Assembly: GCF_002932875.1 (NCBI RefSeq)
Contig: NZ_PSWS01000053.1
Coordinates: forward strand, 122,594 to 186,593
Source of the DNA: Rathayibacter tritici
GTDB lineage: Bacteria; Actinomycetota; Actinomycetes; Actinomycetales; Microbacteriaceae
DNA length: 64,000 nucleotides
Direction: 5' to 3'
In this document: piece by piece, positions 1 to 64,000 of the stretch
Numbering within the stretch: position 1 is the stretch's first letter
How the letters are laid out: each line of letters starts with the position of its first letter
Program-made: the position numbers and the translations under genes
The notes under the pieces: model-generated
What the model was told of the DNA's origin: nothing
Databases searched by the model: none
Seen by the model: only the letters and a program-made list of their open reading frames with translations

Positions 1-179
1 TGGTCTTCGGGCCTGTCGTTGGCGAGGGTACGCAGGTGTGGGTCGGCTTCAGCACCGAGCACGGTTTCGGCCTGGCGGACGAGCCGGGCGCGATCCCGCG
101 CTTCGCGGCGGACGACTCGACCAGCGCCATTGCCGTGCGGCGACGGGGGCTGTTCGCCGGCCGCAGCGGAGCGGCGTAG
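1..179 (+). CDS. ABC transporter ATP-binding protein, C-terminal fragment (polyamine type)
   Basis: This is the last 58 codons of a protein that begins before the window. The frame reads through VWVGFSTEHGFGLADEP and ends at TAG 177-179. No ATPase motif lies inside the window. The fragment looks like the C-terminal regulatory (TOBE-like) part found at the end of PotA-type ATPases, but the main argument is context: two permease genes of the PotB/PotC type follow at once, the first starting 3 bases after this stop. The subunit would power import of spermidine, putrescine or a related amine. The family call is an inference from the neighbours. Confidence 0.6.
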   Translation, partial: VFGPVVGEGTQVWVGFSTEHGFGLADEPGAIPRFAADDSTSAIAVRRRGLFAGRSGAA

Positions 180-181
180 GC

Positions 182-1099
182 ATGGCCTTCGCCGCTTTCG
201 CGACCGGGTCGGCGACCCCGAAGGCCGCACCGGTCCGTCGGCGCTCGAGCGTCGCGCTGATCCTGCTGCTGCCGGGCATTGCCTACATGCTGCTGTTCTT
301 CCTCGCACCGCTCATCTCGCTCGTGCTCACCTCGTTCCAGGCCGAGGTGCCGGACGGCGACATCGGTGAGTACGCGCCGGGATTCGCCTGGCAGAACTAC
401 CTCGCGGTGATGGCGGACTACTGGCCGCACGTGCTCCGCTCCTTCGGCTACGCACTGATCGCGACGGTGCTGGCACTGGTGATCAGCTATCCGCTCGCCT
501 ACTTCATCGGCGTCACGGCGCGGCCGTGGCCGCTGGTGCAGAATCTCCTCCTGACGCTCGTGATCGCGCCGTTCTTCATCAGCTTCCTGCTGCGGACCCT
601 GGCGTGGAAGCAGATCCTGGCCGACGAGAGCCCGCTGGTGCAGGCGCTCAAGACCGTCGCGATCCTCCCGAGCGACGGCCACCTCACCGGCACGCCGATC
701 GCGGTGATCTTCGGGATCACCTACAACTTCATCCCGTTCATGACGCTGCCGCTGTACACGACGCTCGAGCGGCTCGACGTGCGGTTCCTCGAGGCCGGCT
801 CCGACCTCTACGCGCACCCCGCCTCGGTGTTCTGGACGGTGACCGTCCCGCTGTCGATGCCGGGCATCGTGTCGGGCACGCTGCTGACCTTCATCCCGGC
901 GGCGGGCGACTACATCAACGCGAGCCGCGACTTCCTCGGCTCATCGCAGACCTCGATGGTGGGCAACGCGATCGAGGCGAACTTTCTCACCCTCGAGAAC
1001 TACCCGGCGGCGGCCGCGCTCTCGATCGTGTTGATGGCCGTGATCCTGGTCATCGTCGGCTTCTACGTGAAGCGCAGTGGAACGGAGGACCTCCTGTGA
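182..1099 (+). CDS. ABC transporter permease, PotB type
   Basis: A 305-residue integral membrane permease. A basic N-terminus (APVRRRSS) is followed by a strong hydrophobic segment (VALILLLPGIAYMLLFFLAP) and about five more membrane segments. The cytoplasmic EAA loop that docks on the ATPase is visible near residue 205 (EAGSDLYAHPASVFW followed by PLSMPGI). Length and layout match PotB-like polyamine permeases. The ATG at 182 lies just after the ATPase stop, so translation is probably coupled. The downstream permease overlaps by 4 bases. Expected role: one half of the inner-membrane channel for polyamine or similar cation import. The substrate is inferred from family and from the two GabT-type aminotransferases nearby. 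Confidence 0.85.
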   Translation: MAFAAFATGSATPKAAPVRRRSSVALILLLPGIAYMLLFFLAPLISLVLTSFQAEVPDGDIGEYAPGFAWQNYLAVMADYWPHVLRSFGYALIATVLALVISYPLAYFIGVTARPWPLVQNLLLTLVIAPFFISFLLRTLAWKQILADESPLVQALKTVAILPSDGHLTGTPIAVIFGITYNFIPFMTLPLYTTLERLDVRFLEAGSDLYAHPASVFWTVTVPLSMPGIVSGTLLTFIPAAGDYINASRDFLGSSQTSMVGNAIEANFLTLENYPAAAALSIVLMAVILVIVGFYVKRSGTEDLL

Positions 1100-1971
1100 C
1101 CGCGACGGCCGATCGTCCGATCGCCAGCGCCCAGGAGGCGCTCGGTGCACCGGCTCCCAGTCCGATTCGTGGCCGGAGGCGCTTCGGGGGCCTCGGGCTC
1201 GGCGTCTACACAGCGCTCGCCCTGATCTTCCTGCTGATCCCGATCGGCTACACCTTCGTCTTCTCGTTCAACGACTCGGGCAAGAGCAATCTCGCCTGGC
1301 GCGGCTTCACCCTCGATAAGTGGGTATCGGCGTGGAGCAGCGAGGACGTGATGACCGCCTTCGGCAACAGCCTGCTCGTGGGCGTGATCGCGACTGTGCT
1401 GGCGACCGCGCTGGGCACAATGATCGCGATCGCCCTCGTGCGCTTCCGCTTCCGGTTCCGTTCGGCGATCAGCCTGCTGCTGTTTCTTCCGATGGCGACC
1501 CCGGAGGTCGTGCTCGGCGCCGGCCTGGCCGCGCAGTTCCTCAGCGTCGGCGCCGAGAAGGGGCTCGTCACGGTCGTTCTGGCGCACACGATGTTCTGTA
1601 TCAGCTTCGTGGTGGTCACGGTGAAGGCGCGGGTCGCGAGCCTTGACCCGACGCTGGAGGAGGCGGGACGCGACCTGTACGCGTCGCCCCACCAGGTCTT
1701 CTGGCGGATCACCTTCCCGCTGCTGCTGCCCGGGATCCTCGCCGCGGCACTGCTCTCGTTCGCCCTCAGCTTTGACGACTTCATCATCACGAACTTCAAC
1801 TCCGGATCGGTGACCACCTTCCCGAAGTACATCTATATCGCGGCGGCCCGCGGGATCCCGGCGGAGGCGAACGTCATCGCGTCGGCGGTGTTCGTGCTGG
1901 CGATCGTCGTCGTGGTGGTCACGCAGGTGTCCTCAGCGGCGCGGGCGAAACGCCTCGCGCGGGAGCAGTAG
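1096..1971 (+). CDS. ABC transporter permease, PotC type
   Basis: A 291-residue membrane permease that begins with a GTG in the GTGA overlap with the preceding permease stop (1096-1099), the classic sign of translational coupling. It has an N-terminal membrane segment (YTALALIFLLIPIGYTFVFSF), further hydrophobic segments and an EAA loop near residue 195 (EAGRDLYASPHQVFW then PLLLPGI). It is the PotC-like partner of the upstream PotB-like protein. Together with the ATPase they form a polyamine-type importer; the periplasmic binding protein is not in the window and may lie upstream. The gene ends 22 bases before the convergent asparaginase-family gene. Confidence 0.85.
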   Translation: MTATADRPIASAQEALGAPAPSPIRGRRRFGGLGLGVYTALALIFLLIPIGYTFVFSFNDSGKSNLAWRGFTLDKWVSAWSSEDVMTAFGNSLLVGVIATVLATALGTMIAIALVRFRFRFRSAISLLLFLPMATPEVVLGAGLAAQFLSVGAEKGLVTVVLAHTMFCISFVVVTVKARVASLDPTLEEAGRDLYASPHQVFWRITFPLLLPGILAAALLSFALSFDDFIITNFNSGSVTTFPKYIYIAAARGIPAEANVIASAVFVLAIVVVVVTQVSSAARAKRLAREQ

Positions 1972-1992
1972 CACGGGGAGGCGCGAGGGCGC

Positions 1993-2988
1993 TCAGACGT
2001 AGGAGGCGCGGATCGCTCCGACTGGGCGCCCGCCGCCGGAGACGACCGGGTTGAGCCGCACCAGCACCTCGTTCGCCGCGGTGCGGTCCACCGCCTCCGC
2101 CTCGACGAGGAGCTTCAGCGCGACCACGGTCGCCGCGCGCAGGCTCCCGTCGAGGATCTTCAGTGCGACGGTGGTGCCGTCCGGTGAGGCCATCACGAGC
2201 ACGCCCTCGGCACCGAGCTTGGCGACCAGACCCAGGCGCTCGATGACCACCGTGTTGTCGCGGCCCGGTCCATCGATCGCCCAGGCGTTCTCGAGGATCG
2301 CGGCGGTGAGCACGCCGGCTTGCCGGTAGAGGCCGAAGGGCGAGGCGGGGGAGGAGGAGACGATCCGCGAGATCCCCTTGGCCAGGGCGGTCAGGGGCAG
2401 GGCGTGCACCGGAGCACCGCAGCCGTCGATCCCGGTAGCGACGACGCGCTCGCCCGTCAGGCGCTCGATCGTGTCCACGATGTGCTGCTGCAGCGGATGG
2501 CTCCGCTCAAGGTAGTCCTCGGTGCTCCAGTCGTTCTGCACGCAGGCCAGCAGCATCGCCGCGTGCTTACCCGAGCAGTTCATGAAGAGCGCGTCCGGAG
2601 TCGCCCCCGCGCGCAGCAGCTGGGCACGGGTCGCGGAGTCGCCGGGCCAGTCGGCCGGGCACTGCAGCGCGGTGTGGTCCAGGCCGGCGCGGAAGAGCAG
2701 GTTCTGCACCAGGGCGACGTGCTGGGGAATGCCCGCGTGGCTCGCGGTGGCGATGACCGCCTCCGCGCCGGTCAGCTCGACTCCGGCGGTCATCACCGCG
2801 AGGGCCTGGAACGGCTTCAGGCAGGAGCGGGGGAAGACCGGGGCAGTCGGAGCGCCGAGGCTGCGGACGACGCGGCCCTCGGAGTCCAGGAGCACGGCGG
2901 AGCCGGCATGGCGGGACTCGACGAACCCGGAGCGCTCGACGACCGCCAGCTCGACGGACTCGGCGACAGTGAAGGTTCCTGCAGGCAT
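1993..2988 (-). CDS. Asparaginase II family protein
   Basis: A 331-residue protein of the thermolabile asparaginase (asparaginase_II) family found in actinobacteria and rhizobia. Recognisable stretches include SGFVESRHAGSAVLLD near the start, FPRSCLKPFQALAV, FMNCSGKHAAMLLACV and GIDGCGAPVHALPL. The family hydrolyses L-asparagine to aspartate and ammonia in the cytoplasm, although many members are annotated only by homology. The frame is open upstream, but the ATG at 2988 is preferred: a -10-like CAGGAT sits 6 bases upstream, the leaderless layout seen repeatedly here, and the family motif begins soon after. The longer start at 3045 would add 19 residues with no family character. Confidence 0.85.
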   Translation of the reverse strand: MPAGTFTVAESVELAVVERSGFVESRHAGSAVLLDSEGRVVRSLGAPTAPVFPRSCLKPFQALAVMTAGVELTGAEAVIATASHAGIPQHVALVQNLLFRAGLDHTALQCPADWPGDSATRAQLLRAGATPDALFMNCSGKHAAMLLACVQNDWSTEDYLERSHPLQQHIVDTIERLTGERVVATGIDGCGAPVHALPLTALAKGISRIVSSSPASPFGLYRQAGVLTAAILENAWAIDGPGRDNTVVIERLGLVAKLGAEGVLVMASPDGTTVALKILDGSLRAATVVALKLLVEAEAVDRTAANEVLVRLNPVVSGGGRPVGAIRASYV

Positions 2989-2994
2989 CCCCCC

Positions 2995-3000
2995 ATCCTG
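2995..3000 (-). promoter_or_regulatory. -10 element of the asparaginase-family gene (leaderless layout)
   Basis: CAGGAT on the minus strand lies 6 bases before the ATG at 2988, so transcription would begin at or next to the start codon. No clear -35 element was identified. Confidence 0.45.
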
Positions 3001-3036
3001 CCCGATGCGGCGACCGGTCCCGTGCCCGGAAACGCT

Positions 3037-3078
3037 GAGGGCCACCGGCGAGCGAAGTGTCGCTCCCCGGTGGCTCTC
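3037..3078 (-). terminator. Strong hairpin between gabT and the asparaginase gene
   Basis: A 12-bp stem (3037-3048 with 3067-3078, one G-U pair) continues, after a single mismatch, into a second 5-bp stem GAGCG/CGCTC (3050-3054 with 3061-3065) around a 6-base loop. It lies just downstream of the minus-strand gabT stop at 3091. There is no long T run, as is common for actinobacterial terminators. Confidence 0.6.
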
Positions 3079-3090
3079 GGTGGATCGCGT

Positions 3091-4452
3091 CTAGAGAGTG
3101 GCGAAGGCGTCGGCGATGACGGACATCGCGTCGTCGAGCAGCTCGTCGGTGAGGGCGAGGCTGGGCAGGAAGCGGACGACGTTGCCGTAGGTGCCGGCGC
3201 TCAGCACGAGGACTCCGTGCTGCGCGGCGTAGTCGATGATCGCCTGCACGGCCGCGGTGTTCGGCTCCTTGGTGGTGGCGGCGGTGCCGGGCTGGACGAG
3301 CTCGATCGCCATCATCGCGCCGATGCCGCGCACCTCGCCGATGATGTCGTAGCGCTCCTGCAGGCCGCGCAGCGCGGTGCCGAGGCGGGCGCCGATCCGG
3401 TCGGCCTCGGCGAGCAGGCCCTCGCGCTCAATGCGCTCGAAGACCGCGACCGCGGCCGCCGCAGCGACGGGGTTGCCGCCGAAGGTGCCGCCGAGCCCAC
3501 CGGCCTGCGCCGAGTCCATGATCTCGGCGCGGCCGGTCACACCGGCGAGCGGGAGGCCACCGGCGATGCCCTTGGCCGAGAGGACGAGGTCGGGGACGAG
3601 GCCCAGGTGCTCGCTGGCGAACCAGGCGCCGGTGCGGGCCATGCCCGACTGGATCTCGTCGGCGACGAAGACGATCCCGTTGGCCGTGCACCACTCCTGC
3701 AGCGCGGGCAGGAAGCCCTCGGCGGGGACCATGAAGCCGCCCTCGCCCTGGATCGGCTCGGCGACGAGACAGGCGAGGGCCGAGGCGCCGACCGTCTTGT
3801 CGAGGTAGGAGATGGCACGCTGAGCGGCCTCTGCTCCTGACAGGCCGTCGTGGTAGGGGTACGAGCTCGGCGCGCGGTGCACGTCGCTCGCGAACGGTCC
3901 GAAGCCCAGGCCGTACGGCAGGGCCTTGAAGTTCATCGCCATCGTGAGGTTGGTGCGGCCGTGGTAGGCGTGATCGAGCACCGCGACGCCGGGGCGCCCG
4001 GTGTGCTTGCGAGCGATTTTGACGGCGTTCTCGACCGCCTCCGCACCGGAGTTGACCAGGACGGTCTTTTTGGCGAAGTCACCGGGGGTGTGCTCGGCGA
4101 GCAGCTCCGCCACGCGGATGTACGGCTCGTAGGGAGTGACGGTGAAGAGCGTGTGCGTGAGGCGGGCGAGCTGCTGGGCGGCGGCTGCGACGACGGAGTC
4201 GTCGGTGTGCCCGATCGTCGTCACGCCGATGCCGGCGCCGAGGTCGATGAAGCTGTTGCCGTCGACGTCGACCAGGATCGCGCCGTGCGCGCGGTCGATG
4301 TAGACGGGGAGCGCGGTGCCGACTCCGGTGGGGACGACGGCGAGGCGGCGCTCGTGCAGGGCCCGGGATCGCGGCCCGGGGATCTCGGTCGCGACGCGCC
4401 GCTCCTGGGGGACTGCGGACGTGGGAACCTGGGGGGCGAGCGTGTCTGTCAT
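3091..4452 (-). CDS. gabT: 4-aminobutyrate aminotransferase (class III), GabT type
   Basis: A 453-residue PLP-dependent class III aminotransferase. Visible motifs: LVNSGAEAVENAVKIAR (cofactor phosphate region), DHAYHGRTNLTMAM, EPIQGEGGFMVP, VADEIQSGMARTG with the PLP-ring aspartate, and SAKGIAGGLPLAGV with the Schiff-base lysine, then GTFGGNPVAAAAA. It would transfer the amino group of GABA to 2-oxoglutarate, giving succinic semialdehyde and glutamate. A second paralogue lies at 5813-7147 and a polyamine-type transporter at 1-1971, which suggests polyamine or GABA breakdown. Upstream of the ATG at 4452 there is TAGACT and then GAGGACC as a possible ribosome site. The exact substrate cannot be fixed from sequence; other omega-amino acids are possible. 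Confidence 0.88.
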   Translation of the reverse strand: MTDTLAPQVPTSAVPQERRVATEIPGPRSRALHERRLAVVPTGVGTALPVYIDRAHGAILVDVDGNSFIDLGAGIGVTTIGHTDDSVVAAAAQQLARLTHTLFTVTPYEPYIRVAELLAEHTPGDFAKKTVLVNSGAEAVENAVKIARKHTGRPGVAVLDHAYHGRTNLTMAMNFKALPYGLGFGPFASDVHRAPSSYPYHDGLSGAEAAQRAISYLDKTVGASALACLVAEPIQGEGGFMVPAEGFLPALQEWCTANGIVFVADEIQSGMARTGAWFASEHLGLVPDLVLSAKGIAGGLPLAGVTGRAEIMDSAQAGGLGGTFGGNPVAAAAAVAVFERIEREGLLAEADRIGARLGTALRGLQERYDIIGEVRGIGAMMAIELVQPGTAATTKEPNTAAVQAIIDYAAQHGVLVLSAGTYGNVVRFLPSLALTDELLDDAMSVIADAFATL

Positions 4453-4542
4453 GGTCCTCGAAGTCTACCCGCGGTGCTCCGACACCCAGAGGTCCAGATG
4501 GGCGCGAGCGGCCTGATCCACCGCCAGTGAAGGGGAGCCCTG

Positions 4543-5010
4543 ATGACGTCCGAGCACAAGTACGCGGTGTCCGTCGTCTGGGAGGGCGATCGGGGAACCG
4601 GCACGAGCGGATACCGCGAGTACGGGCGCCAGCTCACCGTGACGGCACAGGGCCCAGCGCCCATCCTGGCCTCGGCCGACACGCCCTTCCGGGGGGAGGC
4701 CGACCGCTGGAACCCGGAGCAACTGCTGCTCGCCGCGCTCGCGCAGTGCCACCTCCTCTCCTACCTGCACGTGGCCGTGAAGAACGGAGTCGTCGTCACC
4801 GGCTACTCGGACGACGCGATCGGCGCGATGGTTCACGAGGGGGAGAGCGGCCACTTCACCTCGGTGACCCTCCGGCCGCGCGTGACGGTCGCCGAAGAGT
4901 CGATGGTCGAGCTTGCCCAGACGCTGCACGCCGAGGCGTCCCGGCTGTGCTTCATCGCGAACTCGGTGAACTTCCCCGTCGGGCACGAGCCGGAGGCATT
5001 CGCGCGCTGA
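4543..5010 (+). CDS. OsmC family peroxiredoxin-like protein
   Basis: A 155-residue OsmC/Ohr-fold protein. The two redox cysteines of the family are present: Cys69 in LAQCHLLSYLH and Cys136 in SRLCFIANSVNFPV. Family members reduce organic or fatty-acid hydroperoxides with thiols or lipoyl-protein partners in the cytoplasm. The N-terminal part (YAVSVVWEGDRGTGTSGYREY) and the RWNPEQLLLAALAQC helix are typical of the OsmC rather than the Ohr branch. A good ribosome site (GAAGGGGAG) precedes the ATG at 4543. The gene stands alone, divergent from gabT and convergent with the acyltransferase that ends at 5014. Confidence 0.88.
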   Translation: MTSEHKYAVSVVWEGDRGTGTSGYREYGRQLTVTAQGPAPILASADTPFRGEADRWNPEQLLLAALAQCHLLSYLHVAVKNGVVVTGYSDDAIGAMVHEGESGHFTSVTLRPRVTVAEESMVELAQTLHAEASRLCFIANSVNFPVGHEPEAFAR

Positions 5011-5013
5011 CGC

Positions 5014-5769
5014 TCAGCGGCGCTCGTGCGGGAGCGCACGGCGGATCCGCTCGACCGTGGTCGTCGGCGGTGACTCGTTGTATGCGCCGGCGAGCTCCTG
5101 CTCGGAGAGCGCGTGGATGGCGGCCATCACCTCGTCGGTTGCATGCCGGCGGGCCCGGCCGGAGTCAGCCGAGCCGTGCCGCGAGAGGTCCAGCGGTGCG
5201 CCGAAGCGGACCGTGATCCGGTGCAGGCGCGGGACCCGCGTGCCGACCGGTTGCAACTCCTGCGTGCCGATCAGGCCCACGGGGACAACCGGCGCACCCG
5301 TCGTGAGGGCGAGCCACGCCACTCCGGTGCGGCCCTTGTAGAGACGCCCGTCGCGGGAGCGGGTGCCCTCCGGGTAGACGGCGAACGCCTCATCCCGCTC
5401 CAGGATCGCCCGGCCGAGATCGAGCGCCTCCTGAGCTGCCTGGCCCGCGCCGCGCTCGACTGCGACGGCGCCGACGGTCGTGAAGAAGGCCCGCGAGAGG
5501 GCGCCGCGCACGCCGGTGCCCGTGAAGTAGTCCGCCTTCGCCAGGAACTGCACGGGCCTTGGCGCGAGCAGGGTCAGGACCGGGGAGTCGATGAAGGAGA
5601 GGTGGTTGCTGGCGAGGATCACGCGGCCCTCGGCCGGCACGTTGTCGCGGCCCTGCACGATCGGGCGGTAGACCAGCCGACCGATGCCGCCGAGGGACAG
5701 GCGCGCCACGCGCGCGGAGAGGCCGATCCCCGGGGGAGTCGGCCTCTCGTGGTCGTCGTCGATCCGCAT
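5014..5769 (-). CDS. 1-acyl-sn-glycerol-3-phosphate acyltransferase (PlsC family)
   Basis: A 251-residue membrane-associated acyltransferase. Block I with the catalytic HX4D is ASNHLSFIDSPVL. The glycerophosphate-binding block III is YPEGTRSRDGRLYKG, and block IV follows (GAPVVPVGLIGT). It would acylate lysophosphatidic acid to phosphatidic acid or a related lysolipid. The ATG at 5769 is used here. A GTG at 5802, ten bases after the stop of the upstream aminotransferase, would add 11 residues; neither has a convincing ribosome site, so the start is uncertain. It is probably co-transcribed with that aminotransferase, although no functional link is obvious. Confidence 0.85.
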   Translation of the reverse strand: MRIDDDHERPTPPGIGLSARVARLSLGGIGRLVYRPIVQGRDNVPAEGRVILASNHLSFIDSPVLTLLAPRPVQFLAKADYFTGTGVRGALSRAFFTTVGAVAVERGAGQAAQEALDLGRAILERDEAFAVYPEGTRSRDGRLYKGRTGVAWLALTTGAPVVPVGLIGTQELQPVGTRVPRLHRITVRFGAPLDLSRHGSADSGRARRHATDEVMAAIHALSEQELAGAYNESPPTTTVERIRRALPHERR

Positions 5770-5812
5770 TCCGACGAAGATACCGGCGCCTTCATGCCGC
5801 ACCGGCTATGGC

Positions 5813-7147
5813 TCAGCCGAACTGGGCGAGCGCCTCCTCGATCACGCTCGCCGCGTCGTCGATGAGCTCTTCGCTGATCACGACGCTCGGCATGATCCGC
5901 AGCACGCTGTCCCAGCTGCCCGCGTCGAGCACGATCACGCCGTTCGTAGTGGCGTGCTTCAGGATCGCGGTGAGCGCCTCCGGGTACTGCTTCTTCGTGC
6001 CCGGGTGCACGAGCTCGACGCCCCACATGGCGCCCTTGCCGCGCACCTCGCCGACGACGGCGAAGCGCTCGGCCCAGTCGCCGATCCGCGCCTGAAGCAG
6101 GCGCTCGACGCGCTGCGCCTCCTCGAGCAGGCCCTCGGACTCGATGGCCTCGAAGGTCGCGAGCGCGGCCGCGGTCGAGACCGGGTTGCCGCCGAAGGTG
6201 CCGCCGATACCGCCGGGCTGCACCGCGTCCATGATCTCGGCGCGGCCGGTGACGGCGGCGAGGGGGAAGCCACCCGCGATGCCCTTGGCGGTCGTGATCA
6301 GGTCGGGGACCACTCCGTGGTGCTCGATCGAGTACCACGTGCCGGTGCGGGCGATGCCGGCCTGGATCTCGTCGGCGACGAACACGATGCCGTTCTCGGT
6401 GCAGAACTCGGACAGTCGGCGGAAGTAGCCCGGCGCCGGGATGATGATGCCGCCGTCGCCCTGGATCGGCTCGACGAAGAGCGCGGCCAACTCCTGCGCG
6501 CCGATGTGCGTGGTGATGGAGTCGATCGTGCGCTCGGCCGCCTCCTCGCCCGTCATGCCCTCGGGGTCGCGGAACGGGTAGCTGATCGGGAGGCTGTAGA
6601 TCTCGCCAGGGAAGGGGCCCATGCCGGCGCGCTCCGGCCAGGGGCGGTAGGTCATCGCCATCGTGAGGTTGGTGCGGCCGTGGAAGGCGTGATCGAGCGT
6701 CGCGATTGCGCGCCGGCCGGTGAACTTGCGGGCGATCTTGACGGCGTTCTCGACCGCTTCTGCTCCGGAGTTGACCAGGATCGAGTGCTTCTCGAAGTCG
6801 CCGGGAGTGATCTGGGCGAGCTTCTCGGCGACGCGGACGTAGTTCTCGTACGGAGTGACGGTGAAGAGGGTGTGCGTCAGCTTCTCGGCCTGCGCGGCCG
6901 CGGCGGCGGCGACTGCGGGGTGCGCGTGACCGATGGTCGTGACTCCGATTCCGCAGCCGAGGTCGATCAGACGGTTGCCGTCGACGTCGACCAGGACGGC
7001 GCCCGAGGCGTGGTCCATATAGATGTTCGCGAGCGTCCCAGCCCCGCGGGAGACACTGGCGACGCGGCGCTCCTGCAGGGCGACGGAGCGCGGGCCGGGG
7101 AGCTCGGTGACGAGCTCTCGGGACTGGGGGACCGAGAATTCACGCAT
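5813..7147 (-). CDS. Class III aminotransferase, second GabT paralogue
   Basis: A 444-residue PLP aminotransferase clearly paralogous to the gabT product at 3091-4452. Shared motifs are LVNSGAEAVENAVKIARK, FHGRTNLTMAM, EPIQGDGGIIIP, VADEIQAGIARTG and TAKGIAGGFPLAAVTGRAE with the PLP lysine, then GTFGGNPVSTAAA. The two differ in the substrate region (SYPFRDPEGMTGEEA here, SYPYHDGLSGAEA there). That fits a duplication followed by divergence, for example GABA versus another omega-amino acid from polyamine breakdown. The start at 7147 has TACCAT 6 bases upstream, a leaderless layout. The acyltransferase gene follows closely. Confidence 0.85.
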   Translation of the reverse strand: MREFSVPQSRELVTELPGPRSVALQERRVASVSRGAGTLANIYMDHASGAVLVDVDGNRLIDLGCGIGVTTIGHAHPAVAAAAAAQAEKLTHTLFTVTPYENYVRVAEKLAQITPGDFEKHSILVNSGAEAVENAVKIARKFTGRRAIATLDHAFHGRTNLTMAMTYRPWPERAGMGPFPGEIYSLPISYPFRDPEGMTGEEAAERTIDSITTHIGAQELAALFVEPIQGDGGIIIPAPGYFRRLSEFCTENGIVFVADEIQAGIARTGTWYSIEHHGVVPDLITTAKGIAGGFPLAAVTGRAEIMDAVQPGGIGGTFGGNPVSTAAALATFEAIESEGLLEEAQRVERLLQARIGDWAERFAVVGEVRGKGAMWGVELVHPGTKKQYPEALTAILKHATTNGVIVLDAGSWDSVLRIMPSVVISEELIDDAASVIEEALAQFG

Positions 7148-7153
7148 GCCCCG

Positions 7154-7159
7154 ATGGTA
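7154..7159 (-). promoter_or_regulatory. -10 element of the second GabT-type gene (leaderless layout)
   Basis: TACCAT on the minus strand ends 6 bases before the ATG at 7147. No ribosome site lies between. Confidence 0.45.
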
Positions 7160-7268
7160 GGCCTCGGACCCCGGCGGGCCTGCACCCAGCGCGTTGCGAG
7201 GCGCGCCGTGCAGGATGGGTGCTGATCCCCGAACGTTGCCGGCCGCCGCCGGTCAGAAAGGTGCTCCT

Positions 7269-8234
7269 GTGCGCAGAACCCTCGCGATCCTCGCCGTCCT
7301 CGGCGCCTCTCTGAGCCTAGCGGCCTGCACCCCCGGAGCGCCGGACGCGGCGCCGACCGCCTCCGCGACTCCGCTGGGCTGCGCGAGCGAGGGGGAGGCG
7401 ACCGCGGCGGTACAGACCAGCGGCGACTTCGGCACCAAGCCGGTCACCGTGTTCCCGAGCCCGATCAGCGTGGACGCCACCGAGCGCTCCGTCGCGATCG
7501 AGGGCACCGGTGCCGAGGTCGCCGAGGGCGACACCGTTCTGGTCGATTACACCCTCTACAACGGCAGCAGTGGCGCCGAGTTCTCGGCCAGCAGCTACGC
7601 CTCGGGCGGCCGGGCCGCCTTCGAGGTCGACACCGACCAGTACCTCGCCGGGCTCGTGAAGGCCGTGAACTGCGCGAGCGTCGGCTCGCGCGTCATCGCC
7701 GTCGTGCCCCCGGCCGATGCGTTCGGCGACGCCGGGCAGAGCGAGTTCGGCATCGCGGCGACCGACTCGATCGTCATGGTTATCGACGTCGAGCAGATCG
7801 TGCCGAGCGCCGCTGACGGCGAGCCGCAGCCTCCGGTCGACGGGCTGCCGACGGTGGCGCTCGCCGAGGACGGGGCGCCGACCGTCACGATTCCCTCCAC
7901 CGACCCGCCCGCCGACCTGCAGCTCGCCGTGCTCAAGAAGGGGAGCGGAGCGACCGTGGCCGACGGCGACCAGCTGATCGTGCAGTACCAGGGTGTCGTC
8001 TGGGGCACCGGCACGGTGTTCGACCAGAGCTGGGGCAAGCCGACTCCTGCCGCTTTTGGCACGGGCGGCGTGATCGAGGGCTTCAAGGAGGCGGTGGTCG
8101 GCCAGACCGTCGGCTCGCAGGTCCTCGTCACCATCCCGCCGGCGAAGGGCTACGGCGACCAGGGCAACCAGAACGCGGGGATCAGCGGGACCGACACCCT
8201 CGTCTTCGTGGTGGACATCCTCGCCGTCAGCTGA
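7269..8234 (+). CDS. FKBP-type peptidyl-prolyl isomerase lipoprotein with two FKBP domains
   Basis: A 321-residue exported protein. The GTG at 7269 is chosen because AGAAAGG sits 7 bases upstream and the frame then opens with a lipoprotein signal, MRRTLAILAVLGASLSL then AAC, with the lipobox cysteine near residue 21. A low-complexity linker (PDAAPTASATP) follows. There are two FKBP-like domains: one around residues 75-180 (VEGDTVLVDYTLY then GLVKAVNCASVGSRVIAVVPP), which is degenerate, and a more canonical one around 220-321 (LIVQYQGVVWGTGTVFDQSW, IEGFKEAVVGQTVGSQVLVTIPP, GYGDQG). It would help fold exported proteins at the outer face of the membrane. The first domain may lack catalysis. This architecture is common in actinobacteria. 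Confidence 0.88.
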   Translation: MRRTLAILAVLGASLSLAACTPGAPDAAPTASATPLGCASEGEATAAVQTSGDFGTKPVTVFPSPISVDATERSVAIEGTGAEVAEGDTVLVDYTLYNGSSGAEFSASSYASGGRAAFEVDTDQYLAGLVKAVNCASVGSRVIAVVPPADAFGDAGQSEFGIAATDSIVMVIDVEQIVPSAADGEPQPPVDGLPTVALAEDGAPTVTIPSTDPPADLQLAVLKKGSGATVADGDQLIVQYQGVVWGTGTVFDQSWGKPTPAAFGTGGVIEGFKEAVVGQTVGSQVLVTIPPAKGYGDQGNQNAGISGTDTLVFVVDILAVS

Positions 8235-8259
8235 CCGGGAAGCGCCCTGCGCTCCGTGC

Positions 8260-8265
8260 CAGGAT
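8260..8265 (+). promoter_or_regulatory. -10 element of dxr (leaderless layout)
   Basis: CAGGAT ends 6 bases before the ATG at 8272. Transcription would begin at or beside the start codon. Confidence 0.45.
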
Positions 8266-8271
8266 GGGCGG

Positions 8272-9354
8272 ATGCGCAGGGTCATCATCCTCGGCTCGAC
8301 CGGGTCCATCGGCACGCAGGCCCTCGACGTCATCGGCGCGAACCGCGAGCGGTTCGAGGTCGTCGGCCTCGCGGCCGGCTCCAACCGCTCCGTGGTCGCC
8401 GAGCAGGCGAGAGCGTTCGGTGTCGAGCACACGGCGTTCGGCGCCGAGGAGGCCGAGCAGTTGATCCGCACGGTCGACGCGGACGTGGTGCTCAACGGCA
8501 TCACCGGCTCGGTCGGCCTCGGGCCGACCCTTGCCGCGCTCGAGGAGGGGCGGACGCTCGCCCTCGCCAACAAGGAGTCGCTGATCGTCGGTGGCGAGCT
8601 GGTCACCTCCGTCGCGGCCCCCGGTCAGATCGTCCCCGTCGACTCCGAGCACTCCGCGATCGCTCAGGCGCTCCTCGCGGGCGAGCACCGCGAGGTGCGG
8701 CGGCTCGTGCTGACCGCGTCGGGCGGGCCGTTCCGAGGCCGCGACCGCGCCTCCCTCCGCGATGCCACCCCCGCTCAGGCACTCGCGCACCCGACCTGGG
8801 ACATGGGCCTGGTCGTCACCACCAACTCCTCGACCCTGGTCAACAAGGGCCTCGAGGTGATCGAGGCGCATCTACTCTTCGACGTGCCCTACGACCGGAT
8901 CGACGTCACTGTGCACCCGCAGTCGGTGATCCACTCGATGGTCGAGTACGTGGACGGCTCGACGATCGCCCAGGCGTCGCCGCCGGACATGCGCCTGCCG
9001 ATCTCGCTCGGCCTCGATTGGCCGCACCGCGTCGCCGGAGTCGGTGTGCCGCTGGACTGGACCCGCTCGCACAGCTGGACCTTCGAGCCGCTGGACGAGG
9101 AGGCGTTCCCCTCCGTGCGCCTCGCCAAGCGCGTCGGCGAGGCCGGCGCCTCCTACCCCGCCGTCTTCAACGCCGCGAACGAGCAGGCCGTGCAGGCTTT
9201 CCACGCCGGCCGGATCGGCTACCTCGACATCCTCGAGACGGTGGAGGCCGTGGTCGACGCGCACAGCGTCGACGGCGCGCTGACCCGGGAATCGCTGGCC
9301 GCAGCGGAGCAGTGGGCGCGCCGCACAGCGGACGAGCGGATCGCTCGGGGCTGA
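8272..9354 (+). CDS. dxr: 1-deoxy-D-xylulose 5-phosphate reductoisomerase
   Basis: A 360-residue MEP-pathway enzyme that converts 1-deoxy-D-xylulose 5-phosphate to 2-C-methyl-D-erythritol 4-phosphate with NADPH and a divalent metal. The NADPH loop is GSTGSIGTQALDVI near residue 8. ALANKESLIVGGEL, PVDSEHSAIAQAL with the metal-binding acidic residues, TASGGPFRG and LVNKGLEVIEAHLLF mark the catalytic domain, and FNAANEQAVQAF lies in the C-terminal part. The start follows a -10-like CAGGAT by 6 bases. ispG, a later step of the same pathway, lies at 11275, separated by a site-2 protease, a common order in this order of bacteria. An inverted repeat follows the stop. Confidence 0.95.
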   Translation: MRRVIILGSTGSIGTQALDVIGANRERFEVVGLAAGSNRSVVAEQARAFGVEHTAFGAEEAEQLIRTVDADVVLNGITGSVGLGPTLAALEEGRTLALANKESLIVGGELVTSVAAPGQIVPVDSEHSAIAQALLAGEHREVRRLVLTASGGPFRGRDRASLRDATPAQALAHPTWDMGLVVTTNSSTLVNKGLEVIEAHLLFDVPYDRIDVTVHPQSVIHSMVEYVDGSTIAQASPPDMRLPISLGLDWPHRVAGVGVPLDWTRSHSWTFEPLDEEAFPSVRLAKRVGEAGASYPAVFNAANEQAVQAFHAGRIGYLDILETVEAVVDAHSVDGALTRESLAAAEQWARRTADERIARG

Positions 9355-9365
9355 CGCGACGCCGT

Positions 9366-9427
9366 AACGTCAGCTGAGAGTGCTCCTCATCCACCATCGC
9401 GGCTGAGGTGCGCTCTCAGCTGACGTT
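9366..9427. repeat. 18-bp inverted repeat between dxr and the site-2 protease
   Basis: Arms at 9366-9383 and 9410-9427 match over 15 perfect bases (AACGTCAGCTGAGAG and its complement) plus two more beyond one T/G position, around a 26-base spacer. Each arm carries the self-palindrome TCAGCTGA. It could be a dxr terminator, although it lacks a T run, or two operator half-sites for a dimeric regulator upstream of the protease gene. Confidence 0.75.
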
Positions 9428-9504
9428 GTGCGTTCGACCCGCGGGTACACACGGCTCAGTGCATCCGTGCAGGCGCACCCCAGCGCGGGCGACCGGCTCC
9501 GGCC

Positions 9505-9510
9505 TACAGT
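9505..9510 (+). promoter_or_regulatory. -10 element of the site-2 protease gene (leaderless layout)
   Basis: TACAGT ends 6 bases before the GTG at 9517. It lies about 80 bases downstream of the inverted repeat at 9366-9427. Confidence 0.45.
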
Positions 9511-9516
9511 GAGTCG

Positions 9517-10893
9517 GTGGAATCCGTGCTGCTCTTCGTCCTCGGCGTCGTCATCATCGCCGTCGGCGTCGCCCTCTCGATCGCGCTGCACGAGGTCGGG
9601 CATCTGCTCCCGGCCAAGCTGTTCGGCGTCAAGGTCACTCAGTACATGATCGGCTTCGGTCCGACGCTCTTCTCCCGGCGCCGCGACGAGACCGAGTACG
9701 GCGTCAAGGCGATCCCGCTCGGCGGCTACATCGCGATGATCGGGATGTACCCGCCGAAGCATCCGGGGGATCCCGTCACGGAGTCACCGGTCGGCATGTT
9801 CCAGGGCATCGGGTACGAATCGTCGGACAAGCGCGCGTCGAAGCGGCCGTCCATGATCGACGAAGCCCGTGCAGCGAGCGCCGAGACGATCGGCGAGGGC
9901 GAGGACCACCGTGCCTTCTACCGCCTCCCCGTGTGGAAACGCGTGATCGTGATGGCAGGCGGGCCCTTCATGAATCTCGTGATCGCCTCGGTCCTCTTCA
10001 CCGTCCTGCTCTGCGGCATCGGCATCCCGCAGAGCACCAGCACCCTCGCCGCGGTGTCGCAGTGCGTGGTCCCGGAGTCGCAGCGCGCAACCGCGACCTG
10101 CACCGCCGACGACCCGCTCGCCCCCGGAGCTGCCGCGGGACTCCTGCCCGGTGACACGATCACGGCGATCGACGGCACTCCGGTGAGCACCTGGAACGAT
10201 CTGACTCCGATCATTCAGCGTTCGGCAGGAGTACCGCTGAGCGTCTCGGTCGTCCGCGACGGCAGCTCGCTGACCCTCACCATCACCCCCGCCGAGAACG
10301 AGGTGGCGGTCACCGACCCGAACGGCGCGGCCGTCACCGACAGCTCCGGCGCACTTCGGACGCAGACGGTCGGCTTCATCGGCATCTCGCCCACCTCGGG
10401 ACTCGCTCAGCAGCCGGTCACGGCGGTGCCCGAGACGGTCTGGTCGAACATCACGAGCGTCGCCCACGTCATCCTGAATCTGCCGCAGCGCCTCATCGAC
10501 GTCGCTCAGGCGGCGTTCGGCTCGGAGGCGCGCGACGCCAACGGCCCGATCAGCGTCGTTGGAGTGGGCCGCATCGCAGGCGAGATCGCCGCCTCCGATC
10601 AGCTGCCGATCGTCTCGAAGGTGCAGACCATGGTCGGCGTCCTCGCTTCCCTCAACGTCGCCCTGCTCGTGTTCAACCTGGTGCCCCTCCTGCCGATGGA
10701 CGGCGGACATATCGCGGGTGCCCTCTGGGAGGGCCTGCGCCGCCGGATCGCCAAGCTCTTCGGACGCCGCGACCCCGGCCCCGTCGACATCGCGCGCCTC
10801 CTTCCGCTGACGTACGTCGTCGTGCTCGTGCTCGGAGGGATGAGCGTCCTTCTGATGTATGCCGACATCGTGAAACCGATCACGCTGTTCTGA
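9517..10893 (+). CDS. M50 site-2 metalloprotease, RseP type
   Basis: A 458-residue membrane zinc protease. The active-site HEVGH (residues 25-29) lies in the first membrane segment, and the third zinc ligand region is NLVPLLPMDGGHIAGAL near residue 390. The family norm here is LDGG, so the methionine is a small change. A PDZ domain occupies roughly residues 195-285 (APGAAAGLLPGDTITAIDGTPV). A membrane segment follows GGPFMNLVIASVLF. Such enzymes cut membrane-bound anti-sigma factors, signal peptides or cell-division proteins inside the membrane. The GTG at 9517 follows TACAGT by 6 bases. The gene sits between two MEP-pathway genes as in many actinobacteria, but no regulatory partner is encoded nearby. 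Confidence 0.9.
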   Translation: MESVLLFVLGVVIIAVGVALSIALHEVGHLLPAKLFGVKVTQYMIGFGPTLFSRRRDETEYGVKAIPLGGYIAMIGMYPPKHPGDPVTESPVGMFQGIGYESSDKRASKRPSMIDEARAASAETIGEGEDHRAFYRLPVWKRVIVMAGGPFMNLVIASVLFTVLLCGIGIPQSTSTLAAVSQCVVPESQRATATCTADDPLAPGAAAGLLPGDTITAIDGTPVSTWNDLTPIIQRSAGVPLSVSVVRDGSSLTLTITPAENEVAVTDPNGAAVTDSSGALRTQTVGFIGISPTSGLAQQPVTAVPETVWSNITSVAHVILNLPQRLIDVAQAAFGSEARDANGPISVVGVGRIAGEIAASDQLPIVSKVQTMVGVLASLNVALLVFNLVPLLPMDGGHIAGALWEGLRRRIAKLFGRRDPGPVDIARLLPLTYVVVLVLGGMSVLLMYADIVKPITLF

Positions 10894-11013
10894 CCTGCCA
10901 CGCCGATCCTTCGCCGGAAGCGATTCGTCCTGTCACCCTGGGGGGACTCCAGCCGGTTTCGCTCGCTTCACGGGGTCGCTCCCTGCTCGGGCGTGATGGG
11001 CTGGGGTGGCGAG

Positions 11014-11157
11014 GTGCGATGTGCAGGGGATTCGGCTTCCCGGATTCCAGCGACGCGACTGGGAGCGCTCTCAGCCGTCGGGGTCCTGCAGATCGGACGG
11101 GGTCCTGCAGATCGAACGGGGTCCTGCACATCGAACGTTCTCCTGCAGATCCGTTCG
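11014..11157. repeat. 19-bp iteron element, copy A (one module)
   Basis: A left unit (GCGATGTGCAGGGGAT, within 11014-11030) is followed by a palindromic core GAGCGCTC at 11063-11070, extended by CTG on one side and CAG on the other. Four right units then repeat with a period of 19 bases: 11081-11099, 11100-11118, 11119-11137, and a diverged unit at 11138-11157. The consensus right unit is GGGTCCTGCAGATCGAACG. Its reverse complement matches the left units at 50915-50990. The element lies just upstream of the ispG promoter. Confidence 0.85.
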
Positions 11158-11261
11158 CCCGAGCGAGGCGCGACGGGACTCGATCGCCCCTCGGTCTCCC
11201 CTCCGGGTCGGGTGCCGCCTGGGAAGACGCGGCGAGCGGACGGGGGGTCCCGCGGCGCGCG

Positions 11262-11267
11262 TACGAT
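11262..11267 (+). promoter_or_regulatory. -10 element of ispG (leaderless layout)
   Basis: TACGAT ends 7 bases before the GTG at 11275, which supports that GTG over the ATG at 11266 that overlaps the element itself. Confidence 0.5.
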
Positions 11268-11274
11268 GGGGCGC

Positions 11275-12435
11275 GTGCCAGCAGTGAATCTGGGTCTTCC
11301 CAAGGTCCCCATGACCCTCGCCCCCCGCCGCAAGTCCCGCCAGATCAAGGTCGGGAAGGTGCTCGTGGGCGGTGACGCGCAGGTCAGCGTCCAGTCGATG
11401 TGCACCACTCCGACCACGAACATCAACGCGACCCTTCAGCAGATCGCCGAGCTGACCGCCTCCGGCTGCGACATCGTCCGAGTGGCCGTCCCCAGCCGCG
11501 ACGACGCGGAGGCGCTGCCGATCATTGCGAAGAAGAGCCAGATCCCGGTCATCGCCGACATCCACTTCCAGCCGAACTACGTGTACGCCGCCATCGACGC
11601 CGGCTGCGCCGCGGTCCGGGTGAACCCCGGCAACATCCGCAAGTTCGACGACCAGGTCGGGAAGATCGCTGCCGCCGCAAAGGCCGCGGGCGTCTCGATC
11701 CGCATCGGCGTCAACGCCGGCTCGCTCGAGCCGAGCATCCTGCAGAAGTACGGTAAGCCCACCCCCGAGGCCCTCGTCGAGAGTGCCGTGTGGGAGGCGA
11801 GCCTGTTCGAGGAGCACGACTTCCACGACTTCAAGATCTCGGTCAAGCACAACGACCCGGTCGTTATGGTGAAGGCCTACCGCCAGCTCGCCGAGCGCGG
11901 CGACTGGCCGTTGCACCTCGGCGTCACCGAGGCGGGCCCGGAGTTCCAGGGCACTATCAAGTCGGCCACCGCCTTCGGCATCCTGCTCGGCGAGGGCATC
12001 GGCGACACCATCCGCGTGTCCCTCTCGGCCCCGCCGGCGCAGGAGGTCAAAGTCGGACTGCAGATCCTGCAGTCCCTGAACCTCCGCGAGCGCAAGCTCG
12101 AGATCGTCTCCTGCCCGAGTTGCGGCCGCGCGCAGGTCGACGTGTACACCCTCGCCAATGACGTCACCGCCGGCCTCGAGGGCATGAGCGTCCCGCTGCG
12201 CGTCGCCGTCATGGGCTGCGTCGTCAATGGTCCGGGTGAGGCGCGCGAGGCCGACCTGGGCGTCGCCTCCGGCAACGGCAAGGGCCAGATCTTCGTCAAG
12301 GGCGAGGTCATCAAGACCGTGCCCGAGGCCGAGATCGTGCAGACCCTGATCGAGGAGGCCAACCGCCTGGCCGCCGAGATGCCCGCGGACGATACGTCGA
12401 CCGGAGCCCCGGTCGTCTCCGTCGGCGCGAACTAA
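11275..12435 (+). CDS. ispG: 4-hydroxy-3-methylbut-2-en-1-yl diphosphate synthase (flavodoxin/ferredoxin)
   Basis: A 386-residue GcpE/IspG protein that reductively opens methylerythritol cyclodiphosphate to HMBPP in the MEP pathway. The TIM-barrel half begins with [22 protein letters not shown] and contains [29 protein letters not shown] and [11 protein letters not shown]. The 4Fe-4S ligands are Cys in SCPSCGRAQ and in [14 protein letters not shown]. The GTG at 11275 was chosen because TACGAT precedes it by 7 bases. An ATG three codons upstream would lie inside that element. With dxr at 8272 it supplies isoprenoid precursors. Confidence 0.95.
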
Positions 12436-12456
12436 GTCGGCGCGGGGCGGATCGAC

Positions 12457-12939
12457 GTGGTCCGTCCCGCTCTGCGTCTCGCTCTCGGCGTCGTCGCCGT
12501 GGCGCTCCTCGCCTCCGGAGTCGCCGCGCTCCGCAGCGGTCCGTCGTCCGAGGCCGGGGAGTGCATCGACAGCCGGACTCCGCAGGATCCGTTCGGCTGC
12601 GACCGCTGGGTGCTGACCGCGGCCGAAGGGGAGACCCCGTACACGGCCTGGGTCGAGGACGCCCGCGTTCGCCTCCGCTCCGAGCGCATCGGCGGGGCGC
12701 CCACCCTGGTCGTCGGTACTGGCTGCCTGGTGGTCAGCGCGACGTACCGGATCGACGGCGGCGTGCTGGTTCCGGGCGGCGAGGTAACCGGATCGGACGC
12801 CTGCTCCGACGCGCCGAGCCCCGAGGCGATCCGACTCCGAGCGCTCCTCTCGGGTCCGATGGCGATCGGAGGGACTCCCGACGACGTCCTGCTGGACGGC
12901 ACGGGCGGCGCCGTCGTCTTCTCGCGCATCCCGGGCTGA
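12457..12939 (+). CDS. Small exported or membrane-anchored protein, function unknown
   Basis: A 160-residue protein starting with GTG at 12457, 22 bases after ispG. The N-terminus has a basic start and a hydrophobic segment ([20 protein letters not shown]) that could be a signal peptide or anchor. The rest is soluble and contains two cysteine pairs ([25 protein letters not shown] and SDACSDAPS), suggesting disulfides outside the membrane. Short stretches such as [10 protein letters not shown] and [10 protein letters not shown] recall META/HslJ-type domains, but the match is too weak to name. Position between ispG and proS suggests it may be carried in the ispG transcript. Confidence 0.7.
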
Positions 12940-12978
12940 GGCGCTCCGGCGCATCGCGAGCCGCGGGAGTGCAGCGGA

Positions 12979-12984
12979 TAGGAT
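12979..12984 (+). promoter_or_regulatory. -10 element of proS (leaderless layout)
   Basis: TAGGAT ends 8 bases before the GTG at 12993. Confidence 0.45.
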
Positions 12985-12992
12985 CGTCCCTC

Positions 12993-14759
12993 GTGGTCAC
13001 CCGTCTCTCGCATCTGTTCGTCCGCACGCTCCGGGAGGACCCCGCCGACGCCGAGGTCGCGGGCCACCGCCTCCTTGTCCGCGCGGGCTACATCCGCCGC
13101 CAGGCGCCCGGCGTCTTCGCCTGGCTGCCGCTGGGCCTGCGGGTGAAGCGTCGCATCGAGCGGATCATCCACGAGGAGATGGAGGCGGCCGGCGCCCAGG
13201 AGGTGCACTTCCCTGCTCTGCTGCCCCGCGAGCCCTACGAGCTCTCGGGACGCTGGACGGAGTACGGCGACGGCGTGTTCCGGCTGAAGGACCGCAAGGA
13301 CGCCGACTACATGCTGGCCCCGACGCACGAGGAGTTCTTCACGCTGCTCGTCAAGGACCTCTACTCCTCCTACAAGGACCTGCCCTTGTCGATCTACCAG
13401 ATTCAGGACAAGTACCGTGACGAGGCGCGTCCGCGCGCTGGCCTCCTGCGCGGCCGCGAGTTCACGATGAAGGACGCCTACTCCTTCGACTACACCGACG
13501 CCGGGCTCGATGCGAGCTACCAGCGCCAGCGCGACGCCTACGAGCGGATCTTCGCGCGCCTAGGGCTGGAGTACGTGATCGTTCAGGCCGACGCCGGCGC
13601 GATGGGCGGCTCGCGCAGCGAGGAGTTCCTGCACCCCACCCCCGTCGGCGAGGACACCTTCGTCCGCTCGGCCGGTGGCTACGCCGCGAACGTCGAGGCG
13701 TACCGAACCCCCGTCCCTGCGGCGCTGCCCGTCGAGGGTCAGCCGGAGGCGCGCGTCTTCGACTCACCCGACACCCCGACCATCCAGACTCTGGTCGACC
13801 TGGCGAACTCGACCCAGCCCCGCCCCGACGGCCGCGCCTGGACCGCGGCGGACACGCTCAAGAACGTGGTCTTGGCGCTCACCGCGCTCGATGGCACCCG
13901 CGAGCTCGTGATCGTCGGCCTGCCCGGCGACCGCGACGTCGACCTCAAGCGGGCCGAGGTGGCCTTCGCGCCGGCCGAGGTCGAGGCCGCGACGGCCGAG
14001 GACTTCGCGAAGCACCCCGGATTAGTCAAGGGCTACATCGGCCCGTGGTCGTCGGAGGGCGCGGTTCTGGGCGAGGAGTCCACGACTGGCGTGCGCTTCC
14101 TGCTCGACCCGCGGGTGGTCGACGGCACCGCCTGGATCACCGGGGCCAACGTGTCCGGGCAGCACGTGCTCGACCTGGTCGCGGGTCGCGACTTCCACGG
14201 CGACGGCACCATCGAGGTCGCGGATGTGCGCACCGGCGACGAGGCGCCCGACGGCTCCGGCCCGATCGAGACCGCCCGGGGCATGGAGATCGGCCACGTC
14301 TTCCAGCTCGGCCGCAAGTACGCCGACGTCCTGGGCCTGAAGGTGCTCGATGAGAACGGCAAGCTCATCACCGTCACGATGGGCTCCTACGGGATCGGCG
14401 TGACCCGTATCCTCGCGATCATCGCCGAGGCCACGCACGACGACCGCGGCCTGCTCTGGCCCGCGAACGTCGCCCCCTTCGACGTGCACGTGATCGCGAC
14501 TGGCAAGGACGCGGCGGCACTGCAGCTCGCGGAGTCGGTCGGCGCCTCGCTGGAGGCGGCCGGCCGCGACGTGCTGATCGATGACCGACCGAAGGTCTCG
14601 CCGGGCGTCAAGTTCGGCGACGCCGAGCTGATCGGTGTGCCCGTGATCGTCATCGCCGGGCGGAGTGCAGCCGACGGGATCGTCGAGCTCTGGGACCGCC
14701 GGTCCGGCGAGCGCGAGCAGCTCCCCGTCGCCGAGGCTCTCGTCCGACTGGGCGCCTGA
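12993..14759 (+). CDS. proS: Prolyl-tRNA synthetase, bacterial type with editing insertion
   Basis: A 588-residue class II synthetase that charges tRNA-Pro. The N-terminal catalytic part shows [20 protein letters not shown] and [19 protein letters not shown]. Motif 2 spans [20 protein letters not shown]. The long insertion at about residues 225-385, with [15 protein letters not shown], is the YbaK-like domain that hydrolyses Ala-tRNA-Pro. Motif 3 is [12 protein letters not shown]. The anticodon-binding domain ends the protein. The GTG at 12993 has TAGGAT 8 bases upstream and gives the expected family start. Size is normal for the bacterial-type enzyme. Confidence 0.96.
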
Positions 14760-14844
14760 CACCCCTGCGAGAGCCCTCGCCGCCGTCCTCCCGGGCGCGC
14801 GGCGAGAGCTTTCGTGCCCGTCCCACTCCGCCCGACGCAGCGAG

Positions 14845-15834
14845 ATGATCGCGCTGGCCACCACGGTGATGAAACCGGCGCCCCGGCAGGACCCGAACAT
14901 CCGAGTCAGCTCCACCACTGCTCTCGCCGCCGCAGCATCTGCTGCACAGCCGCCTACCCCGGACGAAGTGGCTGCTCTCGCGTCTGCATCCCCCGACGCG
15001 CTGGCCAACACAGCCACGCCCACTCCGTCTCCGCGGGGGTCAAAACAGAAGAGCGTTGTCAGCAACGCGCCTCTGCTTGCGTTCGGAACGGACAGCACCG
15101 CGCCTGTCACGGTCAGCGCACCGTTCGCCGACACCGCCACCGCAGCCCCGACACAACAGGCGGGCGTGACTGTCTACGACAACCGCAACAGCACGTCCAC
15201 GGTCGCCGTCACGCACACCGACGGCTCCGTTGCTGTCAACACCGTCATAGGGAGCAGTTCCGCCCCTCACGCCCACAGTGACAACCTCGATCTTCCTGTC
15301 GGATCGAGCTTGCACGCCAATGACAGCGGCACAGTCAGCGTGCTCGACGCGGTCGGGTTCTGGAGCGGAGGCGTGAAGGCCGCTTGGGCCCGCGACGCGA
15401 ACGGAACGAGTATTCCTACCCATTACGACATCGCTGGCACGACACTCACTCAGATCGTCGACCTCTCTCAACCCGGTATCGCCTTCCCTCTGGTCGCGGA
15501 CTCGTGGTTCGGTCAAGACCTCATCGATCACGTCACGTGGGTACAGGGCGACCCGCAGCGGGGACCCACCGCGCAGGTCTACCCCACGGACTACGGACGC
15601 GACCAGCTCGCCGTAGGCCCCGACGCCAACGAGGCCGCCTGGGGAGAAGCCCTGGAGAAGGGCGACCGGTCTTGACTCGATCACAACAACCTCCACGACC
15701 AGTTCAGCTGTCACTTCCTCGGCCGCACCTCCATCGCAGGCAAGGAGAGCTGGAACCTCGACAGCAACCGACCCGACGTCGGACTCGCTGCCACGATCGC
15801 CGCCTCCTGCACTCCACAAGGTGGAGAAGGCTAG
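14845..15834 (+). pseudogene. Broken DUF2599-family exported protein
   Basis: The frame runs through two-thirds of a secreted-protein-like sequence, stops at TGA 15673-15675, and then continues in the same frame with LDHNNLHDQFSCHFL and GKESWNLDSNRPDVG to TAG 15832-15834. That tail carries the DUF2599 signature (DQF.CH ... WNL...RP), and the part before the stop (FPLVADSWFGQDLIDHVTW) is what usually precedes the domain. An in-frame TGA therefore splits one gene, probably by a single substitution of a TGG or CGA codon. The N-terminus has no proper signal peptide although the family is exported, so it may be truncated too. Composition is less GC-rich than the flanking genes. A sequencing error at the TGA cannot be ruled out. 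Confidence 0.6.
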
Positions 15835-16079
15835 CTCAACGGGCAGGAACGGTCGGTTCCTGATCGTTGTGTTCTCTCGGACGCCGCACCGGGCGCGTCC
15901 TGTCGGATCTTTCACGACGCCCTCTGCCACTCCTCCCGTTCCTCCCACCGCTTCCGGGTGTGCGGGTGGACCGTGCGGCCGCGTCGGGTACCCTGGATCG
16001 CTGATCCGGGTGTGAGCCCGGGGCGAACGTCCGCGGTCACCACCGCTGGATCCAAGTGAATAGAGAGAAAGGCCCGCCC

Positions 16080-17081
16080 GTGGACATCGACTTGAGCGTT
16101 CTGCGACTGATGGAGCGCGAGCGCGAGATCCCGTTCGAGGAACTCGTGCAGATCATCGAGCAGGCGATCCTGACCGCCTACCTCAAGCACATCGGCCAGG
16201 CCGACGACGCCGACAAGGCCACCGCCGTCGCCGCCCGTGTGCACCTGGACCGTAAGACCGGCCACGTCTCGGTCTTCGTGCCCGAGTACGACGACGAGGG
16301 CGCCGTCGTGGGCGAGGCCGAGGACTCGCCGCGCGACTTCGGCCGCATCGCCGCCTTCGCCGCCAAGCAGGTCATCAATCAGCGCCTGCGCGACATCGCC
16401 GATGAGCACGTGCTCGGCGAGTTCAAGGGCCGCGAGGGCGATATCGTCGCCGGAGTCATTCAGCAGGGCCCGAACCCGCGGATGATCCACGTCGACCTCG
16501 GCTCGATCGAGGCGATCCTCTCGCCGGAGGAGCAGGTGCCCGGCGAGGACTACAGCCACGGGCGCCGGATCCGCGTCTACGTCACGAGCGTTGGCCGCGG
16601 GCCCAAGGGCCCCTCGGTCCACGTGTCCCGCACCCACCCGTCGCTCGTGCGCAAGCTGTTCGCGCTCGAGGTCCCCGAGATCGCATCCGGCGTGGTCGAA
16701 ATCGTCTCGCTCGCCCGCGAAGCCGGTCATCGGACCAAGATCGCCGTTCGCGCGACCGAGCCCGGTGTGAACGCCAAGGGCGCCTGCATCGGCGAGCTCG
16801 GCCAGCGCGTGCGCGCGGTGACCGCTGAACTCAATAACGAGAAGATCGACATCGTCGACTACTCCTCCGACCTGCCGACCTTCGTCGCCAGCGCTCTCTC
16901 ACCGGCCAAGGTGACCAGCGCGTTCGTGATCGATCAGAGCCTCAAGGCCGTCCGGGCGCTCGTCCCCGACTATCAGCTCTCGCTCGCCATCGGCAAAGAG
17001 GGCCAGAACGCCCGGCTCGCCGCCAAGCTCACCGGCGCGAAGATCGACATCCAGCCCGATTCGGTGATGGACGGGGAGTGA
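16080..17081 (+). CDS. nusA: Transcription termination/antitermination factor NusA
   Basis: A 333-residue NusA of the short actinobacterial type, without the acidic C-terminal repeats of proteobacteria. The N-terminal RNA-polymerase-binding domain starts DLSVLRLMEREREIPFEEL. An S1 domain lies around residues 110-185 (REGDIVAGVIQQGPNPRMIHVDLG) and two KH domains follow (SRTHPSLVRKLFALEVPEIASG; RDLAIGKEGQNARLAAKLTG-like region written here as LSLAIGKEGQNARLAAKL). AGAGAGAAAGG lies just before the GTG at 16080, which fixes the start. The upstream neighbour is normally rimP; here it is a broken DUF2599 gene. ylxR and infB follow. Confidence 0.95.
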   Translation: MDIDLSVLRLMEREREIPFEELVQIIEQAILTAYLKHIGQADDADKATAVAARVHLDRKTGHVSVFVPEYDDEGAVVGEAEDSPRDFGRIAAFAAKQVINQRLRDIADEHVLGEFKGREGDIVAGVIQQGPNPRMIHVDLGSIEAILSPEEQVPGEDYSHGRRIRVYVTSVGRGPKGPSVHVSRTHPSLVRKLFALEVPEIASGVVEIVSLAREAGHRTKIAVRATEPGVNAKGACIGELGQRVRAVTAELNNEKIDIVDYSSDLPTFVASALSPAKVTSAFVIDQSLKAVRALVPDYQLSLAIGKEGQNARLAAKLTGAKIDIQPDSVMDGE

Positions 17082-17132
17082 TCCGCGCGCATCGGCTCGA
17101 CGGGGGAGCGGTCTCGGAGGGGAGGGAGTAGG

Positions 17133-17456
17133 GTGGAACCCGTCAGAACGTGCGTCGGCTGCCGTTTGCGCGCTCCCCGGGCCTCTCTTCTGAGGCTGGT
17201 CCTCCACTCGAACGTCCTCGCGGTAGATCCGCGTGCCGTTCGTCCCGGACGGGGAGCGTGGCTCCACAACGCGGTCGACTGCTACGAACTCGCGGTCAAG
17301 CGCCGCGCGTTCGGCAGGGCGTTTCGGACGCGCGAGAGCGTGGACGCGAGCGAACTGGAGCAGTACCTCGCACGATCCGACCGGCTCGGTCCCTCATCCG
17401 GAGGGCCCGGAGCAGCGCACGATCACACCATAGAGAACAGGCAGAACGGCCCGTGA
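17133..17456 (+). CDS. ylxR: YlxR family RNA-binding protein (DUF448)
   Basis: A 107-residue basic protein with the family signatures RTCVGCR at the N-terminus and VRPGRGAWLH in the middle, followed by the CYELAVKRRAFGRAFR helix. YlxR proteins sit between nusA and infB in most Gram-positive bacteria. They have been linked to RNA or nucleoid binding and to regulation of transcription. The GTG at 17133 places the first residue directly before the motif. The C-terminal 25 residues are low in complexity and poorly conserved. It is likely co-transcribed with nusA and infB. Confidence 0.9.
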   Translation: MEPVRTCVGCRLRAPRASLLRLVLHSNVLAVDPRAVRPGRGAWLHNAVDCYELAVKRRAFGRAFRTRESVDASELEQYLARSDRLGPSSGGPGAAHDHTIENRQNGP

Positions 17457-17463
17457 ACTGATC

Positions 17464-17512
17464 ATGAGCGAAGACTGATGAGCGGCTCGATATGAGACCC
17501 GTCCGTTCGTAA
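17464..17512 (+). other. Chain of three overlapping micro-ORFs before infB
   Basis: Starting 8 bases after the ylxR stop there are ATG-AGC-GAA-GAC-TGA (17464-17478), then an ATG sharing its A with that stop (17478-17495, MSGSI), then an ATG overlapping the second stop (17492-17512, MRPVRS). Each restarts in a stop/start overlap, so ribosomes could pass from one to the next. Whether they are translated is unknown. They may occur by chance, but the chain is neat and lies immediately before the infB leader hairpin. Confidence 0.3.
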
Positions 17513-17523
17513 CGCCTGCCCCC

Positions 17524-17545
17524 GTCTTGGGTGCAGGCCCAAGAC
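17524..17545 (+). promoter_or_regulatory. Hairpin next to the infB ribosome-binding site
   Basis: A perfect 8-bp stem, GTCTTGGG (17524-17531) with CCCAAGAC (17538-17545), encloses a 6-base loop and ends directly against the AGGAG Shine-Dalgarno sequence (17546-17550). It could act as a terminator between ylxR and infB or as a translational control element; there is no T run, which favours the second. Confidence 0.5.
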
Positions 17546-17554
17546 AGGAGAGAA

Positions 17555-20440
17555 GTGGCAAAACCACGCGTACACGAGATCGCATCCGAACTCGGTGTCG
17601 ATAGCAAGGTCGCACTTGCGAAGTTGAAAGAGCTCGGCGAGTTCGTCAAGGGACCGTCCTCGAGCATCGAACCCCCGGTCGCCCGCAAGCTCCGCCAGGC
17701 CCTTCAGGGCCAGGGCGGATCCGCAGCGGGCGCGTCGTCGACCCCGGCGACCCCTACCGCCAGCGCCCGGCCCGGGGCTCCCCGCCCCGCCGGCGCACGC
17801 CCCTCCGCGCCGACGCCCGGCCCGGTGAAGCCGCCCGCTCCGGCGCCGGCTCCGCCGATGTCGGTCGCCGAACGCCAGGCTCAGGCTCAGGCCGCCCAGG
17901 AGGCCGCGGCCGCTCAGCGCGCTCAGGCCGCGAAGGACGCCCCGGCCGAGGCCGCCGCTCCGGCTCCGACCGAGGCGGCCGAGGCCCCGGCCGCGACCGA
18001 CAAGCCGACGTCCGGCCCCACCCCGGGCGGACCCAAGCCTGTGACTCCGCGTCCGGCTCCCGCCGCGAACACTCCGCGCCCCAGTGGTGCCTCGGGCGGC
18101 TCCAACCGCCCCGGCGGCACCCCGCGTCCGGGCAACAACCCGTTCGCCAGCAACCAGGGCATGGGACAGCGTCCGGCCGCCCCGCGCCCCGGCAACAACC
18201 CCTTCGCCAGCTCGCAGGGCATGGGATCGCGTCCGACCCCGGGCAACATTCCCCGCCCCGCAGCTCCGCGCCCCGGCACGCCCCGACCCGGCGGACCCGG
18301 TATGGGCCAGCGCCCCGCCGGCTTCGGCCAGCGTCCCGGCGGGCCCGGCGGCGGCGCGGGACGTCCCGGCGGTGCCGGTCGTCCCGGCGGCGGCGGATTC
18401 CAGCGCCCCGGCGGTGCTCCCGGTGCCGGTGGCGGCTTCGCCCCCCGTCCCGGTGGCGGCGGCGGTCGCGGTCGCGGCCCCGGCGGTGGGACCGCGGGCG
18501 CCTTCGGCCGCGGTGGCGGCAAGAGCAAGGCCCGCAAGTCCAAGCGCACGAAGCGTCAGGAGTTCGAGCTCAGGGAGGCCCCGTCGCTCGGCGGTGTCAG
18601 CGTTCCCCGCGGGGACGGCAAGACGGTCATCCGTCTTCGCCGCGGCGCGTCGATCTCGGACTTCGCCGACAAGATCGAGGCCATGACCGGCGTGCCGGTA
18701 CCCCCCGGCAACCTGGTCACCGTCCTCTTCGCCCTCGGCGAGATGGCGACGGCGACCGAGTCGCTCGACGAGGCCACCTTCGAGGTGCTCGGCTCCGAGC
18801 TCGGCTTCACGATCCAGGTCGTCTCGCCCGAGGATGAGGACAAGGAGCTCCTCGAGGGCTTCGGTCTCGACCTCGAGCAGGAGCTGGACGACGAGACGGA
18901 CGAGGACCTCGAGATCCGTCCCCCCGTCGTCACCGTCATGGGTCACGTCGACCACGGAAAGACGCGCCTGCTCGACGCGATCCGCAACGCCAACGTCGTC
19001 GCCGGCGAGGCGGGCGGCATCACGCAGCACATCGGTGCGTACCAGGTCGTCGCGGAGCACGAGGGCATCGAGCGTCCGATCACCTTCATCGACACCCCGG
19101 GTCACGAGGCGTTCACCGCCATGCGAGCCCGCGGTGCCCAGGTCACGGACATCGCGATCCTGGTGGTCGCGGCGGATGACGGCATCATGCCGCAGACCAT
19201 CGAAGCGCTGAACCACGCCCAGGCGGCCAACGTGCCGATCGTGGTCGCGGTGAACAAGGTGGACAAGCCCGACGCGAACCCGGCCAAGGTGCGCCAGCAG
19301 CTCACCGAGTTCGGGCTCGTCGCGGAGGAGTACGGCGGAGACGTCATGTTCGTCGACGTGTCGGCCCGTGCCGGCACCGGTATCCAGGACCTCCTGGACG
19401 CCGTGCTGCTCACCGCGGACGCCGGTCTCGACCTGCGCGCCAACCCCGACAAGGAGGCGCGCGGAGTCGCGATCGAGGCGAAGCTCGACAAGGGACGCGG
19501 TGCGGTCGCGACCGTCCTCATCCAGTCGGGAACGTTGCGGGTCGGCGACGCGATCGTCGCCGGAACGGCGTACGGCCGCGTGCGTGCGATGGCGGACGAG
19601 AACGGCAACGCCGTCCTCGAGGCCGTACCGTCGCGTCCGGTTCAGGTGCAGGGACTCTCGTCCGTGCCCCGCGCCGGCGACACCTTCCTCGTCACCGAGG
19701 AGGATCGCACCGCTCGCCAGATCGCCGAGAAGCGCGAAGCCGCTCAGCGCAACGCCCTGCTGGCCAAGGCCCGCAAGCGCATCTCGCTCGAGGACTTCAC
19801 CCGTGCTCTCGAGGAGGGGAAGGTCGAGTCGCTCAACCTCATCATCAAGGGCGACGTGTCCGGTGCCGTCGAGGCGCTGGAGGAGTCGCTCGTCAAGATC
19901 GAGGTCGACGACTCCGTGCAGCTGCGGATCATCCATCGCGGTGTCGGTGCGATCACGGAGTCGGATGTCAACCTCGCGACGATCGACAACGCGATCATCG
20001 TGGGCTTCAACGTCCGCCCCGACCCGAAGGCCCGCGAGCGCGCTGCCCGAGAAGGAGTGGACATCCGCTTCTACTCGGTCATCTACAACGCGATCGAAGA
20101 GGTCGAGAACTCGCTCACGGGCATGCTCAAGCCCGAGTTCGAGGAGGTTCAGTCCGGTGTCGCCGAGATTCGCGAGGTGTTCCGCTCCTCGAAGGTCGGC
20201 AACATCGCGGGTGTCATCGTCCGCTCCGGCACGATCACCCGCAACTCGAAGGCGCGTGTCATTCGTGACGGCGTGGTCGTCGGTGACAACCTCGCCATCG
20301 AGTCGCTGCGTCGCTTCAAGGACGACGTCACGGAGGTCCGTACGGACTACGAGGCCGGTATCGGTCTCGGTAAGTACAACGACATCCAGATCGGCGACGA
20401 GATCGAGACGATCGAGATGAAGGAGAAGCCGCGAGGCTGA
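17555..20440 (+). CDS. infB: Translation initiation factor IF-2
   Basis: A 961-residue IF-2 that brings fMet-tRNA to the 30S subunit. The GTG at 17555 follows AGGAGAGAA. The N-terminal IF2_N module ([27 protein letters not shown]) is followed by a long Ala/Pro/Gly-rich linker (about residues 55-330) in which FASNQGMG and FASSQGMG modules and PGG repeats occur. The GTPase domain has G1 GHVDHGKT near residue 463, then [24 protein letters not shown] and VSARAGTGI, followed by domains II-IV and [15 protein letters not shown] near the C-terminus. Size is usual for actinobacteria. The Gly-rich linker makes the opposite strand look open, but that frame is not a gene. Confidence 0.96.
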
Positions 20441-20741
20441 TTCGTTCCACTGGAAGGCCCGGGTCCGCCCGGGCCTTCCGGCGTTTCTCCTGGTGCGCAG
20501 TGGGATCGGGAGGGGACTCTCGTCCTCTCCCTCCTCCGGAGGAATGGGAAACGCCCTCGTCTCGGAGGCGCGGACCCTCCGACGGGCGCTGCCGCGGGTT
20601 GAGACCGAGGCGGCCGCGGCCGTCGCAGACTCGGGAAGACGTCGGACGACGCAAGGCCCCCCGGACGGGAACAGTCGGACGGGCGGGGAGTGGTTGAATG
20701 GCGAGCTGAACGGTTCGCCGAGAGAGATGTGAGGACCAGTC
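20441..20741. other. Intergenic region between infB and rbfA, about 300 bases
   Basis: It begins with the infB terminator hairpin (20452-20479). The rest holds no convincing gene; it contains several GC-rich short inverted stretches around 20507-20545 and ends with the rbfA ribosome site (GAGGACC) before the ATG at 20742. A TTGAAT at about 20694-20699 could be part of an rbfA promoter, but no matching -10 is clear. Confidence 0.5.
20452..20479 (+). terminator. infB terminator hairpin
   Basis: A perfect 12-bp stem, GGAAGGCCCGGG (20452-20463) with CCCGGGCCTTCC (20468-20479), closes a TCCG loop 11 bases after the infB stop. A short pyrimidine-rich stretch (GTTTCTCC) follows. Confidence 0.8.
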
Positions 20742-21179
20742 ATGGCAGATCCGGCCCGGGCGAGGAAGCTTGCCGAACGTATCCAGGTGATCGTCGCGAA
20801 GCGGCTCGAACGCGGTCTCCGTGACCCGCGCCTCGGCTTCGTCACGATCACCGATGTGCAGGTGACCGGCGACCTGCAGCACGCTTCCGTGTTCTACACG
20901 GTGTACGGCACCGACGAGGAGCGTGCCGATTCGGCCGCCGCCCTCAAGGCCGCCACTGGCATGCTGCGGACCGAGGTGGGGAAGAACATCACCGCGCGGC
21001 TCACTCCGTCGCTCGAGTTCATCCTCGACGCGCTTCCCGAGAACGCGAAGCACATCGAGGATCTTCTCGCCACCGCGCGCAGCCAGGACTCGCAGGTGCA
21101 GTCGCTCGCCGCTCAGGCGGACTACGCAGGCGAGGCCGACCCCTACGTGAAGCCCCGCGAGGACGACACCGAGGATTAG
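20742..21179 (+). CDS. rbfA: 30S ribosome-binding factor RbfA
   Basis: A 145-residue KH-fold ribosome maturation factor that binds the 30S subunit and assists 16S 5'-end maturation. Family features are ARKLAERIQVIVAKRLERGLRDPRLGFVTITDV at the start (visible in pieces: DPRLGFVTITDVQVTGDL), ASVFYTVYG and RLTPSLEFILD. A ribosome site (GAGGACC) precedes the ATG at 20742. The acidic C-terminal tail (PREDDTED) is typical of actinobacterial RbfA. Its stop codon overlaps, on the other strand, the stop of a frameshifted remnant. Confidence 0.94.
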   Translation: MADPARARKLAERIQVIVAKRLERGLRDPRLGFVTITDVQVTGDLQHASVFYTVYGTDEERADSAAALKAATGMLRTEVGKNITARLTPSLEFILDALPENAKHIEDLLATARSQDSQVQSLAAQADYAGEADPYVKPREDDTED

Positions 21180-21483
21180 ACGCCGAGGTTGAACGCAGCG
21201 GAGCCCGTGGCGACGTCGAGCGAGTCCAGGACGACGACAGCGGTGCAGCCGGCGCCGCGGAATAGCGTCGCCGCTGCGTACACGATCGCGAGCTGGGCGG
21301 GATCGTCGGTGTCGAGCCGGCGGACGTAGGCGCCGTCGACGGCGACGACCTTCTCCTCGGGGAGGGTGCGGGTCGCCCCCGTCGACGCTGTGCTGCACGC
21401 CGTGGTAGTCGAGGCGGGCGACGCCCGTGCGGTCGATGTCGGGGCGGGAGAGGCGGAGGCGGCGACCGGTCGCGGCGCCGACC
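21176..21483 (-). pseudogene. Frameshifted remnant of an unknown protein downstream of mutY
   Basis: On the minus strand two frames carry protein-like sequence. The upstream frame reads TGRRLRLSRPDIDRTGVARL and then DYHGVQHSVDGG. The other frame continues with RTLPEEKVVAVDGAYVRRL, DPAQLAIVYAAATLFRGAG and CTAVVVLDSLDVATGSAAFN to TAA at 21176-21178. Joined near 21370-21385 they would make one domain of about 100 residues, so a single insertion or deletion seems to have broken the gene, unless it is a sequencing error. No ATG or GTG opens the first frame, though TAGGGT lies near 21483. I do not recognise the family. It follows mutY in the same direction. Confidence 0.45.
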
Positions 21484-21520
21484 CTACCCGCCCCCTCCGA
21501 CGCCGGACGATGAACCGGCC

Positions 21521-22402
21521 TCAGGAGCCGGGGAGGAGATAGCCGTTGTCGGCGTCCCCGGTCGCCAGGCCGTCGGCCAGAAGCCCGGCCAGAGCCCGAC
21601 CGCGTTGCTCAGCGTCGGGCCAGAGCGACTCCACCTCGGCCGCCGTGACCGGGCCGTGGGCGGCGCGCAGCTCGGCGAGGATGAGCCCGCGGACCTGACG
21701 ATCGGAGCCTTCGAACCGCTTCTGCTTCGACTTCACCGCTCCGGTGTGCTCCGGGTAGCCCTCAGCCCGCCAGCGGCAGAGGTCGCGGATCGGGCACTCG
21801 CCGCAGCGCGGGGCTCGGGCGGTGCAGACGATCGCCCCCAGCTCCATCGCTCCGGCGTTGAAGGCCGCGGCGTCGGGTAGCGACTCGGGCAGCAGCGCCG
21901 ACATCGCGTCGAGGTCGGCCTTCGCGCGCGGAGGACCGGGCTCGGCCGCACCGCCGACTGCGCGTGCGATCACCCGCCGGACGTTGGTGTCGACCACCGG
22001 ATGGCGCCGTCCGTAGGCGAAGACGGCGACGGCGCGCGCGGTGTAGTCGCCGATGCCGGGCAGCGCGAGGAGGGTGTCGACATCGTCCGGGACCACGTCG
22101 CCGTGCTCCTCGGCGATCGCCACGGCGCAGGCGTGCAGGCGGAGTGCCCGTCGCGGGTAGCCGAGGGACTGCCAGGCGCGCACCGCCTCGCCGGGCGGGA
22201 CAGCAGCGAGGGCGGAGGGGGTCGGCCAGCGTTCCAGCCAGGCGGCCAATCGGGGCACGACGCGCAGGACAGGGGTTTGCTGCAGCATGACCTCGCTGAC
22301 CAGAGTGCCCCAAGCGGGGAATCCCTCGCGGCGCCACGGCAGGTCGCGTGCGTTCGTGCGGTACCAGGCGACGATCGCAGTGGCGAGGGCGGCGGAGGGC
22401 AT
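21521..22402 (-). CDS. mutY: A/G-specific adenine DNA glycosylase
   Basis: A 293-residue HhH-GPD glycosylase that removes adenine opposite 8-oxoguanine. The N-terminal part has RDLPWRREGFPAWGTLVSEVMLQQT in pieces (WGTLVSEVMLQQTPVLRVVP), the helix-hairpin-helix with catalytic lysine/aspartate region LLALPGIGDYTARAV and VVDTNVRRVIAR, and the iron-sulfur ligands C-X6-C-X2-C-X5-C in CTARAPRCGECPIRDLC. The C-terminal NUDIX-like 8-oxoG recognition domain of E. coli MutY is absent, as in many actinobacterial forms of this length. The ATG at 22402 has TAGTGT 6 bases upstream. The gene is divergent from the kinase-like gene at 22439. Confidence 0.92.
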   Translation of the reverse strand: MPSAALATAIVAWYRTNARDLPWRREGFPAWGTLVSEVMLQQTPVLRVVPRLAAWLERWPTPSALAAVPPGEAVRAWQSLGYPRRALRLHACAVAIAEEHGDVVPDDVDTLLALPGIGDYTARAVAVFAYGRRHPVVDTNVRRVIARAVGGAAEPGPPRAKADLDAMSALLPESLPDAAAFNAGAMELGAIVCTARAPRCGECPIRDLCRWRAEGYPEHTGAVKSKQKRFEGSDRQVRGLILAELRAAHGPVTAAEVESLWPDAEQRGRALAGLLADGLATGDADNGYLLPGS

Positions 22403-22408
22403 CAGCCC

Positions 22409-22414
22409 ACACTA
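22409..22414 (-). promoter_or_regulatory. -10 element of mutY (leaderless layout)
   Basis: TAGTGT on the minus strand ends 6 bases before the mutY ATG at 22402. The divergent promoter at 22427-22432 is only 12 bases away, so the two -10 elements are almost back to back. Confidence 0.45.
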
Positions 22415-22426
22415 GGCGCTGGCGCG

Positions 22427-22432
22427 TATCGT
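22427..22432 (+). promoter_or_regulatory. -10 element of the kinase-like gene (leaderless layout)
   Basis: TATCGT ends 6 bases before the ATG at 22439. Confidence 0.45.
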
Positions 22433-22438
22433 GGGCGG

Positions 22439-23038
22439 ATGACCAGGTGGGCTCCGCAGAAGGCCGATGTGCTCGACGCTCTCGCGGCGGAGGTGCTGCA
22501 CAACTACGCGCGCGGACGGGTCACGGTCGGTATCGACGGCGACGACCCGGAGGTGAGCGGCGCATTCGCTCTCGAGCTGGCGGAGGCGCTGCGCCGGGCC
22601 GGTCGGGACGCGATCATCGCGCACCTTGCGGACTTCCGCCGTCCCCGGGCCGAGCGGGAGGATCCCGCCGTGCCCGAGCAGCAGCGCTCCTACGCGGGCG
22701 GCTACAACTACGAACTCCTGCGGCGGGTGCTCCTGGATCCGTTCACGCTCGGCGGAAGCACGGGATTCGTGCTCGCGGGCTTCGACTCGCTGCGGGACCA
22801 GGCGAGGCAGGCGCGCTGGCGGACCGCCGGCCGCGATGCGGTGCTGCTCGTGGACGGCGAGTTCGCGCTGCGGCCGGAGTTGCGCGGGGCGTGGAGCACC
22901 AGCATCCGGCTCGATACGCAGGAGCCGCCGGTTGATCGGGCCTACCGCGCCACGACGGATCCGCGCCGGCTCGCGGGCATCCTCGTCGACATCCGCGATC
23001 CGGAGCAGCCCCGCCGCATCTTCGCCGACTCCTGCTGA
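22439..23038 (+). CDS. Nucleoside kinase-like P-loop protein with a degenerate P-loop
   Basis: A 199-residue protein that resembles the uridine kinase-like group annotated in actinobacteria: MTRWAPQKADVLDALAAEVL, a beta strand RVTVGIDG, then the place of the P-loop, followed by SYAGGYNYELLRRVLLDPF and LLVDGEFALRPELRGAW, which match the lid and Walker B regions. Where active kinases have GxxxxGK[ST], this protein reads GIDGDDPEVSGAFALELAEAL, with no lysine or adjacent Ser/Thr. It may have lost phosphotransfer and kept a binding or regulatory role. The ATG at 22439 is leaderless. Confidence 0.65.
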   Translation: MTRWAPQKADVLDALAAEVLHNYARGRVTVGIDGDDPEVSGAFALELAEALRRAGRDAIIAHLADFRRPRAEREDPAVPEQQRSYAGGYNYELLRRVLLDPFTLGGSTGFVLAGFDSLRDQARQARWRTAGRDAVLLVDGEFALRPELRGAWSTSIRLDTQEPPVDRAYRATTDPRRLAGILVDIRDPEQPRRIFADSC

Positions 23039-23084
23039 ACGCGCCGCCTGCACAGCGAACGCAGAGAAGAGCCGGGACGGAGTC

Positions 23085-24083
23085 TCAGACCGCGGCGGCC
23101 CGGCGAACGACCTCGGCGGGGGGCAGGAAGGTGCCCGCCCGCTCGACCTCATGCACCAGGTCGACCAGCAGCTGGTTGACCGGGGCCTCGCGTCCACCGC
23201 GATGAGCGGTGCGGACCACGGCTCCGGCCAGGTGGTCGATCTCGCTGGGCACCCCGCGTCGGATGCTCTGCAGCGTCGATCCGGGGTTGGGCACCTCGCC
23301 CATGCCGGCGGCCATCCGGCGGGGGAGCAGCTCGACCACGGGCAGCGGAGCGGCGGCGAGTGCGCGGACGGAGGCGTTCGAGAGGCCCTGGAGCGAGCCG
23401 AAGCGGATGCCCGCAGCGATGCCGGTCCGGGCGGCCTCGCGCATCGCCCGAGCCAGGACTCGGCGCAGGCCCTGGTCGGCGATCGTCTCCTGCACCGAGA
23501 GCCCGGTGATCGCCGGGAGGGCGTTCATCTCGTTGATCAGCAGCTTCGTCCACTGCGCGCCGAGGAAGTCGTCCGTGACCGCGGTGGGGACTGCCTCGCC
23601 GAGAAGAGCGGCGGCGCGGCGCACGTCGTCGTCGGCCGGACGGCCGGGGACGCCGAGCGTGGTCGTCGCAGCGGCGGTGACGGTGACGCGACCGGGCTCG
23701 AGGTGGCTCGCGGCGAACAGGGCCAGGGCGCCGACGAGGCGAGCGTCGCGCACCTGGCGGGCGGCGGCGGTGAGGCCGTCGAGTCCGTTCTGGACGACGA
23801 CGACCAGAGTGCCGTCGACGGTGCGACGGTTGCTGCGCAGCGCGTCCTCGGCGTCCTGCGCCTTCGTGCAGACGATGGCGAGATCCGGGACGAGGTCGAG
23901 GGTCTCACCGCAGCGGACCCACGCGGTGTGCTCGCCCCACGCCCCATCCAGACGGAGCCCCGAGCGGCGGACCGCGGTGAGGTGGTCGCCGCGAGCGGTG
24001 ACCTCGACGTCGTGCCCCGCCTTGTCGAGAAGGGCGGCGACGGTGCCGCCGACGGCGCCTGCTCCGAGTACTGCGATCCTCAT
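23085..24083 (-). CDS. Ketopantoate reductase family protein (ApbA/PanE)
   Basis: A 332-residue NADPH-dependent reductase. The Rossmann motif is MRIAVLGAGAVGGTVAALLDKAGHDV (GAGAVGG near residue 7). AIVCTKAQDAEDAL and VVVQNGLDG follow the family, and the C-terminal domain has the catalytic-lysine region AQWTKLLINEMNALPAITG and the NPGSTLQSIRRGVPSEIDHL helix in pieces. The usual reaction is reduction of 2-dehydropantoate to pantoate for coenzyme A synthesis, but the family also holds paralogues of unknown substrate and no other pan gene is nearby. The ATG at 24083 has TAGGCT 6 bases upstream. Confidence 0.82.
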   Translation of the reverse strand: MRIAVLGAGAVGGTVAALLDKAGHDVEVTARGDHLTAVRRSGLRLDGAWGEHTAWVRCGETLDLVPDLAIVCTKAQDAEDALRSNRRTVDGTLVVVVQNGLDGLTAAARQVRDARLVGALALFAASHLEPGRVTVTAAATTTLGVPGRPADDDVRRAAALLGEAVPTAVTDDFLGAQWTKLLINEMNALPAITGLSVQETIADQGLRRVLARAMREAARTGIAAGIRFGSLQGLSNASVRALAAAPLPVVELLPRRMAAGMGEVPNPGSTLQSIRRGVPSEIDHLAGAVVRTAHRGGREAPVNQLLVDLVHEVERAGTFLPPAEVVRRAAAV

Positions 24084-24089
24084 CCGGAC

Positions 24090-24095
24090 AGCCTA
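24090..24095 (-). promoter_or_regulatory. -10 element of the ketopantoate reductase-like gene (leaderless layout)
   Basis: TAGGCT on the minus strand ends 6 bases before the ATG at 24083. Confidence 0.5.
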
Positions 24096-24153
24096 GGGCG
24101 GGGAGGAGCGGGGTCCGACGCCACCCCCAGAGAGGACTCCCGATCCGTCCGTG

Positions 24154-24159
24154 TATCCT
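24154..24159 (+). promoter_or_regulatory. -10 element of truB (leaderless layout)
   Basis: TATCCT ends 7 bases before the GTG at 24167. Confidence 0.45.
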
Positions 24160-24166
24160 CACATCC

Positions 24167-25114
24167 GTGCTCGAGACCCCCGCCCCGGCTCCGAACGGCA
24201 TCCTCCTGCTCGACAAGCCCGGCGGCATCACCAGCCACGACCTCGTCTCGCGGACTCGTCGCCGCGCGGGGACCCGGAAGGTCGGCCACGCGGGCACACT
24301 CGATCCGATGGCCACCGGGCTGATGATCCTCGGGCTCGGCCCCTCGACGCGGCTGCTCACCTACCTGGTGGGCCTCGACAAGCAGTACGAGGCGACCATT
24401 CGGCTCGGCGCCTCGACCAGTACAGACGACCGCGAGGGCGAGGTCCTCGCCTCCGCCGACTCCGACCTCGTGGCAGCTCTCACCCCGGAGGCGGTGGCCG
24501 ACGGCATCGCGGCCCTCACTGGAGCGATCGAGCAGGTTCCGAGCACAGTCAGCGCGATCAAGGTGGACGGCCGGCGTGCCTACGCTCGCGCCCGCGACGG
24601 CGAGGAGGTCGTTCTCGCCTCCCGTCCGGTGACCGTCTCGGCCTTCGACCTGCTGGAGAGTCGCCGGATCGACACCCCCGACGAGGGTGCACGCCTTGAC
24701 CTCGACGTGCGCGTCACCTGCTCCTCCGGCACCTACATCCGTGCGCTGGCTCGTGACCTCGGCGCGGCGCTCGGAGTCGGCGGGCACCTCACGACCCTCC
24801 GCCGCACCGCCGTCGGACCGTTCTCGGTGGCGCAGGCCGGCGAGATCGACGAGCTCGACGTCCCCGCCGCGCTCCTGTCGCCGACGCGCGTGGCAGGCGA
24901 GCTGTTCCCGCTGCTCCACCTCGATGCGCAGGAGGCGGGTGACCTCGCCAATGGCAAACGCATCCCGGCCCCGGAGGCGGTCGCGGGTTCGACGGGGCTC
25001 CTCGCCGCCGTCGGCCCGGGGGAGCGGCTGATCGGCCTCGCCGAGCGCCGCGGCACCCAGCTCAAGAGCGTGGTCAACTTCCCGACCGAGGACCTGCGGA
25101 CGGTCGCGTCGTGA
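24167..25114 (+). CDS. truB: tRNA pseudouridine(55) synthase
   Basis: A 315-residue enzyme that makes pseudouridine 55 in the T loop of tRNAs. Motifs: NGILLLDKPGGITSHDLV, the catalytic aspartate in KVGHAGTLDPMATGLMI, YEATIRLGASTSTDDREGE, SAIKVDGRRAYARARDGE and CSSGTYIRALARDLG. An actinobacterial C-terminal extension ends the protein. The GTG at 24167 lies 7 bases after TATCCT. The next gene overlaps the stop by 4 bases (GTGA). truB usually follows rbfA directly; here mutY, a kinase-like gene and a panE-like gene stand between. Confidence 0.95.
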   Translation: MLETPAPAPNGILLLDKPGGITSHDLVSRTRRRAGTRKVGHAGTLDPMATGLMILGLGPSTRLLTYLVGLDKQYEATIRLGASTSTDDREGEVLASADSDLVAALTPEAVADGIAALTGAIEQVPSTVSAIKVDGRRAYARARDGEEVVLASRPVTVSAFDLLESRRIDTPDEGARLDLDVRVTCSSGTYIRALARDLGAALGVGGHLTTLRRTAVGPFSVAQAGEIDELDVPAALLSPTRVAGELFPLLHLDAQEAGDLANGKRIPAPEAVAGSTGLLAAVGPGERLIGLAERRGTQLKSVVNFPTEDLRTVAS

Positions 25115-25479
25115 TCGAGTGGTTCACGACCCTCCAGGTGGGGATCGCCGTCGTGGCGGGCCTGCTCTGCCTGGTGCTCGGGCTGCTCGCCCGCCGCCCC
25201 TCTGATGTCTCGGTGGGAGCGACGGCGATCGTCGAGTTGCTCCTGATCGTGCAGCTGGCGGTCGCGCTCGTCTCTCCCCTGGTCGGCAACCGCCCGTCGG
25301 GGAGCCTGCCGGAGTACTACATCTACCTGATCTCGGCGCTGCTCCTGCCGCTCGCCGCGGGCTTCTGGGCGCTGATCGAGCGGAGCCGCTGGAGCACCGT
25401 GATCCTGGGCGTCGCCTGCCTCTCGATCGCGGTGATGGTCTACCGGATGCACCAGATCTGGTTCTTCCAGAGCGCCTGA
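25111..25479 (+). CDS. Small membrane protein, function unknown
   Basis: A 122-residue protein with four hydrophobic segments (VGIAVVAGLLCLVLGLLA; AIVELLLIVQLAVALV; YIYLISALLLPLAAGFW; STVILGVACLSIAVMVY). It starts with GTG in the GTGA overlap with the truB stop, so it is translationally coupled to truB. Between the second and third segments there is a conserved-looking loop (NRPSGSLPEYYIY). I recognise it only as a member of a conserved actinobacterial membrane-protein family with no assigned role. Confidence 0.8.
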   Translation: MIEWFTTLQVGIAVVAGLLCLVLGLLARRPSDVSVGATAIVELLLIVQLAVALVSPLVGNRPSGSLPEYYIYLISALLLPLAAGFWALIERSRWSTVILGVACLSIAVMVYRMHQIWFFQSA

Positions 25480-25514
25480 TCCGGCCTACCGCCGGACCCG
25501 GCCCGGCGAGCGCC

Positions 25515-25520
25515 TAGCAT
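25515..25520 (+). promoter_or_regulatory. Possible -10 element of the membrane protein gene at 25530
   Basis: TAGCAT ends 9 bases before the ATG at 25530. The gap is slightly longer than at the other genes in the window with this layout. Confidence 0.35.
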
Positions 25521-25529
25521 GGACCTGCG

Positions 25530-26048
25530 ATGTCGAAACCAGCCAGCGATGCGTCCGGACGGGCCGCCCACAACCCTCGAAACCCCTCGGCCTCCGGAAG
25601 CGGCGACTCGACCCGCTCGGCCCGTTCGCGCGGTATCGGCAGCCTGCTCGTCGTGGTGTACGGGATTCTGGCGCTTGCCGCGACGGGTCGCTCCGTCTTT
25701 CAGATCATCGACCGCTTCGACGAGGCGCCGCTGGCGTTCTCGCTCTCGGCGCTCTCAGCCGTGGTGTACATCGTGGCGACCGTCGCGCTGGTCCAGCCGG
25801 GGCGCGCCTGGCAGCGAGTGGCCTGGGTGACCATCACGTTCGAGCTGGTGGGCGTGCTCGTGGTCGGCGCGCTCAGCCTGCTCGCACCGCAGCTGCTCGG
25901 GCTCACCAGCGCCGATCCGTTCGGCCGTCAGTCGACAGTCTGGGCGGCGTTCGGCGCGGGGTACCTGCTCATCCCGCTCGTCCTGCCGATGCTCGGCCTC
26001 TGGTGGCTCCGCGTGCAGGGGCGGCGCTCATCAAGGGCGGGGGTCTGA
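25530..26048 (+). CDS. Membrane protein, function unknown
   Basis: A 172-residue protein. The first 30 residues are hydrophilic and rich in Ser, Arg and Asn (MSKPASDASGRAAHNPRNPS). Four membrane segments follow (SLLVVVYGILALAATG; LSALSAVVYIVATVALV; ITFELVGVLVVGALSLL; FGAGYLLIPLVLPMLGLWWL). The stop TGA shares bases with the ribF start (TGATG), so the two are co-translated. No family name can be given. Partner genes truB and ribF suggest nothing specific. Confidence 0.8.
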   Translation: MSKPASDASGRAAHNPRNPSASGSGDSTRSARSRGIGSLLVVVYGILALAATGRSVFQIIDRFDEAPLAFSLSALSAVVYIVATVALVQPGRAWQRVAWVTITFELVGVLVVGALSLLAPQLLGLTSADPFGRQSTVWAAFGAGYLLIPLVLPMLGLWWLRVQGRRSSRAGV

Positions 26049-27013
26049 TGCGCGTCGAGACTCGCCCCGGCGATCTAGCCGGGATCGGCCCCTCCGCGGT
26101 CACGATCGGCAAGTTCGACGGCGTCCACTCCGGGCATCGGGCCGTGATCGGCACGCTGCATGAGCGGGCGCGCGAGCGGGCTCTGGCCGCCGTGGTCGTC
26201 ACCTTCGACCGCAATCCCCTCAGCGTGATCGCGCCGGAGAAGTGTCCGCCCGTCCTGGCCGGCAACGAGCAGAAACTGGAGTTGCTCGCGGGAACCGGCG
26301 TCGACGCGACGCTGTTGCTCACCTTCGACGAGGAGTTCCGCGCGCTCTCGCCGGAGGAGTTCGTTCAGCAGATCCTGGTCGACGCTCTCGAGGCCCGCGT
26401 GGTGCTCGTCGGCTCCGACTTCCGCTTCGGCGCCCGGGGCGCGGGCGACGTCGACCTGCTCCGCGTGCTCGGGCGGCAGTACGGCTTCGAGGTCGAGCTG
26501 ATCGACGACGTGCGGCCCGAGGATGGCCGCCGCGTCTCCTCCACCTGGATCCGCCAGCTGCTCGCAGAAGGCGATGTGGAGCACGCGACGCGCCTGCTCG
26601 GGCACGAGCCCGTGGTCCGCGGAGTGGTCGTGCACGGCGCGAAGCGCGGGCGCGAGCTCGGCTTCCCGACCGCGAATCTCTCTCCCCAGTCGCAGGGCCT
26701 GATCCCGGCCGACGGCGTCTACGCGGGGCGGCTCAGCACCGACGGCGTCACGCATCCCGCCGCGATCTCGGTCGGCAGCAACCCCACCTTCGTCGGAGTG
26801 CCGCCGAAGCAGGTCGAGGCGTACGTGCTCGACCAGACGCTCGACACCCTCGACCTCTACGATCGCGTGGTCGACGTGGCGTTCGTCGGCCGGATTCGCG
26901 GCCAGGTCGCCTACGAGGGCGTCGAGCCGCTCATCCGCCAGATGAACCAGGACGTTCTGCGCGTCCGCGAGGTCCTCGGTATATCGCCTGAGCGCGAGTC
27001 AAGGCCCGCCTAG
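26048..27013 (+). CDS. ribF: Bifunctional riboflavin kinase / FAD synthetase
   Basis: A 321-residue enzyme that phosphorylates riboflavin to FMN and adenylates FMN to FAD. The N-terminal adenylyltransferase domain has AVTIGKFDGVHSGHRAVIG, VVTFDRNPL and SSTWIRQLLAEGDVEHA. The C-terminal flavokinase domain begins near residue 180 with GVVVHGAKRGRELGFPTANL and continues with SVGSNPTFVG and VEAYVLD. The ATG at 26048 overlaps the preceding stop as TGATG. truB and ribF lie close together in most actinobacteria, here with two membrane-protein genes between them. Confidence 0.95.
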   Translation: MRVETRPGDLAGIGPSAVTIGKFDGVHSGHRAVIGTLHERARERALAAVVVTFDRNPLSVIAPEKCPPVLAGNEQKLELLAGTGVDATLLLTFDEEFRALSPEEFVQQILVDALEARVVLVGSDFRFGARGAGDVDLLRVLGRQYGFEVELIDDVRPEDGRRVSSTWIRQLLAEGDVEHATRLLGHEPVVRGVVVHGAKRGRELGFPTANLSPQSQGLIPADGVYAGRLSTDGVTHPAAISVGSNPTFVGVPPKQVEAYVLDQTLDTLDLYDRVVDVAFVGRIRGQVAYEGVEPLIRQMNQDVLRVREVLGISPERESRPA

Positions 27014-27062
27014 CAGGGCCCGCGAGCCCGCACCAGCGGGGGAGGTCGCGGCGCCACCGGCG

Positions 27063-27068
27063 TAGCGT
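27063..27068 (+). promoter_or_regulatory. -10 element of the SDR/DUF2867 gene (leaderless layout)
   Basis: TAGCGT ends 6 bases before the ATG at 27075. Confidence 0.45.
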
Positions 27069-27074
27069 GGCGAC

Positions 27075-28622
27075 ATGAGCGATACCCCCACTGACTCGGC
27101 GCGACCCCTCGCGCTCGTCACCGGCGCCACCGGCTACATCGGTGGTCGGCTGACACCCCGCCTTCTCGAGGCGGGCTTCCGGGTGCGCGTTCTCGTGCGT
27201 GATCCGCGCAAGCTCTCCGACGTGCCGTGGGCGGGTGAGGTCGAGGTCGCCCAGGGCGATCTCGGCGATCCGGAGTCGCTGACCGCGGCCGTGGAGGGCG
27301 TCGACGTCCTCTACTACCTCGTCCACTCGATGGGCTCTGGAAACGACCACGCCCACTTCGAGGAGGTCGAGAGCCGGGCCGCGCAGAATGTGGCCACGGC
27401 GGCGAAGGCGGGCGGCGTCGGTCGCATCGTCTACCTCGGCGGCCTGCACCCCGAGGGCCAGGAGCTCTCGAAGCACCTCCGCTCGCGGGCGGAGGTGGGC
27501 CGGATCCTGATGGAGTCGGGCGTGCCGACCATCGCGCTGCAGGCCGGCGTGATCATCGGCTCCGGATCGACCTCCTTCGAGATGGTTCGTCACCTCACCG
27601 ACGTGCTGCCGTACATGCCCGCGCCGCAGTGGGTGCGCAACTTCATCCAGCCGATCGCGGTGCGCGACGTGCTGCATTACCTCATCGGTGCCGCTTCGCT
27701 CCAGGACGCCTCGCTGAACCGGACCTTCGACATCGGCGGGCCGGACGTGTTGCGCTACGGCCAGATGATGAACGGCTACGCAGTGGAGGCTGGTCTGCCG
27801 CAGCGGCCGATCGCGTCTCTGCCGGTGTTCACGCCGTGGCTGGCCTCGCAGTGGGTCAACTTGGTCACGCCGATCCCGCGCTCGCTCGCGGTGCCGATCA
27901 TCGCCTCCCTCCAGTACGACTGCGTGGTGCACGAGCAGGACATCCGCTGGCTCATCCCCGACCCGGAGGGCGGATTGACCTCGTACCGCCGGGCGGTCCG
28001 GCTTGCGCTGGGAAAGATGCAGGCGGGCGAGATCGAGACGAGCTGGCAGAACGCGGAGGTCGTCGGCGCCCCCAGCGATCCGCTGCCGAGCGACCCGGAG
28101 TGGGCCGGCCACACGGTCTACGTCGACCTCAAGGAGCGGCGCACCCCCGCCGACCCGGCCAAGCTCTGGCGCGTGATCGAGGGCATTGGCGGCACCAACG
28201 GCTGGTACTCCTTCCCGCTCGCGTGGGTGATCCGCGGCTGGATGGACCGCCTGGTCGGGGGAGTAGGGCTCCAGCGCGGGCGCCGCGACTCCGCCCGCCT
28301 CCACGCGGGTGACGCGCTGGACTTCTGGAGGGTCGAGGCGATCGAGCGGCCCACGCTCCTGCGCCTGCGCGCCGAGATGAAGGTGCCCGGAGGCGCCTGG
28401 CTCGAGATGCGTGCCGAGCCCTCCGGAGACGGCGGATCGGTCTACACACAGCGCGCGGTCTTCTTCCCGCAGGGCCTCGCCGGCCGACTCTACTGGTTCG
28501 CGATCCTGCCCTTCCACGGCATCATCTTCAACGGTATGGCCAACCGCATCACGGCCACTGCGGCCGACCTGCCGGACTCCGGCGACGAGCGCTCCCCTGG
28601 CGGGCGCAGGGTGCAGCGGTGA
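27075..28622 (+). CDS. SDR-family NAD(P)-binding protein fused to a DUF2867 domain
   Basis: A 515-residue two-domain protein. The N-terminal atypical short-chain dehydrogenase domain starts with LALVTGATGYIGGRLTPRLL (GATGYIGG is the dinucleotide motif) and contains GVDVLYYLVHSMG and IVYLGGLHP. From about residue 345 (GHTVYVDLKERRTPADPAKL) to the end is a DUF2867-like domain (GGTNGWYSF, WRVEAIERPTLLRLRAEM). Proteins with this fusion are widespread in actinobacteria and related phyla; their substrate is unknown. The ATG is leaderless. The downstream SGNH hydrolase frame is open back into this stop, so the two are probably in one transcript. Confidence 0.85.
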   Translation: MSDTPTDSARPLALVTGATGYIGGRLTPRLLEAGFRVRVLVRDPRKLSDVPWAGEVEVAQGDLGDPESLTAAVEGVDVLYYLVHSMGSGNDHAHFEEVESRAAQNVATAAKAGGVGRIVYLGGLHPEGQELSKHLRSRAEVGRILMESGVPTIALQAGVIIGSGSTSFEMVRHLTDVLPYMPAPQWVRNFIQPIAVRDVLHYLIGAASLQDASLNRTFDIGGPDVLRYGQMMNGYAVEAGLPQRPIASLPVFTPWLASQWVNLVTPIPRSLAVPIIASLQYDCVVHEQDIRWLIPDPEGGLTSYRRAVRLALGKMQAGEIETSWQNAEVVGAPSDPLPSDPEWAGHTVYVDLKERRTPADPAKLWRVIEGIGGTNGWYSFPLAWVIRGWMDRLVGGVGLQRGRRDSARLHAGDALDFWRVEAIERPTLLRLRAEMKVPGGAWLEMRAEPSGDGGSVYTQRAVFFPQGLAGRLYWFAILPFHGIIFNGMANRITATAADLPDSGDERSPGGRRVQR

Positions 28623-28678
28623 CAATGGAGGGGTCCGACGGCGGCGAGACCGCCCGGGACGCCGACGAGAGGAGCACG

Positions 28679-29302
28679 ATGAGCGAACGGTCGATGGCGG
28701 ACGCGGGGCGCGATCTCCAGCTGGGGAAGGTCCTTTTCATCGGGGACAGCATCATTCAGGCCGGTGCCTGGGGCGACTGGCTGACGGAGTCGACAGTCGT
28801 CGACGAGGGAGTCGGTGGGGCCACTACGGCGGACGTCGTCGCGCGGCTGCCCGAGCTCGTCGCGCAGGAGCCGGACACGGTGGTGCTGTTGATCGGCACC
28901 AACGACCTGGCCTGGCACCGCACCACCGAGCACGTCGTGCGCAACATCGAGACCGTGGTCGCAACGTTCCGCCGCGACCTGCCCGATGTGCGCATCCTGG
29001 TCACCTCGGTTCTGCCGCGCGGGCACGAGTTCGCCCCGCAGATCCGCGAGATCAACCGCCACCTCTGGCAGTTCGCGCCCACCGCGCACGCGGGCTACCT
29101 CGACCTGTGGCCGGTGCTCGCGGGGGAGGACGGCGGACTCCTCGAGCAGTACTCGCCGGACGGTCTGCACTTGAACGAGGACGGCTACCACGCTTGGCGG
29201 GAGGCGTTGGGCCCGGCGCTCGAGGCTGTGGTGCGGATGCCCCCGCGGACCCGTCCGCTCACGCTGCCGTACGACGAGTTCGCGCGGCCGAAGACGGCGT
29301 AA
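28679..29302 (+). CDS. SGNH/GDSL-family hydrolase
   Basis: A 207-residue esterase or lipase-like hydrolase. Block I with the catalytic serine is VLFIGDSIIQAG, block II glycine is GVGGATTADV, block III is LLIGTNDLAWH with the oxyanion asparagine, and block V supplies the Asp and His in SPDGLHLNEDGYHAW. No signal peptide is present, so it should be cytoplasmic. The ATG at 28679 was chosen because GAGAGGAG lies just upstream; a GTG at 28619 overlapping the previous stop is possible. The natural substrate is unknown. A strong terminator follows. Confidence 0.87.
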   Translation: MSERSMADAGRDLQLGKVLFIGDSIIQAGAWGDWLTESTVVDEGVGGATTADVVARLPELVAQEPDTVVLLIGTNDLAWHRTTEHVVRNIETVVATFRRDLPDVRILVTSVLPRGHEFAPQIREINRHLWQFAPTAHAGYLDLWPVLAGEDGGLLEQYSPDGLHLNEDGYHAWREALGPALEAVVRMPPRTRPLTLPYDEFARPKTA

Positions 29303-29311
29303 ACACGAGCG

Positions 29312-29339
29312 AGGGGGAGCCGACTGGCTGGTCGGCTCC
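29312..29339. terminator. Bidirectional terminator between the SGNH hydrolase and macrodomain genes
   Basis: A perfect 11-bp stem, GGGGAGCCGAC (29312-29322) with GTCGGCTCCCC (29329-29339), and a 6-base loop. It lies between two convergent genes and can serve both. Confidence 0.8.
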
Positions 29340-29347
29340 CCTCCCCG

Positions 29348-29869
29348 TCACTCTGCGGCGAGGGCGGCCTCGAACGCGGCGAGGGCGGCCTCCGAGAAAA
29401 GCACGAAGCGAACCTCGTCGAGGGCGCCGTCGACGGTCGCCGACCGCACCGACTCCACCGCGATGCGCGCCGCGTCGTCCATCGGCCAGCCGTACACGCC
29501 CGCCGAGACAGCCGGGAAGGCGACCGTGTGTGCGCCGAGGCCGACCGCGATACGAACCGATTCGCGATAAGCGGAGGCGAGAACGGCACTGCGGTCCTCC
29601 GAGCGGGAGTGGACGGGGCCGACGGTGTGCACGACCCAGCGGGCCGGGAGGCGGCCTGCGGTGGTGGCGACGGCCGAGCCGGCGGGCAGGCCGCCGGGCA
29701 ACTCGGTCTCGCGGAGCCGGTGGCAGGCGGCGAGGATCTCCGGACCGCCCGCGCGGTGAACTGCTCCATCGACGCCGCCCCCGCCGAGGAGGGACGAGTT
29801 CGCGGCGTTCACGATCGCGTCGACGTGCTCGCGGGTGAGGTCGCCGAGGACGGCTCGCAGAGAAGTCAT
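29348..29869 (-). CDS. Macrodomain protein (ADP-ribose binding or hydrolase)
   Basis: A 173-residue single macrodomain. The ligand-binding features are visible: GDLTREHVDAIVNAANSSLL in pieces (GDLT then VNAANSSLLGGGGVDGAVH), PAGSAVATTAGRLPARWVVH, and AFPAVSAGVYGWPMDDAARIA. Such proteins bind ADP-ribose and many hydrolyse O-acetyl-ADP-ribose or remove ADP-ribose from targets. The start at 29869 overlaps the stop of mmuM (ATGA) and gives a normal N-terminus (MTSLRAVLGDLT); an ATG 20 codons upstream would add a basic, non-family stretch. It is the last gene of a three-gene minus-strand group with mmuM and a CsoR-type regulator. Confidence 0.9.
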   Translation of the reverse strand: MTSLRAVLGDLTREHVDAIVNAANSSLLGGGGVDGAVHRAGGPEILAACHRLRETELPGGLPAGSAVATTAGRLPARWVVHTVGPVHSRSEDRSAVLASAYRESVRIAVGLGAHTVAFPAVSAGVYGWPMDDAARIAVESVRSATVDGALDEVRFVLFSEAALAAFEAALAAE

Positions 29870-30753
29870 GCGTCCTCTTCCAGGCTGCGGCCGAGAGCGG
29901 CGATCGCCGCCGGACCGACTCGGCAGCACCCGCCGATCAGGTCAGCGCCCGCCGCGCGCCAGGAGGCGACGAGTGCCGGATCGAAGGCCGCGTCGCCCGT
30001 CCAGCGGCGACCGACGGCGTCCCACTCCTCACCGCTATTGGGGTAGACGACGACCAGCTTGCGGGTGACCGAGCGGGCGATGCGCGTAGCCTCGGCGACG
30101 TCACCGGGGGGCCAGCAGTTCACTCCGACGCCGATCACCTCCACGGAGGCGGCGGCGACGGTGAACGCTTCGGCCAGGGGTTCCCCGGCCGCGGTTCGGC
30201 CTGAGCGTCCGCTCACGCAGATCCAGGCGGGGATGGAGGAGCCCGCGAGGGCGGCCACGACGGCGCGCACCTCCCGGACGGAGGGGATCGTCTCGACCGC
30301 GAGCAGGTCCGGGCCGGCCGCGGCCAGCGCCTCGAGGCGGGGGCGGTGCCAGGCGACGAGCTCGTCCACGGTGAGATCGTCGTCGCCGCGGTACTCGGAG
30401 CCGTCGCCGAGGCTCGCACCGTAGGGGCCGACGGAGGCGGCGACCCACCCGCTCTGCGCCCGCCTGGCCAGCGCGACGCTCTCGCGGAGCGCGTGCTCGG
30501 TGAGCCCGGGAGCAAGGCCCGCGGCCGCGAATCCGCTCGCCGACACCTGGTAGCTCGCGGTCACCGCCACCCGTGCGCCCGCCTCGGCGAACGCGCGGTG
30601 GGCGGCGACGATCCGCTCAGGTTCTTCGAGCAGGACCCGAGCGCTCCAGAGGGCGGAGTCGACAGCGGCCCCCTGCGCCTCTAGCTCGGTGCCCAGGCCG
30701 CCGTCGAGCAGCAGCGGACGGTTCCTGGCGGCGGCGATGAGTGCGGCGCTCAC
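29866..30753 (-). CDS. mmuM: Homocysteine S-methyltransferase
   Basis: A 295-residue enzyme of the MmuM/YagD family, which transfers a methyl group from S-methylmethionine (or SAM) to homocysteine to give methionine. Family features: RPLLLDGGLGTELEAQG at the start, TASYQVSASGF, ASVGPYGASLGDGSEYRG, ETIPSVREVRAV, and the zinc-binding cysteines in GVGVNCWPPGD and LIGGCCRVGP. The GTG at 30753 overlaps the stop of the upstream regulator gene (GTGA). The stop overlaps the macrodomain start, so the three genes form one tightly coupled operon. Confidence 0.92.
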   Translation of the reverse strand: MSAALIAAARNRPLLLDGGLGTELEAQGAAVDSALWSARVLLEEPERIVAAHRAFAEAGARVAVTASYQVSASGFAAAGLAPGLTEHALRESVALARRAQSGWVAASVGPYGASLGDGSEYRGDDDLTVDELVAWHRPRLEALAAAGPDLLAVETIPSVREVRAVVAALAGSSIPAWICVSGRSGRTAAGEPLAEAFTVAAASVEVIGVGVNCWPPGDVAEATRIARSVTRKLVVVYPNSGEEWDAVGRRWTGDAAFDPALVASWRAAGADLIGGCCRVGPAAIAALGRSLEEDA

Positions 30754-31028
30754 GAGCGGTTGTGGGAGAGCTCGAAGATGGTCACGAGTTCGGCGATCGC
30801 GGCCTCGCGGGCGTCGCCGCCCTCCTCGAACATCGCGGTGATGTGCGTGCGGAGGTGGTTCTCGACGATGAGCTTGTTCAGCGAGCCGAGCGACTTTTGA
30901 ATGGCGAGGGACTGCGTGACGATGTCGACGCAGTAGTCCTCGTTCTCGATCATCCGCTCGAGGCCGCGCATCTGGCCGCCGAGGATGCGGGCACGGTGCA
31001 GCGAACGCTTTTTGAGGTCCTCGATCAC
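30750..31028 (-). CDS. CsoR/RcnR-family transcriptional repressor with a Cys-His-His ligand set
   Basis: A 92-residue all-helical repressor of the DUF156 family (LHRARILGGQMRGLERMI at the start, KSLGSLNKLIVENHL in helix 2). In copper-sensing CsoR the ligands are Cys-His-Cys with spacings of 25 and 4; here the same positions are Cys33, His58 and His62. His at the third place occurs in the nickel/cobalt sensor RcnR, but the RcnR histidine at residue 3 is absent. The sensed signal may thus be another metal or a reactive small molecule. It leads an operon with mmuM and a macrodomain gene and probably represses it. The GTG at 31028 is leaderless. Confidence 0.85.
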   Translation of the reverse strand: MIEDLKKRSLHRARILGGQMRGLERMIENEDYCVDIVTQSLAIQKSLGSLNKLIVENHLRTHITAMFEEGGDAREAAIAELVTIFELSHNRS

Positions 31029-31034
31029 TCCGCC

Positions 31035-31040
31035 AGCCTA
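31035..31040 (-). promoter_or_regulatory. -10 element of the csoR-like operon (leaderless layout)
   Basis: TAGGCT on the minus strand ends 6 bases before the GTG at 31028. It lies 39 bases from the divergent -10 at 31080-31085, so one operator could control both directions. Confidence 0.5.
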
Positions 31041-31079
31041 CGCTCCGCCGTCCGTACCCGGGTGGGGTATCGGCCCCCG

Positions 31080-31085
31080 TACGAT
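31080..31085 (+). promoter_or_regulatory. -10 element of the membrane protein gene at 31092 (leaderless layout)
   Basis: TACGAT ends 6 bases before the GTG at 31092. Confidence 0.45.
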
Positions 31086-31091
31086 CGAGAG

Positions 31092-31454
31092 GTGAGCACC
31101 CGCAAGCCGACCAGGACGACCGCCGCCCGCTACCCCTCGCGGGACCGGGCGCGGATGGCGCTCGCGCCCGGGATCCTGGCAGCGATCGTGCTGTTGGCCG
31201 GGCTCGCCCTCGTCGGCTCCGATGCCTATGACGTGATCCGGTACCCGGTAGCGATCCTCGCGGCGGTGATCGGCTGGTTCGCGATCCAGGCGCGCGCTTT
31301 CCTGTGGCTGATCGGGCTCGTCCCGGTGCTCGTGCTGTGGAACCCGGTGCTGCCGTTCGCTTTTCCGGACGCGGTCTGGTCGTCACTGAGCCTCGCCGCG
31401 GTCGGCGTCTTCGTCGCCGCCGGGCTGATCATCCGCGTCCCGACCCCGGAGTGA
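31092..31454 (+). CDS. Small membrane protein, function unknown
   Basis: A 120-residue protein starting with GTG at 31092, 6 bases after TACGAT. A basic N-terminus (STRKPTRTTAARYPSRDRAR) is followed by four hydrophobic segments (ALAPGILAAIVLLAGLALV; VIRYPVAILAAVIGWFAI; FLWLIGLVPVLVLWNPVLPF; SLSLAAVGVFVAAGLII). A GLVPVLVLWNP.LPF pattern recalls a family of actinobacterial membrane proteins (DUF6804-like) without known function. It is divergent from the csoR-mmuM operon and could be controlled by the same regulator. Confidence 0.75.
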   Translation: MSTRKPTRTTAARYPSRDRARMALAPGILAAIVLLAGLALVGSDAYDVIRYPVAILAAVIGWFAIQARAFLWLIGLVPVLVLWNPVLPFAFPDAVWSSLSLAAVGVFVAAGLIIRVPTPE

Positions 31455-31507
31455 CGTCGGGCGCGCCTCCCCGCGCGGCGCAGGACCGCCGAGAGCCCGC
31501 CGAGGAG

Positions 31508-31513
31508 TAGACT
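31508..31513 (+). promoter_or_regulatory. -10 element before the SNF2 helicase leader
   Basis: TAGACT ends 5 bases before the first base of the 8-bp stem described at 31519. If active, it gives a transcript leader of about 170 bases before the helicase ATG at 31693. Confidence 0.4.
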
Positions 31514-31518
31514 TCTTC

Positions 31519-31634
31519 TGCATCCGCACGCCGGGGACGCTGCGACCGGGTTTCAGACCCGTTGCTCGGAGCTCCTGACAGCCACCGGATGCACCGACGC
31601 CCGTCGTCTCCCCGGAGGCGATCCGGCGGATGCA
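31519..31634 (+). promoter_or_regulatory. Candidate structured leader with two alternative pairings, upstream of the SNF2 helicase
   Basis: TGCATCCG (31519-31526) is perfectly complementary to CGGATGCA at 31586-31593 and equally to CGGATGCA at 31627-31634, so the two folds are mutually exclusive. Inside the first fold is a hairpin CGGGT/ACCCG with loop TTCAG (about 31547-31561). No known riboswitch class was recognised. The helicase ribosome site lies about 50 bases further on. Confidence 0.4.
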
Positions 31635-31692
31635 CGGCGACGGCAGCGCGCGGGAATCCCTCCTCCGCCCCCGTCACACATCGAGGAGGAGC

Positions 31693-33849
31693 ATGGCTCG
31701 CAGCGGCCAGCGTCAGTCCGGACAGACGCGTCGAGCGTCGAACGCCGCCGGGAGCCGACCCCGATCGCGTTCGCGCGGTGTGGACAACGCGGGGATCATT
31801 CCGATCCTCGCCCGCCGCGTCCGCGAGGTGGAGGCGAAGGCCCAGACCGGCAAGGTCGGGCCGACCAACCGGACGAAATTCTTGGTGATCGCCCTGCTGA
31901 TGCGCGAGGAGCGCAAGCGGGTCAAGGTCGACACCTCGCTCAGCGAGGCCCAGCGCGCCGAGGAGATGAAGCGCCTCGACGGCATCGCCACGATCCTCGC
32001 CAAGACGGCCGCGCGCGACACCAGCCTGATCGCGCTGCTCGAATCGGAGGCGGGCGTCACGCCGGCCGCGCAGAAGCTGCGCCGCGACTGGCTGTTGGAG
32101 GCGGGTGCCGAGCTGAGCCCCGACGAGCTTGTGATCGTGACCGAACCGGAGCCCAAGGCCGAGGTGGCGGTGAACCAGGTCGTGCCCCCGTCGGTGCGTG
32201 CGCGCCAGCTGGCGAACCCCTTCCTCCCGCCGGACTTCTCGATCGCGGAGGCCGTAGCCCCGGCGCCGCGCCGCCGGCTGGACGACTGGGAGCTGCTCGG
32301 TCCGCTCTTCAAGGCCTTCGAGTACGGCGCGGGCGGACGGGCCGCGAGCATGGAGCTCCCGGAGCCGCCGAAACTCGACCGCGTCTCCCCGCGTGGGCGC
32401 GAGCTGATGCCGCACCAGGCGCGCTTCATCGAGAGCGCCCGCGAGGGCCACCGCAGCTTCCTACTCGCCGACGAGCCGGGCCTGGGCAAGACCGCGCAGA
32501 GCCTGCTCGCCGCCTCCGTCGTGGGTGCGTACCCGTTGCTCGCGGTGGTGCCGAACGTCGTCAAGATGAACTGGGCGCGCGAGGTCGAGCACTGGACCCC
32601 GCAGCGCCGCGCCACGGTGATCCACGGTGACGGCGGCACGCTCGACGCGTTCGCCGACGTGGTCATCGTCAACTACGACATCCTCGACCGGCACATCGGC
32701 TGGCTCGGGAGCCTGGGCTTTCGCGGCATGGTGGTCGACGAGGCGCACTTCATCAAGAACCTCCGCTCGCAGCGCTCGCAGAGCGTGCTCGCGCTGGCCT
32801 CGAGGATCCGCGAGACCACTCCGGGACACGACCCGCTGATGATCGCGCTCACCGGTACTCCGCTGATCAACGACGTCGACGACTTCCGCGCCATCTGGCG
32901 CTTCCTCGGCTGGATCGACGAGACCAAGCCGGGGCCGGATCTCCTGGGCCGCCTGGAGGAGACGGGCCTGACTCCCGCCGACACCGGCTTCTACCCGGAG
33001 GCGCGCGAGGCGGTCATCGACCTCGGCATCGTCCGACGCAAGAAGATCGACGTCGCCGCTGATCTGCCCTCGAAGCGGATCGTCGACCTGCCCGTCGAAC
33101 TCGACGACGACCTCGGTCGCTCCATTCAGAAGGCCGAGCGTGAGCTCGGAGCGCGGATGCTCCAGCGTTTCCGGGCCGTCACCGCCTCGATCACGCACGA
33201 GCTCGACGACGACGAGCGCGAGCGGTTCATCCGCATCGTGGCGCAGAGCGAGCTGGAGGAGTCGAAGTCGGCCAAGACCGGCGAGAACGTCTTCACGATG
33301 GTCCGCCGGATCGGCCAGGCGAAGGCGGCACTGGCCGCCGATTACGCCTCGCAGCTGGCCCGCTCGGTAGGCAAGGTGGTCTTCTTCGCCAAACACATCG
33401 ACGTGATGGATCAGGCCGAGGAGACTTTCGAGAAGCGCGAGCTCGCCTCGGTGTCCATCCGCGGCGACCAGACCGCGGCGTTCCGGCAGACCCAGATCGA
33501 CGCCTTCAACGAGGACCCCGACGTCTCGGTCGCTGTCTGCTCACTCACCGCGGCGGGCGTCGGCGTGAACCTGCAAGCCTCCTCGAACGTGGTGCTTGCC
33601 GAGCTGTCCTGGACCTCGGCCGAGCAGACACAGGCCATCGATCGTGTGCACCGCATCGGTCAGGAGGAGCCGGTCACGGCCTGGCGGATCATCGCGGCGC
33701 ATACGATCGACGCGAAGATCGCCGAACTCATCGATGCCAAGGCGGGCCTCGCCGCCCGCGCGCTCGACGGTGCGGACGCCGAGACCGCCTCGGCTGACAC
33801 GGTGCAGCTGGACGCGCTCATGCACGTCCTGCGCGAGGCGATCGGCTGA
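31693..33849 (+). CDS. SNF2-family DNA/RNA helicase-like ATPase
   Basis: A 718-residue superfamily 2 ATPase. After a basic N-terminus (MARSGQRQSGQTRRASNAAG) and a helical region of about 200 residues with no named domain, the ATPase core starts near residue 235: RELMPHQARFIES, motif I LLADEPGLGKTAQS, motif Ia AVVPNVVKMNWAREVE, motif II VVDEAHFIKN, motif III ALTGTPLIND, and the C-terminal helicase lobe with VAVCSLTAAGVGVNLQ and motif VI QAIDRVHRIGQ. It resembles the bacterial SMARCAL1/HepA-like group. It may remodel DNA-protein complexes or act in repair; no partner nuclease or methylase is adjacent, so a defence role is not supported. A good ribosome site (GAGGAGGAGC) fixes the ATG. Confidence 0.88.
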   Translation: MARSGQRQSGQTRRASNAAGSRPRSRSRGVDNAGIIPILARRVREVEAKAQTGKVGPTNRTKFLVIALLMREERKRVKVDTSLSEAQRAEEMKRLDGIATILAKTAARDTSLIALLESEAGVTPAAQKLRRDWLLEAGAELSPDELVIVTEPEPKAEVAVNQVVPPSVRARQLANPFLPPDFSIAEAVAPAPRRRLDDWELLGPLFKAFEYGAGGRAASMELPEPPKLDRVSPRGRELMPHQARFIESAREGHRSFLLADEPGLGKTAQSLLAASVVGAYPLLAVVPNVVKMNWAREVEHWTPQRRATVIHGDGGTLDAFADVVIVNYDILDRHIGWLGSLGFRGMVVDEAHFIKNLRSQRSQSVLALASRIRETTPGHDPLMIALTGTPLINDVDDFRAIWRFLGWIDETKPGPDLLGRLEETGLTPADTGFYPEAREAVIDLGIVRRKKIDVAADLPSKRIVDLPVELDDDLGRSIQKAERELGARMLQRFRAVTASITHELDDDERERFIRIVAQSELEESKSAKTGENVFTMVRRIGQAKAALAADYASQLARSVGKVVFFAKHIDVMDQAEETFEKRELASVSIRGDQTAAFRQTQIDAFNEDPDVSVAVCSLTAAGVGVNLQASSNVVLAELSWTSAEQTQAIDRVHRIGQEEPVTAWRIIAAHTIDAKIAELIDAKAGLAARALDGADAETASADTVQLDALMHVLREAIG

Positions 33850-33871
33850 GCGGCGCGTGGACCGGACGCGA

Positions 33872-35443
33872 TCAGCGGATCAGCGCCCGGTCCAGCGGAG
33901 CCGCGAAGAAGTCCCGCTCGAAGACGCTCGAGCGCAGGAACGCTTCTCGCATCGCAGCGCGCTCCCGCGGCGTGGCGTCTGCGGCTGCCTGCTCAGTGAT
34001 CACGATCGCCCTCTCGGTGGCGGCTTCGAACACCGGATCGGCGTAGCTGAGCAGCCAGTCCGCGTAGGGGTGTTCCGCGTGGCCCGCGGCAGCCAGGCGG
34101 GAGCCGACGTCGGCGTAGAGCCAGAAGCAGGGGAGCAGGGCGGCGACGATCTCGCCGTAGCCGCCGCGGGCACCGACCGCGAGCAGATGATCGACGTAGC
34201 TGCGAGTGACCGGGGCGTGCTGCGCCTCCCTGCTGCCGAGCCGGTCGCGGTGCAGCTGCGCCTCCGTCGCGAGAGCGGATGCCGAGCCCTCGGCCCAGAA
34301 GACCTGCTCGGCGGTGGTCGGCGCCCGCTGTGCCGCCACGGCCAGCACCCGCGCGTACTCGGTGAGGTAGAGCGCGTCCTGCTCCAGGTACCACTCGAAG
34401 TCCTCCCGGCGCAGCGAGCCGTCGCCGAGCGCCCGGACGAACGGCAGCGTGTCGATCTCATCGCGGAGCTCCCTCGTCTCCTCCCAGACACCCGTGCAGA
34501 ACGTCGGCGGGCGGAGGCGGTGGAAGTGGTCGACGGGGCCGAGACCGGAGCCGACCTCGAGCGCGTCGGCGGCGCGCAGGGCGCCGGTCAGCCATTCCTT
34601 CGCCTCGATCAGCGCCTCGACCAGCGCGTCGGAACCGGCGCCGCGGCCGGCCAGGAGCGTCGCCATCGCAGAGGAGAGCGAGCAGCCGGTGCCGTGGGTG
34701 TTCGCGGTGGCGACGCGCACTCCGGGTACTTCGCGCACCCGGCCGTCGGGGGTGAGGATCGCGTCCGGAGTGGCGGGGCCGTCGAGGTGGCCGCCCTTCA
34801 CCAAAACGGCCGCGTCGAGAGTGCGCGCGAGGGCGGCGCCCTGCGCGAGCGCGGTCGGCCAGTCGGAGGCGGTGGCGGCTCCGGCGAGCACGCCCAGCTC
34901 GGGGAGGTTCGGCGTCACCAGGTCGGCCCGACGGAGCAGGCCGTGCACGGCCTCCTCGGCCTCGGGGGCGAGCAGCCGGTGCCCGCTGCTGGCCACCATC
35001 ACCGGATCGACGACCACGACGGGCGGGCGCACGTCATCGAGCCACTGCGCGACGACTCCGGCGTACTCGGCCGTGGCGAGCATCCCGATCTTCACGGCAT
35101 CGATCGTCACATCGTCGCTCACCGCGTCGAGCTGCTCGCGGAGGAACGCGGCGGGCGGCAGGTGCACGGAGCGGACACCGTGCGTGTTCTGCGCGACGAG
35201 GGCGGTGACAACGGCCATGCCGTAGCCGCCGAGCGCACCGATGGTCTTCAGGTCGGCCTGGATGCCCGCGCCGCCGGTCGGGTCGGTGCCGGCGATGCTG
35301 AGGACGCGGGGGATGCGCGGGGGGAGCGGGATGCGCGAGGCGAGTGGGCTGCGCGGGGCGAGTGGGCTGGCAGGGGTGGCGGGGGTTTCTGGGGTGCCGA
35401 CGGAGGCTGCGGTGGTGCGGGACGGGGCGCTGCCGGCGGTCAT
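33872..35443 (-). CDS. thiD: ThiD-TenA fusion: phosphomethylpyrimidine kinase / thiaminase II-like protein
   Basis: A 523-residue fusion. After a Pro/Ala/Ser-rich N-terminal tail with short repeats (TPETPATPASPLAPRSPLAS), residues about 50-310 are a ThiD kinase: LSIAGTDPTGGAGIQADLKT, KIGMLATAEYAGVV, VDPVMVASSGHRLL, VKGGHL and the anion-hole NTHGTGCSLSSA. From about residue 325 to the end is a TenA domain with PFVRALGDGSLRREDFEWYLEQD in pieces, SYVDHLLAV and the cysteine of LLPCFWLYADVG. ThiD makes HMP diphosphate; TenA salvages the pyrimidine from degraded thiamin. The start overlaps the thiE stop. It is the last gene of the TPP-controlled thiM-thiE-thiD/tenA operon. Confidence 0.92.
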   Translation of the reverse strand: MTAGSAPSRTTAASVGTPETPATPASPLAPRSPLASRIPLPPRIPRVLSIAGTDPTGGAGIQADLKTIGALGGYGMAVVTALVAQNTHGVRSVHLPPAAFLREQLDAVSDDVTIDAVKIGMLATAEYAGVVAQWLDDVRPPVVVVDPVMVASSGHRLLAPEAEEAVHGLLRRADLVTPNLPELGVLAGAATASDWPTALAQGAALARTLDAAVLVKGGHLDGPATPDAILTPDGRVREVPGVRVATANTHGTGCSLSSAMATLLAGRGAGSDALVEALIEAKEWLTGALRAADALEVGSGLGPVDHFHRLRPPTFCTGVWEETRELRDEIDTLPFVRALGDGSLRREDFEWYLEQDALYLTEYARVLAVAAQRAPTTAEQVFWAEGSASALATEAQLHRDRLGSREAQHAPVTRSYVDHLLAVGARGGYGEIVAALLPCFWLYADVGSRLAAAGHAEHPYADWLLSYADPVFEAATERAIVITEQAAADATPRERAAMREAFLRSSVFERDFFAAPLDRALIR

Positions 35444-36084
35444 CGGTCCCACTCCGCCCGGATGCTGCGGGCGGCCTCCGCGGGGTCCGCGGCGGTGCAG
35501 ACCGCCGAGACCACGGCGAGTCCCGCTGCACCGGCACACCGGAGCGGAGCCGCGTCCTGCGCTCCGACTCCGCCGATCGCGACACAGGGCAGTGGCGTCG
35601 CGGTGGCGAGGGCCGCGAATCCGTCGATGCCGAGGGGCGCGGGGTGGTCAGGTTTGGTCGAGGTCGGCCGGATCACGCCGACGCCGAGGTAGTCGACCGT
35701 GCCCGCTGGCAGGGCGCGGACGGCTGCGAGGTGCGCGGGAGTGTTCGCGGTGAGGCCGATCACGGCGTCGGCTCCGAGGAGTGAGCGCGCGGCGACGACG
35801 GGGAGGTCGGACTGCCCGAGGTGGACACCGTGCACGCGGGCACCAGCGAAGCGGGCGGCGAGGACCACGTCGACACGGTCGTCGACCAGCAGCGTGGTGC
35901 GCTCGGTGAGAACAGCGGCGACCGCGAGGGTCAGGGCGACGAGCTCGGCGGCCGAGGCATCGTGATCGCGGATCTGGACGGTCGTGACTCCGCCCGCGAC
36001 CGCCGCCGCGACCACGGCGGGCACGCCGCGCGCGCCGCACTGGGCGGTGTCGGTGACGAGGTGGAGCGAGAGGTCGACGCTCAT
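35440..36084 (-). CDS. thiE: Thiamine-phosphate synthase
   Basis: A 214-residue TIM-barrel enzyme that joins HMP diphosphate and HET phosphate to thiamine phosphate. Features: [51 protein letters not shown] followed by [42 protein letters not shown] in pieces, and [10 protein letters not shown]. The ATG at 36084 overlaps the thiM stop (ATGA) and the stop overlaps the thiD/tenA start, so the three are translated as one coupled unit downstream of the TPP riboswitch. Confidence 0.94.
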
Positions 36085-36944
36085 GCGATCCGCGCGCCCG
36101 ACTCGGCCTCGGCCGGCCCGAGGGCCGCGAGGGCGTCGAGGAGGCCGACGGCGAAGGACCCGGGGCCACTGCTCGTTGCGGCGGCACGCTCGGCGGCGAG
36201 GCCCCACACGGCCGAGGCGCTGACGGCGGCGTCGAGCGGGCGGACCCCTGCGCCGAGGAATGCGGCCATCACCGCGCCCAGCGCGCAGCCGCCGCCGGTC
36301 ACCCGGGTCAGCAGCGGGTGGCCGCCGGTGACCCGGACGACGCGCTCGCCGTCGGTGACGAGATCGATCGCTCCCGAGACGGCGAGAACGCCGCCCGTGC
36401 GGCGGGCCAGGTCTCGGGCGGAGTCGAGGGCCTGCTCGGCGGTGTCGACCGCGTCCACTCCACGCCCGCCCGCACCGGCTCCCGCCAGGGCGAGGATCTC
36501 GGAGGCGTTGCCGCGGATGATCGCGGGCCGCGCCTCCAGCAGCTCGACGGCGAGAACGGTGCGCACGGGCAGCGGGCCGACGGCGACGGGATCGAGCACC
36601 CACGGGGTACCGGCGCGGGTGGCCGCGGCGACCGCCTCCCGCGCGCCCTCGCGCTGCTCCGCTCCGGGCGTGCCGAGGTTGACGAGGACGGCGGAGGCGA
36701 TACCCGCGAAGACGCCCGCCTCGCCGGGCAGATCGCACATCGCTGCGCTGGCGCCGAGGGCGAGCAGGCTGTTCGCGGTGAAGCCGGTCACAACCGCGTT
36801 CGTGATGCACTGCACGAGCGGCTCGGCGGCGCGGAGGGCGACGAGATCGCGACCGACGGACGCCGGGCCGGGCACCGCACGGGGCGCCGGGTCGGCGGCC
36901 GTGTCGGCGGGGAGGGGCGGGTGGACAGGCGTGCGAATACTCAT
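36081..36944 (-). CDS. thiM: Hydroxyethylthiazole kinase
   Basis: A 287-residue ribokinase-like enzyme that phosphorylates the thiazole alcohol for thiamin salvage. Features: [71 protein letters not shown], and the C-terminal [23 protein letters not shown] in pieces ([12 protein letters not shown] is the catalytic anion hole). The N-terminus is extended by about 20 Pro-rich residues. The ATG at 36944 is used because GAAGGGA sits 9-10 bases upstream; an ATG at 36953 lies inside the riboswitch aptamer. First gene of the thiamin operon. Confidence 0.93.
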
Positions 36945-36946
36945 TC

Positions 36947-37023
36947 GCGACATCCCTTCGCTAGTACGAACTAGATCAGGTTCAACGGGTCTTCTCTCAG
37001 CCCAGGCGGGCACCCCGTGTCAC
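36947..37023 (-). promoter_or_regulatory. TPP riboswitch (THI element) of the thiM operon
   Basis: On the minus strand the conserved elements appear in order: ACGGGGTGCCC, GGGCTGAGAGAAGACCC with the CUGAGA core, TTGAACCTGATC, and CGAAGGGATG. GTGACA (37018-37023) pairs with TGTCGC (36947-36952) to form P1 with one G-U pair. The thiM Shine-Dalgarno sequence GAAGGGA (about 36954-36960) is itself part of the 3' aptamer strand, so TPP binding should hide it and block translation of thiM. This is a direct sequence match to a well-known class. Confidence 0.95.
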
Positions 37024-37160
37024 TGCGGATGACCCTAGCAGCGGGCGCGGCGACGCCCGCCCGCGTCGTCGGGCCGCGTCGCCGGCCTCGGCCTCTCTGG
37101 CCGTATCGGCCTCTGCGGCCGCACCGACCGAGGCTCCCGCCCCACCGCGTCGGCGCCGCC

Positions 37161-40088
37161 TCAGCCGGTGAGGATCGTGCTGTCGCCGCGGGGTCCGACG
37201 ACGACGCGCAGGCCGATCGGCAGCCGCTCGCGCATCGCATCGACGTGGCTGATCAGGCCGATCGTGCGGCCGCCGGAGCGCAGCGCGTCGAGCGTGCCGA
37301 GCGCCGTCTCCAGCGTCTCGGCATCGAGCGAGCCGAAGCCCTCGTCGATGAACATGGTCTCGAGCGAGATCCCGCCGGACTGCGCCGTCACCACGTCGGC
37401 CAGGCCGAGTGCGAGGGCCAGCGAGGCGAGGAAGGTCTCGCCGCCGGACAGCGAGGCGGGGTGCCGCCGGACGCCGGTGAAGGCGTCGAGCACGTCGATC
37501 CCGAGGCCGGAGGCAGCGCCGCGGTAGGCGAGCGAGTCGTCGTGAGCGAGGGCGTAGCGGCCACTGGTCATCGCGTCGAGGCGGAGGTTCGCGGCGGCGA
37601 CGATCTCCTCCAGCCTGCCGGCGAGCGCGAAGGCCTCCAGATCCATCCTGCGGGTGTTCTGCCCGCGGCCCGAGACGGTCTCGGCCAGGGCGCGCAACTC
37701 CTCGTGGCGGCGGAGGCGTTCGTCGAGCGCGCCGAGGCGGCCCGCGGCCACTGCAGCGAGCTCGGCCAGGCGCGAGGAGCGGTGCTCTAGCACGGAGAGT
37801 CGAGCTCGCGCCTCGTCGCGGCGAGCGGAGGCGTCGCGCGAGTGCTCCTCCGCGGCGAAGACGTCGGCGGGCGTGCTGGGCAGTGCGCGGAGCTCGGGCT
37901 CGGCGAGTGTCGCCTCGGTGGTGTTGCGGCGCCGCTCGTGTTCGGCGACGGCCGCCTCAGCGCGGGCGCGGTCGCCGCTCGCCAGTGCGGCGGACTCGGC
38001 CTCCTCAGGCGTGGCGAAACCGCGCTCGGCCAGAACCTGGGCGAGCTCGGCTCGGGCAACGGCGGCGGCCTCGGCGCGGGCGCCCGCCGCCTCCTCGGCC
38101 TCGACCAGGGCGACGGCTCGGCGGCGCTGGGCACTGAGGTCGGCGACGCGCGCCGTGACGCTCTCCGCTCCGTCCCGCGAGATCTCGACCCGCTCCCGTA
38201 GCAGCCTCAGCGCCTCGGCGGCGAGGGCGGCCTCGCCGACACGGGCCTGATGCTCGATGCTGGCGGCGTCCCTGTCGCTCGTGATGGCGTCGATCCTGGA
38301 GCGCAGCCGGGTGCGCTCGTGCCGGAGCTCCGCCACGCGGGCGGCGGCAGCCCGGGCCGAGGCCAGACGCTCCTCGTCGGCCGAGCGGAGCGAGTCCAGG
38401 TCGGCATCGTCGCCGACTCGCTCGTCGAGCGCTGCCAGGGCGAGGGCGGCGATGCCCTCGCGCTCCCGGGCGGAGTCGAGGGCGGCGGAAGCGCGCTGGA
38501 CCGCGGTGTGCGCGCGGTCCAGGTCGGCGGTACCGACCGTCGTCGGTCCGTCGTGATCGGCCGGGCGGGGGTGCTCCGGCGAGCCGCAGACCGGGCATGG
38601 CGCTCCCGGCTCCAGGCGCTCGGCCAGCTCGCCGGCGAATCCGGCGAACCGGCGCGCGATGAGGGCGGCCTGTTCGGCGGCGCGCTCGCCGTGCGCACGA
38701 GCGGCGTCGGCGTAGGCGGTCCGCAACCGGTGCAACTCCGCGGCGGCGAGGTCGCGCTCGTGGACCGCGGCGATCCTCCGTTCGACGGCGGCGAGCTCCT
38801 CGGCGCGGGCGGCAACGGCGGCGGCCTCGTCGGCGAGGGACTCCTCCTCTTCGGCGAGCGCATCCACTCGAGCGGGCAGCTCGCGCAGCTCCTCCTCCAC
38901 ACCGGCCAGGGTGTTCGCGGCCGTCTGCTCGGCGCGGGCGGTGCGCTCAGCGGCACGCTCCGCTTCGGGGAGCCTGCGTTCCTCGGCCAGCGCCTCGGTC
39001 AGCGCGCCCAGCACGGCGGCGAGGTGCTCGGCCGTCTCGGCGGCCGGCCCTGCGGCGGAGTCGCCGTAGGCCTCTGCCGCGAGGTCGCGCTGTTGCAGCG
39101 CCGCCCGCTCCTTCTCGTCGGCGGCGCGGGCCGAACGGAGCAGCGGCAGCACTCCGTCGGCGCGGCGGGCGCGCTCGATCGCCGCCCGCTGGCGCTCGAC
39201 GTGCGCCTCGGCGACCGCCAGCTCCTCCGCCTCGATCAGCGCGAGTCGGCGCCGCTCCTGCCCGCGGGCGATGCGACGGGCCTCGTCGAGAGCGGTGCTC
39301 GCCGCTGCCTGCACTGCGTCGGCGGTCGCGGCGTCGGACCGGGCCTCGTCGAGCGGGGCGGCGAGACGGGCCGGCAGCCCGGCGAACCAGGCCGCATCGG
39401 GAGTGGGCGGTTCTGCACCGTCGTCGATGAGCCGGGAGGCCTCGTCGGCGAGTGCGGTCACGGCCGCTCGCTCCTCCTCCAGCCCCACGGCGCTCGCATC
39501 GCGCTGCTCCAGCAGGCGCCGGCGGAGCAGATCGAAGCGTTCGGTCGCGAAGAGGGTGCGCAGGAGCCGCTGCCGGTCGTCGTTCTTCGCGAGCAGGAAC
39601 TCGTGGAAGCGGTTTTGCGCCAGCAGGATCACCTGGAGGAACTGGTCCTTCGTCAGCCCGACGATGCGGCCGATGTCAGTGGCCACCTCCTTGGCGCTGG
39701 ATGAGAGGCCGACCCACGAGGCGTCGATCTGCTCCAGCAGCTCGACCTTCGCGGGTTGAGTGGTCGTCCCCGGACCGCGACGCTTGGGCCGCGCATACTC
39801 GGGCGAGCGGCGCACCCGGTAGACGCGCCCCGCCGCCTCGAACTCCAGCTCGGCGAAGGTCTCGTCCTCGGGCCCGCTGTGGTCGCTCCGCAGGCGCGAG
39901 GCCGTGCCGTCGAAACGCGGGACCGAGCCGTAGAGCGCGAAAGCGATCGCGTCGAGGATCGTCGACTTTCCGGCGCCCGTGCGGCCGGCGATGAGGTAGA
40001 CGCCCACGTCTTCGAGCCGGTCGAAGTCGATGCACTGCTCGGCGCGGAACGGACCGAGGCCGGCGAACGCGAGGCGGCGGATCCTCAC
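37161..40088 (-). CDS. sbcC: Exonuclease subunit SbcC (SMC-like ATPase)
   Basis: A 975-residue SMC-like ATPase that with SbcD cuts hairpins and processes double-strand ends. Walker A is AGRTGAGKSTILDAIAFAL (residues 34-42 core). Two long Ala/Glu/Arg-rich coiled-coil arms flank a zinc hook, GAPCPVCGSPEHPRP, near residue 490. The signature motif SLSGGETFLASLALALGLAD and Walker B ETMFIDEGFGSLD close the protein. The GTG at 40088 overlaps the sbcD stop (GTGA) and places the Rossmann-like start RIRRLAFAGLGPF at the N-terminus. The upstream frame is open for another 120 codons, but that part is the out-of-frame end of sbcD. Confidence 0.94.
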   Translation of the reverse strand: MRIRRLAFAGLGPFRAEQCIDFDRLEDVGVYLIAGRTGAGKSTILDAIAFALYGSVPRFDGTASRLRSDHSGPEDETFAELEFEAAGRVYRVRRSPEYARPKRRGPGTTTQPAKVELLEQIDASWVGLSSSAKEVATDIGRIVGLTKDQFLQVILLAQNRFHEFLLAKNDDRQRLLRTLFATERFDLLRRRLLEQRDASAVGLEEERAAVTALADEASRLIDDGAEPPTPDAAWFAGLPARLAAPLDEARSDAATADAVQAAASTALDEARRIARGQERRRLALIEAEELAVAEAHVERQRAAIERARRADGVLPLLRSARAADEKERAALQQRDLAAEAYGDSAAGPAAETAEHLAAVLGALTEALAEERRLPEAERAAERTARAEQTAANTLAGVEEELRELPARVDALAEEEESLADEAAAVAARAEELAAVERRIAAVHERDLAAAELHRLRTAYADAARAHGERAAEQAALIARRFAGFAGELAERLEPGAPCPVCGSPEHPRPADHDGPTTVGTADLDRAHTAVQRASAALDSAREREGIAALALAALDERVGDDADLDSLRSADEERLASARAAAARVAELRHERTRLRSRIDAITSDRDAASIEHQARVGEAALAAEALRLLRERVEISRDGAESVTARVADLSAQRRRAVALVEAEEAAGARAEAAAVARAELAQVLAERGFATPEEAESAALASGDRARAEAAVAEHERRRNTTEATLAEPELRALPSTPADVFAAEEHSRDASARRDEARARLSVLEHRSSRLAELAAVAAGRLGALDERLRRHEELRALAETVSGRGQNTRRMDLEAFALAGRLEEIVAAANLRLDAMTSGRYALAHDDSLAYRGAASGLGIDVLDAFTGVRRHPASLSGGETFLASLALALGLADVVTAQSGGISLETMFIDEGFGSLDAETLETALGTLDALRSGGRTIGLISHVDAMRERLPIGLRVVVGPRGDSTILTG

Positions 40089-41233
40089 CGCAGCGCCTCG
40101 GCGTCGACCGCTGCGAGAGCGTCGAGGGTGAGGGCGCGCTCGGCGGCGGTGGCGCCGTGGCCGTCGCGGACGTGGGCGAGGAAGTCGTCGACGACCTCGA
40201 CGTCGCTCCGCCCGCGGGCCCGCTCGGCGTAGGCGGGCGGCTCGGCGGCGGCGTGCGGGGGCCGGTGCTCGAGCGTCGCGCAGCCCGGGAACCGCGACTG
40301 CAGGCGCGCCATCGCGTCGAGCGGGCGTACAGAATCCGTCAGTACCGCCGACACCCAGTCGCCCTCCACGTCGGCTAGGGAAGGATCGCGCAGCAGCTGC
40401 TCGAGCTCGCCCTCGATCACGCTCAGCCGCCGCGGCACCGGGAGCGGCGACCACTCAACGCCCGCCAGCCCCTCGGCTCCGATCGTCACCAGCCAGGCGC
40501 CGCGCGGCTTCGCGGCCTCGCCGAACGAGTAGTGCAGCGGCGCCCCGGAGTACCGCACGCTCGGCGTGAGTTCGGCCCGCCCGTGGATGTGCCCGAGCGC
40601 CGCGTAGTCGGCGGCGGCGAAGTGCTCGACCGAGACATAGTCGAGCCCGCCCGCCGTGATGTCGCGCTCGAGCACCGCGGGCGGGGCTCCGACGGCGAAG
40701 CAGTGCGCGAGCACGACCCAGGGCCGACCGGCGGCCTCAGCGGCGGCACGGACCCGGCGCATCGCGAAGGCGAGCACGTCCTCGTGGCGCCGCAGCGGCT
40801 CCTCCGGGTGCCGGTGGCGGTAGAGCGCCGGTTCGAGGAACGGGATGCCGTGCACGCCCACCTCGAGACCGGACCCATCGCGGAGCACAACCGGCTCGGC
40901 GTACGCCTCCGGATCGGTGAGCACGTGCACGCCCGCGGTGCGCAGCAGCCCAGCCTGGAAGCCGAGCCGGGCGGGGGAGTCGTGGTTGCCGCTGGTCAGC
41001 ACGACGTCCGCCCCGGCCGCGCGGATCGCCTCGAGGGTGCGGGTGAGCAGCGTGTAGTGCTCGGCGGCGGGAACGGCGGAGTCGAAGACGTCTCCGGCGA
41101 TCAGCACCGCGTCGACCTGCTCGGCGCTCACCGTCTCGACGAGGGCCTCAAGCACCGTCGCGAGCGCCGCCACGGTGGAGTGCCCGTGAAAGGTGCGGCC
41201 GATGTGCCAGTCGGAGGTGTGCAGCAGCTTCAC
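40085..41233 (-). CDS. sbcD: Exonuclease subunit SbcD
   Basis: A 382-residue calcineurin-like metallophosphatase nuclease, partner of SbcC. Metal-binding motifs: LLHTSDWHIGRTFHGH, VLIAGDVFDSAVP, LTSGNHDSPARLGF, LAHCFAVG and ALGHIHGRAEL. The GTG at 41233 follows AAAGGACGACC, a good ribosome site, and gives the normal family start VKLLHTSDWHIG. It is the first gene of the sbcDC pair, divergent from corA. Size and arrangement are standard for actinobacteria. Confidence 0.94.
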   Translation of the reverse strand: MKLLHTSDWHIGRTFHGHSTVAALATVLEALVETVSAEQVDAVLIAGDVFDSAVPAAEHYTLLTRTLEAIRAAGADVVLTSGNHDSPARLGFQAGLLRTAGVHVLTDPEAYAEPVVLRDGSGLEVGVHGIPFLEPALYRHRHPEEPLRRHEDVLAFAMRRVRAAAEAAGRPWVVLAHCFAVGAPPAVLERDITAGGLDYVSVEHFAAADYAALGHIHGRAELTPSVRYSGAPLHYSFGEAAKPRGAWLVTIGAEGLAGVEWSPLPVPRRLSVIEGELEQLLRDPSLADVEGDWVSAVLTDSVRPLDAMARLQSRFPGCATLEHRPPHAAAEPPAYAERARGRSDVEVVDDFLAHVRDGHGATAAERALTLDALAAVDAEALR

Positions 41234-41367
41234 GGTCGTCCTTTCTCTGCGTCGTCCGGGGAGCGACTCCAGGCTAGTGAGAGCCTCCGACACCGGTGGC
41301 GCACCGGACACCTGCCGTTCACCCCGGGGTGCACAATAGGGCGTCGGTCGAGCAAGAGGAGAAGGTC

Positions 41368-42501
41368 GTGAAGCTACCCCGCGTCCCCGCGACGATCCTC
41401 GGGCTGGGCTCGCGCACCCGCGCGGCCGCCGAGGACACCGCACCGATCCAGCGACTCCGCCCGGACGATGAGCCGACGCGCACCAGCACCGTCGACAACG
41501 CGATCTACCAGGACGGCCGCCGGGTGGTCTCGCCGGGCAGCATCCCGGAGGCGCTCGCCGCCCTGCAGAAGCTGCCCGACGCGATGGCATGGATCGGCCT
41601 GTACCGGCCGAACGCGGCCGAGCTGGCGGCGCTCGAGGACGAGTTCTCCATGCACCCGCTCGCCCTCGAGGACGCGATCAGTGCGCACCAGCGGCCCAAG
41701 CTCGAGCGCTACGGCAGCGACATGTTCGTGGTGCTGCGCGCCGCCAGCTACGCCGACCAGCGCGAGGAGGTCGACTTCGGCGAGCTGCACCTGTTCGTCG
41801 GCGCGAACTTCGTCGTCACGGTCCGCCACTCCGAGAAGCCCGACCTCTCGCTGGTGCGGCGGCGGATGGAGGCCGACCCGGAGCTGCTGCGCGTCGGCCC
41901 GGTCGCCGTGCTCTACGCGATCCTCGACGCCGTGGTGGATCAGTACTCGCCCGTCGTCGCGGGTCTTGAGAACGACATCGACGAGATCGAGGCGCAGGTC
42001 TTCGAGGGCGACCCCGCGGTGTCCCGCCGCATCTACGAGCTCAGCCAGGAAGTGCTCGACTTCCAGCGCGCGGTCGCTCCGCTGACCGGCATGCTCACCC
42101 GGCTCGTCACCGACTTCGAGGTGTTCCAGTCGGATGTGGAGCTGCGCCGCTACATCCGCGACGTCGCTGACCATGTCGCGCTGGTCACCGAGCGGGTCGA
42201 CGGTTTCCGCACGACGCTCCGCGAGATCCTGGCCGTGAACGCGACCCTCGTCGCCCAGCGCCAGAACGAGGACATGAAGAAGCTGGCGGAGGTCGGCAAC
42301 CAGCAGAACGACGAAGTCAAGCGGATCTCGGCGTGGGCGGCCATCTTCTTCGCGCCGACCATGATCTCGAGCATCTACGGCATGAACTTCGACGTGATGC
42401 CCGAGCTGCATGTCGCCTGGGGCTATCCGGCGTCGCTCGCGGCGATGGTCGTCTCCAGCGTGGTGCTGCACCGGCTCTTCAGGCGCTGGGGTTGGCTCTG
42501 A
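41368..42501 (+). CDS. corA: CorA-family magnesium/cobalt transporter
   Basis: A 377-residue CorA-type channel. The large N-terminal cytoplasmic domain has LEDEFSMHPLALEDAI and the acidic sensor helices (ENDIDEIEAQVFEGD). The pore helix and two membrane segments are at the C-terminus: ISAWAAIFFAPTMISSIYGMNF with the GMN selectivity motif, then VAWGYPASLAAMVVSSVVL. The GTG at 41368 follows AAGAGGAGAAGG. CACAATAGGG about 30 bases further upstream may be the -10 region. It is divergent from sbcDC. Expected role: Mg2+ uptake (Co2+, Ni2+ also possible). Confidence 0.93.
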   Translation: MKLPRVPATILGLGSRTRAAAEDTAPIQRLRPDDEPTRTSTVDNAIYQDGRRVVSPGSIPEALAALQKLPDAMAWIGLYRPNAAELAALEDEFSMHPLALEDAISAHQRPKLERYGSDMFVVLRAASYADQREEVDFGELHLFVGANFVVTVRHSEKPDLSLVRRRMEADPELLRVGPVAVLYAILDAVVDQYSPVVAGLENDIDEIEAQVFEGDPAVSRRIYELSQEVLDFQRAVAPLTGMLTRLVTDFEVFQSDVELRRYIRDVADHVALVTERVDGFRTTLREILAVNATLVAQRQNEDMKKLAEVGNQQNDEVKRISAWAAIFFAPTMISSIYGMNFDVMPELHVAWGYPASLAAMVVSSVVLHRLFRRWGWL

Positions 42502-42523
42502 GCGCCCGGGCCGCCTGTTCGCC

Positions 42524-43285
42524 GTGCTGAAGGAGCACGCCACCGCTCGCCGCTTCGGCCTCGCGACCCGCCTCGTCGGCGAGCCCGACGTCCCGTTCCC
42601 CAGCACGGCCGCGGTCGCGCTCGACGACCAGGCCCAGTTCGACCCGATGGACGTCCTCCAAGCCGTCGCGTTCAAGCCGTCTAGCTCCGGGCCTCCACCG
42701 GACAGCCCGAACGACCTGACATTGCAGTTCCTCCGCTCGCCCCACTACACGGACTGGAAGTGGGAAAGTCTTGCCGGCACCGTCGACAAAGAATTCATCT
42801 CGTTCGTTCAGGCCAAGAGCCGCGAGCGTGTCTATCACACGGTCGGCCCCGATCTGTCCACGATGATGTCCGTCGATCACATGATTGCCGCGATGACCGG
42901 CGCTCGCTACTACGGCGTACCCACCGACACATCGGCCTCCAGTGCGGGTGACTTCCTCGGATGGTCGGGTGACGTGACCCAGACTTTCGTCGACTACGCG
43001 AACTCACGTAACTCGGGCGAAGAACGTGATCCATACTCATTCTACCGGGCATGGATCGGCCGCCGAGGAAAATTTGATGCCGATGATCACCAGGCGGATA
43101 TCGACGGCTACGTTCTCGGCCTCCTCGCAAAGGGGAAGACGACATCGGTATCAGCGGCGATGCGGACGTACTGCACAGCGACTTCGGGCGGCTACCGGAC
43201 GAAATACAAGCAGTTCTTCGACGGGCGGTTCGGTGGTAGCTATACCAATGCCTACAACGCCGCTGTGCACTGGTTGACGACCTAA
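42524..43285 (+). CDS. Unknown protein in a low-GC islet
   Basis: A frame of 253 residues if the GTG at 42524 is used; an ATG at 42647 (MDVLQAVAFKPSSSG) would give 212. Neither has a good ribosome site. The first 50 codons are GC-rich like corA; from about 42700 composition falls and A/T-ending codons rise. The protein is soluble with no signal peptide. Noticeable stretches are HYTDWKWESLAGTVDKEFI, VDHMIAAMTGARYYG, GDFLGWSGDVTQTFVDY, DPYSFYRAWIGRRG, DDHQADIDGYVLGLLAKG and FFDGRFGG. The ordering (a conserved His/Asp-containing helix, a GWSGD turn, an ADIDG turn) looks like an enzyme or effector domain, but I do not recognise the family. A membrane protein gene follows 20 bases later. Confidence 0.6.
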   Translation: MLKEHATARRFGLATRLVGEPDVPFPSTAAVALDDQAQFDPMDVLQAVAFKPSSSGPPPDSPNDLTLQFLRSPHYTDWKWESLAGTVDKEFISFVQAKSRERVYHTVGPDLSTMMSVDHMIAAMTGARYYGVPTDTSASSAGDFLGWSGDVTQTFVDYANSRNSGEERDPYSFYRAWIGRRGKFDADDHQADIDGYVLGLLAKGKTTSVSAAMRTYCTATSGGYRTKYKQFFDGRFGGSYTNAYNAAVHWLTT

Positions 43286-43304
43286 AATTCAGGATTACTG
43301 GAAA

Positions 43305-43871
43305 ATGACCCCTTCCAACGATCAGGCGACCGAAGCCGAGCACAATCTCGGTGATTTCGCGGTGCTCATCCTCGCCATCGTGGCGCTCCTCTGCGCGATC
43401 GGGCTGACAGCAACCGATTCTCCCCTTGTCGGCATAGCATTCGTCGTCCAGGTGCTGGTCCTGGTTATGGTCGGATGGCGTACGTTGCACGTTCAGACAA
43501 GGCAACGACGCATCATGTGGAGTCTCGCCACGCTGGTGATGATCGGAATACCAATCTGGACCGCGGCTGTACCCCTTGGCGTGCTGAACCTGATGCGGTC
43601 TGACAACCAGCAGCAGATCGTCGCATGCGGCCGAGCCGCGTCAGCCGACCGTCTCCACCAAAGGATTGGTGATGTTACCGACCAATTGCTGCCGCCCGCG
43701 TCCATGTGTCGAACAGTCGAAGGGAATGTCTATTTCCTCACGCCGGTTTCGCAAACCGTTATTCTGACTGTCGCATATGTGGTGTTGCACCTCGTGGTCG
43801 TCGGGCTTCTCTGGATTTCCTTTTTTGGGATACAAATACGCAAGCATGAGGCGCATGCAAAAGACCATTGA
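43305..43871 (+). CDS. Four-segment membrane protein in the low-GC islet
   Basis: A 188-residue protein with four hydrophobic segments: FAVLILAIVALLCAIGLTA, LVGIAFVVQVLVLVMVGW, LATLVMIGIPIWTAAVPLGVL and VILTVAYVVLHLVVVGLLW. Between the third and fourth is an external or internal loop of about 55 residues with two cysteines (VACGRAASAD, PPASMCRTVEG). The base composition is clearly foreign: 43801-43860 holds 28 G or C in 60, against about 70 percent around it. It follows the unknown protein at 42524 by 20 bases and ends next to the acidic 56-residue gene. A membrane partner or immunity-like protein for the preceding product is possible but unproven. Confidence 0.7.
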   Translation: MTPSNDQATEAEHNLGDFAVLILAIVALLCAIGLTATDSPLVGIAFVVQVLVLVMVGWRTLHVQTRQRRIMWSLATLVMIGIPIWTAAVPLGVLNLMRSDNQQQIVACGRAASADRLHQRIGDVTDQLLPPASMCRTVEGNVYFLTPVSQTVILTVAYVVLHLVVVGLLWISFFGIQIRKHEAHAKDH

Positions 43872-43935
43872 TCGAGATGGATTCGCACGTGTCGATCACG
43901 AACTACTCGGCTGAGCCAGGGCGCCTCCCGGGCCG

Positions 43936-44106
43936 TCAGTCCTCGTCGGCTCCCGGCTCCGCGACGTCGTCACCGTCGGCGCCCGACGCGTCGCCGGTCG
44001 TGTGCAGGTCGGTGTCGCCCGGGATGCTGAAGTCGCTCAGCGGGTCGAGGGGCTTCGTCTTATCGGTGCTGTCGGTGCCGTCGGGTCCGTCGGTGTGCTC
44101 GCTCAT
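43936..44106 (-). CDS. Acidic 56-residue protein coupled to the maltokinase gene
   Basis: Minus-strand frame from ATG 44106 to TGA 43936-43938, rich in Asp, Gly and Thr (MSEHTDGPDGTDSTDKTK, then PLDPLSDFSIPGDTDLHTT) with an acidic C-terminal end. It has no hydrophobic segment and no cysteine, and it is probably disordered. The start lies 10 bases after the maltokinase stop. TAGGGT ends 7 bases before the ATG, so it may also be transcribed alone without a leader. Codon positions show the third-base GC bias of real genes here. Function unknown. Confidence 0.6.
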   Translation of the reverse strand: MSEHTDGPDGTDSTDKTKPLDPLSDFSIPGDTDLHTTGDASGADGDDVAEPGADED

Positions 44107-44113
44107 GCCTGCC

Positions 44114-44119
44114 ACCCTA
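44114..44119 (-). promoter_or_regulatory. Possible -10 element of the acidic protein gene
   Basis: TAGGGT on the minus strand overlaps the maltokinase stop codon and ends 7 bases before the ATG at 44106. Confidence 0.35.
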
Positions 44120-45490
44120 CGAGCGTCCGGCGAGGCGCTGCACCGCGGCGACCGGGATCGACAGCCACTCGGGCCGGTTGCGCGCCTCGTAGATCGCCTC
44201 GTAGACGGCCTTGTCGAGCTCGAAAGCGTCGAGTACCGCCCGGTGCGCGGTTACCGCATCGCCGGCTCGCTCGGTGTACCCATCGAGGAAGGCGGCACGA
44301 CTCCGAGCCGACCAGGCCGCCCGGGAGGTGCCAGGCGCGGCCTGCTCCTGCGCCCCGGCCGCGTAGTCGAAGGAACGCAGCATCCCGGCGACGTCGCGCA
44401 GTGCCACATCCGGCAGTCGACGCTCGTGCATCGGCCGCAGCGGCTCGCCCTCGAAGTCCAGCAGCACCCAGCCGCGGCTGGGCACCGAGAGTACCTGGCC
44501 GAGGTGGTAGTCGCCGTGGATGCGCTGGAGCCGCGGCCACGGCGCGCCCTCGGCGGCCCGGAACACGGCCTCGATCGCCTCCGAGTCCTCGGCAATGACG
44601 GGGACCTCGGCCGACGCGATACGCAGCCGCCGGCGCATGGTCGCGACCATCCGCTCGACGACCTCGGACGTGGTGTCTTCGGTCGGCATGACCTCGGCGA
44701 GCGTCGCGTGCACCTCGGCGGTGGCCCGGCCCAGCTCGCGGGCGGGGCCGGTGAAGTCGGAGTCGGCGGCGACCGCTTCGAGAGCGACGCGCCAGGCGTC
44801 CTGCACGCCGGGGAGGAACTCCTGCGCGAAGGCGAGGTGGCCGAAGGCTCGACCCGTCTCCTCGCCCTCGTCGTCCCACTCGCCGGTCACATTGCCGATC
44901 ACGGGTGGGACGAGGGCGCTGCCGGCGGCGTTGAGGGCCGACTGAACGGTCACGTCCGGGTTGTCGCCGTGGTGCAGGGCGCGGAAGACCTTCACGATCA
45001 CCGGAGTCGCGGCGGATCCGTCGTCTGCGGTAGTGCGGATGATCACCGACGTGTTCGACTGCTCGCCGCTGAGCACCGCCGATGACGCGAACGCTCCGAT
45101 CACGGCTCCCGGCTGCCGGTGGCCCTCGGCACCGGCACCACCCTGGGCGCCATCCGTGTCGGAGCGGCCGCCGTCGGCGATCATGCCGAGCAGGGCGCGC
45201 GCGAACGCCGGGTCGCGCGGCGCGTCGTACACCCAGCGCGCGTCGTCGGAGTAGACGAGGGCGTCCTCGAGTCCGGCCACGGGGGCCGGGTGCACCGTCA
45301 CCGGCACCTGGTAGAGGACCGGGCTGGTTCCGGCCCGGTCGAGGAAGAAATGGTCCACCACCTCCGCGTCGCCGAGGTGCAGCGACCACGCGCCGCGGAC
45401 CTCCAGCTCGGGTCGCCGCCCCTTACTCGCGTACCATCTCTGATCCGCCACCCATGCGGCGATCCGGTCGATCGACAAGCCTGCGCTCAT
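44117..45490 (-). CDS. Maltokinase
   Basis: A 457-residue eukaryotic-type kinase-fold protein of the maltokinase (Mak/Pep2) family. Features: N-terminal RWYASKGRRPELEVRGAW typical of the family cap, VIVKVFRALHHGDNPDV with the ATP-binding lysine, the catalytic loop RIHGDYHLGQVLS and the metal-binding LLDFEGEPLRPMHERR. It phosphorylates maltose to maltose 1-phosphate for GlgE-dependent alpha-glucan synthesis. treS, glgE and glgB are not in the window. GGAGGGAAGAGC before the ATG is a clear ribosome site. The acidic 56-residue gene follows it. Confidence 0.88.
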   Translation of the reverse strand: MSAGLSIDRIAAWVADQRWYASKGRRPELEVRGAWSLHLGDAEVVDHFFLDRAGTSPVLYQVPVTVHPAPVAGLEDALVYSDDARWVYDAPRDPAFARALLGMIADGGRSDTDGAQGGAGAEGHRQPGAVIGAFASSAVLSGEQSNTSVIIRTTADDGSAATPVIVKVFRALHHGDNPDVTVQSALNAAGSALVPPVIGNVTGEWDDEGEETGRAFGHLAFAQEFLPGVQDAWRVALEAVAADSDFTGPARELGRATAEVHATLAEVMPTEDTTSEVVERMVATMRRRLRIASAEVPVIAEDSEAIEAVFRAAEGAPWPRLQRIHGDYHLGQVLSVPSRGWVLLDFEGEPLRPMHERRLPDVALRDVAGMLRSFDYAAGAQEQAAPGTSRAAWSARSRAAFLDGYTERAGDAVTAHRAVLDAFELDKAVYEAIYEARNRPEWLSIPVAAVQRLAGRS

Positions 45491-45589
45491 GCTCTTCCCT
45501 CCGTCGGCACCCCGACCCTACTGGCCGCTGACAACGGGTGGAGGGGCTTGCGGCGAGCAGGTCGAGCCCACCAGATCACGCCGACCAGA

Positions 45590-47710
45590 TCACGCCAGGC
45601 CGAGCACGTCCAGCGTCCAGGCGTATTCGAAGGCGATCTCGCGCCAGCGCTCGTAGCGCCCGCTGACTCCGCCGTGCCCCGCCGTCATCTCGGTGCGCAG
45701 CAGCACGGGAGCACCGACCTCGCGCAGTCGCGCCACCCACTTCGCCGGCTCCACGTAGAGCACCCGGGTGTCGTTCAGGCTCGTCGTGGCGAGGATCCGC
45801 GGATACTGCACACCCTCCCGCACGTTCTCGTAGGGCGAGTACGACTTCATGTAGGCGTACACCTCGGCGTCGTGCAGCGGGTCGCCCCACTCGTCCCACT
45901 CGATCACCGTCAGCGGCAGCGACGGATCGAGGATCGACGTGAGCGCGTCGACGAACGGCACCTGTGCGAGGATCCCGGCGAACGCCTCCGGAGCGAGGTT
46001 GGCGACCGCGCCCATCAGCAGGCCGCCGGCGGATCCGCCCTGTGCGACCAGCCGCTCCGGAGTCGTGAACCCCGCGTCGACCAGGTGCCGGGCCGCCGAG
46101 ACGAAGTCGGTGAAGGTCGTCCGCTTGGTCAGCGTCTTCCCGTTCTCGTACCAGGAGCGGCCCATCTCCCCGCCGCCGCGCACGTGGGCGATGGCGAAGA
46201 CGACGCCGCGGTCCAGCAGCGAGAGGCGCGCGATCGAGAAGCCCGGGTCGATGCTCGCCTCGTAGGAGCCGTAGCCGTAGAGCAGGAGAGGCGCGGGCGC
46301 CGAGTCCGGGTCGGCGGCGTCGCGGCGCCAGACGAGCGAGAGCGGCACGCGCATACCGTCCTCGGCGACCGCCCACTCCCGCCGCTGCACGTAGAGCGCG
46401 GGATCGTACTCGCCGAGCACCGGCTGCTGCTTGAGGACCGTCCGCTCGCCGGTCGCGACGTCGAGCGCGAGCACGGTCGAAGGGGTGATGAAGGAGGTGT
46501 ACGCGAGGCGGAGCGAGGTCTGCTCCCACTCCGGATTACCGGCGAGGCCCGCGTCGTAGAGCGGCTCGTCGAAGACGATCTCCTCGAGCCGTGCGTCGCC
46601 GCCGTCCTCGCGGAGCAGCCCGAGCCGGGTGGCTCCCTCGGAGCGGTAGGAGACGACGACGTGCCGGGCGAAGGCGTCGACGCCCTCGATCCGGCGACCC
46701 TCCTGGTGCGGCACGACGACGCGGCGCTCACGGGCGCGGGCATCGGCGTCGAGCGACAGGTCAGCCGGCTCCTCGACGATCTCGAAGTCGAGCGCACCGT
46801 CGTTGTGCACGATCAGGAGGCGGTCGCGCCCATCGACGACGGCGTGCTCCACCTCGTACTCCACGCCCTCGCGGCGCGGCCAGACCGAGCGGAAGGAGCC
46901 GGTCGGGTCCGACGCGTCCAGCAGCAGGCACTCGCTGGTGATCTTGCTGCCGATCTCGATGACGAGGAAGCGGCGGCTGCGGGTGAGCCCCACTCCGATC
47001 CAGTACCGCTCGTCGGGTTCGGCGAAGACGACCTCGTCGGGAGCCCCACTGCCGACCGCGTGGCGCCAGATGGTGTCGGGGCGCCACGACGCATCGACGG
47101 TCGGGTAGAAGACGAACCGCGCGTCGGCACCGAAGGTCGCACCGCCTCCCGTGCCCTCGATCACGTCGGGCAGGTCCTCGCCGGTCTGGAGGTCGCGGAT
47201 GCGCAGGGTGTACCGCTCGTCGCCCTCGACGTCGGTGCCGAAGAGGAGGTAGCGGCCGTCGGCGGAGACGTCGAAACTGCCGAGCGAGAAGAAGTCGTGC
47301 CCCTCCGCCTGCGCGTTGCCGTCCAGAACGACCTGCTCGCCCACCAGCGGGCCGCCCTCGGCGATCGACGGCGGCGTCCAGTCGTCCGGCCCGGTGATCG
47401 GCGCGCGGCAGTGCACGGCGTACTGGCGGCCCTCGTAGGAGCGCGAGAAGTACCACCACGAGCCCTCACGCACGGGGACCGAGAGGTCGGTCTCCTTCGT
47501 ACGGGAACGGATCTCCTCGAACAGGCGCTCGCGCAGCGGCGCCAGGGGAGCCAGCGTCGCCTCGGTATAGGCGTTCTCGGCCTCGAGGTGCGCGATCACC
47601 TCGGGGTTCTCCTTCTCGCGCAGCCACTCGTAGGGGTCGAGCACCACGTCGCCGTGATGACGGCGCTCGAGGGGGACACGGCGGGCGACGGGCGGAACGG
47701 GCACGGTCAT
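45590..47710 (-). CDS. ptrB: S9 family peptidase, oligopeptidase B type
   Basis: A 706-residue prolyl-oligopeptidase-family serine peptidase. The N-terminal beta-propeller starts with RRVPLERRHHGDVVLDPYEWLREK in pieces. The C-terminal hydrolase domain has LLLYGYGSYEASIDPGF, the nucleophile serine in AQGGSAGGLLMGAVAN, the aspartate in LATTSLNDTRVLYVEPAKW and the histidine in AGHGGVSGRYERW. Oligopeptidase B cuts small peptides after Arg or Lys in the cytoplasm. The ATG at 47710 has TAGGCT 6 bases upstream. The last codons lie in a 13-bp direct repeat (45570-45582 and 45584-45596). Confidence 0.92.
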   Translation of the reverse strand: MTVPVPPVARRVPLERRHHGDVVLDPYEWLREKENPEVIAHLEAENAYTEATLAPLAPLRERLFEEIRSRTKETDLSVPVREGSWWYFSRSYEGRQYAVHCRAPITGPDDWTPPSIAEGGPLVGEQVVLDGNAQAEGHDFFSLGSFDVSADGRYLLFGTDVEGDERYTLRIRDLQTGEDLPDVIEGTGGGATFGADARFVFYPTVDASWRPDTIWRHAVGSGAPDEVVFAEPDERYWIGVGLTRSRRFLVIEIGSKITSECLLLDASDPTGSFRSVWPRREGVEYEVEHAVVDGRDRLLIVHNDGALDFEIVEEPADLSLDADARARERRVVVPHQEGRRIEGVDAFARHVVVSYRSEGATRLGLLREDGGDARLEEIVFDEPLYDAGLAGNPEWEQTSLRLAYTSFITPSTVLALDVATGERTVLKQQPVLGEYDPALYVQRREWAVAEDGMRVPLSLVWRRDAADPDSAPAPLLLYGYGSYEASIDPGFSIARLSLLDRGVVFAIAHVRGGGEMGRSWYENGKTLTKRTTFTDFVSAARHLVDAGFTTPERLVAQGGSAGGLLMGAVANLAPEAFAGILAQVPFVDALTSILDPSLPLTVIEWDEWGDPLHDAEVYAYMKSYSPYENVREGVQYPRILATTSLNDTRVLYVEPAKWVARLREVGAPVLLRTEMTAGHGGVSGRYERWREIAFEYAWTLDVLGLA

Positions 47711-47716
47711 CGCTCC

Positions 47717-47722
47717 AGCCTA
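47717..47722 (-). promoter_or_regulatory. -10 element of ptrB (leaderless layout)
   Basis: TAGGCT on the minus strand ends 6 bases before the ATG at 47710. Confidence 0.5.
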
Positions 47723-47774
47723 GGGCGAGGGCGCGCCAGGCCGCCCCGGGTGCCCGTCGGGCCCCGCGCGTGAC

Positions 47775-47780
47775 CACAAT
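47775..47780 (+). promoter_or_regulatory. -10 element of the CYTH/CHAD gene (leaderless layout)
   Basis: CACAAT ends 6 bases before the ATG at 47787. Confidence 0.4.
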
Positions 47781-47786
47781 GGAGCC

Positions 47787-49307
47787 ATGGCCAGCGGTGC
47801 GGAGAACAAGTCGGCGACATCCCCGGCGGGCGGCGCGCGGAGGGTGCAGACCGAGGTCGAGCGCACGTACGACGTGGACGCCGGCACTCGCCTCCCCGAC
47901 CTCGTCGGCGCCGGGAGCGTGGCGACAGCGCGCGCGGAGCAGCCGGTGACGCTGCGCGCCGAGTACTTCGACACCGTCGACCGCGCGCTCTCCCGGGCGC
48001 GCATCACCCTGCGCCGTCGCGAGGGCGGAGCCGACCAGGGCTGGCACGTCAAACTGCCCGGCTCCTCCGGCCGCACCGAGATCCACACGGACCTCACGCC
48101 CTCGCGGACCGTGCCGTCCGCCGTCCGCGAGCCCGTACTCGGCCACGTCGGGCGGGCACCGCTCGAACCGCTGGCGCTGCTCGAGACCGTCCGCTCGATC
48201 ACCCGCGCCGTCGACTCCCGGGGCAGGCAGCTCGCCGAGATTGCCGACGACCTCGTGTCCGCCCGCGACCAGCGCACCGGACGCGAGCGGCGCTGGCGCG
48301 AGTGGGAGGTCGAGCTGGTCGACGTTTCGGGGGAGGAGGGGGAGCGGATCCTCGACGCGATCGAGCAGCGCCTCCTCGCCGCGGGCGCCCGCCCGGCCGA
48401 GAGCGCCTCCAAGCTCGCGCGCGCGACGGGCGGCCCGATCGACGAGCCAGTCGCGGATCCGCGTGACGGCGGGGAGGCGGCGCTCGCCGCGGTCCGCACA
48501 CTCCTGCGGGAGCTGCGCGCCGTCGACCCACGCGTGCGCCTCGAGGCCGATGACGCCCTGCACCGGATGCGCGTCCTCACCCGCCGACTCCGCTCCGTTC
48601 TCGCCGCCTCCCGCTCCGTGCTCGATCGCGCGGCCACCGACCCCGTGCGCGACGAGCTGCGCTGGCTCGGCGGCGTCCTGGGCGCCGCCCGCGATCAGGA
48701 GGTCCTCACCGCCCGGTTCCGCGCGTCCCTCGCCGCGGTCCAGGGCGCCCCGAGCGCCCCCTCCGCTCTGCTGGAGGAGATCGAGCGGAGGCACGCGGCA
48801 GCGCTGCGCCGCGTCGCCCGCACCCTGCGCGGCGGCCGCTACCTCGCGCTCCTCGCCTCGCTCGACGTCGTGCTCGCCGATCCGCCCCGCACCGCCAAGG
48901 CAAACTCGAGCGCGACGACGCTGGTGCGTCGCTCGGTCGCGAAGGAGCTCTCGCGGATCGCGGACGCCCGCGCGGCGATGTCGGGCGGCTCGCTCAAGGC
49001 CCGGCACGACCTGCGGAAGGCGGCGAAGCGACTCCGCTACACCGTTGAGGCCTGGCGTGCGGTCGTCCCCGAGGCCGTCGGTGCCCGCCGTCGCTCGTTC
49101 GCCGAGACGGCTGAGGAGCTCGCGGACGCCCTGGGGGAGGAGCGCGACGCGCTCGCTGCTCGCACGCTGATCCTCGACGAGACCGACCGCAGCGGCGAGG
49201 GCGCCTTCGCGCTCGGTGTCGTCGCGGCCGAGGAGCGGCATCGCGCCCGCCGGGCCGCGAAGGCCGCCGAGAAGGCGATGAGCCGTCTGGAGTCGCTGTC
49301 AAGCTGA
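47787..49307 (+). CDS. CYTH and CHAD domain protein
   Basis: A 506-residue two-domain protein. Residues about 20-200 are a CYTH (triphosphate tunnel) domain with TEVERTYDVDAGT, LRAEYFDTVDRALSRARITLRRREGG in pieces and REWEVELVD, the acidic and basic residues that line the tunnel. Residues about 220-500 are a CHAD helical domain, rich in Arg and with paired histidines (DALHRMRVLTRRLRSVL; ARHDLRKAAKRLRYTVEAW), which binds polyphosphate. The pair is usually linked to triphosphate or polyphosphate metabolism. No ppk or ppx gene is adjacent. The ATG is leaderless. Confidence 0.9.
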   Translation: MASGAENKSATSPAGGARRVQTEVERTYDVDAGTRLPDLVGAGSVATARAEQPVTLRAEYFDTVDRALSRARITLRRREGGADQGWHVKLPGSSGRTEIHTDLTPSRTVPSAVREPVLGHVGRAPLEPLALLETVRSITRAVDSRGRQLAEIADDLVSARDQRTGRERRWREWEVELVDVSGEEGERILDAIEQRLLAAGARPAESASKLARATGGPIDEPVADPRDGGEAALAAVRTLLRELRAVDPRVRLEADDALHRMRVLTRRLRSVLAASRSVLDRAATDPVRDELRWLGGVLGAARDQEVLTARFRASLAAVQGAPSAPSALLEEIERRHAAALRRVARTLRGGRYLALLASLDVVLADPPRTAKANSSATTLVRRSVAKELSRIADARAAMSGGSLKARHDLRKAAKRLRYTVEAWRAVVPEAVGARRRSFAETAEELADALGEERDALAARTLILDETDRSGEGAFALGVVAAEERHRARRAAKAAEKAMSRLESLSS

Positions 49308-49338
49308 CGGCCCGGTCACACGCACGAAATCCACGGCG

Positions 49339-49344
49339 GATAAT
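49339..49344 (+). promoter_or_regulatory. -10 element of the Stealth-family gene (leaderless layout)
   Basis: GATAAT ends 7 bases before the ATG at 49352; it is the closest to consensus of the elements in the window. Confidence 0.5.
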
Positions 49345-49351
49345 GTGAATC

Positions 49352-50896
49352 ATGCCTTCCGTCCGTGCTCTTCCGTCACCACTCCTGCGCCCGCGCCACT
49401 TCGACCGCGACGATGTCGTGGTCCACGCCGGCCTGTTCTCGCTGGTGAACTCGAGTACGACGCCGCGCGCGGCCTGGACCGAGGACCTGATCGCGATCGG
49501 CGAGGTCCTCGACGCCGCCGAATTCCCCTACCGCCTCATCCGCGGCACCGACGGCTCGCCGTTCCTCGCGGTCGACCGCGTGCTCGGCGCCGAGCTGGCG
49601 ACCCTGCTGGCTCGCGCGTTCGCCACCGAGCCCTTTTACGCGAAGACCGTCGACAAACGCGGAACCCCGCCGCAGCTGCTGGCCGAGGGAGTTCTCGCTC
49701 CGTACCCGCGCGCCGCCGTCTTCAAGCTGTTCCGTCCGCGCGTCTCCTCCACCGGATCGCTGCGCTACGGCGCCAGGAGCGGCGTCCGCCTGGAGCTGTG
49801 GAAGGTCGGCGAGGAGGAAATCATCACTCCCGCCGAGAACGCGCTGATGCGCAACAGCCTCCCCGTCGCCGAGGCAATCGACGCGCACGTTGAAGCGTAC
49901 GGCCGCACCTGGCCGACCTTCGAGGGCATGTTCGAGCCGCTGGTGAGCGACATCCGCTTCGAGGTCGACATCGTCTTCTCGTGGGTGGACGGCACCGATC
50001 TCGAGTTCCAGCGCGCCCGCGCGGCCCGGATGTCCAGTTACGTGGTGGGCGAGGGCGACGACGCCCCCGCGCGCTTCCGCCAGATCGATGAGCTGAAGTA
50101 CGCCCTGCGCAGCGTCTACATGTACGCGCCGTGGATCCGGCACATCTACATCGTCACCGACTCCCCGCGTCCGCGCTGGCTCGACGAGCACCCCGACGTG
50201 ACGCTCGTGCGCAGCGAGGACCACTTCCGCGACCTCTCGGTGCTGCCCACCCACAACTCCCACGCGGTCGAAAGCCAGCTGCACCGCATCCCGGGCCTGG
50301 CCGAACACTTTCTCTACTCCAACGACGACATGTTCTTCGGGCGCCCGGTCGATCCGTCGATCTTCTTTTCGCCCGGAGGCATCACCAAGTTCATCGAGGC
50401 GACCACGCGCATCGGCATGGGCGATTCCAACGCCTCGCGCAGCGGCTTCGAGAACGCGGCCCGCGTCAACCGGCGCCTGCTGCGCGAGCGCTTCGGGGCA
50501 ATGACGACGCGCCACCTCGAGCACGCCGCCACTCCGCTCCGCAAGAGCGTGATGGCCGAGCTGGAGACAGAGTTCGAGCCGGAGTTCACCGCAACCGCCG
50601 CCAGCCGCTTCCGCTCGGCGAGCGACGTCTCCGTCACGAACTCGCTCTACCACTACTACGCGCTGATGACCGGGCGGGCGGTCGTGCAGGAGAACGCCGC
50701 AGTGAAGTACGTCGACACGACGATGCACCAGGGCCTGAAAGACATGCGCAAGCTCCTGAAGAACCGCGGAGTCGACTTCTTCTGCCTCAACGACGGCAGC
50801 TTCCCCGAGATCTCGGCGGAGGCGCGCACCAAGGCCGTGATCGGCTTCCTCGAGGAGTACTACCCGATCCCGGCCCCCTGGGAGCGCGAGGACTGA
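49352..50896 (+). CDS. Stealth-family sugar phosphotransferase
   Basis: A 514-residue protein with the four Stealth conserved regions: CR1 EVDIVFSWVDGTDLEF near residue 210, CR2 FRQIDELKYALRSVYMYAPW followed by HIYIVTDSPRPRWL, CR3 HRIPGLAEHFLYSNDDMFFG, and a C-terminal CR4-like part (YHYYALMTGRAV). Such enzymes transfer sugar 1-phosphates to make phosphodiester-linked capsule or cell-wall polymers. The first 150 residues form the less conserved N-terminal region seen in actinobacterial members. The start has GATAAT 7 bases upstream. It is isolated, and its 3' end runs into the iteron region. Confidence 0.9.
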   Translation: MPSVRALPSPLLRPRHFDRDDVVVHAGLFSLVNSSTTPRAAWTEDLIAIGEVLDAAEFPYRLIRGTDGSPFLAVDRVLGAELATLLARAFATEPFYAKTVDKRGTPPQLLAEGVLAPYPRAAVFKLFRPRVSSTGSLRYGARSGVRLELWKVGEEEIITPAENALMRNSLPVAEAIDAHVEAYGRTWPTFEGMFEPLVSDIRFEVDIVFSWVDGTDLEFQRARAARMSSYVVGEGDDAPARFRQIDELKYALRSVYMYAPWIRHIYIVTDSPRPRWLDEHPDVTLVRSEDHFRDLSVLPTHNSHAVESQLHRIPGLAEHFLYSNDDMFFGRPVDPSIFFSPGGITKFIEATTRIGMGDSNASRSGFENAARVNRRLLRERFGAMTTRHLEHAATPLRKSVMAELETEFEPEFTATAASRFRSASDVSVTNSLYHYYALMTGRAVVQENAAVKYVDTTMHQGLKDMRKLLKNRGVDFFCLNDGSFPEISAEARTKAVIGFLEEYYPIPAPWERED

Positions 50897-50914
50897 GCGC
50901 GAGCCGCGCCGCGC

Positions 50915-51074
50915 GATGTGCAGGCTCTCGTCCGGTGTGCAGGCCTTCGTTCGATGTGCAGGCCCTCGTCCGATGTGCAGGGGATCTGGACCGCCGTGCC
51001 CTCTTCATGCGGACGAGAGCGCTCTCCGAGAGGGATCCCCTGCTCATGGCACGGTCCCCTGCTCATCGCACGCT
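50915..51074. repeat. 19-bp iteron element, copy B1
   Basis: Four left units in direct repeat with an exact 19-base period at 50915-50933, 50934-50952, 50953-50971 and 50972-50990 (type GATGTGCAGGCCCTCGTCC). Then a perfect 12-bp palindrome GAGAGCGCTCTC at 51015-51026. Then two right units at 51037-51055 and 51056-51074 (type CCCCTGCTCATCGCACGCT), which are inverted relative to the left set. The 18-base stretch GCGGACGAGAGCGCTCTC around the palindrome is identical in copy B2. Confidence 0.9.
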
Positions 51075-51091
51075 TCCCCGCGGGACAGCAC

Positions 51092-51296
51092 GGTGTGCAG
51101 GCAGCCGTGCGATGTGCAGGAGATCTCGACGGCCGAGCTGCTCCAGAGCGGACGAGAGCGCTCTCTAGGATGTATCCCCTGCTTATCGGACGGGGCCCTG
51201 CGAATCGGACGGGGCCCTGCGAATCGGACGGGGCCCTGCGAATCGGACGGGGCCCTGCAGACCGGACCGGCCCCTGCAAATCGCACGACGGGCCCC
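51092..51296. repeat. 19-bp iteron element, copy B2
   Basis: Two left units at 51092-51110 and 51111-51129 (GATGTGCAGG core), the palindrome GAGAGCGCTCTC at 51154-51165, and six right units with an exact 19-base period: 51183-51201, 51202-51220, 51221-51239, 51240-51258, 51259-51277 and 51278-51296. Three of them are identical (GAATCGGACGGGGCCCTGC), which suggests recent unit amplification. The last unit ends at the phosphodiesterase stop codon. Confidence 0.9.
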
Positions 51297-52250
51297 CTAT
51301 GCGCTGACGCCCACAGGCTCCGCGAGCGGCGGGTACAGCGCGACGTCGCGCGTCACCGGAGCCGTCGCCGCCGCCGCGATCTCGACGCCGTGGTCCGCGA
51401 GGATCCGCTGCGTCTCGACCGCCGAGACGTAGGACACCTCGGTCGAGGCCCCGATCGGCACCACCGAGTGCAGCACCGTGCCGTCGTAGACGTGGACCAG
51501 GTTGAAGGCCTGCGCCCCGTTGCGGGCGCGCGTCGCTCCGACCGGCACATTCAAGTCCTGCGTGTAGCAGGTGGCCGAGGCGACCGAGACGGGGATGCCG
51601 GCGAACATCGCGGTCGAGGAGTAGTGCAGGTGTCCCGCGATGATGCTGCGGACGTCGGAGCCCTCGAGCACCTCCGCGAGCGCGGACTGGTCGCGCAGCT
51701 CCACGAGCACCGACAGGTCCAGAACGCTCGGCACCGGCGGGTGGTGCAGCGCCAGGATCGTGCCGTGCGGGGCCGGGCTGGAGAGCTCCTCCGCGAGCCA
51801 GTCGAGTTGCGCGCCGGAGATGGCGCCGTAGTGGGCACCGGGAACGGTCGAGTCGAGTGCGATGATCCGCAGGCCGTTCACGTCGTGCACCCGGTCGACC
51901 GGCTGCGTGGTCGGGAGCTGGTCGAGCAGCCCCGAGCGGAATGCGCCGCGGTCGTCGTGGTTGCCCATTACCCAGATCACCTCGGCGCCGAGGCGAGCGG
52001 CCGCGGGCTCGACGACCGCGCGCAGCTTCGCGTACGCCGCCGACTCGCCCTTGTCGGCCAGGTCGCCCGTGATGACGATCGCCTCGGGGCGTCCGCCGGA
52101 GTTCTCCAGCTCATCGAACAGGAGCCGCAGTTGGGCCTCGCTGTCGACGTCGGAGCCGTACAGGCCGCCGTCTCCGGCAATGAAGTGGGTGTCGCTCAGG
52201 TGAAGGATGAAGTGGTGGGGCCGGGGGTACTCGGCCTGGCGGAGGGACAT
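51297..52250 (-). CDS. Calcineurin-like phosphodiesterase, CpdA type
   Basis: A 317-residue metallophosphoesterase. Metal-binding motifs appear in order: [55 protein letters not shown] and [14 protein letters not shown]. This set and the length match the class III cyclic nucleotide phosphodiesterase (CpdA/Rv0805) group, which act on cAMP and other phosphodiesters, including cell-wall glycerophospho compounds. The start at 52250 has GAGGATC immediately upstream. The substrate is uncertain. The 3' end abuts the iteron array. Confidence 0.87.
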
Positions 52251-52468
52251 GATCCTCGGGTTCCACGATCGGCGGGAGCCGGATCACGCGACCCGGCGTC
52301 GGCACTTGCGCACTGTCTCAGCGGAGGCGGCCCCGCTGGAACCAGTCCATCATCGCGGGGTGAACACGCGGCCAACACCGATTGGCGCGTCATCGAACGC
52401 TTCTCCCAGGTTCCTCGCCTCCGTCGGGACCCGGGACGCCGCCCGCACCTCGGACGCCGCCGGCACCC

Positions 52469-53821
52469 TCAGAGTCGCGCGAGCAGCCGCGCATAGAAAC
52501 CGATCGCGCGCTCGAACTGGTCGACCTCGACCGACTCGTCGGCCCCGTGGATCCCGAGCTGCTGTCGCGGGCTGATCTCGAACGGGATGAAGCGGTACAC
52601 GTGGTCGCTGATCGCGTGGAAGTGCCGCGCGTCGCTGCCGCCGGTCTGTACGTAGGGCGCGACGACCGCCTCCGGGAACGACTCCTGCACGACGGCACGG
52701 AGCAGGTCGTACGGTCCGCCGTCGCCGGGCTCGCCGGTGGGGGAGACGGGGGAGGGCTCGTGCGCGACCTTGACCTCGATCTCGACTGCGGGGTCGTCTA
52801 TGACGGCGCGGATGCGGTCGACCACGCCCGCGACGGTGCCGCCCGGGTTGATCCGGACGTTCGCGGTGGCGCTGGCGGTGGAGGCGAGGACGTTCGCGCC
52901 GGTGCTGCCGCGCAGCTCGGTGATCGCCACGGTCGTCCGCAGCATCGCGGCCGCGCGGTTGGAGTGGGCGGCGAGCGCACCGATGACGGCCTCCGGATGC
53001 TCATGCGGGCGCGCGTACCAGACAGCGTGGGCCGCGTCCGCGTGGTCGGCGGCGGCGCGCACCAGCTCGGCGATCGGTTCGGGGAGGGTGGAGGGGAACG
53101 GGTTCTCGGTCAGGCGGTGGATCGCGCGGGCGAGCCGCTGGGTCGCGAGCAGGCCGGGCGGGGGCGGCGGAGCGGAGGCGTGGCCGCCGACGTCGCGGCA
53201 GGTCAGCTCGAGGTTCATGATCCCGCGCTCGGTGACGCCGATGACGGCGATCGGAGTGGTCACGCCGGGCAGGATGCCGCGCCGCACCGTGCCGCCCTCG
53301 TCGAGCACCAGGCGGGGCCGGATGCCGCGCGCGCCCAGCAGGGTCACGACCGAGGGGGCGCCGTCGCCGGCGGTCTCCTCGTTGTGGGTGGAGAGGAGGT
53401 ACACGTCGTTCCGGGGTCGCTCGCCGCGCAGGACGGAGGCCTCCACCGCCTCGAGGAGGGCGACGAGGGAGCCCTTGTCGTCGAGGGCGCCGCGGCCCAC
53501 CACGGAGGTGCGCCCGTCGGTGCCGACGACGGTCTCGGCGGCGAACGGGTCGTGCGACCACTCCGACGCCGTGACACTGACCACGTCGTAGTGCGCCATC
53601 AGCACGGCCGGCTCGCCCGACTCCTCGCCGCGCCAGTGCCAGAGGAGGGAGTGCCCGGCGACGGTCTCGAACTCCAGCGCCGCGTGCAGCGCCGGGTAGA
53701 GCTCGGCGACGAGCTCGCGGAACGCGTCGAAGCGGCTCCAGTCCGTGGCCGTCTCGTCCGCGTGGGACACGGTGTCGACGCGCAGTAGGGCCTGGAAGCG
53801 CTCGAGCGCGGTCGTCGTCAC
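52469..53821 (-). CDS. M20 family metallopeptidase
   Basis: A 450-residue di-zinc peptidase. Motifs: AVLMAHYDVVSVTASEW with the first metal histidine and catalytic aspartate, VVGRGALDDKGSLVALLEAV with the bridging aspartate, LLSTHNEETAGDGAPSVV with the catalytic glutamate, and the C-terminal metal histidine in IPFEISPRQQLGIHGADESV in pieces. A dimerisation lid lies between (LTCRDVGGHASAPPPPPG). It resembles the carboxypeptidase S / PM20D1 group that cuts or forms N-acyl amino acids and dipeptides. The GTG at 53821 has TAGGCT 6 bases upstream. The 218 bases downstream hold no gene. Confidence 0.9.
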   Translation of the reverse strand: MTTTALERFQALLRVDTVSHADETATDWSRFDAFRELVAELYPALHAALEFETVAGHSLLWHWRGEESGEPAVLMAHYDVVSVTASEWSHDPFAAETVVGTDGRTSVVGRGALDDKGSLVALLEAVEASVLRGERPRNDVYLLSTHNEETAGDGAPSVVTLLGARGIRPRLVLDEGGTVRRGILPGVTTPIAVIGVTERGIMNLELTCRDVGGHASAPPPPPGLLATQRLARAIHRLTENPFPSTLPEPIAELVRAAADHADAAHAVWYARPHEHPEAVIGALAAHSNRAAAMLRTTVAITELRGSTGANVLASTASATANVRINPGGTVAGVVDRIRAVIDDPAVEIEVKVAHEPSPVSPTGEPGDGGPYDLLRAVVQESFPEAVVAPYVQTGGSDARHFHAISDHVYRFIPFEISPRQQLGIHGADESVEVDQFERAIGFYARLLARL

Positions 53822-53827
53822 CGGGCC

Positions 53828-53833
53828 AGCCTA
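53828..53833 (-). promoter_or_regulatory. -10 element of the M20 peptidase gene (leaderless layout)
   Basis: TAGGCT on the minus strand ends 6 bases before the GTG at 53821. Confidence 0.5.
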
Positions 53834-53896
53834 CTTCGGCGCCGCAGGTCCGCTCGTGCTACCGTCAGCCGCTGGGGGAGGTTTCCTCAGATTATT

Positions 53897-53928
53897 GTCC
53901 CGCTCTCCCTGCGGGGCGCGACCGGGAC
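53897..53928 (+). promoter_or_regulatory. Possible hairpin in the leader of the first YrdC-type gene
   Basis: GTCCCG (53897-53902) pairs with CGGGAC (53923-53928). Alternatively CTCCCTGC near 53905-53912 can pair, with one bulge, with the ribosome site GCAGGAG at 53931-53937. TACCGT at 53860-53865 could be the -10, giving a leader of about 75 bases. Confidence 0.25.
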
Positions 53929-53945
53929 GAGCAGGAGCACCGCCT

Positions 53946-54587
53946 ATGACGGCACAGATCATCGACGCGAGCGACCTCGACGAGCTTCGGCGAGTCGGGC
54001 AGGAGCTCCGGGAAGGCGCGACGGTCATCGCGCAGACGGACACCAACTACGGGGTGTTCGCCAGCCCGTTCTCACGCAGCGCCTGCACCCGCCTCTACGA
54101 CATGAAGAAGCGCGACGGCGCGAAACCGCTCACGCTCTTCGTCTCCACCCCCCGCGACTGGGCAACGTGGGCTTTCGCTCCGGAGACAGCCGACATGGAC
54201 GCCGTCGTCGCAGCCTTCTGGCCCGGTCCCCTCAACGTGATCCTGCGCCGCAAGCCCGTCGTCCCGGACTGGGTGACCTCGGGTCACGACACGGTGTCGG
54301 TCGTGCACAACCTCAGCGCCCCGATCAACCTTCTCTCGATCTTCGCGGGGCTACCGCTCGCGGCGACGTCGGCCAACATCAGCGGCACGGTGTCCTCCGG
54401 CCTTGTCGACGTCGACCTCGCTGCGGAGCATCTCGGCGGCGACAGCGACTACCTCATCCGGAGTGACACCGCGCCAGACTCCACAATGAGCAGCACGATC
54501 ATCTCCCTCGTGGGCGGCGCGTCCATCGTGCGGCAGGGTGATCTCGGCGCCGAGGCTCTGCGCGTCGTCGTGCCCGCCCTTGCCTGA
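53946..54587 (+). CDS. YrdC/Sua5-family protein, first copy
   Basis: A 213-residue stand-alone YrdC domain. ATP and bicarbonate/threonine-binding features of the family are present: VIAQTDTNYGVFASPFSRSA (usually TDTVYGL), YDMKKRDGAKPLTLFV (KxR...KPL), AFWPGPLNVILR and LPLAATSANISGTVSS (SANxSG). The classical enzyme makes threonylcarbamoyl-AMP for tRNA t6A. Asn instead of Val/Thr in the TDT.YG motif and the presence of a second paralogue two genes later suggest that this copy may not be the t6A enzyme. GCAGGAG precedes the ATG. It overlaps or abuts the MFS gene. Confidence 0.85.
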   Translation: MTAQIIDASDLDELRRVGQELREGATVIAQTDTNYGVFASPFSRSACTRLYDMKKRDGAKPLTLFVSTPRDWATWAFAPETADMDAVVAAFWPGPLNVILRRKPVVPDWVTSGHDTVSVVHNLSAPINLLSIFAGLPLAATSANISGTVSSGLVDVDLAAEHLGGDSDYLIRSDTAPDSTMSSTIISLVGGASIVRQGDLGAEALRVVVPALA

Positions 54588-54606
54588 GGGTCAACGCACG
54601 GACCTC

Positions 54607-55779
54607 GTGCGCGGGCGCAGCGCCGCCGCGCTGATCACCGTGTACCGGATCGTCTCGCGCGCCTACTTCCACCTGCCTGTGGTCGCGGTCTTCCTGTTCG
54701 CGCGGGGCTATTCGATCCCGGCGGTGGCGCTGCTCCTCGCGCTCTACGGAGTGGTGGCGGCACTCGCCGACGGCCCGCTTTCGCCACTCACGCGCCGGTT
54801 GTCCTCGTCGGGTGCGCTCGTCGTCGGGGAGGGCGTGAAGGCGCTGGGCCTCGTGGTGATCGTGCTGGACGCCGACCCGGTCGCCGTCGTGGTCAGTCAG
54901 CTGCTCGCCGGCTGCGGCTTCGCGCTGACGGCGGGGCGCGACGCCGCACTGGCGTCCTCCCTCCGGGCTGGTGCCGACGCGCGCCGACAGGAGACGGCGG
55001 TGCAGAGCGGGATGTTCCTCGCCTCCTGTGGTGCGGGAGTGATCGGAGCCGCCTCACTCGCGCTCTGGGACCGGCTGCCGTTCCTGCTCAGTGCGCTGGT
55101 CTCGTGCGGTGCGCTGGCCGTGGTGCTCCTCGCGCGCTTGCCGCTCGGCGCGCAGGTTTCTGCAGCAGGGAGAAGGCACACCGCACGACCGGCCGTGCTG
55201 CCCGCGGCAGTGCGCTTCTGGTCCCTCTATTACTCCGTGAACCGCGCCGTCCTGCTCGCCGCCTACACCTTCGTCGTGCCGCTGCTGCTCTTCCAGGAGC
55301 TGCGCCTGACGCTCCCCGCGTTCGGCGTGGTGCTGGGCCTGTACACCCTGGCCGGCCTCGCCGCCGCCCGACTCTCCCCGCTCGTCGCAGGCACGCCCCT
55401 GGTGTTCCTTCTCACCGCGCTCACTCAGGTGATCGGGCTCGCCCTGACCGCACTCGGCGTCCTGGGAGCCGCGATCGCAGGACTTGCCCTTCTCGGGATC
55501 GCGGGCGGCTTCGTTCGGCCCGCGACGATGATCGCCCTCGCTCCCGCGATGAACGGGGTCGACGATGGCGCTCGGGTCACGGTGATGCGTGGACTGGAGC
55601 GGAACCAGGGAATTCTCCAGGCGGTCCTGCTTATCGTCGCCGGGGTCCTCGTTCCTCTCACGGGAGGCACGGCGCCCACTCTCGTCGTCCTCATCGTCCT
55701 CGCGGTCGTCGCGCAGACACTCGGGGCCCTCTCGATGCGGAGGAAGGGGACGAAGGCCGCTCCCGAGGACGCGGAGTGA
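54607..55779 (+). CDS. MFS transporter
   Basis: A 390-residue protein with about twelve hydrophobic segments in two halves separated by a basic loop near residue 190 (AAGRRHTARPAV). Features include FARGYSIPAVALLLALYGVVAA and GFALTAGRDAALASSLRAGAD, like the motif A loop of drug exporters. The start is uncertain: GTG 54607 is used here; a TTG at 54580 overlaps the stop of the YrdC-type gene and would add 9 residues. No substrate can be predicted. Its position between two YrdC-type genes on the same strand suggests a common pathway, with this protein moving a substrate or product. Confidence 0.8.
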   Translation: MRGRSAAALITVYRIVSRAYFHLPVVAVFLFARGYSIPAVALLLALYGVVAALADGPLSPLTRRLSSSGALVVGEGVKALGLVVIVLDADPVAVVVSQLLAGCGFALTAGRDAALASSLRAGADARRQETAVQSGMFLASCGAGVIGAASLALWDRLPFLLSALVSCGALAVVLLARLPLGAQVSAAGRRHTARPAVLPAAVRFWSLYYSVNRAVLLAAYTFVVPLLLFQELRLTLPAFGVVLGLYTLAGLAAARLSPLVAGTPLVFLLTALTQVIGLALTALGVLGAAIAGLALLGIAGGFVRPATMIALAPAMNGVDDGARVTVMRGLERNQGILQAVLLIVAGVLVPLTGGTAPTLVVLIVLAVVAQTLGALSMRRKGTKAAPEDAE

Positions 55780-55926
55780 CCATGCCCTCCGAGAGGAGTC
55801 CTCCTGCACCCTCCCCGGTGCACGCCCGTCGGCGCAGGGCGTCGCGGCTCCAGCCGACCGGAGGCCATCCGCTAGGCTTCCGCTCGGCCGGGCCTCGCCC
55901 ATCTTGGACACCACGAAAGGGACAGA

Positions 55927-56706
55927 ATGACGAGCACGACGGTGATCGAATGGCGTGAGCAGGTTCCTGCGGAAGCGGTCGACGCGCTCTCCGCTCCCGG
56001 TGGACTGGTCGTCTGCGCGACCAAGGTCGGCTACATCCTGATGACGACCGACGGAGCGGGCCTGGAGCGCAAGTTCTCGGCCAAGCAGCGCAATCGCAAC
56101 AAGCCGGGCGTCGTGCTCTGCGCGAGCATCGAGCAGCTCACCGAGCTCGCCGAGCTCAACGACGAGGTCCTCGCGTTCTACCGCAAGCACTGGGACCAGG
56201 ACGTCCTGCTCGGCTGCATCCTGCCCTGGAAGGCCGAGGCGGTCGACCTGATCGACGAGGACGCCCGTGAGCTGGTCCGTGACGGACGCGGCACCAGCTG
56301 CTTCGTCATCCGCTTCGGCCGCCCCGCCGAGCAGCTGGTCTCCACCCTGTGGGAGCGCGAGCGCACCCTGACCTTCGCCAGCTCCGCCAACCCCTCCGGT
56401 GTCGGCAACCGCGGCCGCGTCGCGAACATCGGCGAGCGGATCGAGAACGAGGCCGACATTATCGTCTCGGCCGACTCCTACGTCGCCTCGATCCAGCCGG
56501 ACAAGGACGAGGACTCGCGCCACGAGCAGGGCGTCATGGTCTCAATGGTCGACGCCTCGGGCGCCCTCATTCCCGTGCAGGGCGGCGAGAGATCGATCAC
56601 CCCGGGTCCCGTGCTCATCCGCCGCGGCCTGGACTACGAGCGCATCATGCTGAACCTCGCCGAGCAGTTCAACTCCTGGGACTACCGCCAGGGCGAGTAC
56701 TACTGA
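55927..56706 (+). CDS. YrdC/Sua5-family protein, second copy
   Basis: A 259-residue YrdC-domain protein, more divergent than the copy at 53946. Family features: GGLVVCATKVGYILMTTDGAG, LERKFSAKQRNRNKPGVVLC (K-x-R ... KPG), and TFASSANPSGVGNRGRVANI (SANxSG). The usual WPGPLT segment is replaced by CILPWKAEAVDLIDEDAREL, so the acceptor-binding side of the pocket differs. The C-terminal part (SITPGPVLIRRGLDYERIM) is longer than in plain YrdC. GAAAGGGAC precedes the ATG and TAGGCT lies further upstream (about 55872). It may make an acyl-adenylate other than threonylcarbamoyl-AMP. Confidence 0.82.
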   Translation: MTSTTVIEWREQVPAEAVDALSAPGGLVVCATKVGYILMTTDGAGLERKFSAKQRNRNKPGVVLCASIEQLTELAELNDEVLAFYRKHWDQDVLLGCILPWKAEAVDLIDEDARELVRDGRGTSCFVIRFGRPAEQLVSTLWERERTLTFASSANPSGVGNRGRVANIGERIENEADIIVSADSYVASIQPDKDEDSRHEQGVMVSMVDASGALIPVQGGERSITPGPVLIRRGLDYERIMLNLAEQFNSWDYRQGEYY

Positions 56707-56836
56707 CCCGCTCGCTGCGTCTCCCCGGGGCGTCGATGGCAGTGTGACGACGTGCTGGAGACGCCGGAGCGGGGCGAGGGCCTTCCCGATTGAGAGAGGA
56801 GCTGCACGCGCTCCTCATGTCGACCAGGAGGTCCTC

Positions 56837-57325
56837 GTGCCCCACGCGCTGCGCGTTCTCGAATGGGCGGCCGCCGTCTCCCTTGTTCCCGTCGGCGTGA
56901 CGTCGGCGCTGGCGGGACTTGCTGCGCTCGTAGCCCCCGGTTTCGCCTCGCTCTTCCTCTTCTTCGCCGCGATCGGGCTCATTCCTGGGGCGCTCGTCTT
57001 CGTCCTTCCGTGTGCGGCGCTGGGGCTTCGACGATCGACGTCGACCCGGCCGCTGACCTCGGCTCTCGTCCTGCTTCCGGCCTGGCTGGCGACTCTCCTC
57101 GTGGTGTCGCCGTCGATAGCGCTCGTGGTCGGGGTGTCCAACGGGCGGCTGAGCGCGAGCAGCGTCCTGCAGGCGGTCGCGCTGGGCCCAGCGCTCCTCG
57201 TCGCTGTTCCGCCGGCCGTCCTCGCTCTAGGCCTGTCCCTGCTCTTTCTGGTGCTCGGGCGGCGACGGCTCCACCGGTCAGGTGAATCCCGGTGCGAGGA
57301 GCGGGCGCCCGGCTGGGGCGAGTGA
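56837..57325 (+). CDS. Membrane protein, function unknown
   Basis: A 162-residue protein with four hydrophobic segments (WAAAVSLVPVGVTSALAGLA; LFLFFAAIGLIPGALVFVL; SALVLLPAWLATLLVVSP; VALGPALLVAVPPAVLALGL). The GTG at 56837 is chosen because AGGAGG lies 6 bases upstream; the open frame extends further but without a hydrophobic start. The C-terminal tail is charged (GRRRLHRSGESRCEERAPGW). No family recognised. It is convergent with the MBL-fold gene. Confidence 0.7.
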   Translation: MPHALRVLEWAAAVSLVPVGVTSALAGLAALVAPGFASLFLFFAAIGLIPGALVFVLPCAALGLRRSTSTRPLTSALVLLPAWLATLLVVSPSIALVVGVSNGRLSASSVLQAVALGPALLVAVPPAVLALGLSLLFLVLGRRRLHRSGESRCEERAPGWGE

Positions 57326-57344
57326 TCCTGGTCGTGTTCCGCCG

Positions 57345-57983
57345 TCAGAGGTCCAGCACGTCGCCCGGCTCGAGGGCGTGGTACTCGCCGCCGCCCTCGT
57401 GGACGGCCCAGCCGAGCCGGTCGTGGCCGAGCGCACGCCCCGCCTCCGAGAGCACCTGCTCGTGGGTCGCGAACGCGTGCCGAGGAGCGATGGCGAGCAC
57501 GTAGTCCATTGCCTCGGCGATCTTCATCCACGGAGCGCCCGAGGGAGCCGCGAGGACTTCCACGTTCACGCCCTGGGGCACTGTGAACGAGTCGCCGGCG
57601 TAGTAGAAGCGTCCGTTCACCAGGACGCCCACGTTGTCGATGACGGGAATGCTGCGGTGGATCACCGCGTGCCGGGAGCCGCAGAAGCGCAGCTCGAAGG
57701 GGCCGACTGTCACGACATCGCCGTCAGCGACCGTCTCGACATCGAAGCCCTCGGCCGCGGCGGCGACCCCGGCGGGCCCGAAGATCCGCAGTGACGGGGC
57801 CGCGTCGCGCAGGCGCCGCAGCTGCTCCGGGGTCCAGTGGTCGGCGTGCTCGTGCGTGAGCACCACGGCGACGGTGTTGGCGGTCCCCTCGATGGGGCGC
57901 GTGAAGGATCCGGGGTCGATCACGAGCCGGGCGCCGTCCTGCTCGATCAGGACGCTCGCGTGCTCGAGCTTCGTCAGTCTCAT
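57345..57983 (-). CDS. MBL-fold metal-dependent hydrolase (UlaG-like)
   Basis: A 212-residue metallo-beta-lactamase-fold protein. Motifs: MRLTKLEHASVLIEQDGARL at the start, VAVVLTHEHADHWTPEQL (the HxHxDH metal site), FCGSRHAVIHRSIPVIDNVG with a metal histidine, FYYAGDSFTVPQG with the bridging aspartate, and the C-terminal HAFATHEQVLSEAG. The layout matches the UlaG/L-ascorbate-6-phosphate lactonase-like group common in actinobacteria. The substrate is unknown. The ATG at 57983 gives the family N-terminus; the open frame upstream adds 35 residues that do not fit. Confidence 0.85.
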   Translation of the reverse strand: MRLTKLEHASVLIEQDGARLVIDPGSFTRPIEGTANTVAVVLTHEHADHWTPEQLRRLRDAAPSLRIFGPAGVAAAAEGFDVETVADGDVVTVGPFELRFCGSRHAVIHRSIPVIDNVGVLVNGRFYYAGDSFTVPQGVNVEVLAAPSGAPWMKIAEAMDYVLAIAPRHAFATHEQVLSEAGRALGHDRLGWAVHEGGGEYHALEPGDVLDL

Positions 57984-58108
57984 GCTCCGAGCCAACCGCT
58001 TCGGCGGGCGGCGGGCAAGGCCCTGCGCGGCCGCCGACCGGAGGCACGGGCCGCCCGATTTGCACCGGCGCAGATCCATGTGCGACACTCTTCGAGTTGC
58101 AAAAACGC

Positions 58109-58184
58109 GGCCCCATCGTTTAGCGGCCTAGGACGTCGCCCTCTCACGGCGGTAACGCGGGTTCAAATCCCGCTGGGGTCACCA
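58109..58184 (+). tRNA. tRNA-Glu (anticodon CUC)
   Basis: Full cloverleaf. Acceptor stem GGCCCCA (58109-58115) pairs with TGGGGTC (58174-58180, one G-U pair). The anticodon loop CTCTCAC gives anticodon CUC, which reads GAG. The T arm is GCGGG-TTCAAAT-CCCGC. Discriminator A58181 is followed by an encoded CCA (58182-58184). A strong terminator follows at 58197-58225. Confidence 0.96.
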
Positions 58185-58196
58185 CGGCAGCACGAC

Positions 58197-58225
58197 AAGA
58201 ACCTCCGGTTTGACCGGGGGTTCTT
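58197..58225 (+). terminator. Terminator of tRNA-Glu
   Basis: A 13-bp stem, AAGAACCTCCGGT (58197-58209) with ACCGGGGGTTCTT (58213-58225), has one T-G pair and a TTG loop, followed by CTCGTTT. Confidence 0.88.
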
Positions 58226-58283
58226 CTCGTTTAACTCCCCCTCCGACTGCACCTTTCGTGACAGCGGCCGAGCCGATCGGCGC

Positions 58284-58289
58284 TAGGAT
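58284..58289 (+). promoter_or_regulatory. -10 element of the terC transcript
   Basis: TAGGAT lies 8 bases before the first base of the riboswitch P1 stem, so the transcript would begin at or just before the aptamer. Confidence 0.5.
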
Positions 58290-58297
58290 CGCATCCG

Positions 58298-58438
58298 CGG
58301 AGGGGAGTATCCCGACCATCCCGCTCCCGTCAGTACGCACCGCCCCAGCGCGGCGCCGGGGGTGGGACGGGTGACGCGGACCGGCACGGCCGTCCGCTCC
58401 CCGGGGAGAGACTTCCGGACACTCACCCACTCGGAAGG
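58298..58438 (+). promoter_or_regulatory. yybP-ykoY (manganese) riboswitch of terC
   Basis: Conserved features of the class are present: GGGGAGTA at 58302-58309, CCGTCAGTACG, the GGGTGACGCGGAC arm paired with GTCCGC, and GGGGAGAGACTTCCGG at the 3' side. P1 is CGGAGG (58298-58303) with CTTCCG (58412-58417). The same CTTCCG can instead pair with CGGAAG (58432-58437), which covers the terC Shine-Dalgarno sequence GGAAGG (58433-58438). Mn2+ binding would stabilise P1 and free the ribosome site, turning terC on. The class is established; the switching model is read from the sequence. Confidence 0.85.
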
Positions 58439-58443
58439 CCTTC

Positions 58444-59484
58444 ATGCTCGATCTGCCCGTTTGGTTCGTGATCGGCTCGTTCGTCGTTCTCAGCCTGATC
58501 CTCGCTGCCGACCTGCTGCTGGTGTACAAGCGCCCACACGTACCGAGCCTGAAGGAGTCGGGCCTGTGGGTCGGCTTCTACGTCACGCTGGCGCTCGTGT
58601 TCGCGCTGCTCATGCTCATCCTCGGCGGCGGTGAGCTCGCCGGTCAGTTCGTCGCGGGCTGGCTGACGGAATACAGCCTCTCGGTGGACAACCTGTTCGT
58701 CTTCGTGATCATCATGGGCCGCTTCGCGGTGCCGGCGAAGCTGCAGCAGGAGGTGCTGATGGTGGGCATCATCATCGCGCTGATCTTCCGGGGGGTCTTC
58801 ATCCTGCTCGGCGCGCAGCTCATCGAGAGCTTCAGCTGGATCTTCTACCTCTTCGGCGCGTTCCTGGTGTACACCGCCTGGAATCAGGCGTTCGGCAAGG
58901 AGGACGAGAACGAGGGCACGGACAATGTGCTCATCCGGCTCCTGCGCCGCCGCGTGAAGATCTCGGACTCGTTCGACGACTCGAAGATCCGCACCACCAT
59001 CGACGGCACGCGCTTCTTCACGCCGATGCTGATTGTCTTCCTGGCGATCGGTTCCACCGACCTGCTCTTCGCGCTCGATTCGATCCCGGCGATCTTCGGC
59101 ATCACCGAGAGCCCCTTCATCGTCTTCACCGCGAATGTCTTCGCGCTGATGGGACTCCGCCAGCTCTACTTCCTGCTCGGCGGGCTGATCGACAAGCTCG
59201 AGTACCTCAAGTACGGCATCGCGTTCATCCTCGCCTTCATCGGCGTGAAGCTCGTGCTGCACGCCCTGCACGAGAATGATCTGCCCTTCATCAACGGCGG
59301 CGAGCCCGTGCCGGTGTGGGACATCGACACGATCACGTCGCTCGTGGTCATCGTGCTGAGCATGACCGTTGCGACGCTGGCGAGCCTGGCCTCGATGCGC
59401 CGCGAGCACCGCCACATCCAGATGCACAATGGGCACCCGGAGATCGTCTCGGACGACGCCCGGTCCAGCGCAGAGGAGAAGTGA
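58444..59484 (+). CDS. TerC-family membrane protein (Alx/MneA-like manganese exporter)
   Basis: A 346-residue protein with about nine membrane segments, starting PVWFVIGSFVVLSLILAADL. Signature acidic residues in segments occur in EYSLSVDNLFVFVIIMGRF and STDLLFALDSIPAIFGIT, typical of the TerC/Alx family. A cytoplasmic loop (GKEDENEGTDNVLIRLLRRRV) separates the two repeats. Family members under yybP-ykoY control export Mn2+ and prevent mismetallation of exported enzymes. The riboswitch directly upstream supports this role over tellurite resistance. The ATG at 58444 has GGAAGG 5 bases upstream. A PP2C gene follows at 7 bases. Confidence 0.9.
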   Translation: MLDLPVWFVIGSFVVLSLILAADLLLVYKRPHVPSLKESGLWVGFYVTLALVFALLMLILGGGELAGQFVAGWLTEYSLSVDNLFVFVIIMGRFAVPAKLQQEVLMVGIIIALIFRGVFILLGAQLIESFSWIFYLFGAFLVYTAWNQAFGKEDENEGTDNVLIRLLRRRVKISDSFDDSKIRTTIDGTRFFTPMLIVFLAIGSTDLLFALDSIPAIFGITESPFIVFTANVFALMGLRQLYFLLGGLIDKLEYLKYGIAFILAFIGVKLVLHALHENDLPFINGGEPVPVWDIDTITSLVVIVLSMTVATLASLASMRREHRHIQMHNGHPEIVSDDARSSAEEK

Positions 59485-59491
59485 TCCCGCG

Positions 59492-60262
59492 ATGACGACG
59501 ACCACGGTCGACCTGCCCCAGGGGGCGCTGCGGCTCACCGTCAGCAGTAGTACCGATGTCGGAGCTGTCCGCCGAGTCAACGAGGACGCCGTCCTCGCGG
59601 ACGATCTCCTCCTGGCGGTCGCGGACGGGATGGGTGGGCACGCGCGTGGCGACCTGGCCAGCGCCGCCGCGGTCGAGGCGCTGCGCGAGAATCGGCCAGC
59701 GGGCCTCGGGTCGGTGGACGCGGTCTTCGACCTGGTGGAAGGCGCCAATGGGGCCGTGCGGTCGCTCGATGTGGGCGGCGCGCTCTGCGGCACGACGCTG
59801 ACCGGGCTGATGCTCGTGCTGCCCGAGCCCGCCGGCCCCGCGCGCTGGGCGCTGTTCAACGTGGGCGACTCGCGGGTCTACCGCTGGGACGGCGCGGAGC
59901 TCCAGCAGCTGACGGTGGACCACTCGGCCGTGCAGGAGCTCGTCTCGGCCGGTCTCCTCACCCGCGAATCGGCGGAGTCGCATCCTGACCGCAACATCGT
60001 CACCCGCGCCCTCGGTGCCGACGACGAGGTCGAGACGGACGTCTGGACACTTCCGGTGGTATCCCGCGCCAGCTACCTGCTCTGTTCGGACGGGCTCACG
60101 AAGGAGCTCTCGGACGAGCAGATCGCGGCCTTGTTCGCGCGCCGCGACTCCGGTGACTCCGCCGACCTCGCGCAGACGCTCGTGCGTGCCGCGGTGGACG
60201 CCGGGGGTCGCGACAACGTGACGGTCCTCGTCGTCGATGCAGTGCTCGATCCCCGCGCCTGA
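59492..60262 (+). CDS. PP2C-family Ser/Thr protein phosphatase
   Basis: A 256-residue soluble phosphatase with the canonical metal-binding motifs: [16 protein letters not shown] at the N-terminus, [46 protein letters not shown] and [12 protein letters not shown]. No membrane segment, so it is cytoplasmic. The ATG at 59492 lies 8 bases after the terC stop; AGAGGAG is present inside the terC end. It is probably in the terC transcript and therefore also linked to Mn2+, which is the metal cofactor of PP2C enzymes. No kinase gene is nearby. Confidence 0.92.
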
Positions 60263-60312
60263 GCCCCGTTACCACGCGCCGCGGGCGCCCCGAAAGCGGG
60301 GGAGTCCGGTGC

Positions 60313-60318
60313 TAGTGT
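60313..60318 (+). promoter_or_regulatory. -10 element upstream of leuCD
   Basis: TAGTGT ends 6 bases before an ATG at 60325 that opens a 16-codon frame, and about 120 bases before the leuC start. Confidence 0.4.
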
Positions 60319-60324
60319 CTCTGC

Positions 60325-60375
60325 ATGCTGAGCGGCCCGCACCTCCTTCCGTGCCGCGGCGAGGCCTCGATCTGA
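60325..60375 (+). CDS. Possible leuC leader peptide of 16 residues
   Basis: ATG 60325 to TGA 60373-60375 encodes [16 protein letters not shown], with three leucine codons, two of them adjacent (CTC CTT). It sits in the leaderless position after TAGTGT. Downstream, GAGGCC can pair with GGCCTC and CTCGG with CCGAG, so an attenuator is conceivable. The leucine content is modest and no T-run terminator is seen, so this is only a candidate. Confidence 0.25.
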
Positions 60376-60440
60376 GCGGCCTCCCTCGTCTCGGTGCCTC
60401 GACCGGCCGAGTAGCGACTCCAGGAGGAGAAGGAACCGTC

Positions 60441-61931
60441 ATGATCGAGAGCACCTCCGGCGCTGCCGCGCCCGTATCGAGCGCCGCCGACGCCCGCGCG
60501 GAGAAGCCCCGCACCCTCGCCGAGAAAGTCTGGGACGACCACGTCGTCGTCAAGGGCGAGAACGGCGCACCGGATCTGGTCTACATCGACCTGCACCTGC
60601 TGCACGAGGTGACCAGCCCCCAGCCGTTCGACGGACTCCGCGCGGCTGGTCGCCCGCTGCGCCGCCCGGATCTCACCATCGCCACCGAGGACCACAACAC
60701 CCCGACCCTCGAGATCGGGCGCCCGATCGAGGACCCGATCAGCCGCACCCAGATCGATGCGCTGCGCCGCAACGCCGACGAGTTCGGCGTCCGCCTGCAC
60801 TCCCTCGGCGACGTCGAGCAGGGCATCGTGCACGTCGTCGGCCCCCAGCTCGGGCTGACGATGCCCGGTGTCACGGTCGTCTGCGGCGATTCGCACACCT
60901 CGACGCACGGCGCGTTCGGCGCGATCGCGTTCGGCATCGGCACCAGCGAGGTCGAGCACGTGATGGCCACGCAGACCCTGCCGCTGCAGCGCTTCAAGAC
61001 GATGGCGATCACCGTCGAGGGAACGCTGAAGGAGGGGGTGACGGCGAAGGACATCATCCTCGCGGTCATCGCCCGTATCGGCACCGGTGGCGGGCAGGGC
61101 TACATCCTGGAGTACCGCGGCTCCGCGATCCGTGCGCTCTCGATGGAGGGTCGGATGACGATCTGCAACATGTCGATCGAGGCCGGTGCCCGCGCCGGCA
61201 TGGTCGCTCCGGATGAGACGACGTTCGCTTATCTGCGCGGCCGCCCGCACGCCCCCGCGGGGGAGGACTGGGATGCGGCGGTCGCCTATTGGCGCACGCT
61301 CCCGAGCGACGAGGGCGCCGTGTTCGACGCCGAGGTCGTGATCGACGCCGATGCGCTCGAGCCGTTCGTCACCTGGGGGACCAACCCCGGCCAGGGCGTC
61401 TCGCTCTCGCAAACGGTGCCCGACCCGGAGGCCATCGACGACCCGAACGAGCGCACCAGCGCTGTGCGGGCGCTGGAGTACATGGCGCTGGCGCCCGGCA
61501 CGCCGATGAAGGAGATCCCGGTCGACGTGGTCTTCATGGGCTCCTGCACCAACTCCCGTATCGAGGATTTGCGCGCCTTCGCCGCGATTGTCCAGGGCCG
61601 CACGAAGGCTCCCGGCGTCCGCGTGATGGTCGTTCCCGGCTCCGCCCGAGTGCGCCTGGAGGCCGAGGCGGAGGGGATCGACCGGATCGTCACCGCGTTC
61701 GGTGCGGAGTGGCGCTTCGCCGGCTGCTCGATGTGCCTCGGGATGAACACCGACCAGCTCGTCCAGGGGGAGCGCGTCGCGTCCACCTCCAACCGCAACT
61801 TCGAGGGGCGCCAGGGCAAGGGCGCCAAGACGCACCTCGTCTCGCCCCTGGTCGCCGCGGCGACCGCCGTACGCGGAACCCTCTCCAGCCCAGCGGACCT
61901 GGGCCCGGTCCGCGAGAGCGCAGGAGTGTGA
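60441..61931 (+). CDS. leuC: 3-isopropylmalate dehydratase large subunit
   Basis: A 496-residue aconitase-family subunit that with LeuD isomerises 2- and 3-isopropylmalate in leucine synthesis. Features: [33 protein letters not shown] in pieces, [33 protein letters not shown] in pieces, and the 4Fe-4S ligands in [13 protein letters not shown] and [11 protein letters not shown]. The N-terminus has a 25-residue extension before the usual start. GGAGGAGAAGG precedes the ATG at 60441. leuD follows at 2 bases, then murA. Confidence 0.95.
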
Positions 61932-61933
61932 GC

Positions 61934-62530
61934 ATGCAGAAGTTCGAGACCGTGACCGCGATCGCAGCGCCGCTGAAGCGCGCGAACGTCGACACCGACC
62001 AGATCCTCCCCGGCGTGTACCTGCGCCGCATCACGAAGACCGGTTTCGAGGACGCCCTCTTCCACGGCTGGCGGCAGGAGGAGGATTTCGTGCTCAATCA
62101 GGAGCGCTATCGCGGCGCGGGCATCCTCGTCGCGGGCCCCGACTTCGGCACCGGTTCCAGCCGCGAGCACGCGGTCTGGGCGCTACGCGACTTCGGCTTC
62201 CGAGTCGTGATCTCGCCCCGGTTCGGCGACATCTTCCGCGGCAACGCCGGCAAGCAGGGGCTGCTCGCCGCGGTGGTGTCCGAGCCCGACGTCGAGCGCC
62301 TCTGGGAGATCATTGAAGCCACCCCGGGAATAGAACCGACGGTGGATCTGGTTGCGCGTACGGTCACCGCCGGTGGCGAGACCTTCGACTTCGAGATCGA
62401 CGACTACACTCGATGGCGCCTGATCGAGGGCCTGGACGACATCGGCCTGACCCTGCGCGACGAAGCGCTCATTTCCGAATTCGAGACCCGCCGCGAGAGC
62501 TGGCGGCCCAAGACATTGCCGGTGAAATAG
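61934..62530 (+). CDS. leuD: 3-isopropylmalate dehydratase small subunit
   Basis: A 198-residue swivelling-domain subunit, partner of LeuC. Features: [20 protein letters not shown], the substrate-binding [37 protein letters not shown] in pieces, and the C-terminal [19 protein letters not shown]. The ATG at 61934 comes 2 bases after the leuC stop; GCAGGAG lies just upstream. Together with leuC it forms a standard pair. Confidence 0.95.
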
Positions 62531-62531
62531 C

Positions 62532-63902
62532 GTGAATACACTTCTTCAGGACGCCAAGGCGGCGGGAGCCCGAGTGGGAATGACGACCGAGCGGCTCACC
62601 ATCAACGGCGGTCGTCCCCTGGTGGGACGCATCGAACTCAAGGGTGCGAAGAACCTCGTCACGAAGGCGATGGTCGCGGCGCTGCTCGGTGAGACCGCGT
62701 CCACACTTCGGGACGTACCCGACATCAGCGACGTCCGCGTCGTGAAGGGTCTCCTCGAGGTGCACGGTGTGAAGGTGAAGCAGGGCGCCGAGGTCGGCGA
62801 GCTGATCCTCGACCCCTCCAACGTCGAGTCCGCGCACTTCGCTGACATCGATGCGCACGCTGGCTCCAGTCGCATCCCGATCCTCTTCTGCGGCCCGCTG
62901 TTGCACCGCCTGGGCGAGGCGTTCATTCCCGATCTCGGCGGCTGCCGCATCGGTGACCGCCCGATCGACTACCACCTCGAGGTGCTGCGCAACTTCGGCG
63001 CGGTCGTCGAGAAACTGCCCTCGGGTATCCGGATGTCGGCTCCTGAGGGCCTGCACGGAGCGAAGGTGTCGCTGCCCTACCCGAGCGTCGGAGCGACCGA
63101 GCAGGTGCTGCTCACCGCGGTCCGCGCCTCCGGGATCACCGAGCTCTCGGGCGCGGCGATCGAGCCCGAGATCATGGATCTGATCAACATCCTGCAGAAG
63201 ATGGGCGCCATCATCTCGGTCGACACCGACCGCGTGATCCGCATCGAGGGCGTGGACCGGCTCACCGGCTACTCTCACCGCGCGCTCTTCGACCGCAACG
63301 AGGCCGCCTCCTGGGCCGCTGCGGCACTCGCGACCGACGGCGACATCTTCGTCGGCGGCGCCCGCCAGCAGGAGATGACGACGTTCCTCAACGTCTTCCG
63401 CAAGGTCGGCGGAGCATTCGAGATCGCCGAGGACGGCATCCGTTTCTACCACCCGGGCGGCGAGCTCAAGCCGGTCATCATCGAGACCGATGTGCACCCG
63501 GGCTTCATGACCGACTGGCAGCAGCCGCTGGTCGTGGCGCTGACGAAGGCCAAGGGCGTGTCGATCGTGCACGAGACCGTCTACGAGCAGCGCTTCGGCT
63601 TCGTCGACGCGTTGGTCGAGATGGGCGCGACGATCCAGATCCACCGCGAGTGCCTCGGTGGGCAGGCGTGTCGCTTCGGCCAGCGCAACTTCATGCACTC
63701 CGCCGTGATCTCGGGCCCGTCGAAGCTGCACGGCGCCGACATCGTCGTGCCGGACCTGCGCGGCGGCTTCTCGCACCTGATCGCCGCGCTCTCCGCCGAG
63801 GGCACGTCGACGGTCTCGAACGTCGGCATCATCAGCCGCGGCTACGAGAACTTCCTCACCAAGCTCGAGCTGCTGGGCGCCGACTTCTCGCTCGACGCCT
63901 GA
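62532..63902 (+). CDS. murA: UDP-N-acetylglucosamine 1-carboxyvinyltransferase
   Basis: A 456-residue EPSP-synthase-fold enzyme that starts peptidoglycan precursor synthesis by adding enolpyruvate to UDP-GlcNAc. Features: LTINGGRPLVGRIELKGAKN with the catalytic Lys-Asn, TLRDVPDISDVRVV, and PDLGGCRIGDRPIDYHLEVL, where the cysteine that fosfomycin alkylates is kept (mycobacteria have Asp here). An N-terminal extension of 16 residues (NTLLQDAKAAGARVG) precedes MTTERL; an internal ATG at 62580 is an alternative start. The GTG at 62532 lies 2 bases after the leuD stop. A nested hairpin follows the gene. Confidence 0.93.
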   Translation: MNTLLQDAKAAGARVGMTTERLTINGGRPLVGRIELKGAKNLVTKAMVAALLGETASTLRDVPDISDVRVVKGLLEVHGVKVKQGAEVGELILDPSNVESAHFADIDAHAGSSRIPILFCGPLLHRLGEAFIPDLGGCRIGDRPIDYHLEVLRNFGAVVEKLPSGIRMSAPEGLHGAKVSLPYPSVGATEQVLLTAVRASGITELSGAAIEPEIMDLINILQKMGAIISVDTDRVIRIEGVDRLTGYSHRALFDRNEAASWAAAALATDGDIFVGGARQQEMTTFLNVFRKVGGAFEIAEDGIRFYHPGGELKPVIIETDVHPGFMTDWQQPLVVALTKAKGVSIVHETVYEQRFGFVDALVEMGATIQIHRECLGGQACRFGQRNFMHSAVISGPSKLHGADIVVPDLRGGFSHLIAALSAEGTSTVSNVGIISRGYENFLTKLELLGADFSLDA

Positions 63903-63904
63903 CC

Positions 63905-63970
63905 GAGGGAACCCCGACCCGTCGAGGGAGCCTGCACTATCAGGCTCCCTCGACGGTCCGAGGTTCCCTC
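63905..63970 (+). terminator. Nested double hairpin after murA
   Basis: An inner perfect 16-bp stem, CCGTCGAGGGAGCCTG (63919-63934) with its complement (63941-63956) and loop CACTAT, is enclosed by an outer perfect 9-bp stem GAGGGAACC (63905-63913) with GGTTCCCTC (63962-63970). It begins 3 bases after the murA stop. Confidence 0.85.
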
Positions 63971-64000
63971 GTCGGCGCCAGGGGTGGGGGCCGGGGGTGG

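Follow-up and report, generated by a model that had tools for sequence, protein, structure and literature searches.

To our knowledge, dispersed extragenic palindromes served by a dedicated single-gene enzyme are known only as the REPIN/RAYT systems. In such a system, or REPtron, as described, each repeat type has one tnpA-REP gene, which often has its REPs on both sides; the repeats are scattered between genes, and the unit does not transpose as a whole (PMC6006769, PMC3116915, PMC8266576). Two further protein types are relevant to the locus presented here. AbiEi of the AbiE type IV toxin-antitoxin systems binds inverted repeats as two monomers per promoter and bends the DNA, and both AbiEi and Rv2827c are described as binding inverted repeats and autoregulating (PMC7319586). 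The homing endonuclease I-Bth0305I is reported to act as a dimer, with a target that spans nearly 60 bp (PMC3943268).

Here we describe a repeat element from a 64,000-nucleotide stretch of Rathayibacter tritici DNA (the window). With a probability of about 0.7, we read it as two adjacent modules of a dispersed repeat that is the DNA partner of an AbiEi-like/nuclease protein, whose gene is bracketed by two element copies, and that spreads and persists in trans. As in REPIN/RAYT systems, the repeats are dispersed, extragenic and arranged as inverted pairs, and the cognate gene is flanked by its own repeat type; also shared are a single gene per repeat type, co-divergence of gene and repeats, and a stable gene locus (PMC3116915, PMC6006769). 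However, the REPtron enzyme is an HUH Y1 transposase (TnpA-REP), whereas here an AbiEi-like region and a Vsr/EDxHD-type nuclease domain are predicted, and because the defining enzyme differs the system is not a member of the REPtrons. The arms differ as well, being iterated 19-bp units around a core fixed at 57/58 bp with its own palindrome. By inspection, the unit GTGCGATnTGCAGG contains neither form (GTAG or GTGG) of the REP-type 5' GT[AG]G foot; some RAYT subclasses also lack this tetranucleotide (PMC6006769).

A first-pass annotation of this DNA had described 14 units at an exact 19-base period, ordered as four left units, a palindrome and two right units, then two left units, an identical palindrome and six right units, between two convergent 3' ends. 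The unit-core positions bear out the period, and GAGAGCGCTCTC is present at both palindrome sites, one between each left and right set (Table 1). The true extent of the block is about 50914-51291, and its neighbours, a Stealth-family gene (49352-50896, +) and a metallophosphoesterase gene (51297-52250, -), do converge. A better parse, however, is into two modules, each with a 57-bp core between its left and right units, in which the palindrome sits off-centre, 33 bp from the left arm and 12 bp from the right. A third module, unreported in that annotation, occupies 11017-11152, where an M50 peptidase gene lies on one side and gcpE/ispG on the other; its layout is one left unit, core, four right units. 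Inverted CGATnTGCAGG arms, a 57-bp core and an off-centre palindrome are common to all three.

Table 1. Coordinates of the repeat modules in the window. Unit cores are spaced by 19 inside each set.
Feature	Coordinates	Strand	Content	Unit-core positions
Module B left arm	50914..50981	+	four 19-bp units (core CGATGTGCAGG, one CGGTGTGCAGG)	50914, 50933, 50952, 50971
Module B core	50982..51038	+	57-bp fixed core, palindrome GAGAGCGCTCTC at 51015-51026	
Module B right arm	51039..51068	-	two inverted units	51039, 51058
Module C left arm	51091..51120	+	two units	51091, 51110
Module C core	51121..51177	+	57-bp fixed core, palindrome GAGAGCGCTCTC at 51154-51165	
Module C right arm	51178..51283	-	six inverted units	51178, 51197, 51216, 51235, 51254, 51273
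Module A left arm	11017..11027	+	one unit	
Module A core	11028..11084	+	57-bp fixed core, GGGAGCGCTCTC at 11061-11072	
Module A right arm	11085..11152	-	four inverted units	

The three-part pattern TGCAGG-N35-GAGCGCTC-N14-CCTGC matched three times in the window, twice in the 51-kb block and once at 11022-11089, compared with no match in 100 dinucleotide shuffles. The palindrome by itself, which we take to resemble a LacI-type operator, was not significant, since 15 of 100 shuffles reached an equal match count with one mismatch allowed. The significance rests with the fixed geometry. A bidirectional terminator, one of the functions offered in the first-pass annotation, lacks consensus support (zero terminator-like sites in 50800-51400), and Rfam returned nothing at the element. 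The arms fold as single strands (z from -1.7 to -7.2, seven tested) because they are an inverted repeat, which proves nothing further about a cruciform or hairpin. There is no nuclease gene among the window ORFs of at least 80 aa. Elsewhere in the window, Rfam identified a TPP riboswitch (36936-37027, -, 74.2 bits) and a tRNA gene (58109-58181, +), and G+C-rich short tandem repeats with periods of 60, 21, 18 and 24 occupy 18120-18235 and 18305-18464, perhaps a low-complexity protein-coding stretch.

Scanning genome contigs with the three-part pattern yielded 11 stretches, seven of which were in Rathayibacter (three named strains), each with iterated units. The other four (L001, L005, L006 and L011), from other taxa, had no iterated units and were dropped as chance matches. 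Tandem units, with at most two mismatches, were present in 11 of 15 Rathayibacter genomes, at 5 to 113 matches per positive genome and none in the reversed control. The pattern GATNTGCAGG-N56-59-CCTGC was found in 12 of the 15, with one reversed-control match in total, and a few of its matches are probably due to chance. Two genomes (G007, G011) were matched only by this pattern, one (G015) had tandem units and no match to it, and two (G010, G013) were negative in both searches. The spacing from the last left to the first right unit was mostly 68 or 69, and we collected 77 cores with these spacings, of which 47 measure 57 bp and 30 measure 58 bp; they are distinct by sequence only, with orthologous copies counted apart. 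In their consensus, GATC adjoins each arm; an asymmetric motif like GCGGnGGA(g/a)AGCGCTCTCC is also present, in both orientations. A search of viral contigs with the core pattern gave no match; in plasmid DNA there was one weak match, from Nonomuraea, rejected on reading as a G+C-rich simple repeat.

According to the first-pass annotation, absence of further copies in the genome and in relatives would make this a local tandem duplication. Such copies were found in the genus: the element is a dispersed repeat family in Rathayibacter. Of the three options listed in that annotation, the best supported, given this dispersal, is a mobile REP/BIME-like repeat combined with a binding array, its mobility being putative.

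With a simple, home-made gene caller, on which the placement rests, 14 of the 47 distinct elements were at first located within a called ORF. Trimming of over-long starts that ran past elements matters, as it put 46 of 47 in spacers and left one element unplaced. The spacers that hold elements were 25 co-directional, 18 convergent and 3 divergent, compared with 103, 22 and 38, respectively, among 163 element-free background spacers of at least 30 bp from large loci. Elements are thus enriched in convergent spacers (p 2e-4) and depleted in divergent ones (p 0.006), both p-values being nominal because loci share ancestry.

Comparison of relatives revealed turnover of the repeats. The 51-kb element and its orthologue in G005 both have two modules, with different unit numbers; all six left units carry TGTGCAGG in the window, whereas five of six carry TTCGCAGG in G005, so that units look homogenised within an element. 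One locus has three modules in G006 and one in G004, with flanks 94-97% identical. At ispG, an element is common to the window and G005, and other elements are present in G009, G011 and G012; no element passing the filter was found in the other 10 of the 14 genomes read (G006 gave no ispG locus). Viewed as a possible transposon or MITE insertion site, it is filled in some genomes and empty in others, with spacers too diverged to place the junctions. Additionally, several element loci are common to different species.

In three genomes, two elements lie about 1.1 kb apart with a single gene between them, and the three bracketed proteins are homologues of about 284 aa (one start was over-called). 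Pfam assigns them an N-terminal AbiEi_4 and a C-terminal DUF559/MTES_1575 domain, and gives no match to a Y1 transposase. PF13338 was detected in 21 of 33 members at E<=0.01, and PADLOC gave AbiEi at E 1.9e-8. The best fold match is to the catalytic domain of I-Bth0305I, and profile matches agree with the EDxHD type; the predicted active-site residues, E-D-H-D in that order, are invariant across 33 aligned members. The protein is thus predicted to be a fusion of two parts, an AbiEi-like DNA-binding region and a nuclease domain of the Vsr/EDxHD type. The Vsr enzyme functions in mismatch repair. A Caulobacter DUF559 protein has been treated as a Vsr-like repair enzyme (PMC12907096). In the open-access literature, we found no report tying DUF559 (MTES_1575) proteins to a repeat family; a search for the nuclease/inverted-repeat association, with most subscription papers outside its reach, found no description in that literature either.

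An orthologue of the gene (at least 64% identity) is present in seven of 15 Rathayibacter genomes. At all seven loci, the gene has an element copy on either side, at most about 130 bp away, and thyX and dapA are its neighbours (families by Pfam). The flanking elements are whole, not halves of one split site, the downstream one in G005 having a degenerate left unit. The orthologue in G008 (L080) has an internal stop and is still bracketed. Furthermore, G010 and G013, the genomes without the 19-bp unit, have a 42-43% identical nuclease beside dapA, bracketed by GGAAATGCAGGAGAT or a variant; thyX lies on its other side in G010 and was not found in the stretch read from G013. With the gene beside dapA in nine of the 15 genomes, that copy looks inherited. 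In five genomes (G001, G003, G009, G011 and G014), thyX directly adjoins dapA, there is no nuclease, and elements are found elsewhere in the genome. The thyX-dapA junction of G015 (L175, L038) also has no nuclease and retains an element remnant, consisting of the core palindrome and right-hand units, which is perhaps the scar of recombination between the two bracketing copies. Homologue matches number up to nine per Rathayibacter genome, and at 23 other homologue loci in the genus there was no nearby copy of the CGATnTGCAGG-type element.

These features separate the locus from the other two known systems. The AbiEi-type N-terminal domain recalls the AbiE toxin-antitoxins, but here it is fused to a nuclease domain and the repeats are scattered through the genome; moreover, none of the seven orthologue loci has an adjacent AbiEii (DUF1814) toxin gene, so that the thyX-dapA locus is not an AbiE pair. 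The EDxHD-type catalytic domain, assigned by fold and profile matches, recalls I-Bth0305I, but by context the gene is not in an intron or intein and is accompanied by many gene-free copies. Since each side carries an element and not half of a split one, the gene does not qualify as a standard homing endonuclease gene.

To score bracketing, we required each flank of the gene to contain a 10-letter word and, at a distance of 30-130 bp, the reverse complement of that word, with at most one mismatch per arm pair, at most two between sides and a threshold of -4, in flanks of 380 bp (Rathayibacter loci) or 400 bp (wider Microbacteriaceae loci). By this test, 15 of 29 Rathayibacter homologue loci pass (L091 was left out), including 9 of the 22 outside the seven orthologues; none of 152 unrelated genes from the Rathayibacter genomes and the window does. 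In a protein search at E<=1e-20, 94 of 150 Microbacteriaceae genomes had a homologue. Here 52 of 70 loci pass and 18 fail: 21 of the 30 best loci and 31 of 40 further ones taken in rank order, minus a G037 contig-edge fragment and one G143 row. As these are the best-ranked matches, the bracketed fraction among distant homologues may be lower. Swapped flanks, in which the upstream side of one locus was paired with the downstream side of another, pass in 18 of 207 cases, in our opinion mostly because several families share AAATGCAGGA-like arms. The automated test also misses real cases, such as L078, which fails though its elements are visible; L202 is cut by a contig end.

Most families have their own arms, many of which, read by eye, end in CAGGA. 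L116 (G140) represents another family with repeated arm units, two consecutive copies of TCCCAAATCAAGGAGTCG, which shows that tandem units also exist outside Rathayibacter. Several cores at L203, L211 and L215 contain GGCGTGTCG/CGACACGCC palindromes, which are the bracketing unit itself in L113 and L202; one repeat family may be nested in another at these loci. The pair AAATGCAGGA-N40-70-TCCTGCATTT occurs in 17 of 150 genomes, with up to 36 pairs per genome and no reversed-control match among the matches listed. Twelve genomes have at least four such pairs, and nine of these have a nuclease locus flanked by that unit, although in G024, G052 and G150 not all four AAATGCAGGA-type arms are exact. 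The remaining three are G037, with a contig-edge nuclease fragment and the unit; G056, with a nuclease bracketed by another unit; and G072, where no nuclease was found. A profile search covered four of the five genomes with one to three pairs, all except G089: in G143 a single AAATGCAGGA-type arm adjoins a broken locus, and no such arm was seen at the nuclease loci of G074, G125 and G152. The unit that brackets the gene is the unit that is scattered.

Neither of two Tsukamurella homologues was bracketed by the same test. In a phylum-wide sample, three of 246 genomes had a homologue at E<=1e-12. Two of these were already-known Microbacteriaceae; to the extent that this query reveals it, the clade thus has its centre in that family. 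A distant nuclease homologue was also noted at 3323-4132 of MT839994.1, an unannotated 4.9-kb record labelled 'Bacteriophage sp.'.

Across 66 bracketed loci (L078, L091 and L202 left out), arms become steadily more similar as the proteins do, with an arm similarity of 0.57 at 25-30% protein identity and 0.87 at 60-80%. When pairs with less than 55% identity were put to partial permutation tests, which leave shared ancestry partly in, similarity followed residues 61-180 (rho 0.26, p 0.0005), weakly residues 1-60 (0.07, p 0.07), and not the nuclease domain (0.007, p 0.45). As judged by these comparisons, arm sequence tracks the AbiEi-like region and not the nuclease domain.

The link between the nuclease family and the inverted-pair repeats is well supported: the geometry is fixed, the copies are dispersed, the gene is bracketed, most of the homologue loci tested have an inverted-pair element of varying sequence, and the arms covary with the AbiEi-like region. 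By analogy with AbiEi and I-Bth0305I, binding, cutting and spreading would be the work of the nuclease. The inverted arms, which are about 57 bp apart, would be occupied by two protomers, whose nuclease domains would come together at the core and introduce a nick or a cut there. Break repair between copies could then produce module gain, changes in unit number and homogenisation, and repair-based copying perhaps also spreads repeats to new sites. The repeat population would in this way spread and persist in trans, much as has been proposed for REPINs and their RAYTs. Because each genome has many intact targets, frequent double-strand breaks are unlikely, and our guess is a weak, nicking or single-strand activity.

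Other explanations were weighed against this one. If the elements beside the gene were autoregulatory sites of the AbiEi-like protein, with the scattered copies incidental or forming a regulon, the inverted-repeat binding and autoregulation of AbiEi and Rv2827c (PMC7319586) and the element upstream of the nuclease gene would find a ready explanation. We nevertheless regard such operators as unlikely, since a second copy lies downstream in seven of seven orthologues, the predicted active-site residues are invariant in all 33 aligned members, and the copies favour convergent spacers (18/46) and avoid divergent ones (3/46) against a background of 22 and 38 of 163, the reverse of a promoter regulon. 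It is also improbable that element, gene and element move together as a homing cassette, leaving solo elements as targets or as scars after cassette loss. The fold match to I-Bth0305I, the gene-less remnant in G015 and the presence of up to nine homologue matches per genome would fit, but the copy beside dapA in nine of 15 genomes looks inherited, the flanking elements are whole rather than split-site halves, and many scattered copies are gene-free.

Direct and inverted 19-bp iterons do resemble a binding array, such as a site for a nucleoid, partition or replication protein to which the nuclease would be irrelevant. We consider such a host function very unlikely, given that inverted-pair elements adjoin most nuclease homologues tested, that their arms covary with that protein and that G010 and G013 have no match to the unit. 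A functionless local tandem duplication, to which the variable unit number among relatives could be ascribed, is scarcely credible beside 77 sequence-distinct cores of one geometry, and is refuted by the further copies across the genus.

Taking the repeats as trans-spreading partners of the nuclease, we somewhat favour the view that the Microbacteriaceae hold a second, independently evolved class of REPtron, in which a vertically kept nuclease, a dimer across the inverted arms, sustains private, gene-free repeats in trans, with recognition region and repeat co-evolving into many specificities. A second such system on an unrelated nuclease, if true, would mean that gene-plus-repeat partnerships evolved more than once. 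It would also suggest a role for a large group of proteins whose sole annotation is 'AbiEi family antitoxin' or 'DUF559', and would provide dozens of natural protein-DNA specificity pairs for reading the recognition code. The spread of extragenic palindromes would, in turn, become testable with a different chemistry. The findings point to a new kind of self-maintaining genome repeat, probably recognised by the protein whose gene its copies often bracket.
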